Shown here: one piece after another, positions 1 through 64,000 of the stretch
Position numbering within the stretch: position 1 is the stretch's first letter
Layout: every line of letters starts with the position of its first letter
NCBI RefSeq assembly: GCF_963675165.1
Contig: NC_087377.1
Location: forward strand, 212,501 to 276,500
Source of the DNA: Halichondria panicea
Lineage: Eukaryota > Porifera > Demospongiae > Suberitida > Halichondriidae
Length of the DNA: 64,000 nt
Direction of reading: 5' to 3'
The notes under the pieces: model-generated
The model's database searches: none
The model's input: only the letters and a program-made list of their open reading frames with translations
Told to the model about the DNA's origin: nothing
Position numbers and translations under genes: made by a program

Positions 1-18
1 TAATTTATATGCACTAGC

Positions 19-331
<313 letters not shown>

Positions 332-524
332 ATAATAATTATGACATGTAACACATAAAGTACATTATGCAATAGTGATTCAGAAAACTCTCCAATCTAC
401 ATAACAGTAGACGCACCCACACAAGTGCTAGTGATCGATATATTTATAGGCCAAGTAGTAGAATGGAATGTGCGTGGGAGCTACTAACATTCCAGGTATT
501 ATTGGGGTCTACAAAACGTGTAAT

Positions 525-1483
525 TGTACCACAACCAATTGTCCTACAAAAACAACGAAGGTATCAATGGAACCGGCATGGCTAGCACTATTGGTATGCA
601 AAGTTTGAACTTGCTATACCAATATTTGTGGAAATTAGGTATGGGATTTCTAGTGACACATACTTGGTTCAGGAGTGGAGACTACAGACTTGAGATAGTC
701 AGCAACTTCAGTCTGACCATACTGTACTGCCCAGTCAAGAGGAGTCCTGCCATCATTATTAGTTACATCTGGACAGGTAAGGGACAGAGATCTTGTAGTA
801 GTACTGACCATTACCATGCAGGATGACTACATTATTTTATTATCATGTACCAACTGTGTATTGTATTGCAGTTGCCATGACGATACAACTGCAGGTACAC
901 TGATTGTTTCATTACATGCACATTGAACCACATTAATATATTCACGGGTTGTCTATCAGAGGATCTAATGAAACAGTACCCACTACGGAAATCACTCACC
1001 AACATCACACTTTAGTTCCTCAACTAGGTATTTCACTAGTTGTATATTTCCTCCCACACAAGCCCTGTGCAGTGGTGTTAGGCCCCGCCTGTCCCTCACA
1101 TCTGTGTGTGGTGATACGTCAATATACTCAATAATTAAGTGAGATATGTTATTATAGACTATAGACTCAAAATTGCGGAAAAATAAAACAAGCCTATACA
1201 AATAGAAATAGTTGGTCTTATTAATTATTGGTATGCAAAGTTTGAACGTGATACACGACTGTGTGCGGAAGTTAGGTATGGGATTTCTAGTGACGAGTTT
1301 AACTTCAGCCATGTACGTAAGTGTATAGTGGTCAAGATGGACCAAACATGTCATTGTACCACAACCACTTGTCGTACGGAGAAAGTAAAGGTAGCATAGG
1401 AAAGGGCATGCCTTGTTCTATTGGTGCACCAAATTCGAGCTTGATACACCACTGTTTGTGGAAATTAGGTATGGGATTTCTAA
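525..1483. repeat. Three local direct repeats around ankyrin exons
   Basis: The segments at about 525-655, 1230-1297 and 1345-1483 share blocks such as ttgtaccacaaccac and gaaattaggtatgggatttc. They lie just 3' of ankyrin exons on the minus strand. This is what is expected if an exon-plus-intron unit was tandemly duplicated, which is a usual way for ankyrin arrays to grow. Confidence 0.6.
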
Positions 1484-2190
1484 AGCGCATACAGAAATGC
1501 CTGAGTCCTGTTACTATTATCCCTCACATCTGTTGTGGAACAAAGTTCAACTATCACATATATTTTTAACAGATATTACTATGGCAACCGTATAGCAAAT
1601 GTTTATGTATTTCAAACAAGTGTACGTACATTGCAAATAATTATTCGAAATTGAAATGTAACACTATTAAACTTTCCGCTGTATGCATGGTATGAAAACT
1701 TCACATACACAACGACTACTTACCAGTGCTACGACTACTACATCGCAAATAATTATTATACTACGTGAAATTACTGACACAATTGATATTGCTACACAGT
1801 ACATGTATATAATTCAGATACCATAATGATATGGAGAAACAATTACAATACACAAATAATTATAATGACTACTTACCAGTGCTGCACCCGACCTCCTTCA
1901 AGTACTGCACCACCTCTTTATGACCTCCCCAGCATGCCCAGTGAAGTGGAGTCATGTTTTCACTCCCACCACCTTTATCAGTACGAGCTCCATGAGTAAC
2001 CAGTGTCTTCACAATCTCAAGGTAGCCCCTCCAGCAAGCCAAGTGTAATGGAGATTGCTTATCCGCCCACTTGTCACTCCAGTAGAGCTGGTGGTTGGGG
2101 TCTGCCCCCTGTCCCAACATGGACCTAACTTTGATGACGTTACTATAGTTTACAGCCTGCCATAAGTCCCTGGCTAGCTTCTTTTGAGCA
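650..2190 (-). CDS. Ankyrin-repeat protein, 3' three exons
   Basis: Three minus-strand exons splice in the same phase. Exon 1877-2190 encodes about three ankyrin repeats, with motifs SPLHLACWRGYLEIVKTL and TPLHWACWGGHKEVVQYL. Exon 1000-1101 holds one repeat (TPLHRACVGGNIQLVKYL). Exon 650-768 holds the last repeat (TPLDWAVQYGQTEVADYL) and a TAG stop at 650. Donors (gtaagt, gtgagt) and acceptors (cag) flank them, and one exon per repeat is typical of such genes. Ankyrin repeats are protein-binding scaffolds, so no enzymatic role can be assigned. The first exon and start codon were not found: the sequence before 2190 is an intron acceptor, not a start. The kinase gene upstream ends at 2688, so this is read as a separate gene, although a fusion transcript cannot be excluded. 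Confidence 0.75.
1480..1541 (-). pseudogene. Decayed ankyrin exon
   Basis: On the minus strand an acceptor-like acaacag is followed by a sequence resembling the start of the exon at 1101 (GATGTGAGGGA, giving DVRD) and then loses the TPLH core. It fits a degenerate copy of an ankyrin exon left by the local duplications. The match is short. Confidence 0.3.
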
Positions 2191-2687
2191 CTGTACAAAA
2201 TAGATGGTTGGGGGATCAGTCATGCAGAGAATTACTTGATATGTGTATATAGTTTATACAAGTGACACCATGCACATATCCAGCTGTCACTTTGCTGTAC
2301 AGTGTTCCACCTCTGATCATAGCCTGCTCTGACTCTACTAATGGAATGAGCCTCCCTCCATGCAATCACAAGGTGCTACCATGAGTAGTAATTATAGTCT
2401 ACATGTTCACTCACTCTGAGTCTTGTTCAGTAGCCATTCCGAAGCTTTGTTCAAACTCTGTCAAATTCACCCCTTGAATTGTATCTCAGCTCAGTAAGCA
2501 AAGTGCATGCACCCTCTTTCTGTATTTCAAGGGCCCTTCCGGCCACAAAAACCCACATGATTAATTGCAATTGCAAAAGCATAAAAATCCATTTATAATT
2601 ATATGCACACAGTCAATAGTGGAGTCATGTGACCCTACTACACACAAAACAACACTTATAAACACACGGAAAAATAAATATTAAAAT

Positions 2688-6173
<3,486 letters not shown>

Positions 6174-6240
6174 CTGAGTCAGCAACTCCATCACCACGCT
6201 ACCTAATTAAACAAGAACAAAGAATAATAATTACAAGGAA

Positions 6241-6312
6241 GCAGGTATTACATGCAAAATAGCCGATTTGGCATTTTTTAATTTGGCGTCTTAGGCGTAA
6301 TCTCGTGGACCA
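6241..6312. repeat. Short dispersed repeat, copy 1
   Basis: The sequence around atgcaaaatagccgatttgg to cgtcttaggcgt recurs in diverged form at about 23813-23862 in the same orientation. No structure or coding capacity is visible. Confidence 0.5.
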
Positions 6313-6471
6313 GCCGATATATCATATTTCAGGGTCAGGGTCCGCATCTTAGGCGTGGCTACTATACAGCAAAGATACCATACCGCTATTTTTAAAAATA
6401 CTCGCCAAAATAATTATTATTAAGTACAGTGTTGCCTAAGTTATTGACCATCAAAGATATTATAGCACCTC

Positions 6472-6776
6472 CACACACACACACACCCACCCACACACAC
6501 GCACACGCACACACACACCCACACACACACACACACACACACCCACCCACACACACGCACACGCACACACCCACCCACCCACACACACGCACACACACAC
6601 ACACGCACACGCACACGCACACACCCACCCACACACACGCACACGCACACACCCACCCACCCACACACACGCACACACACACACACGCACACGCACACGC
6701 ACACACACACACCCACCCACACACACGCACACGCACACACACACACACACACGCGCACACACCCTCCACACACACT
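6472..6776. repeat. Complex CA/CCCA/CG microsatellite
   Basis: About 300 bases are made of CA dinucleotides interrupted by CCCA and CGCA at irregular intervals. All three frames are open on both strands only because the sequence is low-complexity, so the apparent proteins here are not genes. Confidence 0.95.
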
Positions 6777-6805
6777 CACTTTAGGCACACAACAGAAGGT
6801 GATCT

Positions 6806-6909
6806 TTATCTCATCACAAACAAGAGATGATAATGGAAGTCAGTGAGGCGGTCCTCATCCGTGGGAAACTTGTGTTCCCTTGTGAAGACATTATTCTGAC
6901 ACAGCTCCT
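6806..6909 (-). other. Possible terminal exon of unknown gene
   Basis: On the minus strand an acceptor (acgtgtag) is followed by an open stretch of about 33 codons with mixed composition (EELCQNNVFTREHKF, TDEDRLTDFHYHL) ending in TAA. It looks more like coding sequence than its surroundings but matches no family I recognise. It is not part of a kinase domain. Confidence 0.3.
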
Positions 6910-6919
6910 CTACACGTGT

Positions 6920-7571
6920 GTGTTGAAACTGTGTGTGGGGGAGCATGTTTATAAGATGCTCAACAATGGGAGATATTAATATTGAGTTGAATCAAAAGCT
7001 TGTAATAAGTGAATAGTGCATTCTGTAGCTGTTGGAGAGGACTATATCACACACCTGACAACCACACCATCACTATATTATTATAGCATCATACTGTAAA
7101 GCAATCCCTAATTTGATAGGCTTTCAAGGAGCTACAAAATGGACAATCCCTACTGTGATTATTATTTATAATGCACCTATCAATGTGATGCCCCCCAGGA
7201 GGGGTCGGGCTAACATTAGGGAGTTGACCATACCCCAGGTCAAGCTTCCCCATGGTGGGGGAGGATTCTGTCTTCAAATCCCCCATTCCCCCAGTCAACA
7301 CTGGCCAGGGTTTGAGCCTCAAGCAGTTGCATACACAATATCCTATACAGTTCTACCGAAAATTAATAAGTCATCAATTATTATTGTCTAGTAATAAGGT
7401 AGCGCTCACCTTTCCCCTGAGTCAGAGTGTTGGTCCATTGTGTCCAGTGCACCGTGCTAGCTAGTAGGACCACTCCAATGGATGTGCTCTCAGAGTATTA
7501 GAGTGAATGCACCACATGGCCATTGGGTAAAGATCGTCACACTATTAGACAAAATATGTTTCATTTTGTAG
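6920..7571. other. Gene-free stretch, partly shared with 24.3 kb
   Basis: No supported gene. From about 7350 the sequence is shared with 24310-24552 (ggtagcgctcacctttcccc, gtgctagctagtaggaccac), the left part of the segmental copy that leads into the satellite arrays. Confidence 0.6.
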
Positions 7572-8546
7572 ATTTGATGACAACACGCTCACACACAAAA
7601 TGGAGACGGTTGGGGAGGAAAAGCGTTCACTTGTCCTTCCCTCTAGGAGCTTCCACAAGGCTGGATATCTGGTGAATACTCCTCCAAAAGACCAGCAGCA
7701 ATGGATCACAGGCAAAGAGCAGCGCAGCGAGTACAAGTGAGTGGCTAGTCATGATCAAAAGTGGACCACCTAGTATAGTGTATAGGCTGCTTTAGATGAC
7801 TGGCATTCAATATCTGCTAATAGATATCATTACTAGTGATCAAACTATACAGCCTCTGTATCAAATGCATCCATTGCTACACATTTGTTGACCCGTTACT
7901 TCATTGCGTACAGTGATGGAGAGCACGAGAGGGGCGGAGTCAGTGACCAGTTACTATGACAACATATGATGGAGGAGTTACAAGGTGACACTGTGGAGTT
8001 TGCGTACAACCCATTGGACGTCTTTCACTGCAGATAAAGGAACACAATTAAGAAATAGTGAGTACTGCCGCGTGCAGAGTGTGACTCTTTCCCCCACCAG
8101 AACTGTGATCTGAGCATGTCATGTGATAGGCCTTGTCTAGAGCTACAGAATGCATCTCTTAGTTTTGATATTGATTGCTTTTTAGTGAAGTTATGACCTC
8201 CTGAAAGTTGCTTAAATTATACATTTTATGGGGAAAGTGTTGTGTTAAATCAGGCCTAAGTTTGAGAGCCCTATAACTTGTGTCAGTCTCCAAGATAATG
8301 TGTGTATTTAGTAGTGCTACAAGACTGTACATACACTATCAATTATTGCAGCTCAAGTTGATTTGAAGAAATAAAAATGTTTAAGATAATAATTGTTATG
8401 GTGGAATTATCTACTAGTGATTGAGTGGTCTGATTGTTCTCTCACTTGTTAGATTCGTGAGGGTCAGTTGTTCACTCTGTTGGATGCTGATGATGATCCA
8501 GCCATTGGACGTCAGATAAAAATACAATCGACCTAAGAAACAGTGA
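7572..8546 (+). other. Exon-like module upstream of satellite array, copy 1
   Basis: Two exon-like stretches lie in this module. The first, 7572-7736, follows an acceptor (attttgtag), is open for 55 codons (KMETVGEEKRSLVLPSRSFH, AGYLVNTPPKDQQQW) and ends at a gtgagtg donor. The second, 8453-8546, starts after ttgttag and reads IREGQLFTLLDADDDPAIGR to a stop, but its phase does not match a direct splice from the first. The whole module recurs at 24.3-25.2 kb, and its 3' part recurs at 53.64-53.86 kb. Each copy lies immediately before a satellite array. The product is unrecognised, so this could be a gene fragment carried by segmental duplication rather than a working gene. Confidence 0.4.
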
Positions 8547-8690
8547 GTACTGCCGCGTACAGAGTGTGACTCTTTCCCTGACCAAACTTTGATCTCTCCT
8601 TCCCTGACCAAACTTTGATCTGAGCATATTCATGTGATAGGCCTTATCTAACAGTGCTTGGAATAGTTATTCGCTGTACTCCCCCCTAGT

Positions 8691-11600
8691 GTTTACGTTC
8701 CCGTGGGTGGGTTCAATTCACTAGCAATAGTTTTGCGTTCCCGTGAGTGGGTTCAATTCACTAGCAATAGTTTTGCGTTCCCGTGGGTGGGTTCAATTCA
8801 CTAGCAATAGTTTTGCGTTCCCGTGGGTGGGTTCAATTCACTAGCAATAGTTTTGCGTTCCCGTGAGTGGGTTCAATTCACTAGCAATAGTTTTGCGTTC
8901 CCGTGATTGGGTTCAATTCACTAGCAATAGTTTTAAGTTCTCGTGAGTGGTCACTAGCAATAGTTTTGCGTTCCCGTGGGTGGGTTCAATTCACTAGCAA
9001 TAGTTTTAAGTTCCTGTGAGTGGTCACTAGCAATAGTTTTGCGTTCCCGTGGGTGGGTTCAATTCACTAGCAATAGTTTTGCGTTCCCGTGAGTGGGTTT
9101 AATTCACTAGCAATAGTTTTACGTTCCGTGAGTGGGTTCAATTCACTAGCAATAGTTTTACGTTCCCGTGAGTGGGTTCAATTCACTAGCAATAGTTTTG
9201 CGTTCCCGTGGGTGGGTTCAATTCACTAGCAATAGTTTTGCTTTCCCGTGGGTGGGTTCAATTCACTAGCAATAGTTTTAAGTTCCCGTGAGTGGTCACT
9301 AGCAATAGTTTTGCGTTCCCGTGGGTGGGTTCAATTCACTAGCAATAGTTTTGCGTTCTCGTAAGTGGGTTCAATTCACTAGCAATAGTTTTGCATTCCC
9401 TTGAGTAGGTTCAATTCACTAGCAATAGTTTTACGTTCCCATGAGTGGGTTCAATTCACTAGCAATAGTTTTAAGTTCCCGTGAGTGGGTTCAATTCACT
9501 AGCAATAGTTTTGCGTTCCCGTGAGTGGGTTCAATTCACTAGCAATAGTTTTGCGTTCCCGTGAGTGGGTTCAATTCACTAGCAATAGTTTTGCGTTCCC
9601 GTGGGTGGGTTCAATTCACTAGCAATAGTTTTGCGTTCCCGTGAGTGGGTTCAATTCACTAGCAATAGTTTTGCGTTCCCGTGGGTGGGTTCAATTCACT
9701 AGCAATAGTTTTACGTTCCCGTGAGTCGGTTCAATTCACTAGCAATAGTTTTAAGTTCCCGTGAGTGGGTTCAATTCACTAGCAATAGTTTTGCGTTCCC
9801 GTGAGTGGGTTCAATTCACTAGCAATAGTTTTGCGTTCCCGTGAGTGGGTTCAATTCACTAGCAATAGTTTTGCGTTCCCGTGAGTGGGTTCAATTCACT
9901 AGCAATAGTTTTGCATTCCCTTGAGTGGGTTCAATTCACTAGCAATAGTTTTACGTTCCCGTGGGTGGTTTCAAGTTTCCGTGAGTGGGTTAAATTCACT
10001 AGCAATAGTTTTACGTTCCCGTGGGTGGTTTCAAGTTTCCGTGAGTGGGTTAAATTCACTAGCAATAGTTTTACGTTCCCGTGAGTGGGTTCAATTTACT
10101 AGCAATAATTTTGCGTTCCCGTCAGTGGGTTCAATTCACTAGCAATAGTTTTGCGTTCCCGTGAGTGGGTTCAATTCACTAGCAATAGTTTTAAGTTCCC
10201 GTGAGTGGTCACTAGCAATAGTTTTGCGTTCTCATGAGTGGGTTCAATTCACTAGCAATAGTTTTGCGTTCCAGTGAGTGGGTTCAATTCACTAGCAATA
10301 GTTTTGCGTTCCCGTGGGTGGGTTCAATTCACTAGCAATAGTTTTGCGTTCCCGTGGGTGGGTTCAATTCACCAGCAATAGTTTTGCGTTCCCGTGGGTG
10401 GGTTCAATTCACCAGCAATAGTTTTGCGTTCCTGTGGGTGGGTTCAATTCACCAGCAATAGTTTTGCGTTCCCGTGGGTGGGTTCAATTCACCAGCAATA
10501 GTTTTGCGTTCCCGTGGGTGGGTTCAATTCACCAGCAATAGTTTTGCGTTCCCGTGGGTGGGTTCAATTCACCAGCAATAGTTTTGCGTTCCCGTGGGTG
10601 GGTTCAATTCACCAGCAATAGTTTTGCGTTCCCGTGGGTGGGTTCAATTCACTAGCAATAGTTTTGCGTTCCCGTGGGTGGGTTCAATTCACTAGCAATA
10701 GTTTTAAGTTCCCGTGAGTGGTCACTAGCAATAGTTTTGTGTTCCCGTGGGTGGGTTCAATTCACTAGCAATAGTTTTGCGTTCCCGTGAGTGGGTTCGA
10801 TTCACTAGCAATAGTTTTGCGTTCCCGTGAGTGGGTTCGATTCACTAGCAATAGTTTTGCGTTCCCGTGAGTGGGTTCAATTCACTAGCAATAGTTTTGC
10901 GTTCCCGTGAGTGGGTTCAATTCACCAGCAATAGTTTTGCGTTTCCGTGGGTGGGTTCAATTCACCAGCAATAGTTTTGCGTTCCCGTGGGTGGGTTCAA
11001 TTCACCAGCAATAGTTTTGCGTTCCCGTGGGTGGGTTCAATTCACCAGCAATAGTTTTGCGTTCCCGTGGGTGGGTTCAATTCACTAGCAATAGTTTTGC
11101 GTTCCCGTGGGTGGGTTCAATTCACTAGCAATAGTTTTGCGTTCCCGTGAGTGGGTTCAATTCACTAGCAATAGTTTTGCGTTTCCGTGAGTGGGTTCAA
11201 TTCACCAGCAATAGTTTTGCGTTCCCGTGGGTGGGTTCAATTCACCAGCAATAGTTTTGCGTTCCCGTGGGTGGGTTCAATTCACCAGCAATAGTTTTGC
11301 GTTCCCGTGGGTGGGTTCAATTCACCAGCAATAGTTTTGCGTTCCCGTGGGTGGGTTCAATTCACTAGCAATAGTTTTGCGTTTCCGTGGGTGGGTTCAA
11401 TTCACTAGCAATAGTTTTGCGTTCTCGTGAGTGGGTTCAATTCACTAGCAATAGTTTTGCATTCCCTTGAGTGGGTTCAATTCACTAGCAATAGTTTTAC
11501 GTTCCCGTGGGTGGTTTCAAGTTTCCGTGAGTGGGTTAAATTCACTAGCAATAGTTTTACGTTCCCGTGAGTGGGTTCAATTTACTAGCAATAATTTTGC

Positions 11601-12647
11601 GTTCCCGTCAGTGGGTTCAATTCACTAGCAATAGTTTTGCGTTCCCGTGAGTGGGTTCAATTCACTAGCAATAGTTTTAAGTTCCCGTGAGTGGTCACTA
11701 GCAATAGTTTTGCGTTCTCATGAGTGGGTTCAATTCACTAGCAATAGTTTTGCGTTCCCGTGGGTGGGTTCAATTCACTAGCAATAGTTTTACGTTCCCG
11801 TGGGTGGGTTCAATTCACCAGCAATAGTTTTGCGTTCCCGTGGGTGGGTTCAATTCACCAGCAATAGTTTTGCGTTCCCGTGGGTGGGTTCAATTCACCA
11901 GCAATAGTTTTGCGTTCCCGTGGGTGGGTTCAATTCACCAGCAATAGTTTTGCGTTCCCGTGGGTGGGTTCCATTCACCAGCAATAGTTTTGCGTTCCCG
12001 TGGGTGGGTTCAATTCACCAGCAATAGTTTTGCGTTCCCGTGGGTGGGTTCAATTCACCAGCAATAGTTTTGCGTTCCCGTGGGTGGGTTCAATTCACCA
12101 GCAATAGTTTTGCGTTCCCGTGGGTGGGTTCAATTCACTAGCAATAGTTTTGCGTTCCCGTGGGTGGGTTCAATTCACTAGCAATAGTTTTAAGTTCCCG
12201 TGAGTGGGTTCAATTCACTAGCAATAGTTTTGCGTTCCCGTGAGTGGGTTCAATTCACTAGCAATAGTTTTGCGTTCCCGTGAGTGGGTTCAATTCACTA
12301 GCAATAGTTTTGCGTTCCCGTGAGTGGGTTCAATTCACTAGCAATAGTTTTGCATTCCCTTGAGTGGGTTCAATTCACTAGCAATAGTTTTACGTTCCCG
12401 TGGGTGGTTTCAAGTTTCCGTGAGTGGGTTCAATTTACTAGCAATAATTTTGCGTTCCCGTCAGTGGGTTCAATTCACTAGCAATAGTTTTGCGTTCCCG
12501 TGAGTGGGTTCAATTCACTAGCAATAGTTTTAAGTTCCCGTGAGTGGTCACTAGCAATAGTTTTGCGTTCTCATGAGTGGGTTCAATTCACTAGCAATAG
12601 TTTTACGTTCCCGTGAGTGGGTTCAATTCACTAGCAATAGTTTTACG
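8691..12647. repeat. 40-bp satellite array 1
   Basis: Roughly 98 tandem copies of a 40-bp unit that can be written gcgttcccgtgagtgggttc plus aattcactagcaatagtttt. Variants (gtgggtg, accagcaatag, aagttcccgtgagtggtcac) occur in ordered runs. Some units are shortened to about 28-34 bp by loss of the gttcaatt segment. There are no unique spacers, so it is not a CRISPR array. The open frames across it arise because the period is not a multiple of three and stops are rare; they are not genes. Confidence 0.97.
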
Positions 12648-12815
12648 TGTTTTGTAGTTTGTGCTTTTTGCGCTGTACCCCCCCCTTGCATGTGTGACTG
12701 TGTTTTGTAGTTTGTGCTTTTTGCGCTGTACTCCCCCCTTGCATGTGTGACTGTGTTTTGTAGTTTGTGTGCTTTTTGTGCTGTACTCCCCCCTTGCATG
12801 TGTGACTGTGTTTAG
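12645..12815. repeat. 53-bp tandem repeat at end of array 1
   Basis: Three copies of a unit of about 53 bp built on tgttttgtagtttgtgcttt, gcgctgtactcccccc and ttgcatgtgtgactg. It abuts the 40-bp satellite with no gap. The same unit lies at 25213-25448, 28147-28220, 30653-30872, 53868-53980 and 54569-55230. Confidence 0.95.
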
Positions 12816-13193
12816 TCACTAGCAATAGTTTTAAGTTCCCATGAGTGGAGGTTCAATAATTCACAACAGCTGCATTGTACCTCCTTGTTTTGTGTTTTTT
12901 ATGCAAGTGCACTGAATGCGCAAGCGAAAGCATAGGTTTTCTGAATGCTTAGAAACAGACCTTTCAAATGATACCATATTTATTTGATATTTGCCAATTT
13001 AGTCCCCATGGTCCGAGGTCTAAAAATAACAAATTCAGGGCCCGGATGAAATATTGGATTGAAACACATCATTTGAAATGTATTTTTCTAAGCTTTCGGA
13101 ATATTATAAAATTTTTGACATGGATCAACTGTTATGGCTGTTGAAAGACCCACCTTCCGTTTGTTCGTGAATCTTTCGGCTGTCATAACTTAA
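12816..13193. repeat. Single-copy spacer shared with 30.87-31.25 kb
   Basis: No gene. This spacer follows the 53-bp repeats and is nearly identical to 30873-31250, including the end gtcataacttaaattctgtg. That end is an empty TTAA site for the MITE described below. Confidence 0.8.
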
Positions 13194-13669
13194 ATTCTGT
13201 GGATCGAAAGTCAAAAATGTTATGGTTTTCTGAATGCTTAGAATCAGACCTTTTAAATGGTACGGGTGGGTTAGGGTTAGGCTCCCGTGAGTGGACTGAA
13301 TGCGCCAGCAAAAGTCTTAGGCTCCCGCGAGTTGGCTGAATGCACCACGAAAATAACCCCACGAAAATTACCCGCTATATATACGATAGTTGGATGTTTT
13401 TTATGCGCTGTACTCCCCCCTTGTGTTGTATTTTTTATGTGAGTGCGCTAAATGCGCCAGCGAAAGTCTTAGGCTCTCGCGAGTTGGCTGAATGCACCAG
13501 CAAAAGTCTTGGGCTCTCGCAAGTTGGGCTGAATGCGCTAGCGAACGTCTTAGGCTCTCGCGAGAGGGCTGAATGCACCACGAAAATGACCCGCTATACG
13601 ATAGTTGGAATAGTTAGTATTTTTTCTGCGCTGTACTCCCCCGTGAATCTTTCGGCTGTCATAACTTAA

Positions 13670-14556
13670 CCCTTTCCCAGCTTTAATTAAAACAGAATAA
13701 ATACATGTTTTTCTTTAAAAATCCATATCTTATGAACTGTACATTGAAATCATTCGTAACTATTTCCTACAGGTAGCCCAGACCCCGGGGGTACCATGAC
13801 ATCATCATCGTTACCTAGCAACTGACCACCCCCAACTAATTAGCGATTGTTTACAAACATTCACAATTATGTACACAAACAATATTATACGAAGGCACAA
13901 AGTGACTATAGACACTAAGTAAGTGTTCTCAATGTTCTCACGGTGACATAGTTCGATCAGGATCTGCCGAAACTTCTCTGCGAGGTCGTATCAGCAGACG
14001 CCCTTTTCCCGGGAAACGTTCTTCACCTACACACAAGTTTACAAGTTCAATGGTGGCTCATGATATCCACTGCTGTACTAACTAGCCTAAGCAAACCTAT
14101 ACTGAAGCTATCCTGAAGCTATCAGAATACAGTAGGTTGTACAAATGCTACTCTAGACTTACCAGATCCAGAAACTTGGTCCAGCTCCTTCAGGCTCCTC
14201 AGGCTCTTTATTTTTTAGCTTGAGGTAGCTTCCTACCTAGCTACGATCCCAGTCACTGTCCTCTCACTCTACAAGGCCATAAGCATCGATATTCTCACTG
14301 TCTAGCAGCTCTAGAGCCCCACTGAGGTTGTACTACAAAGATCTTGAAGTCATCATCAAACGGTCACTTTTCTTTCGACGGTACTGCACAAAGCATACCT
14401 CGAAGCAAGATGTTGAAAATACCATGTGAAAGAGCAGCTCAATGCGCATGTGCTGGTACCTACAGCGTGTGCATAGCTCCAACACAGCCCGCACAGCAAA
14501 TTTTTGAAAAATCTCGGTCCGCTGGACGACATATGTCGTCCAAAGCCGGGAAAGGG
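13670..14556. mobile_element. piggyBac-type MITE, copy 1
   Basis: The element is 887 bp, starts CCCTTTCCCAGCTTT, ends AAAGCCGGGAAAGGG, and is flanked on both sides by TTAA (13666-13669 and 14557-14560). TTAA duplication with CCC/GGG ends is the signature of piggyBac elements. Matching empty TTAA sites with the same flanks are present at 13190-13193 and 31247-31250. It has no transposase, so it would depend on one supplied in trans. Confidence 0.92.
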
Positions 14557-15036
14557 TTAAATTCTGTGGATCGAAAGTCAAAAATGTTATGGTTTTCTGA
14601 ATGCTTAGAAACAGACCTTTTAAATGGTACGGGTGGGTTAGGGTTAGGCTCCCGTGAGTGGACTGAATGCGCCAGCAAAAGTCTTAGGCTCCCGCGAGTT
14701 GGCTGAATGCGCCACGAAAATAACCCCACGAAAATTATCCGCTATATATACGATAGTTGGATGTTTTTTATGCGCTGTACTCCCCCCTTGTGTTGTATGT
14801 TTTATGTGAGTGCGCTAAATGCGCCAGCGAAAGTCTTAGGCTCTCGCGAGTTGGCTGAATGCACCAGCAAAAGTCTTGGGCTCTCGCAAGTTGGGCTGAA
14901 TGCGCTAGCGAACGTCTTAGGCTCTCGCGAGAGGGCTGAATGCACCACGAAAATGACCCGCTATACGATAGTTGGAATAGTTAGTATTTTTTCTGCGCTG
15001 TACTCCCCCGTGAATCTTTCGGCTGTCATAACTTAA

Positions 15037-15923
15037 CCCTTTCCCAGCTTTAATTAAAACAGAATAAATACATGTTTTTCTTTAAAAATCCATATCTTAT
15101 GAACTGTACATTGAAATCATTCGTAACTATTTCCTACAGGTAGCCCAGACCCCGGGGGTACCATGACATCATCATCGTTACCTAGCAACTGACCACCCCC
15201 AACTAATTAGCGATTGTTTACAAACATTCACAATTATGTACACAAACAATATTATACGAAGGCACAAAGTGACTATAGACACTAAGTAAGTGTTCTCAAT
15301 GTTCTCACGGTGACATAGTTCGATCAGGATCTGCCGAAACTTCTCTGCGAGGTCGTATCAGCAGACGCCCTTTTCCCGGGAAACGTTCTTCACCTACACA
15401 CAAGTTTACAAGTTCAATGGTGGCTCATGATATCCACTGCTGTACTAACTAGCCTAAGCAAACCTATACTGAAGCTATCCTGAAGCTATCAGAATACAGT
15501 AGGTTGTACAAATGCTACTCTAGACTTACCAGATCCAGAAACTTGGTCCAGCTCCTTCAGGCTCCTCAGGCTCTTTATTTTTTAGCTTGAGGTAGCTTCC
15601 TACCTAGCTACGATCCCAGTCACTGTCCTCTCACTCTACAAGGCCATAAGCATCGATATTCTCACTGTCTAGCAGCTCTAGAGCCCCACTGAGGTTGTAC
15701 TACAAAGATCTTGAAGTCATCATCAAACGGTCACTTTTCTTTCGACAGTACTGCACAAAGCATACCTCGAAGCAAGATGTTGAAAATACCATGTGAAAGA
15801 GCAGCTCAATGCGCATGTGCTGGTACCTACAGCGTGTGCATAGCTCCAACACAGCCTGCACAGCAAATTTTTGAAAAATCTCGGTCCGCTGGACGACATA
15901 TGTCGTCCAAAGCCGGGAAAGGG
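15037..15923. mobile_element. piggyBac-type MITE, copy 2
   Basis: This is 887 bp long and nearly identical to the copy at 13670-14556, with TTAA at 15033-15036 and 15924-15927. It arose with its flanks through the 1367-bp tandem duplication rather than by a separate insertion. Confidence 0.92.
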
Positions 15924-16390
15924 TTAAATTCTGTGGATCGAAAGTCAAAAATGTTATGGTTTTCTGAATGCTTAGAAACAGACCTTTTAAATGGTACGGG
16001 TGGGTTAGGGTTAGGCTCCCGTGAGTGGACTGAATGCGCCAGCAAAAGTCTTAGGCTCCCGCGAGTTGGCTGAATGCGCCACGAAAATAACCCCACGAAA
16101 ATTATCCGCTATATATACGATAGTTGGATGTTTTTTATGCGCTGTACTCCCCCCTTGTGTTGTATGTTTTATGTGAGTGCGCTAAATGCGCCAGCGAAAG
16201 TCTTAGGCTCTCGCGAGTTGGCTGAATGCACCAGCAAAAGTCTTAGGCTCTCGCAAGTTGGGCTGAATGCGCTAGCGAACGTCTTAGGCTCTCGCGAGAG
16301 GGCTGAATGCACCACGAAAATGACCCGCTATACGATAGTTGGAATAGTTAGTATTTTTTATGCACTGTACTCCCCCCTTGCATGTGTGAC

Positions 16391-16900
16391 GGTGTTTTGG
16401 GTTAGTTAGTGTTCACTTCTCTATAATTACATACATGCATTAATTTGGGTGACAATTTGTGGGACATTATGATCATTGACGTGTGCAATAAATGATGTAT
16501 ATATACTGTGTGTGTGTGCAGGACTGAACACCAGCCCCCGGCATGTATCTTGAGGGACGCTGTACAGAGATGTTAGGGCAAGTTCCTTTAATTAGATCCA
16601 GATATTGTAATTATTTCCTTCTTCCAGGTTGTCGGTGGCTAAACGTGCTTATAGTTGCCATGGAGATGGAGATGGTAATTGACTGAAGTCATGTACCTAC
16701 CTCTCGATAGAAGGAAACAAGGATTTGTCAATAATTATAGTACTGTGATAAATAAATGTTTTGTCAACTTCGATTCTCTAAGATCATAATTATTCACAAC
16801 TATAATTATACTATTGTTCTTGTTCTTACAAAACTTTAAATTATGTTACGTTGTTTCGTATTAATTATATATCGAGTACAGCAGCCATTTAGTGTTAGGT
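16391..16900 (+). other. Spacer with two exon-like bits, shared with 31.7-32.2 kb
   Basis: Two short stretches look like exons: one after gtgtgtgtgcag near 16521 and one after cttcttccag near 16628, the latter ending at a gtaatt donor near 16674. Both recur in the copy at 31.83-31.99 kb with few changes. No product is recognisable, and the rest of the stretch appears non-coding. Confidence 0.35.
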
Positions 16901-18240
16901 AGTGCCAGACCATCAAACCATCACCTTGTCCATCCATATATACACAACCATCAACCTACACAGAGAGCATGAGAGACTTGTCACACAACATAGCTAGCTA
17001 CTTATCTGTGTGTATGTGGCTCCTCCACAACCGTCAACCTACACAGAGAGCATGAGAGACATGCCACACGACATAGCTAGCTACTCATCTGTGTGTATGC
17101 TGTTACAGTGGCTCCTCCACACAATCAACCTACACAGAGAGCATGAGAGATACTGTACACAATGGAACTACTTATCTTTTGCTGTGAAGAGACATCTACC
17201 TACACACCATAGAAACCAGCCATACTTATCTTTATTGTCTCCATAGCTGCACACAAAACAATCAAGACACACTATAAATGATAGTAGTGGGCGTTGAGAT
17301 CTGAGCCCCTCCCCCACATCTCCAGTCAAGCCCCTCCCCCTTCAGTACCTGCAATACATTATACAGTGATGAGGTTAGTAATCCTCCCTGGGTCCCAGAG
17401 CAGCATGGCTTGTCTGTATATACCTGGAGGAGAGAGGAGACAAAAGCAGTGAGAGAATGGAACACTAGCTATAGTACAGTAGCTAGTAGGAGGAGCTGTG
17501 TGTGTGCATTGTGGCTGCAAGAGAACAAGCAAATGCATGGTTACATTGAGAGCAGCAGTTCAAACAAAACCATCCACTCCACACAATACAATACCAGCCA
17601 ATCACCACCACAGCTGACAACCATCAGCCTAGTATTATCAATACAGTGATGAGGTTAGTAATCCTCCCTGGGTCCCAGATCTAGCAGCATGGCTTGTCTG
17701 TACGTACGTACCTGGAGGAGAGAGGAGACAAAAGCAGTGAGAGAATGGAACACTAGCTATAGTACAGTAGCTAGTAGGAGGAGCTGTGTGTGTGCATTGT
17801 GGCTGCAAGAGAACAAGCAAATGCATGGTTACATTGAGAGCAGCAGTTCAAACAAAACCATCCACTCCACACAATACAATACCAGCCAATCACCACCACA
17901 GCTGACAACCATCAGCCTAGTATTATCAATACACACACAATACATAATTATAACACCAGACAACAAAATTACACCCATAGCTGTTTGTGCTGTGCAGAGA
18001 AGAGATGAGAAATTCCCACAACAACAAATCAATTCAACAGATCATTATTATCATCATAATACCAGACCAGGAATGAATGCACTCCTGACCAGACAAATCA
18101 TTATAATCAAATCACACATCATCACCAATCTCCAGACTGTGCAACAAAATTTCGCAACCACAATCAAATCATCGACAGAAGGTTTAGTTTCCTTGCACAA
18201 TATTTAGTTGCCAAAATGATGATCACCTTTGAGAAAAAAT
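16900..18240. repeat. Dispersed block, copy A
   Basis: This block contains caacctacacagagagcatg several times, followed by a part with cctggaggagagaggagac, which is itself duplicated (about 17350-17640 and 17641-17935). Other copies lie at 32210-33230, 34230-35313 and 56700-57650. The open frames in it differ between copies by indels that are not multiples of three, so coding is unlikely. Confidence 0.8.
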
Positions 18241-19886
18241 CACACACAAAACAAACACCAAATGCTAAAATCATAAAAAACTGTTCTAAAAATTAAATTC
18301 TATGCTATATTTACCCTAGTCTCATGAATCAGCCGCCGTTCTTCTGATTCATGAGACTATTTTTACCCCTGGGAACAGCTGTTGTTTGCTAGACTTTTCC
18401 AGGGCTTGCTGTGGAAAGCCCTTCTTGTTCACTCACTTTCTGGTCCCGTTTCTTACCATTGATAGCAATGTCAGACCGATTTTCATTTTTGCTATTTCTA
18501 ACTCCTATGTATTAATATCTCTTTTGAACACTCTAGGCAAACCAGAAAAACTTTACTGCACTGGATTTGGTCAAGCGAATGCAGAGATACAGAGTTTTGA
18601 AGAACACTAGTCAGGGAAAAATTCGTACAAAAATTTACCGCATTTTAATGTACTTGGGCGGGACTTATGAAATTTGTTGTTAATACCGGAAATGATCTTA
18701 AAGTTAGCATATCTGCTGAACCGCTTGGTCTATTCTCTTTTAAAAAAGTATGAAATGGACACTCAGGACTCAACATTGTAACCATTTGATATCTATTATG
18801 AAGTTTATAATGTTTCTGTAATGTATATCTGTTTCTTGATCTTTATAAGCAATTTTTCTGTCAATTTCATTTGGTCTAAATAATTCGTTTTTAGTGTGAT
18901 GTAGATTTAAGGCCATACAACTATAAATCTATGATACAACTCTGTTGACAGCTTCTAATTAATACAGTAGATTACTCTTGTCTTTTTTGTGTGCAAATTG
19001 AATCAGTTCTTGCAATTTAATAGTTTTGGTAGATTACATTGTTGTCCCTGGAATTCTCTCCAATCTTTCTTGTTTCTTTTCAACAGAGGCTTTCAGATTG
19101 CTTCAATAATTACTTTCAGTAACTTATAAGAACTTCTAAGAAATAAATACAGCTATTGGTACACTTGGCTTGATTTTACTGCATTTCTATTCTCAGCTCC
19201 ACCCATCTATCCATGCAATATGTGATTCCGCAAGAAATAAAAGCTTATTGTAGCAACTTTTTGCATAATCTGGAGAGAGTTCGAGATGAAAGACATGCTC
19301 ACTTGTGTTTTTGTTCATTTTCATGTTTGGTTGCCAAAATGATGATCACCTTTGAGAAAAAATCACACACAAAACAAGCATCAAATGCTAAAATCATAAA
19401 AAACTGTTATAAAAATCAAATTCTACACTATTTTTTACCCCTGGGAACAGCTGTTGTTTGCTAGACTCTTCCAGGGCTTGCGGAAAGCCCTTCTTGTTCA
19501 CTCACTTTCTGGTCCCGTTTTTTACCATTGAATTACTGTACGAAAATACCCCCACGCACTACTTCCGGTCTGACATCTCTACCAGTATGAAAATACTCCC
19601 ACTCACTACTTTCAGTCTGACATCTCTACCAATAGGTGTCAGCTGCAGCAGTCCTGCTTCTCTTGGCTGCTAAAGAATCTGGGTGGGGCTGCTGCTGGAC
19701 TGAAGCTAGGACGCCTTCTTATTCTATCCACCGTCAAGGTACCCATATAAAGTAAAAAGCTTATATCATACAGAAATTTTTTTGATACAGACCCTTGAAT
19801 ACTACTGTTGTTTTTATACCACCCAACAAACACAAAATATTTATAACATGAACAAACATTTTTAATAATAATATAGAGCTGCAGGC
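18241..19886. other. AT-rich region upstream of piggyBac gene; internal repeat
   Basis: No gene seen. The stretch from ttgccaaaatgatgatcacc to cttgttcactcactttctgg occurs twice (about 18209-18450 and 19330-19520) and again at 33226-33420. It appears to be the 5' part of a piggyBac-derived or neighbouring element. Confidence 0.6.
18317..18359. mobile_element. 43-bp palindromic insertion
   Basis: Perfect 16-bp inverted arms (tagtctcatgaatcag and its complement) flank an 11-base loop. The sequence is absent from the paralogous sites at about 19430 and 33325, where the flanks run together as tatttttacccctggg. The flanks look like an imperfect 8-bp duplication (atttaccc / ttttaccc). Confidence 0.6.
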
Positions 19887-21495
19887 ATGGCCAAGAGGCC
19901 ACACTGGACCACGGAGGAGGTTCTACAAGACATCTTGAATGATGAGGAACCTGCAGAGGAGTGGGAAGAGGATATGGAAGAGGTAACAGCGGACAGGGAT
20001 GAGCCAGTCATGCAGGGCAGTGACGAAGAATTTTCTGATTGGGATGAAGGTTGGGTCTAAAACTAAACTGAATACCGATATAATTTATTACAACGTACAT
20101 GTAGAAATGGAGCCCCCATCAACAGGCAGCAATCCTGCACAAGGTAAATTAAATTGTGACAGGGCCAATGAAAAGGGCCCTTAACGCGGCAATAATTAAA
20201 TTAAGTTATAGGCCAATTTAGTAGAAATAAAAAACATGGGCAAACATTTTTTCACAGGTGCTAACATCAACCCTTCCTCTACCTCTACCTACCTGTAAAA
20301 ATTTGGGTCTCTACGAAGCTTTTAAACGGTCAAGCGCGGACGTTGAAAAAACTCACCGAACGCTCATTTTGAAATTTACTGTCTACGTGAGGGGAAATTC
20401 CCTGGGATTTCCCTATTATTGTTAATTATTTTTAACATATTTATTAATAATTATAAGGTTAACAATTTGTACCAGCTATTGATAAATCCTTTCCTAGACG
20501 ACACAAGTGACGACACAAGTGGTCCAAGCAACTCGTCACACGGTTTGTGCAATGTTATGAAGTACAATTACAATCAGTTAGACTACCACACAAAACTAAT
20601 GTACAGCTAATTATTATTACCCTCACATTTATTTAGGCAATGAGCAACCTACCTGGAGGAGTGAATTGCACACCCTGACTATCAAGTCATTTGAGTCAGC
20701 AGTAGGACCAACAGTGGACATCTCAGAGAGGCCAGAAGAAGTGTTTCTGCTATTTTTTAACAATGGTCTGCAGGGACACATTGTGTGTGAGAGCAACAAC
20801 TACACTAGACATGTAATGGGAGAGGAGGCATACCGAACGTGGACTCAACACACAGTTTAAGAGCTCTGGGCCTTCTTCGGATTCTCCATCCTCATGGGAC
20901 TCAATCACCTGCCATCGATCAATGACTATTGGAGCCGAGACCACTATGCACCCATCGCCGATGTAATCTCAAGGCAGAGATTCCGTGATATCTCCCAGTA
21001 TCTGCACTTCGTGGACAACGACCATCTTGTTCCACGAGGTGACCCCTCGTACAATCGGTTAGGGAAGATCCGCCCCCTCATTGAGCACCTGGGTGAGAGG
21101 TTCGAAGCTTTGTACAACCCTACACAGAATGTAGCAGTGGACGAAGCAATGATTAAGTTTCAGGGGCAGTCTTCCTTAAAGCAATATAATATGCCTATGA
21201 AACTGATCAAACGGGGGATCAAGGTATGGGTATTGGCAGATAGTGCTAACGGCTATTTCCACAAATTTGACATATACACGGGGAAGCAAAAGAAGAGACA
21301 GGTTGGACTTGGTGAGTATGTTGTCAAAACATGTGCCTGCAACCACCTGCAAAGAGATGTAAACGGGGATGGTGTGCGTTCTGCTGGAAGGACTCCAACA
21401 AGAGGACTGACAGATGTAACGAGTGTGGTGTGTGGCTCTGCCATGGTGGAAACCCAACATCAGACTGTTTCTATTTGTGGCATAAGAACTTGTAA
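19887..21495 (+). pseudogene. piggyBac transposase, broken
   Basis: The ATG at 19887 opens an acidic N-terminus (MAKRPHWTTEEVLQDIL) typical of piggyBac proteins, followed by small exons (DDTSDDTSGPSNSSH near 20500). The core from 20641 reads FESAVGPTVDISERPEEVF, NDYWSRDHYAPIADVISRQR, VAVDEAMIKFQGQSS (first catalytic Asp) and VWVLADSANGYFHKFDIYTG (second Asp). An in-frame TAA at about 20858 interrupts the core. After GLGEYVVKT (about 21340) the third-Asp region is missing, and the frame shifts into the C-terminal cysteine-rich finger (CKRGWCAFCWK, CNECGVWLCHGGN), which ends at 21495. Premature stop plus internal deletion means no active enzyme. No TTAA termini could be assigned. Confidence 0.9.
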
Positions 21496-22091
21496 ATATT
21501 ATAATTATTATCTTATTTACTGTTTATGATAATTATTATTTATTAGTACGGCTTCATTATAGTCACATGATGTACGCTAATGATACACACTAATCATTAT
21601 AATTATTTAAAGCAACAAAGCTACGCGTACATATATACGTACTGCATCGCTCGGTAGATTAATAATACACAGCCTATCACTCACCTTGTGACACGTACGT
21701 TTGGTTGACTGCTCCACCACCTGAGAATCACACGCATCTGTGATCCAGCAATGCTCTGTACACACAAAGAAAGATGATGAAGGGTTCTTAGTACTACAAA
21801 TTCTAGATACAATGAAAGCACCGCAGGTGCTGATGCCTCGGTGGAGATACCAAAACTACATAACACAAAGCTACTAATAGCTACTAATAGCACATGATAA
21901 ACAATTTAATTTTGCTGAGTTGGTAATGATCGACCATGATTGTTGTTAAAAACGATTGATGCCCAAAAGTTCAAGTCTAAAGCTGCATTCAAGTAGCAGA
22001 GCCTTGCAGCTCTCTTCTCACTCTTGCAGCTACCAATAGCTAGCGTTCTATAGTGCAGAGCTAACTACTAAGTAGAGTAGCAACACTCGGT
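21496..22091. other. Gene-poor stretch; one weak exon-like segment
   Basis: On the minus strand 21685-21755 has an acceptor (gtgtacag), a donor (gtgagtg) and an open frame (HCWITDACDSQVVEQSTK). It is too short to call. The rest is AT-rich and shows nothing. Confidence 0.25.
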
Positions 22092-22275
22092 AAACAAGTT
22101 TGGCTACGTGTTCTTCTGAAAAGGCTGCAATGGCATTCCAAGTAAGCAAAACTAGGCATAACTCGAGAACGAAGCATTATTTGGCAAATCCACGAATTTA
22201 AATCCATGACTAGAAGCCTATATAGAAACTCTTACTTGCACTTGATTCATCCTTGAGCAGCTGTAGCAGTCTACA

Positions 22276-22336
<61 letters not shown>

Positions 22337-22371
22337 TACCGTATACCTCGCTTGCGCATGCGCACCGAGGC
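22092..22371. repeat. Dispersed repeat with internal CA microsatellite, copy 2
   Basis: This is the second copy of the element at 19-331, with the same start and the same palindromic end. Its microsatellite begins with CG-CA alternations (cgcacgcacg) before pure CA. Confidence 0.75.
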
Positions 22372-23040
22372 TATCTGCCATTCAGGCTGTATTATTTTAT
22401 CAAAGTGTATCATAGGCCCTAAAGAATACTCTAAACATCACTACAGTCAACATACAGCTTAGGAAGCTTGGTAGAGCTGGGCCACTGCAAGTGTTTCTTC
22501 GTTCACAGTCACACACGAGATCACATTTGTATATAAGCCACACCTAGTACATACAGTACCTGCACACAAAAAAAGGTGAAGCAAAGCTTCTTAGGAGTTT
22601 AAACTCTACAGCTATGTGCTATATACCAAGCACAATTAGTATTAGACTGTATGAAGCTTCTAGAGAATCGAAAAAGCCAAGTAACAAAGTGGAATTATAC
22701 GCAACTACTACTTACCACTTGACAGAAGCAGATCACAGCCAAATTTTTGAGATAGTAAGCGATTCGGGCATCATCTTGTAGATCTTTGACTGATCAACTT
22801 GAGCTGCAATAATTGATCGTGTATGTACAGTCTTGTAGCACTACTAAATACACACATTATCTCGCACTGTTTCTGCAACACAGTGGAAAGCTCGCAATGT
22901 TTTTATAACACAGCGGAAGGCTGCAAAAAAATCAAGTCAATCAATAAAACATGACCAAATAAACAACTACAATGCTCCACAAGGCTTCCTAGCCTAACAT
23001 TCCTGCAAACATGCAAGCTACAAGCAAGCAAAGAAACTCA
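22372..23040. other. Gene-free stretch with an inverted repeat fragment
   Basis: No gene. The segment at about 22792-22863 is the reverse complement of 8293-8365 (the module before satellite array 1). The segment 22866-22930 holds remnants of the ctgcaacacagtggaaagct minisatellite also found at 49110-49260 and 58775-58925. Confidence 0.6.
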
Positions 23041-23510
23041 CCTCTTCCAGCAAGACACTGAGCTTCTTCTTCAAACGGGTCAGGTGGCATATCCGGCCTT
23101 CAAACTTCAAAGGAACTGAGCTTCTGGAATGAACTGGATCTGAGAATATTTCAGGCCATTGACATCAGAGTCTCAGTTTCAGAGCTGGAGGTAAAGCCTT
23201 TGAAGTGATCCTTTGACGAGGCCTTGAATTCCAATTCATTTTCAGTCCCTCTAACTCTGGGTCTTCTCTTGCTCCACTCGAAGGAAAGGCTCTTGTCCCT
23301 CAACTCTCGATCAGAGGCAAAGGACAGGGCAAGGAGGAACACATCATCTCCTTCGCTGACTTCCTGACAGTGTAACGTGGGGTAATGGATGTTAGTAGAT
23401 ACTCTTGCACACATGCATAATTATAACAAAATTACTCACTTCTGCAAACCAGCATTCTTGGTGATCGAGGACTGAGAGAGATTTCACTGGTGCATGTATA
23501 TAGCTCCATT
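23041..23510 (-). pseudogene. Fragments of the death-domain GTPase gene and of a small repeated gene
   Basis: On the minus strand 23185-23363 is a copy of an internal exon of the large right-edge gene (DDVFLLALSFA, GTENELEFKASSK, HFKGF). It is fused without an intron to SSSETE, which belongs to the following exon. The segment 23435-23510 matches the end of that gene's large exon. On the plus strand 23051-23150 is a decayed copy of the exon at 59044-59217. Frames are not continuous, so this is duplicated debris. Confidence 0.7.
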
Positions 23511-24552
23511 AGTATGAGGACCTCGTGTACATCACTGGATATCTGCTTAGTAATGGATGAATGTATGTCACAGAATACGAGCAATCAGACAGAGCCTTGG
23601 TGACAGCAATCTCTTGTTTGGTGAGGTAGACGTCAGCACACTGCCAGTCTCTTCAGAGCTAGCTTGCGTCCATTACTGGCTCTGACCACAAAGACGACAT
23701 GCAGCAAAGCCACCTAGTGTGTGTGTGCGTGGGCGGGTGTGTGTGTGTGTGTGTGTGTGTGGGGGGGGGGTGGTGGTGTGTGAGGAAAATGGCTGACAAT
23801 ACTTATAGGACATTTTGCAAAAGAGCCGACTTGGCGTTTATTAATTTGGCATCTCAGGCGTGTTTACTACAGCAATGAGGTTGTATCCTAAACAGGTTAT
23901 GAGAAGTCTCACCCAGGTAAGGCTATATGCAAGGCCAGGTCTAATCCCCCAGTCAGTGTGAGGACAACACTTCAAGAGTCAAATTAGAGTCAAATTGCCC
24001 GTACCTCCCGTGGGGGGGGGGCAACACATTGAGAGGCATTATCACCTGATCATGATTATACAGTATAGGTAGTTGTCACCTGAGCGGAAACGGTACTAGA
24101 CACTGGAGTGACACCAGAGTCACACAATTCGTTGAGGTGTCCTGTACCGGCGGGGGGATAGCAAACACAGGGGTCAAAGTGCACAGAATTGCAGGAGAGT
24201 TTGTAGCCATTTCAGCTTGTTGAGATTCAGTAGCAGTAAGCTGTGCAAATTAATGATAGGCTTTTCAAAGAATTGCATGGACAATCTCAACTATACATAA
24301 AACTCCTACTGAAAATTAATAAGTCATCAATAATTATTGTCTAGTCATATTAAAGGTAGCGCTCACCTTTCCCCTGAGTCAGAGTGTTGGTCCATTGTGT
24401 CCAGTGCACCGTGCTAGCTAGTAGGACCACTCGATCCAATGGATGTGCTCTCAGAGTATTAGAACTGCACTGATGAATGAAGCACATGAACAGTGGGTAA
24501 AGGATCATCACACTATTAGACAAAAATATGTTTCATTTTGTAGATTTGATGA
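23511..24552. other. Gene-free stretch with GT and G-run microsatellite
   Basis: No gene supported. A GT tract followed by about ten Gs lies at 23718-23772. A short dispersed repeat at 23813-23862 pairs with 6241-6312. From about 24310 the sequence is the left part of the module shared with 7350-7570. Confidence 0.6.
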
Positions 24553-25170
24553 CGACACGCTCACACACAAGTAGTTGGGCGGAGTCCGGACTCCGTCCAA
24601 CTAACACACAAGATGGAGACGGTTGGGGAGGAAAAGCGTTCACTTGTCCTTCCCTCTAGGAGCTTCCACAAGGCTGGATATAGGGTGAATACTCCTCCAA
24701 AAGACCAGCAGCAATGGATCACAAGGTAAAGAGCAGTGAGTACAAGTAAGTGGCTAGTTATGATCAAAAGTGGACCACCTAGTATAGTGTATAGGCTGCT
24801 TTAGATGACTGGCATTCAATATCTGCTAATAGATATCATTACTAGTGATCAAACTATACAGCCTTTGTATCAAATGCATCCATTGCTACACATTTGTTGA
24901 CCCGTTGTCAGTCTCCAAGATAATGTGTGTATTTAGTAGTGCTACAAGACTGTACATACACTATCAATTATTGCAGCTCAAGTTGATTTGAAGAAATAAA
25001 AATATTTAAGATAATAATTGTTATGGTGGAATTATCTACTAGTGAGTGAGTGGTCTGATTGTTCTCTCACTTGTTAGATTAGTGAGGGTCAGTTGTTCAC
25101 TCTGTTGGATGCTGATGATGATCCACCCATTGGACGTCAGATAAAAATACAGTCGACCTAAGGAACAGTG
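24553..25170 (+). pseudogene. Exon-like module upstream of satellite array, copy 2
   Basis: This copy of the module at 7572-8546 is interrupted by a 33-bp palindrome (24571-24603), and the first exon-like stretch loses its frame near its donor (acaaggtaaagagcagtgag). About 580 bp present between the two exon-like parts in copy 1 are missing here. Confidence 0.6.
24571..24603. mobile_element. 33-bp palindromic insertion with 8-bp target duplication
   Basis: The insert is gtagttgggcggagtccgga followed by ctccgtccaacta. It is flanked by perfect direct repeats acacacaa (24563-24570 and 24604-24611). Copy 1 of the module (7590-7602) shows the uninterrupted site. Its core (gttgggcggagtcc) is shared with the larger palindrome at 50091-50140, which suggests a family of tiny hairpin elements. 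Confidence 0.75.
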
Positions 25171-25212
25171 AGTACTGCCGCGTGCAGAGTGTGACTCTTT
25201 CCCTAACCAAAC

Positions 25213-25448
25213 GTTTTGTAGTTTGTGCTTATTGCGCTGTACTCCCCCCTTGGATGTGTGACTGTGTTTTGTAGTTTGTGCTTTTTGCGCTGTACTCCCC
25301 CCTCGCATGTGTGACTGTGTTTTGTAGTTTGTGCTTTTTGCGCTGTACTCCCCCCTTGCATGTGTGACTGTGTTTTGTAGTTTGTGCTTTTTACGCTGTA
25401 CTCCCCCCTTGCATGTGTGACTGTGTTTTGTAGTTTGTGCTTTTTGCG
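25213..25448. repeat. 53-bp tandem repeat before array 2
   Basis: About 4.5 copies of the 53-bp unit, ending directly in the 40-bp satellite within the shared word tttttgcgtt. Confidence 0.95.
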
Positions 25449-28146
25449 TTCCCATGAGTGGGTTCAATTCACTAGCAATAGTTTTGCGTTCCCGTGGGTG
25501 GGTTCAATTCACTAGCAATAGTTTTGCGTTCCCGTGGGTGGGTTCAATTCACTAGCAATAGTTTTAAGTTGCCGTGAGTGGGTTCAATTCACTAGCAATA
25601 GTTTTACGTTCCCGTAAGTGGGTTCAATTCACTAGCAATAGTTTTGCGTTCCCGTGAGTGGGTTCAATTCACTAGCAATAGTTTTGCGTTCCCGTGAGTG
25701 GGTTCAATTCACTAGCAATAGTTTTACGTTCCCGTGAGTGGGTTCAATTCACTAGCAATAGTTTTACTTTCCCTTGAGTGGGTTCAATTCACTAGCAATA
25801 GTTTTGCGTTCCCGTGAGTGGGTTCAATTCACTAGCAATAGTTTTGCGTTCCCGTGAGTGGGTTCAATTCACTAGCAATAGTTTTGCGTTCCCGTGAGTG
25901 GGTTCAATTCACTAGCAATAGTTTTAAGTTGCCGTGAGTGGGTTCAATTCACTAGCAATAGTTTTACGTTCCCATGAGTGGGTTCAATTCACTAGCAATA
26001 GTTTTGCGTTCCCGTGAGTGGGTTCAATTCACTAGCAATAGTTTTGCGTTCCCGTGAGTGGGTTCAATTCACTAGCAATAGTTTTGCGTTCCCGTGAGTG
26101 GGTTCAATTCACTAGCAATAGTTTTACGTTCCCGTGAGTGGGTTCAATTCACTAGCAATAGTTTTAAGTTGCCGTGAGTGGGTTCAATTCACTAGCAATA
26201 GTTTTACGTTCCCGTGAGTGGGTTCAATTCACTAGCAATAGTTTTGCGTTCCCATGAGTGGGTTCAATTCACTAGCAATAGTTTTGTGTTCCCGTGAGTG
26301 GGTTCAATTCACTAGCAATAGTTTTGCGTTCCCGTGAGTGGGTTCAATTCACTAGCAATAGTTTTGCGTTCCCATGAGTGGGTTCAATTCACTAGCAATA
26401 GTTTTGCGTTCCCGTGAGTGAGTTCAATTCACTAGCAATAGTTTTGCGTTCCTGTGAGTGGGTTCAATTCACTAGCAATAGTTTTACTTTCCCTTGAGTG
26501 GGTTCAATTCACTAGCAATAGTTTTACGTTCCCGTGAGTGGGTTCAATTCACTAGCAATAGTTTTACTTTCCCTTGAGTGGGTTCAATTCACTAGCAATA
26601 TTTTTAAGTTGCCGTGAGTGCATGGGTTCACTTCACTAGCAATAGTTTTACGTTCCCGTGAGTGGGTTCAATTCACTAGCAATAGTTTTACTTTCCCTTG
26701 AGTGGGTTCAATTCACTAGCAATAGTTTTACGTTCCCGTGAGTGGGTTCAATTCACTAGCAATAGTTTTACTTTCCCTTGAGTGGGTTCAATTCACTAGC
26801 AATAGTTTTAAGTTGCCGTGAGTGCATGGGTTCATTTCACTAGCAATGGTTTTACGTTCCCGTGAGTGGGTTCAATTCACTAGCAATAGTTTTACGTTCC
26901 CTTGAGTGGGTTCAATTCACTAGCAATAGTTTTGCGTTCCCTGAGTGGGTTCAATTCACTAGCAATAGTTTTGCGTTCCCGTGAGTGGGTTCAATTCACT
27001 AGCAATAGTTTTGCGTTCCCGTGAGTGAGTTCAATTCACTAGCAATAGTTTTACGTTCCAGTGAGTGGGTTCAATTCACTAGCAATAGTTTTACTTTCCC
27101 GTGAGTGGGTTCAATTCACTAGCAATAGTTTTACGTTCCCGTGAGTGGGTTCAATTAACTAGCAATAGTTTTACGTTCCCGTGAGTGGGTTCAATTCACT
27201 AGCAATAGTTTTACTTTCCTGTGAGTGGGTTCAATTCACTAGCAATAGTTTTACGTTCCCGTGAGTGGGTTCAATTCACTAGCAATAGTTTTACTTTCCT
27301 GTGAGTGGGTTCAATTCACTAGCAATAGTTTTACGTTCCCGTGAGTGGGTTCAATTCACTAGCAATAGTTTTGCGTTCTTGTGAGTGGGTTCAATTCACT
27401 AGCAATAGTTTTGCGTTCCCGTGAGTGGGTTCAATTCACTAGCAATAGTTTTACGTTCCCGTGAGTGGGTTCAATTCACTAGCAATAGTTTTAAGTTGCC
27501 GTGAGTGGGTTCAATTCACTAGCAATAGTTTTAAGTTGCCGTGAGTGCATGGGTTCACTTCAATAGCAATAGTTTTACGTTCCCGTGAGTGGGTTCAATT
27601 CACTAGCAATAGTTTTACGTTCTCTTGAGTGGGTTCAATATTCACTAGCAATAGTTTTGCGTTCCCGTGAGTGGGTTCAATTCACTAGCAATAGTTTTAC
27701 GTTCCCGTGAGTGGGTTCAATTCACTAGCAATAATTTTACGTTCCCGTGAGTGCATGGGTTCAATTCACTAGCAATAGTTTTACGTTCCCGTGAGTGGGT
27801 TCAATTCACTAGCAATAGTTTTGCGTTCCCGTGAGTGGGTTCAATTCACTAGCAATAGTTTTACGTTCCCGTGAGTGGGTTCAATTCACTAGCAATAATT
27901 TTACGTTCCCGTGAGTGCATGGGTTCAATTCACTAGCAATAGTTTTACGTTCCCGTGAGTGGGTTCAATTCACTAGCAATAGTTTTACGTTCCCGTGAGT
28001 GGGTTCAATTCATTAGCAATAGTTTTACGTTCCCGTGAGTGGGTTCAATTCACTAGCAATAGTTTTGCGTTCCCGTGAGTGGGTTCAATTCACTAGCAAT
28101 AGTTTTGCGTTCCCGTGAGTGGGTTCAATTCACTGACAATAGTTTT
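25449..28146. repeat. 40-bp satellite array 2a
   Basis: About 67 copies of the 40-bp unit. This half is dominated by gtgagtg variants and by subtypes absent from array 1 (aagttgccgtgagtg, actttcccttgagtg, and an insertion giving gtgcatgggttca), so it has amplified separately. Confidence 0.97.
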
Positions 28147-28284
28147 GGTTTTTGCGCTGTGCTCCTCCCTTGCAGGTGTGACTGTGTTTTGTAGTTTGTG
28201 CTTTTTGCGCTGTACTCCCCACACTCACACACACACACACACAGTGAAGGAGCCTCCATCACAACGCCAGCGATATTTCCATAG
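28147..28284. repeat. 53-bp repeat and CA tract splitting array 2
   Basis: About 1.5 copies of the 53-bp unit, a short CA microsatellite and the word agtgaaggagcctccatcac interrupt the satellite. The same combination closes the 53-bp array at 55150-55320. Confidence 0.85.
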
Positions 28285-30654
28285 TTGAGTGGGTTCAATT
28301 CACTAGCAATAGTTTTACGTTCCCGTGAGTGGGTTCAATTCACTAGCAATAGTTTTAAGTTCCCGTGAGTGGTCACTAGCAATAGTTTTGCGTTCCCATG
28401 AGTGGGTTCAATTCACTAGCAACAGTTTTGCGTTCCCGTGGGTGGGTTCAATTCACTAGCAATAGTTTTAAGTTCTCGTGAGTGGTCACTAGCAATAGTT
28501 TTGCGTTCCCATGAGTGGGTTCAATTCACTAGCAATAGTTTTGTGTTCCCGTGGGTGGGTTCAATTCACAAGCAATAGTTTTAAGTTCTCGTGAGTGGTC
28601 ACTAGCAATAGTTTTGCGTTCCCGTGGGTGGGTTCATTTCACTAGCAATAGTTTTAAGTTCCTGTGAGTAGTCACTAGCAATAGTTCTGCGTTGCCGTGG
28701 GTGGGTTCAATTCACTAGCAATAGTTTTGCGTTCCCGTGAGTGGGTTCAATTCACTAGCAATAGTTTAGCGTTCCCGTGAGTGGGTTCAATTCACTAGCA
28801 ATAGTTTTGCGTTCCCGTGGGTGGGTTCAATTCACTAGCAATAGTTTTGCGTTCCGTGGGTGGGTTCAATTCACTAGCAATAGTTTTGCGTTCCCGTGGG
28901 TGGGTTCAATTCACTAGCAATAGTTTTGCGTTCCCGTGAGTGGGTTCAATTCACTAGCAATAGTTTTGCGTTCCCGTGAGTGGGTTCAATTAATTCACTA
29001 GCAATAGTTTTACGTTCCCGTGAGTGGGTTCAATTCACTAGCAATAGTTTTGCGTTCCCGTGAGTGGGTTCAATTCACTAGCAATAGTTTTGCGTTCCCG
29101 TGAGTGGGTTCAATTCACTAGCAATAGTTTTGCGTTCCCGTGGGTGGGTTCAATTCACTAGCAATAGTTTTGCGTTCCCGTGGGTGGGTCAATTCACTAG
29201 CAATAGTTTTACGTTCCCGTGAGTGGGTTCAATTCACTAGCAATAGTTTTACGTTCCCGTGAGTGGGTTCAATTCACTAGCAATAGTTTTACTTTCCCGT
29301 GAGTGGGTTCAATTCACTAGCAATAGTTTTGCGTTCCCGTGGGTGGGTTCATTTCACTAGCAATAGTTTTAAGTTCCTGTGAGTGGTCACAAGCAATAGT
29401 TTTAAGTTCTCGTGAGTGGTCACTAGCAATAGTTTTGCGTTCCCGTGGGTGGGTTCAATTCACTAGCAATAGTTTTGCGTTCCCGTGAGTGGGTTCAATT
29501 CACTAGCAATAGTTTTGCGTTCCCGTGGGTGGGTTCAATTCACTAGCAATAGTTTTGCGTTCCCGTGGGTGGGTTCAATTCACTAGCAATAGTTTTGCGT
29601 TCCCGTGAGTGGGTTCAATTCACTAGCAATAGTTTTGCGTTCCCGTGAGTGGGTTCAATTCACTAGCAATAGTTTTGCGTTCCCGTGCGTGGGTTCAATT
29701 CACTAGCAATAGTTTTGCGTTCCCGTGGGTTGGTTCAATTCACCAGCAATAGTTTTGCGTTTCCGTGAGTGGGTTCAATTCACCAGCAATAGTTTTGCGT
29801 TCCCGTGGGTGGGTTCAATTCACCAGCAATAGTTTTACCTTCCCGTGAGTGGTTTCAATTCACTAGCAATAGTTTAAGTTCTCGTGAGTGGTCACTAGCA
29901 ATAGTTTTGCGTTCCTGTGGGTGGGTTCAATTCACTAGCAATAGTTTTGCGTTCCCGTGGGTGGGTTCAATTCACTAGCAATAGTTTTAAGTTCCCGTGA
30001 GTGGTCACTAGCAATAGTTTTGCGTTCCCGTGGGTGGGTTCAATTCACTAACAATAGTTTTGCGTTCTCATGAGTGGGTTCAATTCACTAGCAATAGTTT
30101 TGCATTCCCTTGAGTGGGTTCAATTCACTAGCAATTGTTTTACGTTCCCGTGAGTGGGTTCAATTCACTAGCAATAGTTTTAAGTTCCCGTGAGTGGTCA
30201 CTAGCAAGAGTTTTGCGTTCCCGTGGGTGGGTTCAATTCACTAGCAATAGTTTTGCGTTCCCGTGAGTGGGTTCAATTCGCTAGCAATAGTTTTGCATTC
30301 CCTTGAGTGGGTTCAATTCACTAGCAATAGTTTTACGTTCCCGTGGGTGGATTCAATTCACTAGCAATAGTTTCAAGTTTCCGTGAGTGGGTTCAATTCA
30401 CTAGCAATAGTTTTACGTTCCCGTTAGTGGGTTCAATTCACTAGCAATAATTTTGCGTTCCCGTCAGTGGGTTCAATTCACTAGCAATAGTTTTGCGTTC
30501 CCGTGAGTGGGTTCAATTCACTAGCAATAGTTTTAAGTTCCCGTGAGTGGTCACTAGCAATAGTTTTGCGTTCCCATGAGTGGGTTCAATTCACTAGCAA
30601 TTGTTTTACGTTCCCGTGAGTGGGTTCAATTCACTAGCAATAGTTTTACGTGTT
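28285..30654. repeat. 40-bp satellite array 2b
   Basis: About 60 copies of the 40-bp unit. The last 350 bp carry the same ordered series of variants as the end of array 1 (gcattcccttgag, gtttcaag/gtttcaagttt, gtcagtgggttc, tctcatgag or cccatgag). Confidence 0.97.
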
Positions 30655-30872
30655 TTGTAGTTTGTGCTTTTTGCGCTGTACTCCCCCCTTGCATGTGTGA
30701 CTGTGTTTTGTAGTTTGTGCTTTTTGCGCTGTACTCCCCCCTTGCATGTGTGACTGTGTTTTGTAGTTTGTGCTTTTTGCGCTGTACTCCCCCCTTGCAT
30801 GTGTGACTGTGTTTTGTAGTTTGTGTGCTTTTTGCGCTGTACTCCCCCCTTGCATGTGTGACTGTGTTTAGT
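30653..30872. repeat. 53-bp tandem repeat after array 2
   Basis: Four copies of the 53-bp unit, joined to the same spacer as at 12816. Confidence 0.95.
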
Positions 30873-31700
30873 CACTAGCAATAGTTTTACGTTCCCATGA
30901 GTGGAGGTTCAATAATTCACAACAGCTGCATTGTACCTCCTTGTTTTGTGTTTTTTATGCAAGTGCACTGAATGCGCCAGCGAAAGCTTAGGTTTTCTGA
31001 ATGCTTAGAAACAGACCTTTCAAATGATACCATATTTATTTGATATTTGCCAATTTAGTCCCCTTGGTCCGAGGTCTAAAAATAACAAATTCAGGGCCCG
31101 GATGAAATATTGGATTGAAACACATCATTTGAAATGTATTTTTCTAAGCTTTCGGAATATTATAAAATTTTTGACATGGATCAACTGTTATGGTTGTTGA
31201 AAGACCCTCCTTCCGTTTAATTCGTGAATCTTTCGGCTGTCATAACTTAAATTCTGTGGATCAAAAGTCAAAAATGTTATGGTTTTCTGAATGCTTAGAA
31301 ACAGACCTTTTAAATGGTACGGGTGGGTTATGGTTAGGCTCCCGTGAGTGGACTGAATGCGCCAGCAAAAGTCTTAGGCTCCCGCGAGTTGGCTGAATGC
31401 GCCACGAAAATTACCCGCTATATATACGATAGTTGGATGTTTTTTATGCGCTGTACTCCCCCTTGTGTTGTATTTTTTATGTGAGTGCGCTAAATGCGCC
31501 AGCGAAAGTCTTAGGCTCTCGCGAGTTGGCTGAATGCACCAGCAAAAGTCTTAGGCTCTCGCAAGTTGGGCTGAATGCGCTAGCGAACGTCTTAGGCTCT
31601 CGCGAGAGGGCTGAATGCACCACGAAAATGACCCGCTATACAATAGTTGGAATAGTTAGTGTTTTTTATGCACTGTACTCCCCCCTTGCATGTGTGACGG
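30873..31700. repeat. Single-copy version of the 13-16 kb unit, MITE-free
   Basis: This corresponds to 12816-13660, continuing as 16300-16390. It keeps an empty TTAA at 31247-31250 and one set of divergent 40-bp units (31330-31640), with no 1367-bp duplication. It shows the arrangement before MITE insertion and tandem duplication. Confidence 0.9.
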
Positions 31701-33729
31701 TGTTTTGGGTTAGTTAGTGTTCACTTCTCTATAATTACATACATGCATTAATTTGGGTGACAATTTGTGGGAAATTATGATCATTGACGTGTGCAATAAA
31801 TGATGTATATATACTGCATGTGTGTGTGCAGGACTGAACACCAGCCCCCGGCATGTATCATGAGGGACGCTGTACAGAGATGTTAGGGCAAGTTCCTTTA
31901 ATTAGATCCAGATATTGTAATTATTTCCTTCTTCCAGGTTGTCGGTCGCTAAATGTGCTTATAGTTGCCATGGAGATGGAGATGGTAATTGACTGAAGTC
32001 ATGTACCTACCTCTCGATAGAAGGAAACAAGGATTTGTCAATAATTATAGTACTGTGATAAATAAATGTTTTGTCAACTTCGATTCTCTAAGATCATAAT
32101 TATTCATAACTATAATTATACTATTGTTCTTGTTCTTACAAAACTTTAAATTATGTTACGTTGTTTCATATTAATTATAATTATATCGAGTACAGCAGCC
32201 ATTCAGTGTTAGGTAGTGCCAGACCATCAAACCATCACCTTGTCCATCCATATATACACAACCATCAACCTACACAGAGAGCATGAGAGACTTGTCACAC
32301 AACATAGCTAGCTACTTATCTGTGTGTATGTGGCTCCTCCACAACCGTCAACCTACACAGAGAGCATGAGAGACATGCCACACGACATAGCTAGCTACTC
32401 ATCTGTGTGTATGCTGTTACAGTGGCTCCTCCACACAATCAACCTACACAGAGAGCATGAGAGATACTGTACACAATGGAACTACTTATCTTTTGCTGTG
32501 AAGAGACATCCACCTACGCACGATAGAAGCCAGCCATACTTATCTTTATTGTCTCCATAGCAATCAAGAGACACTATAAAATTAATGATAGTAGTGGGCG
32601 TTGAGATCTGAGCCCCTCCCCCTTCAGTACCTGCAATACATTATACAGTGATGAGGTTAGTAATCCTCCCTGGGTCCCAGAGCAGCATGGCTTGTCTGTA
32701 CCTGGAGGAGAGAGGAGACAAAAGCAGTGAGAGAATGGAACACTAGCTATAGTACAGTAGCTAGTAGGAGGAGCTGTGTGTGTGTGCATTGTGGCTGCAA
32801 GAGAACAAGCAAATGCATGGTTACATTGAGAGCAGCAGTTCAAACAAAACCATCCACTCCACACAATACAATACCAGCCAATCACCACCACAGCTGACAA
32901 CCATCAGCCTAGTATTATCAATAATACATAATTATAACACCAGACAACAAAAATTTAATTACACCCATAGCTGTTTGTGTTGTGCAGAGAAGAGATGAGA
33001 AATTCCCACAACAACAAATCAATTCAACAGTGAAGACCACCAATTAATTCAGATCATTATTATCATCATAATACCAGACCAGGAATGAATGCACTCCTGA
33101 CCAGACAAATCATTATAATCAAATCACACATCATCACCAAGCCAGACTGTGCAACAAAATTTCCCAACCACAACAACCAATCAAATCATCCACAGAAGGT
33201 TTAGTTTCCTTGCACAATATTTGGTTGCCAAAATGATGATCACCTTTGAGAAAAAATCACACACAAAACAAACACCAAATGCTAAAATCATAAAAAACTG
33301 TTCTAAAAATTAAATTCTGCACTATTTTTACCCCTGGGAACAGCTGTTGTTTGCTAGACTCTTCCAGGGCTTGCTGTGGAAAGCCCTTCTTGTTCACTCA
33401 CTGTCTGGTCCTGTTTCTTACCATTGAATTTACTGTACGAAAATACTCCCACTCACTACTTTCAGTCTGACATCTCTACCAATAGGTGTCAGCTGCAGCA
33501 GTCCTGCTTCTCTTGGCTGCTGCTAAAGAATCTGGGTGGGGCTAGGACGCCTTCTAATTCTATCCATCGTCAAGGTACCCATATATAAAGTAAAAAGCTT
33601 ATATCATACAGAAATTTTTTTGATACAGACGCTTGAATACTACTGTTGTTTTTATACCACCCAACAAACACAAAATATTTATAACATGAACAAACATTTT
33701 TTAATAATAATAATTATAGAGCTGCAGGC
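31701..33729. repeat. Segmental copy of 16.39-19.88 kb
   Basis: This matches 16391-19886 with deletions: the inner tandem duplication of the block is absent and only one of the two 'ttgccaaaatgatgatcacc' segments is present. No gene. Confidence 0.8.
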
Positions 33730-34135
33730 ATGGCCAAGAGGCCACACTGGACCACGGAGGAGGTTCTACAAGACATCTTGAATGATGAGGAACCTGCAGA
33801 GGAGTGGGAAGAGGATATGGAAGAGGTAACAGCGGACAGGGATGAGCCAGTCATGCAGGGCAGTGACAAAGAATTTTCTGATTGGGATGAAGGTGGGGTC
33901 TAAAACTAAACTGAATACCGATATAATTTATTACAACGCACATGTAGAAATGGAGCCCCCGTCAACAGACAGCAATCCTGCACAAGGTAAATATTAATAA
34001 TTATAAGGTTAACAATTTGTACCAGCTATTGATAAATCCTTTCCTAGACGACGCAAGTGACGACGACGCAAGTGACGACACAAGTGGTCCAAGCAACTCG
34101 TCACACGGTTTGTGCAATGTTATGAAGTACAATTA
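33730..34135 (+). pseudogene. piggyBac transposase 5' remnant
   Basis: The acidic N-terminus (MAKRPHWTTEEVLQDIL to SDWDEGGV and a stop at 33903) and the DDASDDTSGPSNSSH exon are nearly identical to 19887-20570. The whole catalytic core and C-terminal finger are missing: after 34155 the sequence passes into another dispersed block. Confidence 0.85.
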
Positions 34136-34199
34136 CAATCAGTTCGACTTAATTTACAAAACATTAAATTATAATGTTACCTTGTTTCATATTAATTAT

Positions 34200-35313
34200 A
34201 AATTATAGACCAAGGAACAAGTACAGCAGTCATTCAGTGTTAGGTAGTGCCAGACCATCAAACCATCGCCTTGTCCATCCATATATACACAACCATTAAC
34301 CTACGTAGGGAGATAAAAGACTTGCTACACAACATAGCTATAGCTACTCATCTGTAAATTGCAGCCATTCAGTGTTAGGTAGTGCCAGACCATCACCCTA
34401 CGTAGGGAGATAAAAGACTTGCTACTCATCTGTATGTATGCTGTTACAGTGGCTCCTCCACAACCATCAACCTACACAGAGAGCATGAGAGACTTGTCAC
34501 ACAACATAGCTAGCTACTCATCTGTGTGTATGCTGTTACAGTGGCTTCTCCACACACAAATCAACCTACACAGAGAGCATGAGAGACACTGTACACAATG
34601 GAGCTACTTATCTTTTGCTGTGAAGAGACATCCACCTACACACCATAGAAGCCAGCCGTTGATGTCTCCATAGCTGCACACAAAACAATCGAGAGACACT
34701 ATAAATGATAGTAGTGGGCGGTGAGATCTGAGCCCCTTCCCCACATCTCCAGTCAAGCCCCACCCCCTTCAGTACCTGCAATACATTATACAGTGATGAG
34801 GTTAGTAATCCTCCCTGGGTCCCAGAGCAGCATGGCTTGTCTGTACCTGGGGGAGAGAGGAGACAAAAGCAGTGAGAGAATGGAACACTAGTACAGTAGC
34901 TAGTAGGAGGAGCTGTGTGTGTGTGCATTGTGGCTGCAAGAGATGCATGGTTACATTGAGAGCAGCAGTTCAAACAAAACCATCCACTCCACACAATACA
35001 ATACCAGCCAATCACCACCACAGCTGACAACCATCATCCTAGTATTATCAATACACACACAATACATAATTATAACACCAGACAACAAAATTACACCCAT
35101 AGCTGTTTGTGCTGTGCAGAGAAGAGATGAGAAATTCCCACAACCACAAATCAATTCAACAGCGAAGACCACCAATTAATTCAGATCATTATTATCATCT
35201 TAATACCAGACCTTGAATGAATGCACTCCTGACCAGACAAATCATTATAATCAAATCACACATCATCACCAAACCAGACTGTGCAACAAAATTTCCCAAC
35301 CCCACAACAACCA
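34200..35313. repeat. Dispersed block, left half of a split copy
   Basis: This runs in register with 56700-57650 and stops at acaacaacca (35313), where copy 57650 continues with atcaaatcaacc. The missing continuation is found at 47964, on the far side of the 12.65-kb insertion. Confidence 0.9.
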
Positions 35314-35480
35314 CACACATAAATGAAAGGTGTCAATTTGGCATGCAAACGCGTGTCAAACTGCTTTCCCAAAAATGAACACACTAACACGGGTGTCAAA
35401 TTAATATATGTCATTTTTACTGTGTCAAAACTGAAACATGCTGAAACTTTTGGTGTGTCGAACAGAGGTATGTCATTTTA
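35314..35480. promoter_or_regulatory. Subterminal motif cluster at outer element left end
   Basis: The word tgtcaa or a near form occurs repeatedly: ggtgtcaatt, gcgtgtcaaac, gggtgtcaaatt, ctgtgtcaaaac, gtgtgtcgaac and two atgtcatttt. Short repeated subterminal motifs are common transposase-binding sites in DNA transposons. That role here is inference. Confidence 0.45.
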
Positions 35481-37856
35481 AAACGTCACGGTTACAAGAA
35501 TATGACCATATAAATAAAAATACACAAAAGGAACGCCGGAATTATACATAAATATCAAGTAAAACTGAATATAACATAATCATAATTGATACAGTCGGTA
35601 ACTAACTTGGTAATAACTTGGTAACAGTAAATGTACAGTTGGGGTAACTAATGTTGATCTAGCGAGTTTATGAATGATGAGTACTTCACTGTTTTTTTTA
35701 CAGATGTCTCTTTCACACCCATCAACACTTCCTGTATGAAGAGAAGGAGACCAGAGGCAGGTGATGGCTTGGGGTAACTGACGTAGAAGGCGTAGTATGT
35801 TGCAAACAAGCTGATAACCGAGTCAATGACACTGTCGCCCAATACTTCAAAGAGAACCTTTCCTTCACCAAGGATGAACGCTTGCATGCCATTCATGCTC
35901 TTGTCAGCAAAAATTGCAAGCCTTGGCTCTGGAAAGGTCTTTTCAGCTGTCACTTCCTCAATATCAGTCCCGACCTGCAACAAATAAGAGTTAAATTTGA
36001 GGTGCATGCTTCCACAATAATGACGCATGAAAGGAATTACAGTGTTACTGCCTCCGTATATATAGCCGGTAATTTTCGGGAGACAAAATATTTGATTACC
36101 GGCTATAATTATGCGTATATATACGTTGTTGTTTTTACTTACTTGATACAAAGTAAAAGCAGGCAGCTTTAGAGGCTACTCCTGCGGGCCTGAGTTGTGT
36201 GTCAATGAACAGAAGTGCCTTGTATAGCTCCGAGTTTCTTCAGAGTCAGTGGGCACTTCACCATCCATCTGCAGCAGAGTTGGAACAATCTTAGTCCAAG
36301 AATCTCTGATTCGAGAGATGGATTCCTCCCCACACATTAGCGTGAACTCCAACAGCACCTATAACATTTCAAGACTCAATAAATAACCAAGAAAACATTA
36401 GGTGTATAATTATGGTTAAATAAACAATTTAAAGAGCTAACGCACTTACCCATTGATTTCTTGTGAAGAAAGGATTATGTCAAAAGAAGAATTGACATCT
36501 TGTCACCTGAATTTCCAATTCTCTTCCTTCTTTGTTGGTGCGTCTCCCTTATTAACTGTGTAATTGCTGCGTTGTTAGGCGCTTTCTTGGTGAATTGGTC
36601 GCACAACCGACCGTGGTTTCGATCGTATGCACATTCGTCCACACTGATAACGGAGTCTTGGCCAGGAGCGGCTTCAGCTGGCTTTGCTGCAATTATTTGC
36701 ACTAAGTGCGCCTTTTCTGTCTTGAGAGGTTTGATTGCTGACGGTACTGACCTCCTTCTCCGATTTCGGAAGAACATAGTAACCTGTTGCTGCATGCATG
36801 TTGTATGATTAATTATAGCTATAAAAATTTGCAATTATGTATAATTATAATACATGCATGCATTGTTATTATTGTATAATGCTCACCCAATAGCATCCGT
36901 CAATTACAATCTTGTTTCGTAGCTGCTCAAAGCTATTACACAAAACCTTAGCCATTTCGTCGTACTGATTTCCTTTCGGATTCGGGCAAAGACCATAATA
37001 GAAGAGGGAAGCTTCTCGTATTAATGCTAGTTTGTCTTTTCCGTAAATTTGTTTCGCTATTATTGCTCTGTTTACTCTCTCACTGAATACTGGTGGAAGT
37101 GGGCACGGAGTTGGTAGGGTCTTCGTAGGTGCTGCCAGCACCAGTGGGCAAGGAGTTGGTAGGGTCTTCGTAGCATTGCCAGCAATGACTGGACACCAAT
37201 TAAAATATGTCAGTAAATCAGTTAGTAATTTTCTGTATATTACGGTATGATTTTATATGTGTTCTTATGAGACCAAAGGCTATGCTTCCCTTTTTCCCTT
37301 GTAGGGAGCTACTTTCAGTTGATTTGCCGATACAAAGAAGAAGAAATACACCTTAGCTAACCTTGGAATCCCACAAGAAGCTAGCCAGCCAGCTTGTATA
37401 AGTTCCCTAACTGCTTTTGTTGATCAATGTTTCAGCGCTTGTCTCGTGTATTGTATTGTAAAATTTGATTATTTTGTATTTTTGTGTTTGATTTGCGGCA
37501 TTCTTACACATATATTTTCATTTTTGCCGATTGCCAGCAAAAATATACGGCCTACTCTGCTGCTTAAAGCGGCTGCTGCTCGATATAAAGTGGACTAAGC
37601 GGTTCCAAAATGTGTCCAGTTTTGTCAAAAAATCCACAATTATCAATGACGTATCGCATTATCTACACATACCCAAGAGCTGCGTAGAGCCACTAATTTG
37701 GGGAATTCCCCATTAATCGCAATGTACCAGCAATGTAAAGTGAGTGTATATGGCTGCAAGTAAGTATAGGCTAGCAGTCATTTACTTGAAGATAGTAAAT
37801 GTGTACAATCTATCAGGATATATAGTATACTATATTATTATGTTGGGTAGAATTAA

Positions 37857-40436
37857 TCATGATTCAGAGTCAAGTCGTGGCTGTTTGTTCATGTCTACTA
37901 AATCTAATGGAGTTTTTCGTATGTACTTTCGTTTCTTTCGCTTAAATTGTGATGTCTCGTCTATTCTCGCTTCAGCTTTCAGAACCTCCCCCACTGGGTC
38001 ATGCAGATTACTGGAGAAGTAGTGTCTCTTGGCGTCATCATTATTTTTCTCCACCCCTAGAGAAAAAGGTGATTAAAATGTTATCTCTTTACACTCGAAC
38101 TCACCTTGTCCACTAAACATCTTGACATTTCCGTATTTTGAAATAAAGTAAGGGAAGTGAAAGACCAGTGTGTGCATATAGGGCGTAATATTCTTTTCCT
38201 GAAACCCTTGACACTTGTGCTTCAAGCTCAAGAAAAGCCTTATCCAGTCTTTCGCCTATCATGATAGATTATAGTAAATTAGATACAATGGTTCTCCCTA
38301 CTAGTAAACTAACACTATACCTTTTGCTCAACCACTTCACTGGGAGGTGGAGTCCAGCTAGAAACCATCTTATACAAAGAGAGAAATTCCTATAGAGCCA
38401 GACCATATAAATAATTATGTTTGTAAAATGCGAAGGGAAATTTAATTAGTACTCACTGTCCAAAGTTGGGCCATTTTAGCTTGAATTTCTTCCTTCAGTA
38501 GGTCAGCAAACCTCACTGGGAGACGTTCCAGAAACTTCTTGGTGTCGTTCCCCTGCAGTGATGTCCATTCGTAATGTCCAGAAGCTTTGCCATCTGGACC
38601 CCTTGCTTCCCATACCCTGAACGTGATACCACAGTCTTTAACGATCGTCTGTAGTGTTTGTAGGTGAGTGAGTATATGTGCGTTTCCTTGTCTGTCTTGT
38701 TTAGCAGATGCCACTATCTCTAGAATGAGATTTCTTGTTAAAACGTCAGCTATACGTAGGAGTAGGTGTAGCTCATCGGGTATTATATGGTCTGGCTCTA
38801 TGTTCAGTAGTGGTGTTGTAATTGATCCTAGTCGTACACTTGCTGGTTTACTGCTGGGAAGTGCGCCTTTTGCTTGTAGGGAACTCAATGTTCTTGCATT
38901 TGTTACGGTGTAGTCAGCCCTATCCTTTGACATATCCCACCTATAGCGGCAAATGGGGAAGCTAGGTTTAAGCATATAATAATTATAGATATACCTTTCA
39001 TCCTTCTTGATGGTACACCAGACACAAGCGTACATAGAGGTTGCTTTGTTGAGGCCCATACTCAGTAAAAGAAACTAATAATGCAATTTTTATAGTCAGT
39101 AATTAACTATACATTCTCACCTTGTAATCACTACCCAGGAAAAACTCAAGGCGGTACTCTGTTTCATCAACAGTGAGTAGTGGGTGTGAAATGATGTCGT
39201 TCAACTCCTTCAATACCTCAGATAGTCCTGAACTAATTGTTTCATACGACTCTTCGGCTTTTAGGCCAGCAAAAGTATGATTGCCTGTATGAATGTCAAT
39301 ATAAAAATATTTTCACCACTTTCTCGTTTAATATTTTTATTGTTAAGCTTACCCATGCCTGATAAAACATTGTCTTGAATTTCTGGAAATGCAAATGAGA
39401 GAAGTATGATATTGGATGATCTTGTGAATCTGGCTCCGTCACCACTGAGTTTTACTTTTACTGGTTGGGTGATAGCTTTCCCTGAATGAACCTAAAATAA
39501 TAATCCATAATAATAATGTATAATTTCTTCTTTACTTACGATCTTAGCTAGCTCTTCCTGGATTGCAGCTTTCGGTGGTCTATAAGCACCAGGATAAGGA
39601 CCTTCGAGATGTCGGATGTCGAGAGAGTTGTTAATTGAGAGGCGAGCATCCTTGATTCGGTACAGTGGTGGTAAATCAGATGCGACGCTCAATTCATGAT
39701 AAGCTTCGTCACTCACAGCAAACCTGTCAAGTACATAAAGAGCTTGCTGTACCCTCGCAGAATCGTTTGGTGAAAGAGCTGGCGTTTGATGTTGTGGCTT
39801 GTGAGATGGGCTAGATAAAAAATTGAATTTGATGGGAGATCCTGTCTGTTTGCGTAGCTCTAAAGATTCTGGCTGAAGACCGAATGATTCACAAAACCAA
39901 AGCGCTTGCTCTGCAGAGCTCTTACAGTGTGCTAGCTTTCGTTTTACCTGTCGTGGTGATACCTCGTGAACTTTTTTGCCTTTGTTGATGTGTGCTGTGG
40001 TAGGTCTACTTGTTTCGGGGATTGTTGTTGGCTGTGGAGATTCAGTGGATAGTTGCTGCTCAATTTCAGAATACGATTCTGCTTCTCCATCAAGCACGAA
40101 GAGGTTGTATTCTCCAGCAAGTACGGCATACCTCCTTCTTCCTTTTAGCCCCCGTATCCTTCTTGCTACCTTGCTAGCTTGTTCTGCAAGCCTTTTCTCC
40201 AGACGATCGCTTTGTGCTAGTTTAACTATTGTTACCATGCTATTAACTAAGCTAATGAATGTCTCTTCTGCCTTCTTGTTCATGTACCAATGATGCAGCA
40301 ACTCGATAGGAATAGAGAGAGAGAAGTTTGGCTGTACTTGTGGTTCTGTGTGGCTGAAGTCAGAGTACTTCTTTGCTGAATTTGAGATGGTGATGGACAG
40401 GCTCTCTGCTCTTCTGGACTGCTTGTTTACTGCCAT
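37857..40436 (-). CDS. Transposase-like DDE/RNase H-type protein, 727 aa, intact
   Basis: Eight exons (39540-40436, 39353-39491, 39121-39284, 38995-39074, 38457-38940, 38321-38389, 38105-38255, 37857-38056) with good GT-AG borders sum to 2184 nt, exactly 728 codons with no internal stop. Candidate catalytic residues are D317 in KLSGDGARF, D398 in FFLGSDYKFLLL, and E664 in SGQGVEKNNDDAKR. A CVWC pair (C417/C420) and ELHLLLRIADVL follow the second Asp, an order seen in several DDE superfamilies (for example RAG1/Transib and CMC types). The N-terminal 290 residues are basic and rich in S/T/P. It lies between 13-bp inverted repeats and is the natural mobility gene of the inner element. I recall similar unnamed proteins from other invertebrates but cannot name the superfamily without a search. 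Confidence 0.85.
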
Positions 40437-40650
40437 AGCTAGGAGGCCCGGGATAATGGAACAAAAGGTCCCTTGAGCTGTTATGTAACAAAATTAATTA
40501 GCCATGTCAATATGAGTGGGCGGGTGAATAGGCTGCGGTGTTATCACCCACTAAATTAACCACAGTACTCATTCAATAGCATGATAACACTTCTCAGATG
40601 CATTATGGCGGGTATTTTGCGACCTCTGGTTCTCTTAGACTTATTACAAA
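40437..40650. promoter_or_regulatory. Divergent intergenic region, transposase/kinase
   Basis: The 214 bp between the start codons of the minus-strand transposase-like gene and the plus-strand kinase must hold both promoters. It contains agtgggcgggtgaata and an AT-rich part. No TATA box was assigned with confidence. Confidence 0.4.
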
Positions 40651-41781
40651 ATGGCTGACCAGACATTCTCAAGATCCAAGCTCAAGAGGCTCAATCGAAA
40701 AGCTAGAGTTGACAAAATTGGCAAGCAGCTGTGTATGGAGAAGAAGAGCCTTGAATGTGCCGAGAAAAATGTTCAGAATTGGAAGAAGAAGGCAATAGAT
40801 TATAAACTGTAAGTTGCTGATTAACAGCCAGTAAATAATATTGTTCATACAGGGAACTCAACGTGTATCGAGCTAAGCAATTACGGACAGGAACTCTGGG
40901 AACATCCTGCAGTCACCAACGACCACTAAAGTTACTAACAGCAGCCATGAAGACGAGTGCAATCAGTCTACCCAAGGCAACTCCAAGAATGTGTACGAAT
41001 GCTGATATTATGCGAGGAGTTACTGTAGTTCCAGAGATAAGTGAGAAATGTTTAGCAGATGGGGGTGGTGATGTTCATATAGGAAATGGTCGGTTTGGAA
41101 CATGCTCTCGTATGATTTTTAAAGAGTGTTTTGACGTCTGTGTCAAAACATTTACTTCCGACTCCTCAATCGAATCGATTAGGCATGAAGCCAGTATATT
41201 ACTTACATTAAATTCCAGCCCTTATATACCACACTGTTTTGGTATTTGTTCCACCAGGAGAGCTTTAGTAATGTCTAATGTAAGCGTGAAGCAGCAACAA
41301 GTTTCATTATAATTATTCTGCCTTGTATTCGACTAACGAAATTAAATTAAGCCCTAAGACATGGATGCAAATACTGATCCAAATTTGTGATGGTCTATCA
41401 TACATGCACAAGCTGAGTATTCTTCACAATGATCTTAAAGTAGACAACGTAGTATTAGGGACTACTTTGTTAGAATGTATCCGGCCATGTATTGTGGATT
41501 TTGGAAAGGCATGTAAAGAAAAGCATGCTAAGAAGTACTGCCTGACCGAGGAACAGAAAGTTATTTACATAAAAGAACACACTCAAGTAGCTCCAGACCT
41601 CCGCGATGGGCTTGTTTTACAGAGCACACAGAGCGATATATACTCATTAGGTAGAATAATGAAGAAGATGAACTCCATTGTAATTAAGTCAACTGAACTT
41701 GCCCATGTAATTAAGGAATGTCTTTCTTATCATGCTCATGACCGTCCTAGCTTAGAAACCATTTCTCTTAATGTTGAATGA
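40651..41781 (+). CDS. Protein kinase carried by inner element, one frameshift
   Basis: Exon 1 (40651-40808) encodes a basic, coiled-coil-like N-terminus (MADQTFSRSKLKRLNRKARV) and splices to exon 2 (40853-41781). Kinase motifs in order: glycine loop IGNGRFGTC, VAIK-like VCVKTF, alpha-C RHEASIL, catalytic loop LHNDLKVDN (HND in place of HRD), DFG in CIVDFGKA, an APE-like APDLRDG, SDIYSLGRIM, and the final arginine in HDRPSLETI. A one-base deletion at about 41310 (ttataattattc) shifts the frame in the hinge between the lobes; every motif is otherwise present. It may be a real lesion or a sequence error. The small C-lobe and HND make it an unusual kinase. Substrate unknown. It starts 214 bp from the transposase-like gene, divergently. 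Confidence 0.8.
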
Positions 41782-42069
41782 CTATGTGACTAATTATGTC
41801 TTACATTCATTCGTTCATGTTTAAATCTGGTGCTAGCTTTAACTATGACATAGTCTATGTATAATTGTAGGCAAATCCGTGCTCTCTAATGGAAGGCTGA
41901 CAAGGTTAGCTGTAAGTCGGGATGCGTGTTGACCCAGCCATTTGTTTGAGAGTCATTAAAAGCATTATGGTAGAGAATTGGCCTGAAGCAGTTAGTTATG
42001 AGTCACATAGTGCGTATTGGCTGCTCAGGTTGGGCCATGCATGCATTAACAATTAACAATTAACAATGA

Positions 42070-42894
42070 TCAACAACGTTTTTTCACCAGATTTACACAT
42101 ACAATTTCAGATAGTAGTCTAGGTGACTCTAACATTTCACCATTGCTATTTCTATATGTTTTCGGTCCATACTTAATTCTAGGACATACTACAATAGGAA
42201 AATCTACTGTGCAGCCATTGCCATATCTATCATACAAAATATACCAACTACCTATAAAATATTCATCGTTAAAATCAGTTTGTTGAAGTTGGAGCTTTCC
42301 GCGGGTCATTTGGGTTCCTCGATCTTTAAATAGGTAACGAAATACATCTAGCCGGAAATCTATAGTTAAATTACAGGATTTTACAGTACCTAAATTTAAA
42401 CTACATTGAATGGACAGAACAAATCTTCTTGTTGCGTCGCTTATAAGCTCGGTATGTGGTGCTTGTGGTGTATTGTATGATCTGAAAGGGGGGAAATGTG
42501 CAGATATAATTATAGTAATACACAGTGCACTGCCATGCCATACTTAATAATCTTACTGGATAGTAGAGATAGTCACATCTTCCTTAGCGACCCATGAAGA
42601 CTGTTCCAATGAGTAACCAGCCCACTTTACCAAATACTCCGTTTTCCCCTAGAAATAGAATCAATCGTATAGGGCTATATATCATAAAATGTTACGTACC
42701 TTAGTTAGTCGATGATGAATTATCCTCTCAACAAGGAAGACCCCTTCTGGCAGACTGTCATCAGACTTACAGCTCAGAGTGGTTCTCACATCTCGTGCTT
42801 CCCGCATGCTAGATAAGTCCATGTCAGCCGAGCTTATATTATGGAGGTAGGAATAGTATCCTTTCTCAGGTCGTTGCCTCTTTGACGAGTCCAT
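42070..42894 (-). CDS. Chromodomain protein carried by inner element, 232 aa, intact
   Basis: Exons 42700-42894, 42557-42648 and 42070-42481 sum to 699 nt (233 codons), open throughout. Residues about 53-95 form a chromodomain split by the first intron: FLVERIIHHRLTK then GKTEYLVKWAGYSLEQSSWV. It keeps the YLVKWAGY..SSW core and aromatic positions that in HP1/Polycomb-type domains bind methylated lysine. The remaining 137 residues (ending IVCVNLVKKRC) match nothing I know. In LTR chromoviruses a chromodomain steers integration to marked chromatin; a similar role for this element is inference. It diverges from the MGNCC gene, with starts 164 bp apart. Confidence 0.88.
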
Positions 42895-43058
42895 AACAGG
42901 TCGATCTGCATGAACAGGTCTGCTGGAAGATTAATAATTAGTGACCATAAAGATTTTATCTCTATTCATTTGAACACTTTACTACCATTGATTGCATGCT
43001 ATTACTGTCATGTGAATCAGTAAATTACTATACAAAAAAGAACAGAGAAAGAATTGAG
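42895..43058. promoter_or_regulatory. Divergent intergenic region, chromodomain/MGNCC genes
   Basis: This 164-bp gap separates the start codons of the minus-strand chromodomain gene and the plus-strand MGNCC gene, repeating the layout of the other gene pair. No core promoter motif was assigned. Confidence 0.35.
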
Positions 43059-43436
43059 ATGGGAAATTGCTGCCACTTCCACCCGTACCCGTACTACATC
43101 GACTCCGACTTACGAGAGATCAGGCACCACAGGAACTCCTTTCCTATTGGGTCGCTAGTAAAGATGGGAACTGAGGGAAAACAATTTTATTTTACAACAG
43201 CAGATGATACTGGAACACATTATTTTCCGATGGGGTCTCAGAAAAAGGCCCAGAACTATTTAAAGAAAGTTGTGAGGCTCAGCCAAACATACGATGTCCA
43301 GGTGTCAGAAGTTTTAAATCCAGACTACACGTTGCTAGGATTTAGAGCCAAAAAAACAAAAGAAGAAAGCACAAAAGAAGCGGACAACAAAGAGCCAAGA
43401 AAGAAAGTTAAATTTAATTTAGTAAAAGTGTTGTAA
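43059..43436 (+). CDS. Small MGNCC-starting protein, 125 aa
   Basis: This single exon is open to a TAA at 43434-43436. The start at 43059 is preferred over an upstream in-frame ATG at 42996 because MGNCC is a classic N-terminal lipidation context: glycine myristoylation followed by cysteine palmitoylation. The middle has balanced composition (SFPIGSLVKMGTEGKQFYF, GTHYFPMGSQKKAQNYLKK) and the C-terminus is strongly basic (EPRKKVKFNLVKVL). No family is recognised. It is the rightmost gene of the inner element. If the lipid signal is real it would sit at membranes; with the basic tail, nuclear or nucleic-acid binding is the alternative. Confidence 0.65.
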   Translation: MGNCCHFHPYPYYIDSDLREIRHHRNSFPIGSLVKMGTEGKQFYFTTADDTGTHYFPMGSQKKAQNYLKKVVRLSQTYDVQVSEVLNPDYTLLGFRAKKTKEESTKEADNKEPRKKVKFNLVKVL

Positions 43437-43508
43437 CTAGAACAGGACTGAGAAGAATATGACTGAGAACTGACTACTATACTGTACTGTTCTATATAAT
43501 TATTTACT

Positions 43509-43640
43509 GTGGTAGATCTCTCTAGTCACTGTTACAGGCCGGTAAAAGTAATAACAAAATACTGAGCTGGCAGTACTGCATGCTCAGTATTTTGTTATTA
43601 CTTGTACCGGCCTGTAACAGTGACTAGAGAGATCTGCCAC
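43509..43640. repeat. 59-bp-arm inverted repeat (hairpin)
   Basis: The left arm 43509-43567 and right arm 43582-43640 are reverse complements with two mismatches, separated by 14 bases. Arms include gatctctctagtcactgtta and cggtaaaagtaataacaaaa. It lies between the last gene and the right terminus of the inner element, so it may be a nested foldback insertion or a structural part of the element end. Confidence 0.9.
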
Positions 43641-44856
43641 AGGATAGAATCTACCACAGAAGTCTACATGAGCTCAACCAACAGGTAAACAATAATATTA
43701 CTCACCAGCACCAGTGCAGTGAACGTAGCTAGTTCAGCGAAGATCTTGCGCACGCACTACAATAGTCTATAGTAGCATTTATTTCCGCAGTAGTTAAAAT
43801 GATTGAGTAATATTTGAATTTTCATATAAATAGAACAAATATTTAGACAGGATGCTAGAACAATAGTGTCCAAAATACAATGGCAATTGCTGGCAATGGT
43901 GCTGCCAGCACTTTGTACTCTTCTGTCCGTGGCTTTTTAGCAGGTGGTTCAGCTGCTTCATCACTTCTTGCAGGCAGCATTGCTAGAGGATAGTTGGCCA
44001 CAGCTTCGTCCTCAAAATCCCCCATGTTGTAATCCTCTATCAGATTATAGCTGGCACTCATTTGACGTATCGTACCACTCATGGAGCAATTTTCCTGTAG
44101 TTATAAAAGAACGTATATATTATGTCTCAAACTTAACACCACAGAATAAGGGTATTTCGTGGCCAAAAAATTGCCGCTTTGTTAAAGAATTGCACACTTG
44201 TGCAATGTATGAAATAGAAGCCCCTGTAGTGTGCTATGGTGGTTAGCAACAATTGTAGTTGAACGCCCACATTTACCACAATGCTCAGCTCAGTAGAATG
44301 GGGTAGAATGAGAATTGCAGTTGAATACAGTACAATGGGTACAATAGAGCACGGTATAGAATGGGTAGCATATTCTAGAATTGCAGTACAATGGGTTAAC
44401 TCTTTTAAGCACTCAACAATTAAAATTACCTGCTTATAACTATGGTACTAAAGTAAAATGTGTAAATGATTCTAACCTTTTCAAGAAGAGATTTGAGTGC
44501 CATCCTCAATCCACTCTGCGGCAACATATGCTTAAATTCCTCAAAGTCATTGGGTAGTTGAAGCAGTGCAATGCCATCAATTAGGTTTTCTGTAAGTGCA
44601 AACAGATAATAATGTACTATAAAAGCTAAGAATATACCTAAGAAGACACTATAATAATTATTAGTCTACGAGTTGTACCTTTGAATGCAGAAACTACTGT
44701 TTCAGGAAAGCAGTTTTCCCTCAAGAGTCTCCCCACATCAGTTACAGACAACTTTTCCATCTCTTTCAAGGTTCTTTCAAGGTTTCTAAGTAACAAGTCT
44801 AGAGAATATTGCTCTAGGCTATATCTAGTGCGCATGCGCTCTAGATAAAACTGCAT

Positions 44857-44923
44857 AAAATATCGAAATTGGCAAAGCAGTTAGCTCATCAGGTCTCTAT
44901 AGATATATCTCTCCGTATTAATT
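44857..44923. promoter_or_regulatory. Divergent promoter of outer element
   Basis: Only 67 bp separate the start codons of the SAM gene (minus) and the C2H2/transposase gene (plus), so the two must share a bidirectional promoter, or each uses sequence inside the other's 5' part. Confidence 0.4.
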
Positions 44924-47900
44924 ATGGCTGACAACTGTGTAGTGACCTGTTGCATGTGTCTTTTTCAGTGCTATTCCCACAAGTCTCTGCTAAAGCACAC
45001 TCTTGCTGTTCATCAAAATGATCCAAGATTTATGGTCAATTGTAGTGTATGTGGCAAGTCAGCAACAAAATGGGAGACTTTGAGGAAGCATTTACGAAAG
45101 CATGGTAAGTCAGCTAATGAGATCATACATAATAATAGATCTAGCATTAAAACTACTACTATTTAATACATCTATAGTTTTGAATATTACATCTATAGTT
45201 TTGAAGTACTTCAACCATTTTTTATAATTATATACAGATGTTCAGATCGACGCAAGTGATCCAATTACAAGTGACCCAGAATCTTGTACAACCACAAATG
45301 ATGACGTTGACGACGATTCACTACCATCGGTTACATCGGCTCATCCCAAGTTTGACCGGGCCATGTTTCTTCTTCGCAGCACTAGCAGTTTAGCACTTAA
45401 TTATTCAAGCATCAAACATCTATGCGAATCAACACAGACACTAATGGAGCAAACTGCAGGACAAATGCAGCAGAAAATGTTGTGTTGTCTTCAAGAAAAA
45501 GGCATCACTGTGGATGAGGTCGTGAAGAAGATTGTCACAGAATGTTGCAATGTTGATGAAATGTTTAGCGGTTTGTCTTCACGAGCGTTAAGAGAGAAAT
45601 ACTACAAACAGCATCTCAATTATGTGGTAATTAACGTATTATTTTGTTATCAGTACAATGTAGCATGAAGGTACATGCATTGTTTTATCATCTCATCATG
45701 TTAAATTACTGTATATGCATGCAATTACAAAATGTATGTTACTAGGAACCATCACCATCACTTCTCGACAAGAACTGGGACTGGGTGAATGACCACGGCA
45801 AGATGCATCTGAAGGAGGTTGAGGCTAAGGGGTACTACATTGATCTCTGGGAGAGCTTGAAGGTTTGTGCTATTTACCAACTCAATCACTGGTTTTATTT
45901 TTATAACTTAATTGTCAGAGTTTGCTATCAAATCCTGCTGTTAGAGAAGAGATCATTGGAAAAAGTTATGTCAGTACAGATGGTAGCATGCGCGATATCT
46001 GTGATGGGGACTTTGTTAAGAAACATCCAGTCTTTCGAGCACATCCAGATGGTTTACAGTTTTTACTGTATCATGATGACATTGAAGTTTGTAATCCTCT
46101 CGGAACCAGTGCTGGAGTTCACAAGTTTGGTGAGAATTGCATTACATGTTGGTTTATACCTTTTTATAATGACATGTAGGTGTGTTTTACTATATATATA
46201 CATTGGGAAACATAAGACCAGTGTTTCGATCATCGCTCCAAGCTATTCAACTACTTGGAGTGGCTAAGTCATCGGACATGAATCAGAGTGCACGTGATAT
46301 CCTCCTCAGAAACTTTGTTCAATGCATGAAATTGCTTTCAACAGTAAGTGTTGCTGGTAGTTTTCTTTTTTTTAACATTACTGTGACGTACCTATGATAA
46401 TGGATATCTCGTGTGTATACATTTCAAATATGCTATTGCAGGATGAAGGATACAGGTTAGAGCTAGACTCAGGTGTGGTAGTACTTCATGGAGCTGTCGT
46501 CTGTCTCTGTGGTGACATACCTGCTAGTAATTTTCTTGGAGGGTTTAAAAAAGGTGTTGGGTTTGCGCTACGGAAATGCAGGCAGTGTCTTTGTTCGAAG
46601 GAAGATTTAAAACATAATGTGAGTTAAAAAACCACTGGTGCTAATTGTATTAATTTTTAACTACTTATAGTTTCATGTTGGTGCGTATACCCTGAGAGAC
46701 TCTCATAGTCACAACCATTACTGTCAGCTAGTGGAAAGTGATGTGAATGGATGTTTGGGGTACTCAACTACGTATGGAGTGAATAATGCGAGCATTCTTC
46801 TGGACATTCCATTCTTTGATGTCACCAAATGTCTTCCGTACGACATAATGCACACAATATTTGAAGGTAAAAATTCATTCAATAGCACACAAATATAATT
46901 ATTATTGCTTCTGTTCATTAGGTGTTGCTCCACGTCTCCTCAAAGAGCTTCTTGTTACTTTTATCAATATCAAGAAGTACTTCACCTTGTCAGAGCTCAA
47001 CCAGTCTCTTGCATCCCACCATTACGGATATTCAGAGCTTGACACCAAACCAAACACAATTACTGGGTCGACAATGGAGTATCATATCAAACAGAAAGGT
47101 GAATGTTCATATCATTTTCCCCACTTTTGTACAATGCTTACTTTCATAATTAAAAAGCACATAAATCATCATTACACGCAGCTTCTCAGATGAAAGCACT
47201 GATCCGATTATTCCCGTTTATCATGGGGGGCTTTGTTCCAGAGGGCGATGAACACACTGGGGTCTTCTCCTAACTCTGTGGGATATCTGCACAATGGTGA
47301 CCGCATTTGTGGTTACAGAGGCAGATGCTTCTGATCTGGCATGGAAAGTAGAGTTGTTGCTAGAAACATATGTGCAACTCTATCCAAACTCGCCCTATGT
47401 TCCAAAGATGCATTATCTTCTGCATCTACCTGACGAACTATTAAGGTATTCTAAAATGTCTAAATTAATGCATAAAGTATATACTTTATTTCATTAGATT
47501 TGGTCCACCACGAAACACATGGTGTATGCGGTTTGAATCCAAGAATAAGGAGTTAAAAGGTTTCACCTCAAACTGCTTTAAGAATGTCCCATACAGTGTG
47601 AGTGTCCGACACCAGCAGAGGTATTGTCACCTTCTAGCAGTGCGTCCTGGACAAGAGATGTCAAATTTCTTGTACAAAGGAGATGAAGTATCCTCAGGTA
47701 AATTTCTATTGCTGTTTGTAAATACAGAATAATTATTACTTTGGAGCTAACTTTTCCTAGGAAAATCTGTCATTTTGGACAATGATCTGGTAGCACCGGT
47801 TACACAACTGTGTGGATTGGACCACCCTCAGCTGCCACTTGTTGCTTATCGGTTAGTTTCGTTAACTTTCACAACAAGCTTGTACCAGTGTATACATTTT

Positions 47901-47963
47901 TAATTGTTACGATGTCAGCAAACAAACCCACAGCATTCTGTTTAAAACAACAGTAACTACATG
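44924..47963 (+). pseudogene. C2H2 zinc-finger DDE-like transposase of outer element, truncated
   Basis: Exons 44924-45104, 45238-45626, 45746-45862, 45919-46129, 46180-46343, 46442-46618, 46671-46866, 46922-47098, 47182-47445, 47498-47697, 47761-47851 and 47919-47963 join in phase. The N-terminus has two C2H2 fingers (CCMCLFQCYSHKSLLKHTL, CSVCGKSATKWETLRKH). Later motifs: YHDDIEVCNPLGTSAGVHKF, a Cys pair in KCRQCLC, LPYDIMHTIFEGVAPRLLK, and WCMRFESKNKELKGF. These give an acidic triad D..D..E with a CxxC, as in DDE transposases. Exon 9 has a two-base slip near 47270 (after GDEHTGVFS) that shifts the frame. The last exon is cut at 47963 by the junction with the dispersed block. It is non-functional as it stands. 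I recall similar unnamed proteins in fish and cnidarians. Confidence 0.8.
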
Positions 47964-48532
47964 CAATCAAATCAACCACAGAAGGACCACCACCAGTAGT
48001 CCAGTAGTTTCCTTGCCCAAGGGACTAATACAATAAGGGCATAATAAACTAAAGGGACCCTGTGACTGTGAGTACCATTAACTAATCTAGCACAGAAGTA
48101 ATCAACCAGAATGTGTGGGATGATTCAACAACAGTAGACTCACAGAGACAACACCTCCTTGCTCTTGAAGACCTCGTCGACTCCAGTTGCAACAAGCCTG
48201 GCACGCAAGGCTTGCACAAGTGCTCAAGACTACTCTTCACTAATCCAGTCAAAAGCTACAGTTCCCTTGGCACACCTACAGTTTAGTTAAAGCCTGAACT
48301 TACCAATTCCATGTGCAGTAGGCACAGAGTTAAGATCCTAAAAAAGCTGTCATAACAGATTAGCATAAGCAGCAGTTGTCTAACTATATTATAGCTAGCT
48401 ATTCTAATGATCCTAGCTATTAAACTAACTATTGGAACTGATAACGAGATCCCAATTATGGCAGGATCCTGTGCTGCTTTCCCTTTAGGCAGTTACTAAC
48501 GGCAGAGTGCTCCCTCAATAGACTGGAGTGCC

Positions 48533-48715
48533 ATGAGTAATCCATCTTTGCACCCCGAAGGCTGGTTCGACAATGGTTTCAAGAACAAGAAGATGCTGTC
48601 CTGCGACCCGACTGTTGAAGAACCTTCCACACACATTCTGATTGATTACTTCAGTGCTATGGACACCATCCCTCCTCCTTCCCCCCCCCCCACCAAAGGG
48701 TTCAAGGCCATGCAG
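48533..48715 (+). pseudogene. First exon of the small repeated gene, second copy
   Basis: MSNPSLHPEGWFDNGFKNKK to GFKAMQ, then a gtaata donor. Its length differs from the copy at 58236-58412 by 6 nt, in a proline run, and it stays open. The partner exon (from 49397) is cut after about 27 nt, so no complete product can be made here. Confidence 0.5.
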
Positions 48716-49107
48716 GTAATATACTCTTAGCCATGCGTATTTAAAACAGTACACAAAAAGCGTTGTCGACACGAGTTTAGCCATGCATACATGCATTTAA
48801 TGTGCGCTTTGCTGGCAAGTATGTATCTATTAAGCTGCATGCATGACCTACACACCTCACAGTCAAGAAGGGGCCACCACACTTAGACACACGGAATACC
48901 AGAACATAAACCTTCCACTCTCAACAAACAAAGCAACACCGATACACTCAAAGGCCAGAGAGTGAACAATCGAATGCAACAAGATACACACACACCACAT
49001 GCAACAAGCTACACACAATATGAACATGCAGACGTATAGTTTCAAATTACAAATGACTCCTGCAGCCTGCACTGCTTCCGATGATCCAGCTCTATCTTTC
49101 CATGGCT

Positions 49108-49262
49108 GGATATTCGCGATGGTTCTGCAACACAGTAAAAGGCCTGCGCTGTTTCTGCAACACAGCCTGGTGAAATGCTCGCGATGTTCTGCAACACAGT
49201 GGAAAGCTTGCGCTGTTTCTGCAACACACTGGATGGTTCGCGATGTTTTTGTAACACGGCTG
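49108..49262. repeat. Minisatellite, about 30-bp unit
   Basis: Imperfect tandem copies of a unit like gctgtttctgcaacacagtg plus gaaagctcgc. They lie in the intron of the repeated small gene and also occur at 58775-58925 and 22866-22930. Confidence 0.8.
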
Positions 49263-50090
49263 CAAAAAAATCAAGTCAATAGCAATCAATAAAACATGAC
49301 CAAATAGACAACTACAATGCTTCAAAAAAGGCTTCCTAGCGTAACATTCCTGCAAACATGCGAGCTACAAGCAAGCAAAGAAACTCACCTCTTCCAGCAA
49401 CACACTTCGCTTCTTCTTCAACGAGCATGCTGACTATAAAAGGGGCGTGCCCTGGGCACTCGAGGCGGAAATGATTAAATATGGCCGCGTGCGGTAAACT
49501 CTCTGGCCTCTTTTGCTTCACTGCTCGCTTCATGCACACATGGTTTTACTTTGATACGCCCCTTATACCTAGCCTCCTTCGCAGCCTCTCCTTTTTCTGT
49601 TCTTTGTCACAGAAGAGAAATATTGGAGAACAAAGAAAGAAAGAAGGAAGCAACTAAGAAAAAGGAGAGCTGCCTTGCTAAGTCGCGTGATCCCCTACTG
49701 AAGTAGACAAATTTTAACGAGTGTGGGCGAGAGAAAACCTCAATAACTGTCCTCCCACACAGTACTTGGAGCGCATTTACCAGGAACATAATCTGTTATG
49801 AACAGTACAGTGCAGTACAGTGCAGTAGAGTCAGCCTTCGTGAGACCTTTAGTCAGTAGAGGAAGTATGAAAGACTAGAGTAGAGTAGACTATACTGCTG
49901 TAATAATTATATCTACTAATCAAGTGGGTCTGTTCTGAACTCAGGAAAAAAAACTGAGCTAAATTTAGATATTTAGTCTCTTTAGTCTTTACTAGGTAAG
50001 CCCTGTCTACGATGTTGATTCTGGCTTACTATCTACGATGCTAACAGCTTTTATTTAGAGTTTGCAATGCGTAGGCTCTGTCAGGCTCCG

Positions 50091-50140
50091 CCTAGTTGGG
50101 CGGAGTCCAACCAACGCTGGTTGGACTCCGCCCAACTAGG
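50091..50140. repeat. Palindrome related to the 33-bp insertion
   Basis: Two 23-bp arms (cctagttgggcggagtccaa-cca and its complement) flank a 4-base loop. The core gttgggcggagtcc is also the arm of the tiny insertion at 24571-24603. Confidence 0.8.
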
Positions 50141-50204
50141 CTCCGCCCAGCTAGTGATTGCCCACGTTCATTTTCACTTGTCTACCACTTGTCTACCGTC
50201 ACCC

Positions 50205-50634
50205 CAGAGGAGGCTGGAACCACTTGACCTTAGCTAATTAAGGTCACTAATTGGATTTATCCAAACCTCTCTTGCAGACTACTTCAAGCCTAGTTTTTAG
50301 TGTCTATCAGTTTAAAACGTTATTTTTTAGGGGGGATCAAATTTTGTTTTCGCCAATTTTGCTCAGAAGCAGAGATACAATCAAAAGTCTTGCTCTTGCA
50401 CTAGCCTCGATATCATGAGCGGCTTGTTCTCGAGGTCACTGCATACTGGCTTTGAGACTTGTATCTCTGTTTCTGAGCAAAATTGGCGAAAATAAAATTT
50501 GACCCCCCCTGAAAAATAAGTTTTTAAACTGATAGACACTAAAAACTAGGCTTGAAGTAGTCTGCAAGAGAAGTTTGGATAAATCCAATTAGTGACCTTA
50601 ATTAGCTAAGGTCAAGTGGTTCCAGCCTCCTCTG
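50205..50634. mobile_element. Nested Mutator-like foldback element with 9-bp target duplication
   Basis: The ends are CAGAGGAGGCTGGAACCACT and its complement. The inverted arms extend for roughly 180 bp, with a central unique part around cgatatcatgagcggcttgt. Perfect 9-bp direct repeats ccgtcaccc occur at 50196-50204 and 50635-50643. It is non-coding and inserted inside the element 49570-50778. Confidence 0.92.
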
Positions 50635-50845
50635 CCGTCACCCAACTTAGCAAGGCAGGCTCTCTCCTTTTTCTTAGTCTCTTCCTTCTTTCTTTCTTTG
50701 TTCCTCCAATTAGTCCCGTATTTTATCTTATTGAACTATGACAAAGAACAGAAAAAGGAGAGGCTGCAAAGGAGGCTACCTTATACCTGCATGCATGTAG
50801 CACCTTGGCTCACAAGATACTTTGTTCAAAAAAGAGCAAAAAAAA

Positions 50846-53408
50846 ATGGCTGAAAGATGTGACAACTCTCGTTCTCTACCCAAGAAGAAGCGTGCTAGGC
50901 ATGGTTTTTTCGGTACCAAATGGAGTTGAATTTCGATACTGAAGATGTAAAGCAGGCTTTTGTAGCTAGGATAGATAGGGCAAAGCGTTCTCTTGCTGCT
51001 ACAGCTAGAGGCTCATTGCCCTTGGACAGCAGAGAGCTTATTTCTGTCCTGTTGGACAAGTTGGAGCAGGAGCAGGAGCAGGCAGGTGCTGTTCCTGAGA
51101 GAGAAGACCTACAATCTGATAAATCCAAAGTCTTCCCAATGTTGGAGAATTCAGGTTTGTGTGTGTCAATAGCTTTGTATAAAGACGTTACTTCTTGTTT
51201 AGGAATATTTACTAGCAATACTGACGCTAGTGATGAACAGTTGTTCGTGTGTGAACTGAAGACTTTGTTCCGTCTTTTCACTGGCCTATCCCAAGCATGT
51301 GACCAGTGCCAATCTTATTGTCGTAGGCCGACCAATTTTCGCCAGGTATTTCTGATCCAATAGACCCCAATACATGATGTATGCAATATAATATTGTTTT
51401 TCAGAACGGGCATGTTGTCCGATTTGAATTCAAGTGTGGAAAATGTGGAAAGCGACAGTGGTGGGCTAGCTCGCGAACACTCGGTGGACGATACCTTGTC
51501 AATCAAAAGTGAGTATAATTCCATACGTTTTCAAAATTAACTTGGAATCCTATTTATTGCAGGATCGTCCATGCTTTTACTTGTGCTGGAGTTCTCCCAA
51601 GCCAGTACCTTCACTTTAGTAGTCATGCTGGCTTGGGAAAAGTTAGTTCATGGTATATTTCATCAAGTAAGTGTATGTTATAATTGTACTCTTACAAAAC
51701 ACTGTCACGTTACAGTGTACAAGAAAGGTGGATACTTAGACGTCGTGAACGCTTGTGCCAAGGCATCCATGTTGAGAGCGATTGACGAAGTGAAGGCATT
51801 GCCTGGTTACTCGCAGGACGGTGAGGTAATGAATTCTTATGTGCTAGTTTTGTTTTTGTTTTTCAGTAATGACTTTATCAATAGTGGGTAATAACAGATG
51901 CTCGCCACGACTCAACAGCAAATGCTTATAACACGACTGTTCCCTGTCTCTCGGGAAGGTAAACTAATTATTTTCATTATCTACAAGTGTGCTGCTGTCG
52001 TTTATCATATGAAAATTATCTTTTTCTAGTACGAAAAGAATTGTTGGGTGTTCGACTGTTTCCAGGAAAGAACACATCTGTGCTCAGACTCGAGAAGTAG
52101 CGTGTACTAAGATAGTTCTTCCGGAAGTCATAGATAAAGGTATGTTCAAGCATCAACATTATGAGGTTGTGTTTATTTTTTGTGGATATTATGTCTCAGG
52201 TCTCAATATTGTTGAAGTAGCACATGATAATCAGCCAGTAGTCAAGAGATGTCACTGATGATCTCAACCTTACAAACTTGTACGACACATGGCATGGTAA
52301 GTGTGTAGAATCTCAAATCTCAATTATTACCGTGTCCGTGTATTTTCAGGCACTAAGAATGTAGCGAAGAAGATGAAGAAAGTAGCAATTGGGACCAAAA
52401 AGGCTCAAGGAAAGACGTGGTTTCCAGAGTTATCTGACAAATGTAAGCTTTGATTATAAAATTGCTCAGTAACATAAAAATATTTGTCAATAGGTAAAAG
52501 TACGAAAGTTCACTTGTACTACTGCATGTATGAAGAACTGTGAGCAGTCAGCAGACAATCTAAGAAAGAACATTCTGAATATCGTTAAACATTATCAGGT
52601 GAGTGTGTATGATAACAAGTTGTCCGTACTCTGTACACCAATAACATTTATAATCGTGTTCTCAGAACGAGCACTCAGATTGTAACGAAGCGTCACCCTG
52701 TAAGCATCCAGGGTACAAGCCCACGAAGATAAAACTAGAGGATCCTCTTGCAATCGAGTCATTCACGTCAGCACTAAAAGACACCCTTATTTACAAGAAT
52801 GCCGAATCATTGTCGAGTGAGGTTTTTTTCTAATTATATTAAAATTCATATGATGTTGTTTTTACAGTGTCGAGACACATTCTGGGTGGAGTCTTTCAAT
52901 CACCAGCTGCTCACATACATCTCGAAACGTGTACACTTTGGGGAAGCTACATTCAACATGAGAATGAACCTTGCTATTATGGACTGGGTACGTTATGCTG
53001 GCTAATAATATTATATGTGTGACTGTACATTCATTCATTTGTTTACTTCAGAACGAGAATGTACGTAGAGGGTGTACAAGTGAACGACTGGTTCAGGACA
53101 TGAGAAGACCGGATCGTAGGACTCCCGTAAGAGTGCTGAAGGAAAAATCGTTCAACTTTGCCGGAGAATATGGGAGAATTACGAGCAGCAGAGAAAAGTT
53201 GACCTCAGGTACTGCGTAATATATTTTATGTGCAATCTACATAATTTATTTTACATATAATTTTATAATTTTGCTACATATATATATGTGCAGTGAGTTT
53301 GTAGAGGACGTGCAACCTGAGCAATCAGATGAGCCAGTAGATGAAAACGAGGACCTATTAAACGATGGTGTACATGTACTTGACGAAGATCTTTATGAAG
53401 ACATATAA
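50846..53408 (+). pseudogene. Third DDE-like transposase gene, multi-exon, damaged
   Basis: The start at 50846 encodes MAERCDNSRSLPKKKRARHG but the frame stops after FFGTKWS; the main exon continues in another frame to 51345. Later exons with GT-AG borders carry a zinc ribbon (FEFKCGKCGKRQWWASSRTL, 51405-51509), GVLPSQYLHFSSHAGLGKV, DARHDSTANAYNTTV (candidate first Asp), NLYDTWHGTKNVAKKMKKV (second Asp), HSDCNEASPCKHPGYKP, CRDTFWVESFNHQL (Glu) and an acidic tail ending VLDEDLYEDI at 53408. Frame breaks: after exon 1's start, near 52250, and a 4-bp tandem insertion near 52530. It is unrelated in sequence to the other transposases here. Similar unnamed proteins occur in cnidarians and lancelets (memory, not searched). 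Element ends were not found. Confidence 0.75.
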
Positions 53409-53636
53409 AGTAAGTATGTATCCGTGCAAATTTTGACTAGCCAATCAGCATTTTATATTTGCATTTTACATAATTAAACAATAAAGGAAGTAGAAGACTG
53501 GAAGTCTGTGTATGGAACTCCATCTGGATTTGGGAATCGTTCACGCACCTCCTGGAAAAGGTATATAGCAATTGATCGTACTTGCACTGTAAAGTGGGCA
53601 TCATTTATAACTTACTCAATAATTATTATTATTGCA
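53409..53636. other. Junction between transposase gene and satellite module
   Basis: Mostly non-coding. A short open stretch (KSVYGTPSGFGNRSRTSW, near 53503) is present but unsupported. The shared module resumes at ttattgcagctcaagttga (about 53630). Confidence 0.35.
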
Positions 53637-53860
53637 GCTCAAGTTGAAATAAAAATGTTTAAGATAATAATTGTTATGGTGGAATTATCTACTAGTGAGT
53701 GAGTGGTCTGATTGTTCTCTCACTTGTTAGATTCGTGAGGGTCAGTTGTTCACTCTGTTGGATGCTGATGATGATCCACCCATTGGACGTCAGATAAAAA
53801 TACAATCGACCTAAGAAACAGTGAGTACTGCCGCGTGCAGAGTGTGACTCTTTCCCTTAC
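53637..53860 (+). repeat. Satellite-flanking module, copy 3 (3' part only)
   Basis: This matches 8350-8580 and 24975-25205, including the exon-like REGQLFTLLDADDDPPIGRQ. Its left side is missing, replaced by the transposase element. Confidence 0.85.
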
Positions 53861-53867
53861 CAAACGT

Positions 53868-53980
53868 TTTGTAGTTTGTGCTTTTTGCGCTGTACTTCCC
53901 CTTGCATGTGTGACTGTGTTTTGTAGTTTGTGTGGTTTTTGCGCTGTACTCCCCCCTTGCATGTGTGACTGTGTTTAGTC
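53868..53980. repeat. 53-bp tandem repeat before array 3
   Basis: About two copies of the 53-bp unit, followed by gtttagtcactatagcaata leading into the satellite. Confidence 0.92.
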
Positions 53981-54000
53981 ACTATAGCAATAGTTTTACG

Positions 54001-54544
54001 TTCCCATGAGTGGAGGTTCAATTCACTAGCAATAGTTTTGCGTTCCCGTGAGTGGGTTCAATTCACTAGCAATAGTTTTACGTTCCCATGAGTGGGTTCA
54101 ATTCACTAGCAATAGTTTTAAGTTCCCGTGAGTGGGTTCAATTCACTAGCAATAGTTTTAAGTTGCCGTGAGTGGGTTCAATTCACTAGCAATAGTTTTG
54201 CGTTCCCGTGAGTTGGTTCAATTCACTAGCAATAGTTTTACTTTCCCTTGAGTGGGTTCAATTCACTAGCAATAGTTTTACGTTCCCGTGAGTGGGTTCA
54301 ATTAACTAGCAATAGTTTTACGTTCCCTGAGTGGGTTCAATTCACTAGCAATAGTTTTGCGTTCCCGTGAGTGGGTTCAATTCACTAGCAATAGTTTTGC
54401 GTTCCCGTGAGTGGGTTCAATTCACTAGCAATAGTTTTGCGTTCCCGTGAGTGGGTTCAATTCACTAGCAATAGTTTTAAGTTGCCGTGAGTGGGTTCAA
54501 TTCACTAGCAATAGTTTTAAGTTGCCGTGAGTGGGTTCAATTCA
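54001..54544. repeat. 40-bp satellite array 3
   Basis: About 13-14 copies of the 40-bp unit, with the aagttgccgtgagtg and actttcccttgag variants otherwise typical of array 2a. Confidence 0.96.
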
Positions 54545-54568
54545 GAGTGTGACTCTTTCCCTTACCAA

Positions 54569-55247
54569 ACGTTTTGTAGTTTGTGCTTTTTGCGCTGTAC
54601 TCCCCCTTGCATGTGTGACTGTGTTTTGTAGTTTGTGCTTTTTTATGCGCTGTACTCCTCCCTTGCATGTGTGACTGTGTTTTGTAGTTTGTGCTTTTTG
54701 CGCTGTACTCCCCCCTTGCATGTGTGACTGTGTTTTGTAGTTTGTGCTTTTTACGCTGTACTCCCCCCTTGCATGTGTGACTGTGTTTTGTAGTTTGTGC
54801 TTTTTTATGCGCTGTACTCCCCCCTTGCATGTGTGACTGTGTTTTGTAGTTTGTGCTTTTTGCGCTATACTCCCCCCTAGCATGTGTGACTGTGTTTTGT
54901 AGTTTGTGCTTTTTGCGCTGTACTCCCCCCTTGTATGTGTGACTGTGTTTTGTAGTTTGTGCTATTTGCGCTGTACTCCCCCCTTGCATGTGTGACTGTG
55001 TTTTGTAGTTTGTTCTATTTGCGTTGTACTCCCCCCTTGCATGTGTGACAGTGTTTTGTAGTTTGTGCTTTTTTATGCGCTGTACTCCCCCCTTGCATGT
55101 GTGACTGTGTTTTGTAGTTTGTGCTTTTTTATGCGCTGTACGCCCCCCCCACACTCACACTCACTCACTCACACACACACACACACACACACAGTGTTTT
55201 GTAGTTTGTGCTTTTTTATGCGCTGTACCCCCCCCCCCACACTCACA

Positions 55248-55281
<34 letters not shown>

Positions 55282-55282
55282 G
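54569..55282. repeat. 53-bp tandem repeat array with CA tracts
   Basis: About 12 copies of the 53-bp unit, several with a ttttttatgcgc variant. The array ends in two CA microsatellites (about 55150-55195 and 55235-55279). Long minus-strand open frames here are repeat translation, not genes. Confidence 0.95.
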
Positions 55283-56135
55283 AAGGAGCCGCCCTCACAA
55301 CACCAGCGATATTTGCGATAGTCATGATGAAGTACGCTAGGGGGTGTGGTCTCAGCTTGTGTGTGGGTGTGTGTGTAACTGTACATTATGCTGTGAAATT
55401 GTCATGTACTATAATTATATAAATACGACCACATTCCCTCATCCCCCATCTCTCTGTAGACACGCTGTTTCTTATAATCATGGACACTGATGGGACAAGT
55501 TGAAGATAATTATTGTCAAGAAAGTAAACACAAGCCCGGCCCGTTACCAAGGAAACATGACAACATTGATCTCGTCATTGAAAATTTTTAGCCTATGCAG
55601 TCATAAAATTAATATTGTTGTATTTTTTAATCTCTACTGCTAAAATTAATTATGACCAAGAGTGCATGCGCTCTTGTTATGACATAATAATAATTATTAC
55701 AATAAAAGTGGTAAAGATCATTAACTATATAAGTAAGTAAGAATTATGTGTATTTTATAAACCTTACAGTCTCCATGAGAACCCGTGTCCTCTCACGAGA
55801 TCTGATCTACTAGCCACACCCTTAACCACTAGGCCACACCCATTCTTCACCAATCTGTGTATTATCAGGAGCTCATAAATAAGTTTAATTTTGATGACGG
55901 CTCTCTTCTGATGCTACACAGTTACAATACATTTATCATTGATAACATAGCTGGCATGTGCAATTGTGTGGACAGACATTGACTCAACAAAGCATTCACA
56001 TCAGGTATAATTATGGTGGATAGAGTGCTAGTAGTCACCACACAAACACTAGCTAGTATAATTGATAAAGAACAAAAATTAATAATTAAAAAATTAATAC
56101 CAGCAGTCACAGTTTATAATGGCTAGAGGACATTG
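55283..56135. other. Gene-free, AT-rich stretch with a tRNA-like relic
   Basis: The start (gtgaaggagccgccctcaca) repeats the word at 28240. The rest shows no coding or repeat structure apart from the tRNA-derived segment at 55777-55850. Confidence 0.55.
55777..55850 (-). other. tRNA-derived (SINE-like) relic
   Basis: On the minus strand gggtgtggcctagtggttaa carries a good A box (TGGCCTAGTGG), and about 35 bases later gggttctcatgg is a degraded B box. No full cloverleaf can be drawn, so it is a SINE head or tRNA pseudogene rather than a working tRNA. Confidence 0.4.
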
Positions 56136-56321
56136 TCAGGTTAGAGTCACTTGCAATCTTCCCTTGAGGTCCTCAGCAATGTCAGCTCTACTGATTACGG
56201 GAAACTCTAGAGCTGTCAACAAGTCCTCCAGTTGTGGACCACCTTGCAACCACTCTACGAGCATGTGTGTGAAACACTTGGTGACACTGTTGGGTCTTCT
56301 GGCATTCTCCTCAGCTATCAC
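56136..56321 (-). pseudogene. Orphan death-domain terminal exon
   Basis: An acceptor (actgcag) is followed by VIAEENARRPNSVTKCF, HMLVEWLQGGPQLEDLL, ALEFPVISRADIAEDL and a TGA stop at 56136. It corresponds in length, phase and motifs (W, ..PVISR.DI..) to the last exon of the right-edge gene (59614-59802). No preceding exon is visible before the dispersed block at 56700, so the rest of this paralogue is missing or displaced. Confidence 0.65.
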
Positions 56322-56699
56322 CTGCAGTGTACATTGTTATTATAATGACATCATTCTGCACTATCCAAGTTCTACGGTATATCAGCTGAAATTATGAATC
56401 ATGTCAAGTTAATGAATTCAGTGGCCAACCAATTGCTACTAACATGCAACACAGCCACCCACACAACTAAAGAAATAAAACTACTAACAGGGTTTCATAC
56501 AGAGGGGGGTCCTGGAATATCCCCCCCCTAGAAATCTGAATATTAATGATGTCATAATAAAAATGTATGACTTTTCTCCAAATGTCTACAATATCTCATT
56601 AGACTAGTGAAATTAATTTTATGCACACAAAAAACCATGCACCTCAGATAACCATTCCTCAACAATTGTTCCGGGGAAGGACCCCAGACCCCCCTCTAG
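56322..56699. other. Gene-free stretch
   Basis: No gene or repeat structure beyond C-runs. It ends where the dispersed block begins (accaaggaacaagtacagca). Confidence 0.5.
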
Positions 56700-58235
56700 A
56701 CCAAGGAACAAGTACAGCAGCCATTCAGTGTTAGGTATAGTGCCAGACCATCAAACTATCCTCAATATATACACAACCATCAACCTACACAGAGAGCATG
56801 AGAGACTTGCCACACAACATAGCTAGCTACTCATCTGTATGTATGCTGTTACAGTGGCTCCTCCACACACACAATCAACCTACACAGAGAGCATGAGAGA
56901 CACTGTACACAATGGAACTACTTATCTTTTGCTGTGAAGAGACATCGACCTACACACCATAGAAGCCAGCCATACTTATCTTTGATGTCTCCATAGCTGC
57001 ACACAAAACAATCAAGAGACACTATAAATGATAGTAGTGGGCGGTGAGATCTGAGCCTCTCCCCCACATCTCCAGTCAAGCCCCACCCCCTTCAGTACCT
57101 GCAATACATTATACAGTGATGAGGTTAGTAATCCTCCCTGGGTCCCAGAGCAGCATGGCTTGTCTGTACCTGGGGGAGAGAGGAGACAAAAGCAGTGAGA
57201 GAATGGAACACTAGTATATACAGTAGCTAGTATAGGAGGAGCTGTGTGTGTGTGCATTGTGGCTGCAAGAGAACAAGCAAATGCATGGTTACATTGAGAG
57301 CAGCAGTTCAAACAAAACCATCCACTCCACACAATACAATACCAGCCAATCACCACCACAGCTGACAACCATCAGCCTAGTATTATCAATACACACACAA
57401 TACATAATTATAACACCAGACAACAAAATTACACCCATAGCTGTTTGTGCTGTGCAGAGAAGAGATGAGAAATTCCCACAACAACAAATCAATTCAACAG
57501 CGAAGACCACCAATTAATTCAGATTATTATTATCATCATAATACCAGACCAGGAGTGAATGCACTCCTGACCAGACAAATCATTATAATCAAATCACACA
57601 TCATCACCAAACCAGACTGTGCAACAAAATTTCCCACCCCACAACAACCAATCAAATCAACCACAGGAGGACCACCACCAGTAGTCCAGTAGTTTCCTTG
57701 CCCAAGGGACTAATACAATAAGGGCATAATAAACTAAAGGGATACTGTGACTGTGAGTACCATTAACTGAGCACAGAGGTAATCAACCAGAATGTGTGGG
57801 ATCAGTGGTTCAACAACAGTAGACTCACAGAGACAACACCTCCTTGCTCTTGAAGCCCTTCTCGACTCCAGTTGCAACAAGCCTGGCACGCAAGGCTTGC
57901 ACAAGTGCTCAAGACTACTCTTCACTAATCCAGTCAAAGGCTACAGTTCCCTTGGCACACCTAGGGTTTAGTTAAAGCCTGAACTTACCAATTCCATGTG
58001 CAGTAGGCACAGAGTTAAGATCCTAAAAAAGCCGTCATAACAGATTAGTATAAGCCAAGAAGCAGCAGTTGTCTAACTATAATTATTATAGCTATCTATT
58101 CTAATGATCCTATAGCTAACTAACTATTGGAACTGATAACGAGATCTTAACACTCCCAATTATGGCAGGATCCTGTGCTGCTTTCCTTTAGGCAGGTACT
58201 AACAGCAGACTGCTCCCTCAATAGACTGGAACGCC
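56700..58235. repeat. Dispersed block, uninterrupted copy C
   Basis: This copy runs through the breakpoint (57650/57651) that is occupied by the 12.65-kb insertion elsewhere, so it is the empty-site reference. Open frames inside differ between copies by non-triplet indels. Confidence 0.85.
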
Positions 58236-59217
58236 ATGAGTAATCCATCATTGCACCCCAAAGGCTGGTTCGACAACGGTTTCAAGAACAAGAAGATGCT
58301 GTCCTGCGACCCAGCTGTTAAAGAACCTTCCACACACATTCTGATTGATTACTTGAGTGCTACAGACACCATCCCTCCTCCCCCAACCACCAAAGGGTTC
58401 AAGGCCATGCAGGTAATAGACTCTTAGCCATGCGTATTAAAAACAGTATACAAAAAGCGTTGTCGACACGAGTTTAGCCATGCATACATGCATTTAACAG
58501 GCGCTTTGCTGGCAAGTATGTATCTATTAAGCTGCATGACCTACACACCTCACAGTCAAGAAGGGGCCACCACACTTAGACACAAGGAATACCAGAACTT
58601 CCACTCTCAACAAACAAAGCAACACCAATACACTCAAAGGCCAGAGAGTGAACAATCCAATCAATAGCTGGGACAAGATACACACAAGATGAACATGCGG
58701 ACGTACGGTTTCAACTTACAAATGACTCTTGCAGCCTGCACTGCTTCTAATCTATCTTTCCATGGCTGGATAATGCTCGCGCTGTTTCTGCAACACAGTA
58801 GAAGGCTCGCGCTGTTTCTGCAACACAGTGGAAGGCTCGCAATGTTCTGCAACACAGTGGAAAGCTCGCGCTGTTTCTGCAACAGTGGAAAGCTCGCGAT
58901 GTTTTTGTAACACAGCGGAAGGCTGAAAAAAAATCAAGTCAATACCAATCAATAAAACATGACTAAATAGACAACTACAATGCTCTTCCTAGCCTAACAT
59001 TCCTGCAAACATGCGAGCAAGCAAAAAAACTCACCTCTTCCAGCAAGACACTGAGCTTCTTCTTCAAACGGGTCAGGTGGCATATCGGCACCTGATCCCT
59101 TCAAACTTCAAAGGAACTGAGCTTCTAGAACTGGATCTGAGAATATTTCAGGCCATTGACGTCAGAGTCTCCAAGGAGATGCCATGGAGACAACATGGAG
59201 GACCGCAGGAGTACTAG
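58236..59217 (+). CDS. Small two-exon gene of the dispersed block, 116 aa
   Basis: Exon 58236-58412 starts MSNPSLHPKGWFDNGFKNKK and ends GFKAMQ at a gtaata donor. Exon 59044-59217 follows a cttccag acceptor and continues in phase 0 with QDTELLLQTGQVAYRHLIPS to PWRQHGGPQEY and a TAG. The two exons total 351 nt. The first exon is kept open in a second copy (48533-48715) despite a 6-nt length change. The product is unrecognised. It may be a gene of the repeat family or a captured host exon pair. The intron contains a minisatellite. Confidence 0.45.
58775..58925. repeat. Minisatellite, about 30-bp unit
   Basis: Four to five imperfect copies of the unit with gctgtttctgcaacacagtg, homologous to 49108-49262. 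Confidence 0.85.
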
Positions 59218-59613
59218 CTACAAGGTGTTGCAAGTATATATTGTGGGTACATTGCGAAATCTGTCCCAGTGAATACTCATACGCATGCGCAGTGTGCCCC
59301 TTCATGAAATTCAACAGCTAGAGACCAGCCCCTCCCCTTTTATCCATCATTGTGCAGAAGCTTGACGACCTTTTCAGCTAGCTATCATGCATGCTGCCAT
59401 TAATGTACAAAATCAACCTGAACATATAACTACTTAGAAACTGCCATGGCAAATGCTTTCATATAATTATAACGCATGATGGACTGGATTATTATTATTC
59501 AAAAATCTTAGCAAGAGTGGGAACCAGCAAAACAAAGCATAAAAATAAATTAGCTGTTTCTGATCAATAAAAGATGTACGAGTCACTATCATGATATGCA
59601 GTCAGTGGAGCTG
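59218..59613. other. Gene-free stretch
   Basis: Intergenic sequence 3' of the death-domain gene, with no recognisable feature. Confidence 0.5.
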
Positions 59614-62600
59614 TTACTGTGAAGCTAGCTTGGTTAGTTTAGACTCCATCTGTTGGGTAATGTCTCCACGACTAATGACAGGAGACTTAAGTGCATGGAT
59701 GAGTGCTCCTAGTGTGGGGGCGGGGGTGGATCCTGTCAACCATTGCTCCAGTAGTTTAGTGAAACAGTCATCACACTCATTCGGACAGTCCCTCTTGATG
59801 GCCTGTGTGTGTGTGTGTGTGGGTGTGTGGGTGTGTGGGTGTGTGTGTGTGTGTGTGGGTGTGTGTGTGGGTGTACATGTGAACTACTAATTTCACTACT
59901 ACAGCTATAGAGTCACTGACACCACAGGCACACAGAGGATTATAGGAATGATGATAATTATTGCTATAGGCTAATAATAATAAATGGGTTTGCACATGCA
60001 GGCTAATTATGACAATGAGTGCAGTACTGCTTGCTGGCACATTCCTTAACTGATGATGCCTGACTGTATGAGCACAGGGCTATTAGTACACAGTCATCTA
60101 CTGCTATACAGTGTTCAGTACACACACAGCAGAGCACTCACATCTAGTGTCCCCTCATTGACACCCAACTGCTCTCCCAGAGGACGCCATGTCCCCCTCA
60201 CCTCCCAGGCAGCTGTCCTCACTACCCTCAAATGATGATCCACACTCAGTCCCTCTGGAAGGAACACACAATCATGACAACAACATAACACTGTCATTAT
60301 TCCTAAGCAATGCCTACTAACTAAAACACACATTACTGAAGGACACTCTGTATTGTACTGATAAGATCAGCTACATCAGTATTCACTGCTGTTAATTAAA
60401 TCAAGATTATTGTGCTTACCATTGTGAGTGAGAGGACAAATATCAGGAGAGATGTCGCTGGTAGCTTTTGTCTGCAAAGAGAAATCAAATATTAGTTACT
60501 TGGGTTTATGTAACGTATAATTATAGAACATGTTCTGTAAAGACTTGTAATAATTATAGTTGCCAACCTTAATGGTGGTTGCAATGTCCCCACGAGCAAT
60601 GGCAGGAGACTCTAGTGCTCTAACAAGGGCAGACCAGGAGGGGGAAGGAGAGGAGCGCTTCACCCAGTGTGTCAGCATGGCCTCAAAGCACGGCTCAACC
60701 CAGCGATAGTCCTTCTCAAGACTCTGTATCAGTGCACACAGTGAAACACAGTATTAAATACTTAGTAAGAGCTCAACATTACGTTGCTATAGTAACCTGT
60801 TAAATAGGTTGGTACATCATACAAGACCACACCAAATATGCAGAGTCAGCATTGCTAGAGATACCTCATTCTAAGAATGCTTACAATTGAAACGCTCACT
60901 ATTCAACCATTAAATAACAGTAGCAGTCAATTAAATAGTGCACACACATAATTAGAATGAAGGGACTACACTGGGAGAATATACTCAAGGTGGTGGAGGT
61001 AGTCATTGTTAAGGTCTCACCTTCCTAGTTGCATAGTCAATGTCCAGTTCTATAGCCAGGCTGTACCAGTCAGAGCGTATCTCTTTGATCACTTCCTTCA
61101 CATCTGCAAACAGCTCATCAGTTTCAGAGCTGGAGGTGTCCTCTGTAACAATTCAAATATAATCACACATTGTACAGTACACACGTAACAATGTACACAC
61201 AATCTGCACACATGCTCTGACATTATTCTCACCAACACTCTCTTTGAGGCAGTGGTACACGGTCAAGAAAGCCTTCTGGTTCTTGGAGATCTCACAACTG
61301 ATAAAGCCCTTGAAGTGACCATTTTTTGATGAGGCCTTGAATTCCAATTCATTTTCAGTCCCACCAATTCTCGGTCTTCTCTTCCTCCACTTGAAGGAGA
61401 GGCTTGGATCTAGGTCCTCAGCAAAGGGCAGGGCAAGGAGGAACACATCATCTCCCAGGCTGACTTCCTGATACAAAAACGACAAATTAAAACAATGAAC
61501 CAATTTGTTATTTACTTACTTCTGCAAACCAACAATCTTGGTGGGGACTCAGAGAGACTTCACTGGTGCATTTAAAGCAGGGATCAGCTCCTGTTGTGAG
61601 GAGGCAAAGCTTGGAACCATCTTCATGTGTGCCACAGTAGCAGTCGAAGGCAATAATCGGAGTGAGTAGTGGACTAATATCCTTCATCACCAACAGGAGG
61701 GTTGAGAGGACGTAGGAACAAAGCTCGTGCATCGTATGATTCCTGTTCTGTCGAATAATCCGTATCTCGTAGCTATCGACATGGGCAATTAGGGTAACAA
61801 AATGCTTGGCAGATTCGTCAATGTGAAAGGAGACGAGGTTTCTCTTTACTGAGGTATCAGTGGCAAGTTTCCAAGTCATGCCCAGAATGCCTTTGCCTTT
61901 ACTCCCCCTTGAGACCAATTCACTGATCATGGCACAGAATACTCCAATGGGAACATACTGGGGGTCAAATGTGATCTTGATTGGAGAGGGTGTATCAATG
62001 CCAGTGGGGGGTGGTTTCGTTAGTTCCTCGCGAGATGCACACTTGAGAATAGCGGGGATGAAAAACGTCGTTTCGTCTTTTTCTGTGGTAAGGCCTTCCT
62101 TCACCACTGTTGTGATTTTGGCCAAGAGATGGGAATGCTCGAGTAGTATCAGCAGCTTCTCAACAGGGATCAACTGGTCTTTCTTCACACTTTGGTTTTC
62201 CTCCGAATTGCATCGAGTGATTGTTTTCAGTGAGAATTGCCCCTTGAGTATCCAATTTCTTCTCTCAGCTTCCTTAAACTGAATAATACTCTTTTCAGAA
62301 TGGAGCTCCAGCAACGGATTGACAACGAGAACACTGAGGCTGTTGAATACCACTTGGGGGTTGCAAATGACAAAGTTCCCAAACCAACCATCTTTATCCT
62401 TGATCTCTGGATGATAGATCAAGGCTCCAACATACCGATCCAGGTACCAAACGGTGAATCGAACCTCCTCCTCTCTCATCTTTAACCCCTCGGTACCGAT
62501 ACGAATGCATTCTTCCATAGACACAATATCAAACTCTTTTCTCAGTACAACTCCAAACAAAAGCTGTTGTGGGCGAATTCGAAGCTTGGCATCTTTGAAA

Positions 62601-64000
62601 TAGCTACTGAATAAGCCATGAAGATGTTCACGAAGAGGTTCCATATCAGAATCAGTGCCTTCGTAGTTGTCCACTGCTATGAACTTCTTGTCTTTTGGGT
62701 GAGAAAGTAAATCCTCAAACTTGCTGGTAATCTTGGTCAAGGCTTCGTTTTTCTCTGTCAACTTTTTCTCTAAACGGTTTTGGACATCTTTATTGAAAGT
62801 GTCTGAGTTGAGATGTTGGCTGACTGTTTGCTCAATGGCAGCCATGTCTTCTGCACTGACATTAGCATGCTCATCACTCTTCTGTTGAGTCAAAATGTTC
62901 CGAATTGCTTTCTTTTGTTCGTTTTCTTTTAGGCTCTCGCTGGCAGTGGTGCTATCGCTCTTGCTGGCAGTGATGCCATCGCTCTCGCTGGCAGTGGTGC
63001 TATCCCTCTCGCTGGCAGTGGTCTCGCTGGCAGTAGTGCCATCGTTCTCGCTGGCAGTGGTGCCATTGCTCTCGCTGGCAGTGGTGCCATCGCTCTCGCT
63101 GGCAGTGGTGCCATCGCTCTCGCTGGCAGTGGTACCATCGCTCTTGTAGATAGCTGAGTGACAATATTTCTCGTACAGAAGATCGACTTTGATTTGCATT
63201 GTCAGTTCATCCTTGAAAGTACCTATGAGGGTAGCAACAGGCTTAGCAGAGCCTAGATTGCCCAGTTTACTACACTGCTCTCTGTCAATATCCGAGTCAA
63301 TCTTGGTATGGTGGCTGATAGCTGAGAGGATTTGAGAGAGTGTTTCTCTGCTTGTGTACGTTGAATCGTACGGTGTGATCTTGTCCTTTCCTCGTTCGTA
63401 GGAGACTTGACACATGTCATCGAGGTCTTTGTCCAGTCGAAAGAATACCAGGAAAATCCCTGCGCCTTTGCTTAAAAATGGAAACATCTCCACGAATCCA
63501 GGCTGCCCACCTATATCGACCAGATTGAGTAGGACTTTGTTCAGCAGCTCTTTAGTGTACTCTCCTGAACCCACAATACTCCGGAGTCTCGAGACAACCT
63601 CTCCAACATCTACAGTGGTCACTTTCACGACCTTTTCCGGTGGGTCTGGTGTTGGCTGATCAGTTGGTGATACCGATTCTGGTGTTGGCCCAGGTGTTGG
63701 TGATACCATTTCTTTGGGTGCAGTAGCAGTTTCATCGATCTTGAGTTGAGTTTGCTTCTTGGGGTCAGTGGTTTCTTGTGTGGGCTGTTCCTTAGGTGGA
63801 CTGACAGTGCTGTCTTCAATAGGTTCACAGGACATAAGGTAAGAGAAGATAAACTGTGTTTCTTCCTCTAGACTTGAAGATGCATTGAATTCAAGTTTTG
63901 TTCCAGATTTGTCCACAAAAGCCAATACTTGTTCACACTCGGCTAGTAATGTACTACAACGTTTCCTTTGATCTTCGGGCAGCAAAGACAGGTTAGTAAT
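59614..64000 (-). CDS. ROCO-like GTPase with two death domains, 5' end beyond window
   Basis: Exons 61520 to beyond 64000, then 61233-61467, 61021-61142, 60568-60723, 60420-60471, 60142-60254 and 59614-59802 join in consistent phases to a TAA at 59614; at least 1115 residues. The large exon has LVDIGGQPGFVEMFPFLSKG, a GTPase G3 motif, then SKLGNLGSAKPVATLIGTFK, an octapeptide repeat, coiled-coil sequence and a COR-like half. The P-loop must lie upstream, outside the window. Exons 3-4 form one death domain (WYSLAIELDIDYATRK, WSALVRALESPAIARGDIAT). Exons 6-7 form a second (WRPLGEQLGVNEGTLD, LGALIHALKSPVISRGDITQ). Such GTPase plus death-domain proteins act in apoptotic or innate-immune signalling in animals; the role here is inferred. 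The gene appears intact within the window. Confidence 0.85.
59803..59873. repeat. GT/GGGT microsatellite at a splice acceptor
   Basis: GT dinucleotides with GGGT interruptions lie directly upstream (in minus-strand terms) of the last exon of the death-domain gene and supply its CA-rich acceptor tract. Confidence 0.9.
62930..63150. repeat. 24-bp coding minisatellite in the GTPase gene
   Basis: About nine copies of a 24-bp unit encode variants of ESDGTTAS on the minus strand; one unit is shortened to TTASE. The period is a multiple of three, so copy-number change would lengthen or shorten a Ser/Thr-rich linker without breaking the gene. Confidence 0.93.

Follow-up and report, generated by a model that had tools for sequence, protein, structure and literature searches.

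The window, a stretch of 64,000 nucleotides from the genome of Halichondria panicea, contains an element of four genes that move together between identical ends and insert without a target-site duplication. The element is probably best explained as an autonomous, recently active cut-and-paste DNA transposon that forms a new lineage within the RAG1/Transib/CACTA-type (CMCT) group. Its features are given in Table 1.

Table 1. Features of the element and its left junction, in window coordinates (aa, amino acids).
Feature	Position	Strand	Description
Four-gene element	37174..43898		6,725 bp; Halichondria panicea NC_087377.1 window
Left junction	37173..37174		Host bases join without gain or loss at the empty paralogous site
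Left terminal inverted repeat	37174..37186	+	13 bp, CATTGCCAGCAAT, CA... terminus; end-base identity in 14/14 uninterrupted copies
RAG1-like DDE transposase (predicted)	37857..40436	-	727 aa, 8 exons; manual model, GT-AG introns
Transposase exons 1-4	40436-39540, 39491-39353, 39284-39121, 39074-38995	-
Transposase exons 5-8	38940-38457, 38389-38321, 38255-38105, 38056-37857	-
Protein kinase gene (predicted)	40651..41781	+	2 exons; intact copies encode 360 aa (model taken from L010); frameshifted in the window copy
Chromodomain protein (predicted)	42070..42894	-	232 aa, 3 exons (42894-42700, 42648-42557, 42481-42070); manual model
MGNCC protein	43059..43436	+	125 aa, one exon; manual model
Abutting 76-bp inverted repeat	43499..43650		91% complementary; separates the MGNCC gene from the right end; reverse-strand matches in other copies too
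Right terminal inverted repeat	43886..43898	-	Exact reverse complement of the left repeat CATTGCCAGCAAT

The original prediction described perfect 13-bp inverted ends around four genes in two divergent pairs, and the ends and genes are present as claimed. It also held that two of the genes are multi-exon and open. Three have introns (those for the transposase, the chromodomain protein and the kinase), and the claim of openness fails for the kinase of the window copy, which is frameshifted by a 4-bp insertion. When the entire genome (131 Mb, 39 contigs) was searched at the DNA level, 14 full, end-to-end copies were found on eight contigs. Two further copies are split by other elements inserted within them, their halves lying 10.5 and 11.7 kb apart, and three are damaged (C1:195630, C1:13.1 Mb and C5:1.24 Mb); this count of 19 leaves out shorter, more diverged matches on C1, C3, C9 and C13. 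The sequence of all four genes, not always unbroken, is found in 18 of the 19, and most of the chromodomain gene is gone from the damaged copy on C5. In all 14 uninterrupted copies the element begins and ends at precisely the bases seen in the window copy, while the flanks differ, and thus the ends are not a product of chance. The exact 13-mer occurs 43 times in the genome, against 21 occurrences of a reversed control pattern. Thirty-two of these ends form 16 pairs around the element, two belong to copies missing the other end, one belongs to a relative on C3 and eight are unpaired. Every locus with both exact ends (16/16) holds all four genes, and no gene-free pair was seen among the 43 exact matches. 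The proposal of a multi-gene element, with the four genes mobile as one unit, is therefore borne out by the genome search that it called for. The element is recently active; the 14 young copies are nearly identical, with 27 coding and 15 non-coding substitutions between them, too few for a test of selection.

The surroundings of the window copy (37100-37173 and 43899-44100) are a gene-like stretch that is repeated and contains a tandem repeat of 45 bp. Its joined flanks have seven other near-identical places among the matches listed, and by eye a reading frame runs on across the empty junction. The split copy on C17 (L023+L024, C17:2200599-2211148) carries a 10.5-kb insert with ORFs that by eye are reverse transcriptase-like, tyrosine recombinase-like (DIRS-like) and RecQ helicase-like. 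The 11.7-kb insert on C12 (L025+L026, C12:4257496-4269168) contains one 417-aa ORF, piggyBac-like by eye, that is present twice, 5.4 kb apart. The two insertion points are about 70 bp from each other, both in the stretch that separates the divergently oriented transposase and kinase genes. A "shredded" relative (L047+L048, C13:2522900-2553700) has 81 small deletions (1-32 bp), 14 insertions and 69 substitutions in the aligned stretches; in contrast, two other damaged copies have 45 substitutions, nine deletions and 11 insertions, and 24, five and eight, respectively. The relative on C3 (L096, C3:3613545-3613834) resembles the shredded one by eye. A local mutation process, a defence or an assembly fault are the options for this shredding. 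The C3 and C13:2.5 Mb relatives were left out of dN/dS because they have many small deletions and few substitutions.

The mobility candidate of the original prediction, a D..D..CxxC..E protein, belongs to a family with the catalytic and zinc-binding residues of RAG1-type transposases. The residues are D317, D398, C417-x2-C420, H485, H639-x4-H644 and E664, and the frame is open in 13 of the 14 uninterrupted copies. Its homologs include proteins of Dysidea avara and Pocillopora. The columns of D317, D398 and E664 are invariant in 24 homologs; in an alignment of 54 homologs both aspartates are invariant and the glutamate is at least 90% conserved. C417/C420 and H639/H644 are invariant in both alignments. 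The RAG1 core fold was found in a structure model of the homolog P0007, which is 40% identical to residues 251-706 of the window transposase, by comparison with a list (VIA) that does not exclude families absent from it. The family is thus RAG1-type in its residues and, judging by the modelled homolog, in its core fold. A Pfam search of the four element proteins gave no match to a transposase family, and the link to RAG1 emerged with family profiles and family members rather than with Pfam. With a full-length profile, each RAG1 match is made up of two weak stretches that are not significant individually, and the matches at E<=1 include coiled-coil chains as well. The NCBIfam search of the homolog P0001 returned one weak coiled-coil match only. 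The termini of the element are of the CA..TG type (CATTGCC...GGCAATG).

The kinase frame is whole in 10 of the 14 uninterrupted copies (360 aa, and 363 in one). The intact protein has the catalytic lysine, glutamate, HxD and DFG of the protein kinase superfamily (K151, E165, HND245, N250 and D267FG), and the Pfam Pkinase score on a provisional 335-aa model is 64.2 bits against a cut-off of 31.7. That model, with an intron skipping the frameshift of the window copy, was dropped; other copies are open at 360 aa, and the family conserves the skipped stretch. The nearest solved chains are LRRK2 and other kinases. Among 1,576 candidates there are 40 homologs at E<=1e-3, one of which is the element itself at 99%. 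An alignment of 31 of these shows no variation in the lysine and HND, and the glutamate and the DF of DFG are at least 90% conserved. One protein of another record, P0099, is a kinase of the same family, with 41% identity over 98% of the length including the basic N-terminus; NCBIfam matches it to generic kinases. Two matches with 36% identity to the element kinase (C1:4737469 and C1:4777411) lie 40 kb from each other, each in a 370-aa open frame. A scan of viral contigs found no transposase relative and one contig with a kinase match, the 38-kb L060 (IMGVR_UViG_3300032227_001814), where the match to the family is short (45%, 44 residues). A scan of GTDB contigs likewise found no transposase relative, and 35 bacterial contigs with kinase matches. 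We take these viral and bacterial matches, at most 45% identical, as general kinase similarity. The 4-bp insertion that breaks the kinase of the window copy is shared by L009 and L012 (3/14) and by the interrupted copy on C17, and a 1-bp deletion breaks the kinase in a fourth of the 14. A subfamily with one shared broken kinase at four sites indicates that an element needs no kinase in cis; the kinase would either work in trans or be dispensable in cis.

The chromodomain gene is open in all 14 uninterrupted copies. The domain (Pfam Chromo) lies at residues 54-99 (E 2e-12, 47.3 bits against a cut-off of 25.1), and its nearest solved chains are CBX2, CBX6 and HP1. It contains F53, W74 and Y77 at what we take to be the aromatic cage positions. 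The C-terminal part of the protein has no family match in Pfam, and no relatives of the protein at E<=1e-3 were found among 61 candidates. The MGNCC frame is open in 13 of the 14 uninterrupted copies, two of which have a 15-bp in-frame deletion. The protein has no family match in Pfam or NCBIfam, and its structure model (pLDDT 44.5) is of no use. Its original reading as lipid-anchor-like was based on the letters MGNCC alone; in MGNCCH, read by eye, the histidine at position 6 presumably falls outside the N-myristoylation pattern PROSITE PS00008, MG-x(3)-[small].

As originally proposed, the accessory proteins may govern the place and time of the element's movement, or the host signals involved in it. 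The chromodomain protein would read methylated histone tails and direct the complex to selected chromatin, a task that falls to the RAG2 PHD finger in the case of RAG1. The kinase would phosphorylate the transposase or host factors and so determine when or where the element moves; it would be able to act in trans, and intact copies could supply those with a broken gene. A different role is possible, though we do not favor it: the accessory proteins may counter host silencing rather than steer the transposase; they might, e.g., compete with HP1-like proteins or phosphorylate a silencing factor. The likeness of the chromodomain to CBX/HP1 chains, its candidate cage residues and a kinase that acts in trans or is dispensable in cis are all consistent with this role, but sequence does not separate it from steering.

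The 14 uninterrupted copies are alike enough to trace to one recent amplification, and the kinase, chromodomain and MGNCC genes could be host genes captured as passengers by an ordinary transposon that was amplified once. The loss of the kinase frame in 4/14 copies would fit such a history. A decayed relative at C13:3139700-3145600, however, retains the chromodomain gene (+), the kinase (-) and the transposase (+) in the same order and orientation as in the window, with 24-75% amino-acid identity in the aligned blocks. The MGNCC gene was not found in this relative, which fits the passenger history. The identities at codon positions 1/2/3 are 0.65/0.77/0.43 for the kinase (159 codons), 0.56/0.73/0.36 for the transposase (489 codons) and 0.45/0.64/0.36 for the chromodomain gene (184 codons). 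The equal divergence of the three positions that is expected without constraint was thus not seen. The pN/pS ratios are 0.35 (0.26-0.45), 0.41 (0.37-0.47) and 0.57 (0.47-0.70), respectively, and are indicative, since synonymous sites have reached saturation and similarity guided the choice of aligned blocks. Another stretch, C12:3272398-3274153, matches the kinase-chromodomain part of the C13 relative at 65-71%, the end of the query (1818-1943) being also a dispersed repeat; it was listed by the protein search with the chromodomain protein and was absent from that with the kinase. The kinase and chromodomain gene have remained with the transposase, under codon-level constraint, across deep divergence. 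The kinase P0099, alike even in its N-terminal part, also argues against capture, and we regard the passenger explanation as unlikely.

The insertion of the element is duplication-free. The bases beside it differ at every site and contain no duplication. For 13 of the 14 copies, the two flanks were joined and used to search for empty sites, and 40 of 2,770 candidates were scored. At least eight of the 13 have a paralogous element-free site, and the other five have no match among the candidates scored. One empty site was read for each of the eight copies, and the target-site duplication is 0 bp in 8/8. The junction is length-neutral in seven of the eight comparisons, including that for L021, where the empty counterpart differs by two bases close to the junction; in the eighth, L009 is one base shorter than its counterpart. 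The fourth position past the right end is C in 12 and T in three of 15 sites, with an information content of 1.44 bits that exceeds the 99% level (0.94) of a null drawn from the flanks. The motif AAATTT is present at none of the 15 insertion junctions. In the mechanism we propose, the transposase would pair the CATTGCC ends and then cut them, and would attach them to the two target strands at phosphates lying directly opposite each other, in effect a blunt target cut, preferring a C four bases past the right end. Strand transfer at directly opposed positions would leave no gap and hence no duplication. An ordinary Transib or RAGL element whose duplication is missing through decay or misplaced ends would account for the RAG1-type fold of the homolog and the CA..TG termini, but it is contradicted by the empty sites, with their 0-bp duplication in 8/8, and is very improbable. 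That the nearly identical copies are segmental duplications or assembly artefacts can practically be dismissed, as the 14 copies lie on eight contigs, their similarity ends at one and the same base on either side, with different flanks beyond, and eight of them have empty counterparts.

RAG1-type enzymes are the source of vertebrate V(D)J recombination. We suggest, tentatively, that the element encodes a second, independent RAG1-type recombinase with a dedicated histone-reader subunit, in which a chromodomain replaces the PHD finger of RAG2, a built-in kinase licensing switch, and blunt, duplication-free insertion by a RAG1-fold enzyme. A living element that combines a RAG1-type transposase, a chromodomain protein and a kinase would be a test bed for the origin of RAG1's chromatin-reading partnership. 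If confirmed biochemically, duplication-free insertion would mean that the RAG1 fold allows zero strand-transfer spacing, and could provide a seamless integration tool. Membership of the family also suggests what fold and role a set of "uncharacterized" animal proteins is likely to have.

A literature search by title and abstract opening found no description of such a gene set or of a duplication-free RAG1-type transposon; Repbase lay outside this search and may hold an entry. RAG and Transib make 5-bp duplications (PMC7204232). The element makes none, which sets it apart from RAGL (ProtoRAG, RAG1L + RAG2L) and from vertebrate RAG1/RAG2. RAGL has a RAG2-like gene with kelch and PHD domains, whereas Pfam matched none of the four element proteins to kelch or PHD at E<=1, and the element instead has the chromodomain gene, the kinase and the MGNCC gene. 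RAGL and RAG use RSS-like heptamers, while the element termini are CATTGCC, and the identity to RAGL/RAG1 is about 14% on structural alignment.

Alpha-kinases form an atypical kinase class. Some IS3EU elements, which are likewise DNA transposons, contain an alpha-kinase gene that, like the kinase gene of our element, runs opposite to the transposase gene; IS3EU, however, makes 6-bp duplications and is another superfamily (PMC12730594), and the kinase of our element is a classical protein kinase. Spy, of the PHIS superfamily, also inserts without a target-site duplication, but it prefers AAATTT and is a relative of PIF/Harbinger (PMC4482050); our element has no such junction motif and a RAG1-type transposase. 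The element also resembles the CMCT clade, which the accessible portion of its description defines by C(2)C and H(3-4)H between the second D and E (Kojima, 2025; PMC12730594). The element shares both motifs and the CA..TG termini. The clade is stated there to make 2-5 bp duplications, whereas the element makes 0 bp, and that portion describes no CMCT lineage with the gene set of the element (PMC12730594). As the element agrees with the clade in everything except the 2-5 bp duplication, we file it, in no named superfamily, as RAG1-type in fold and motifs.
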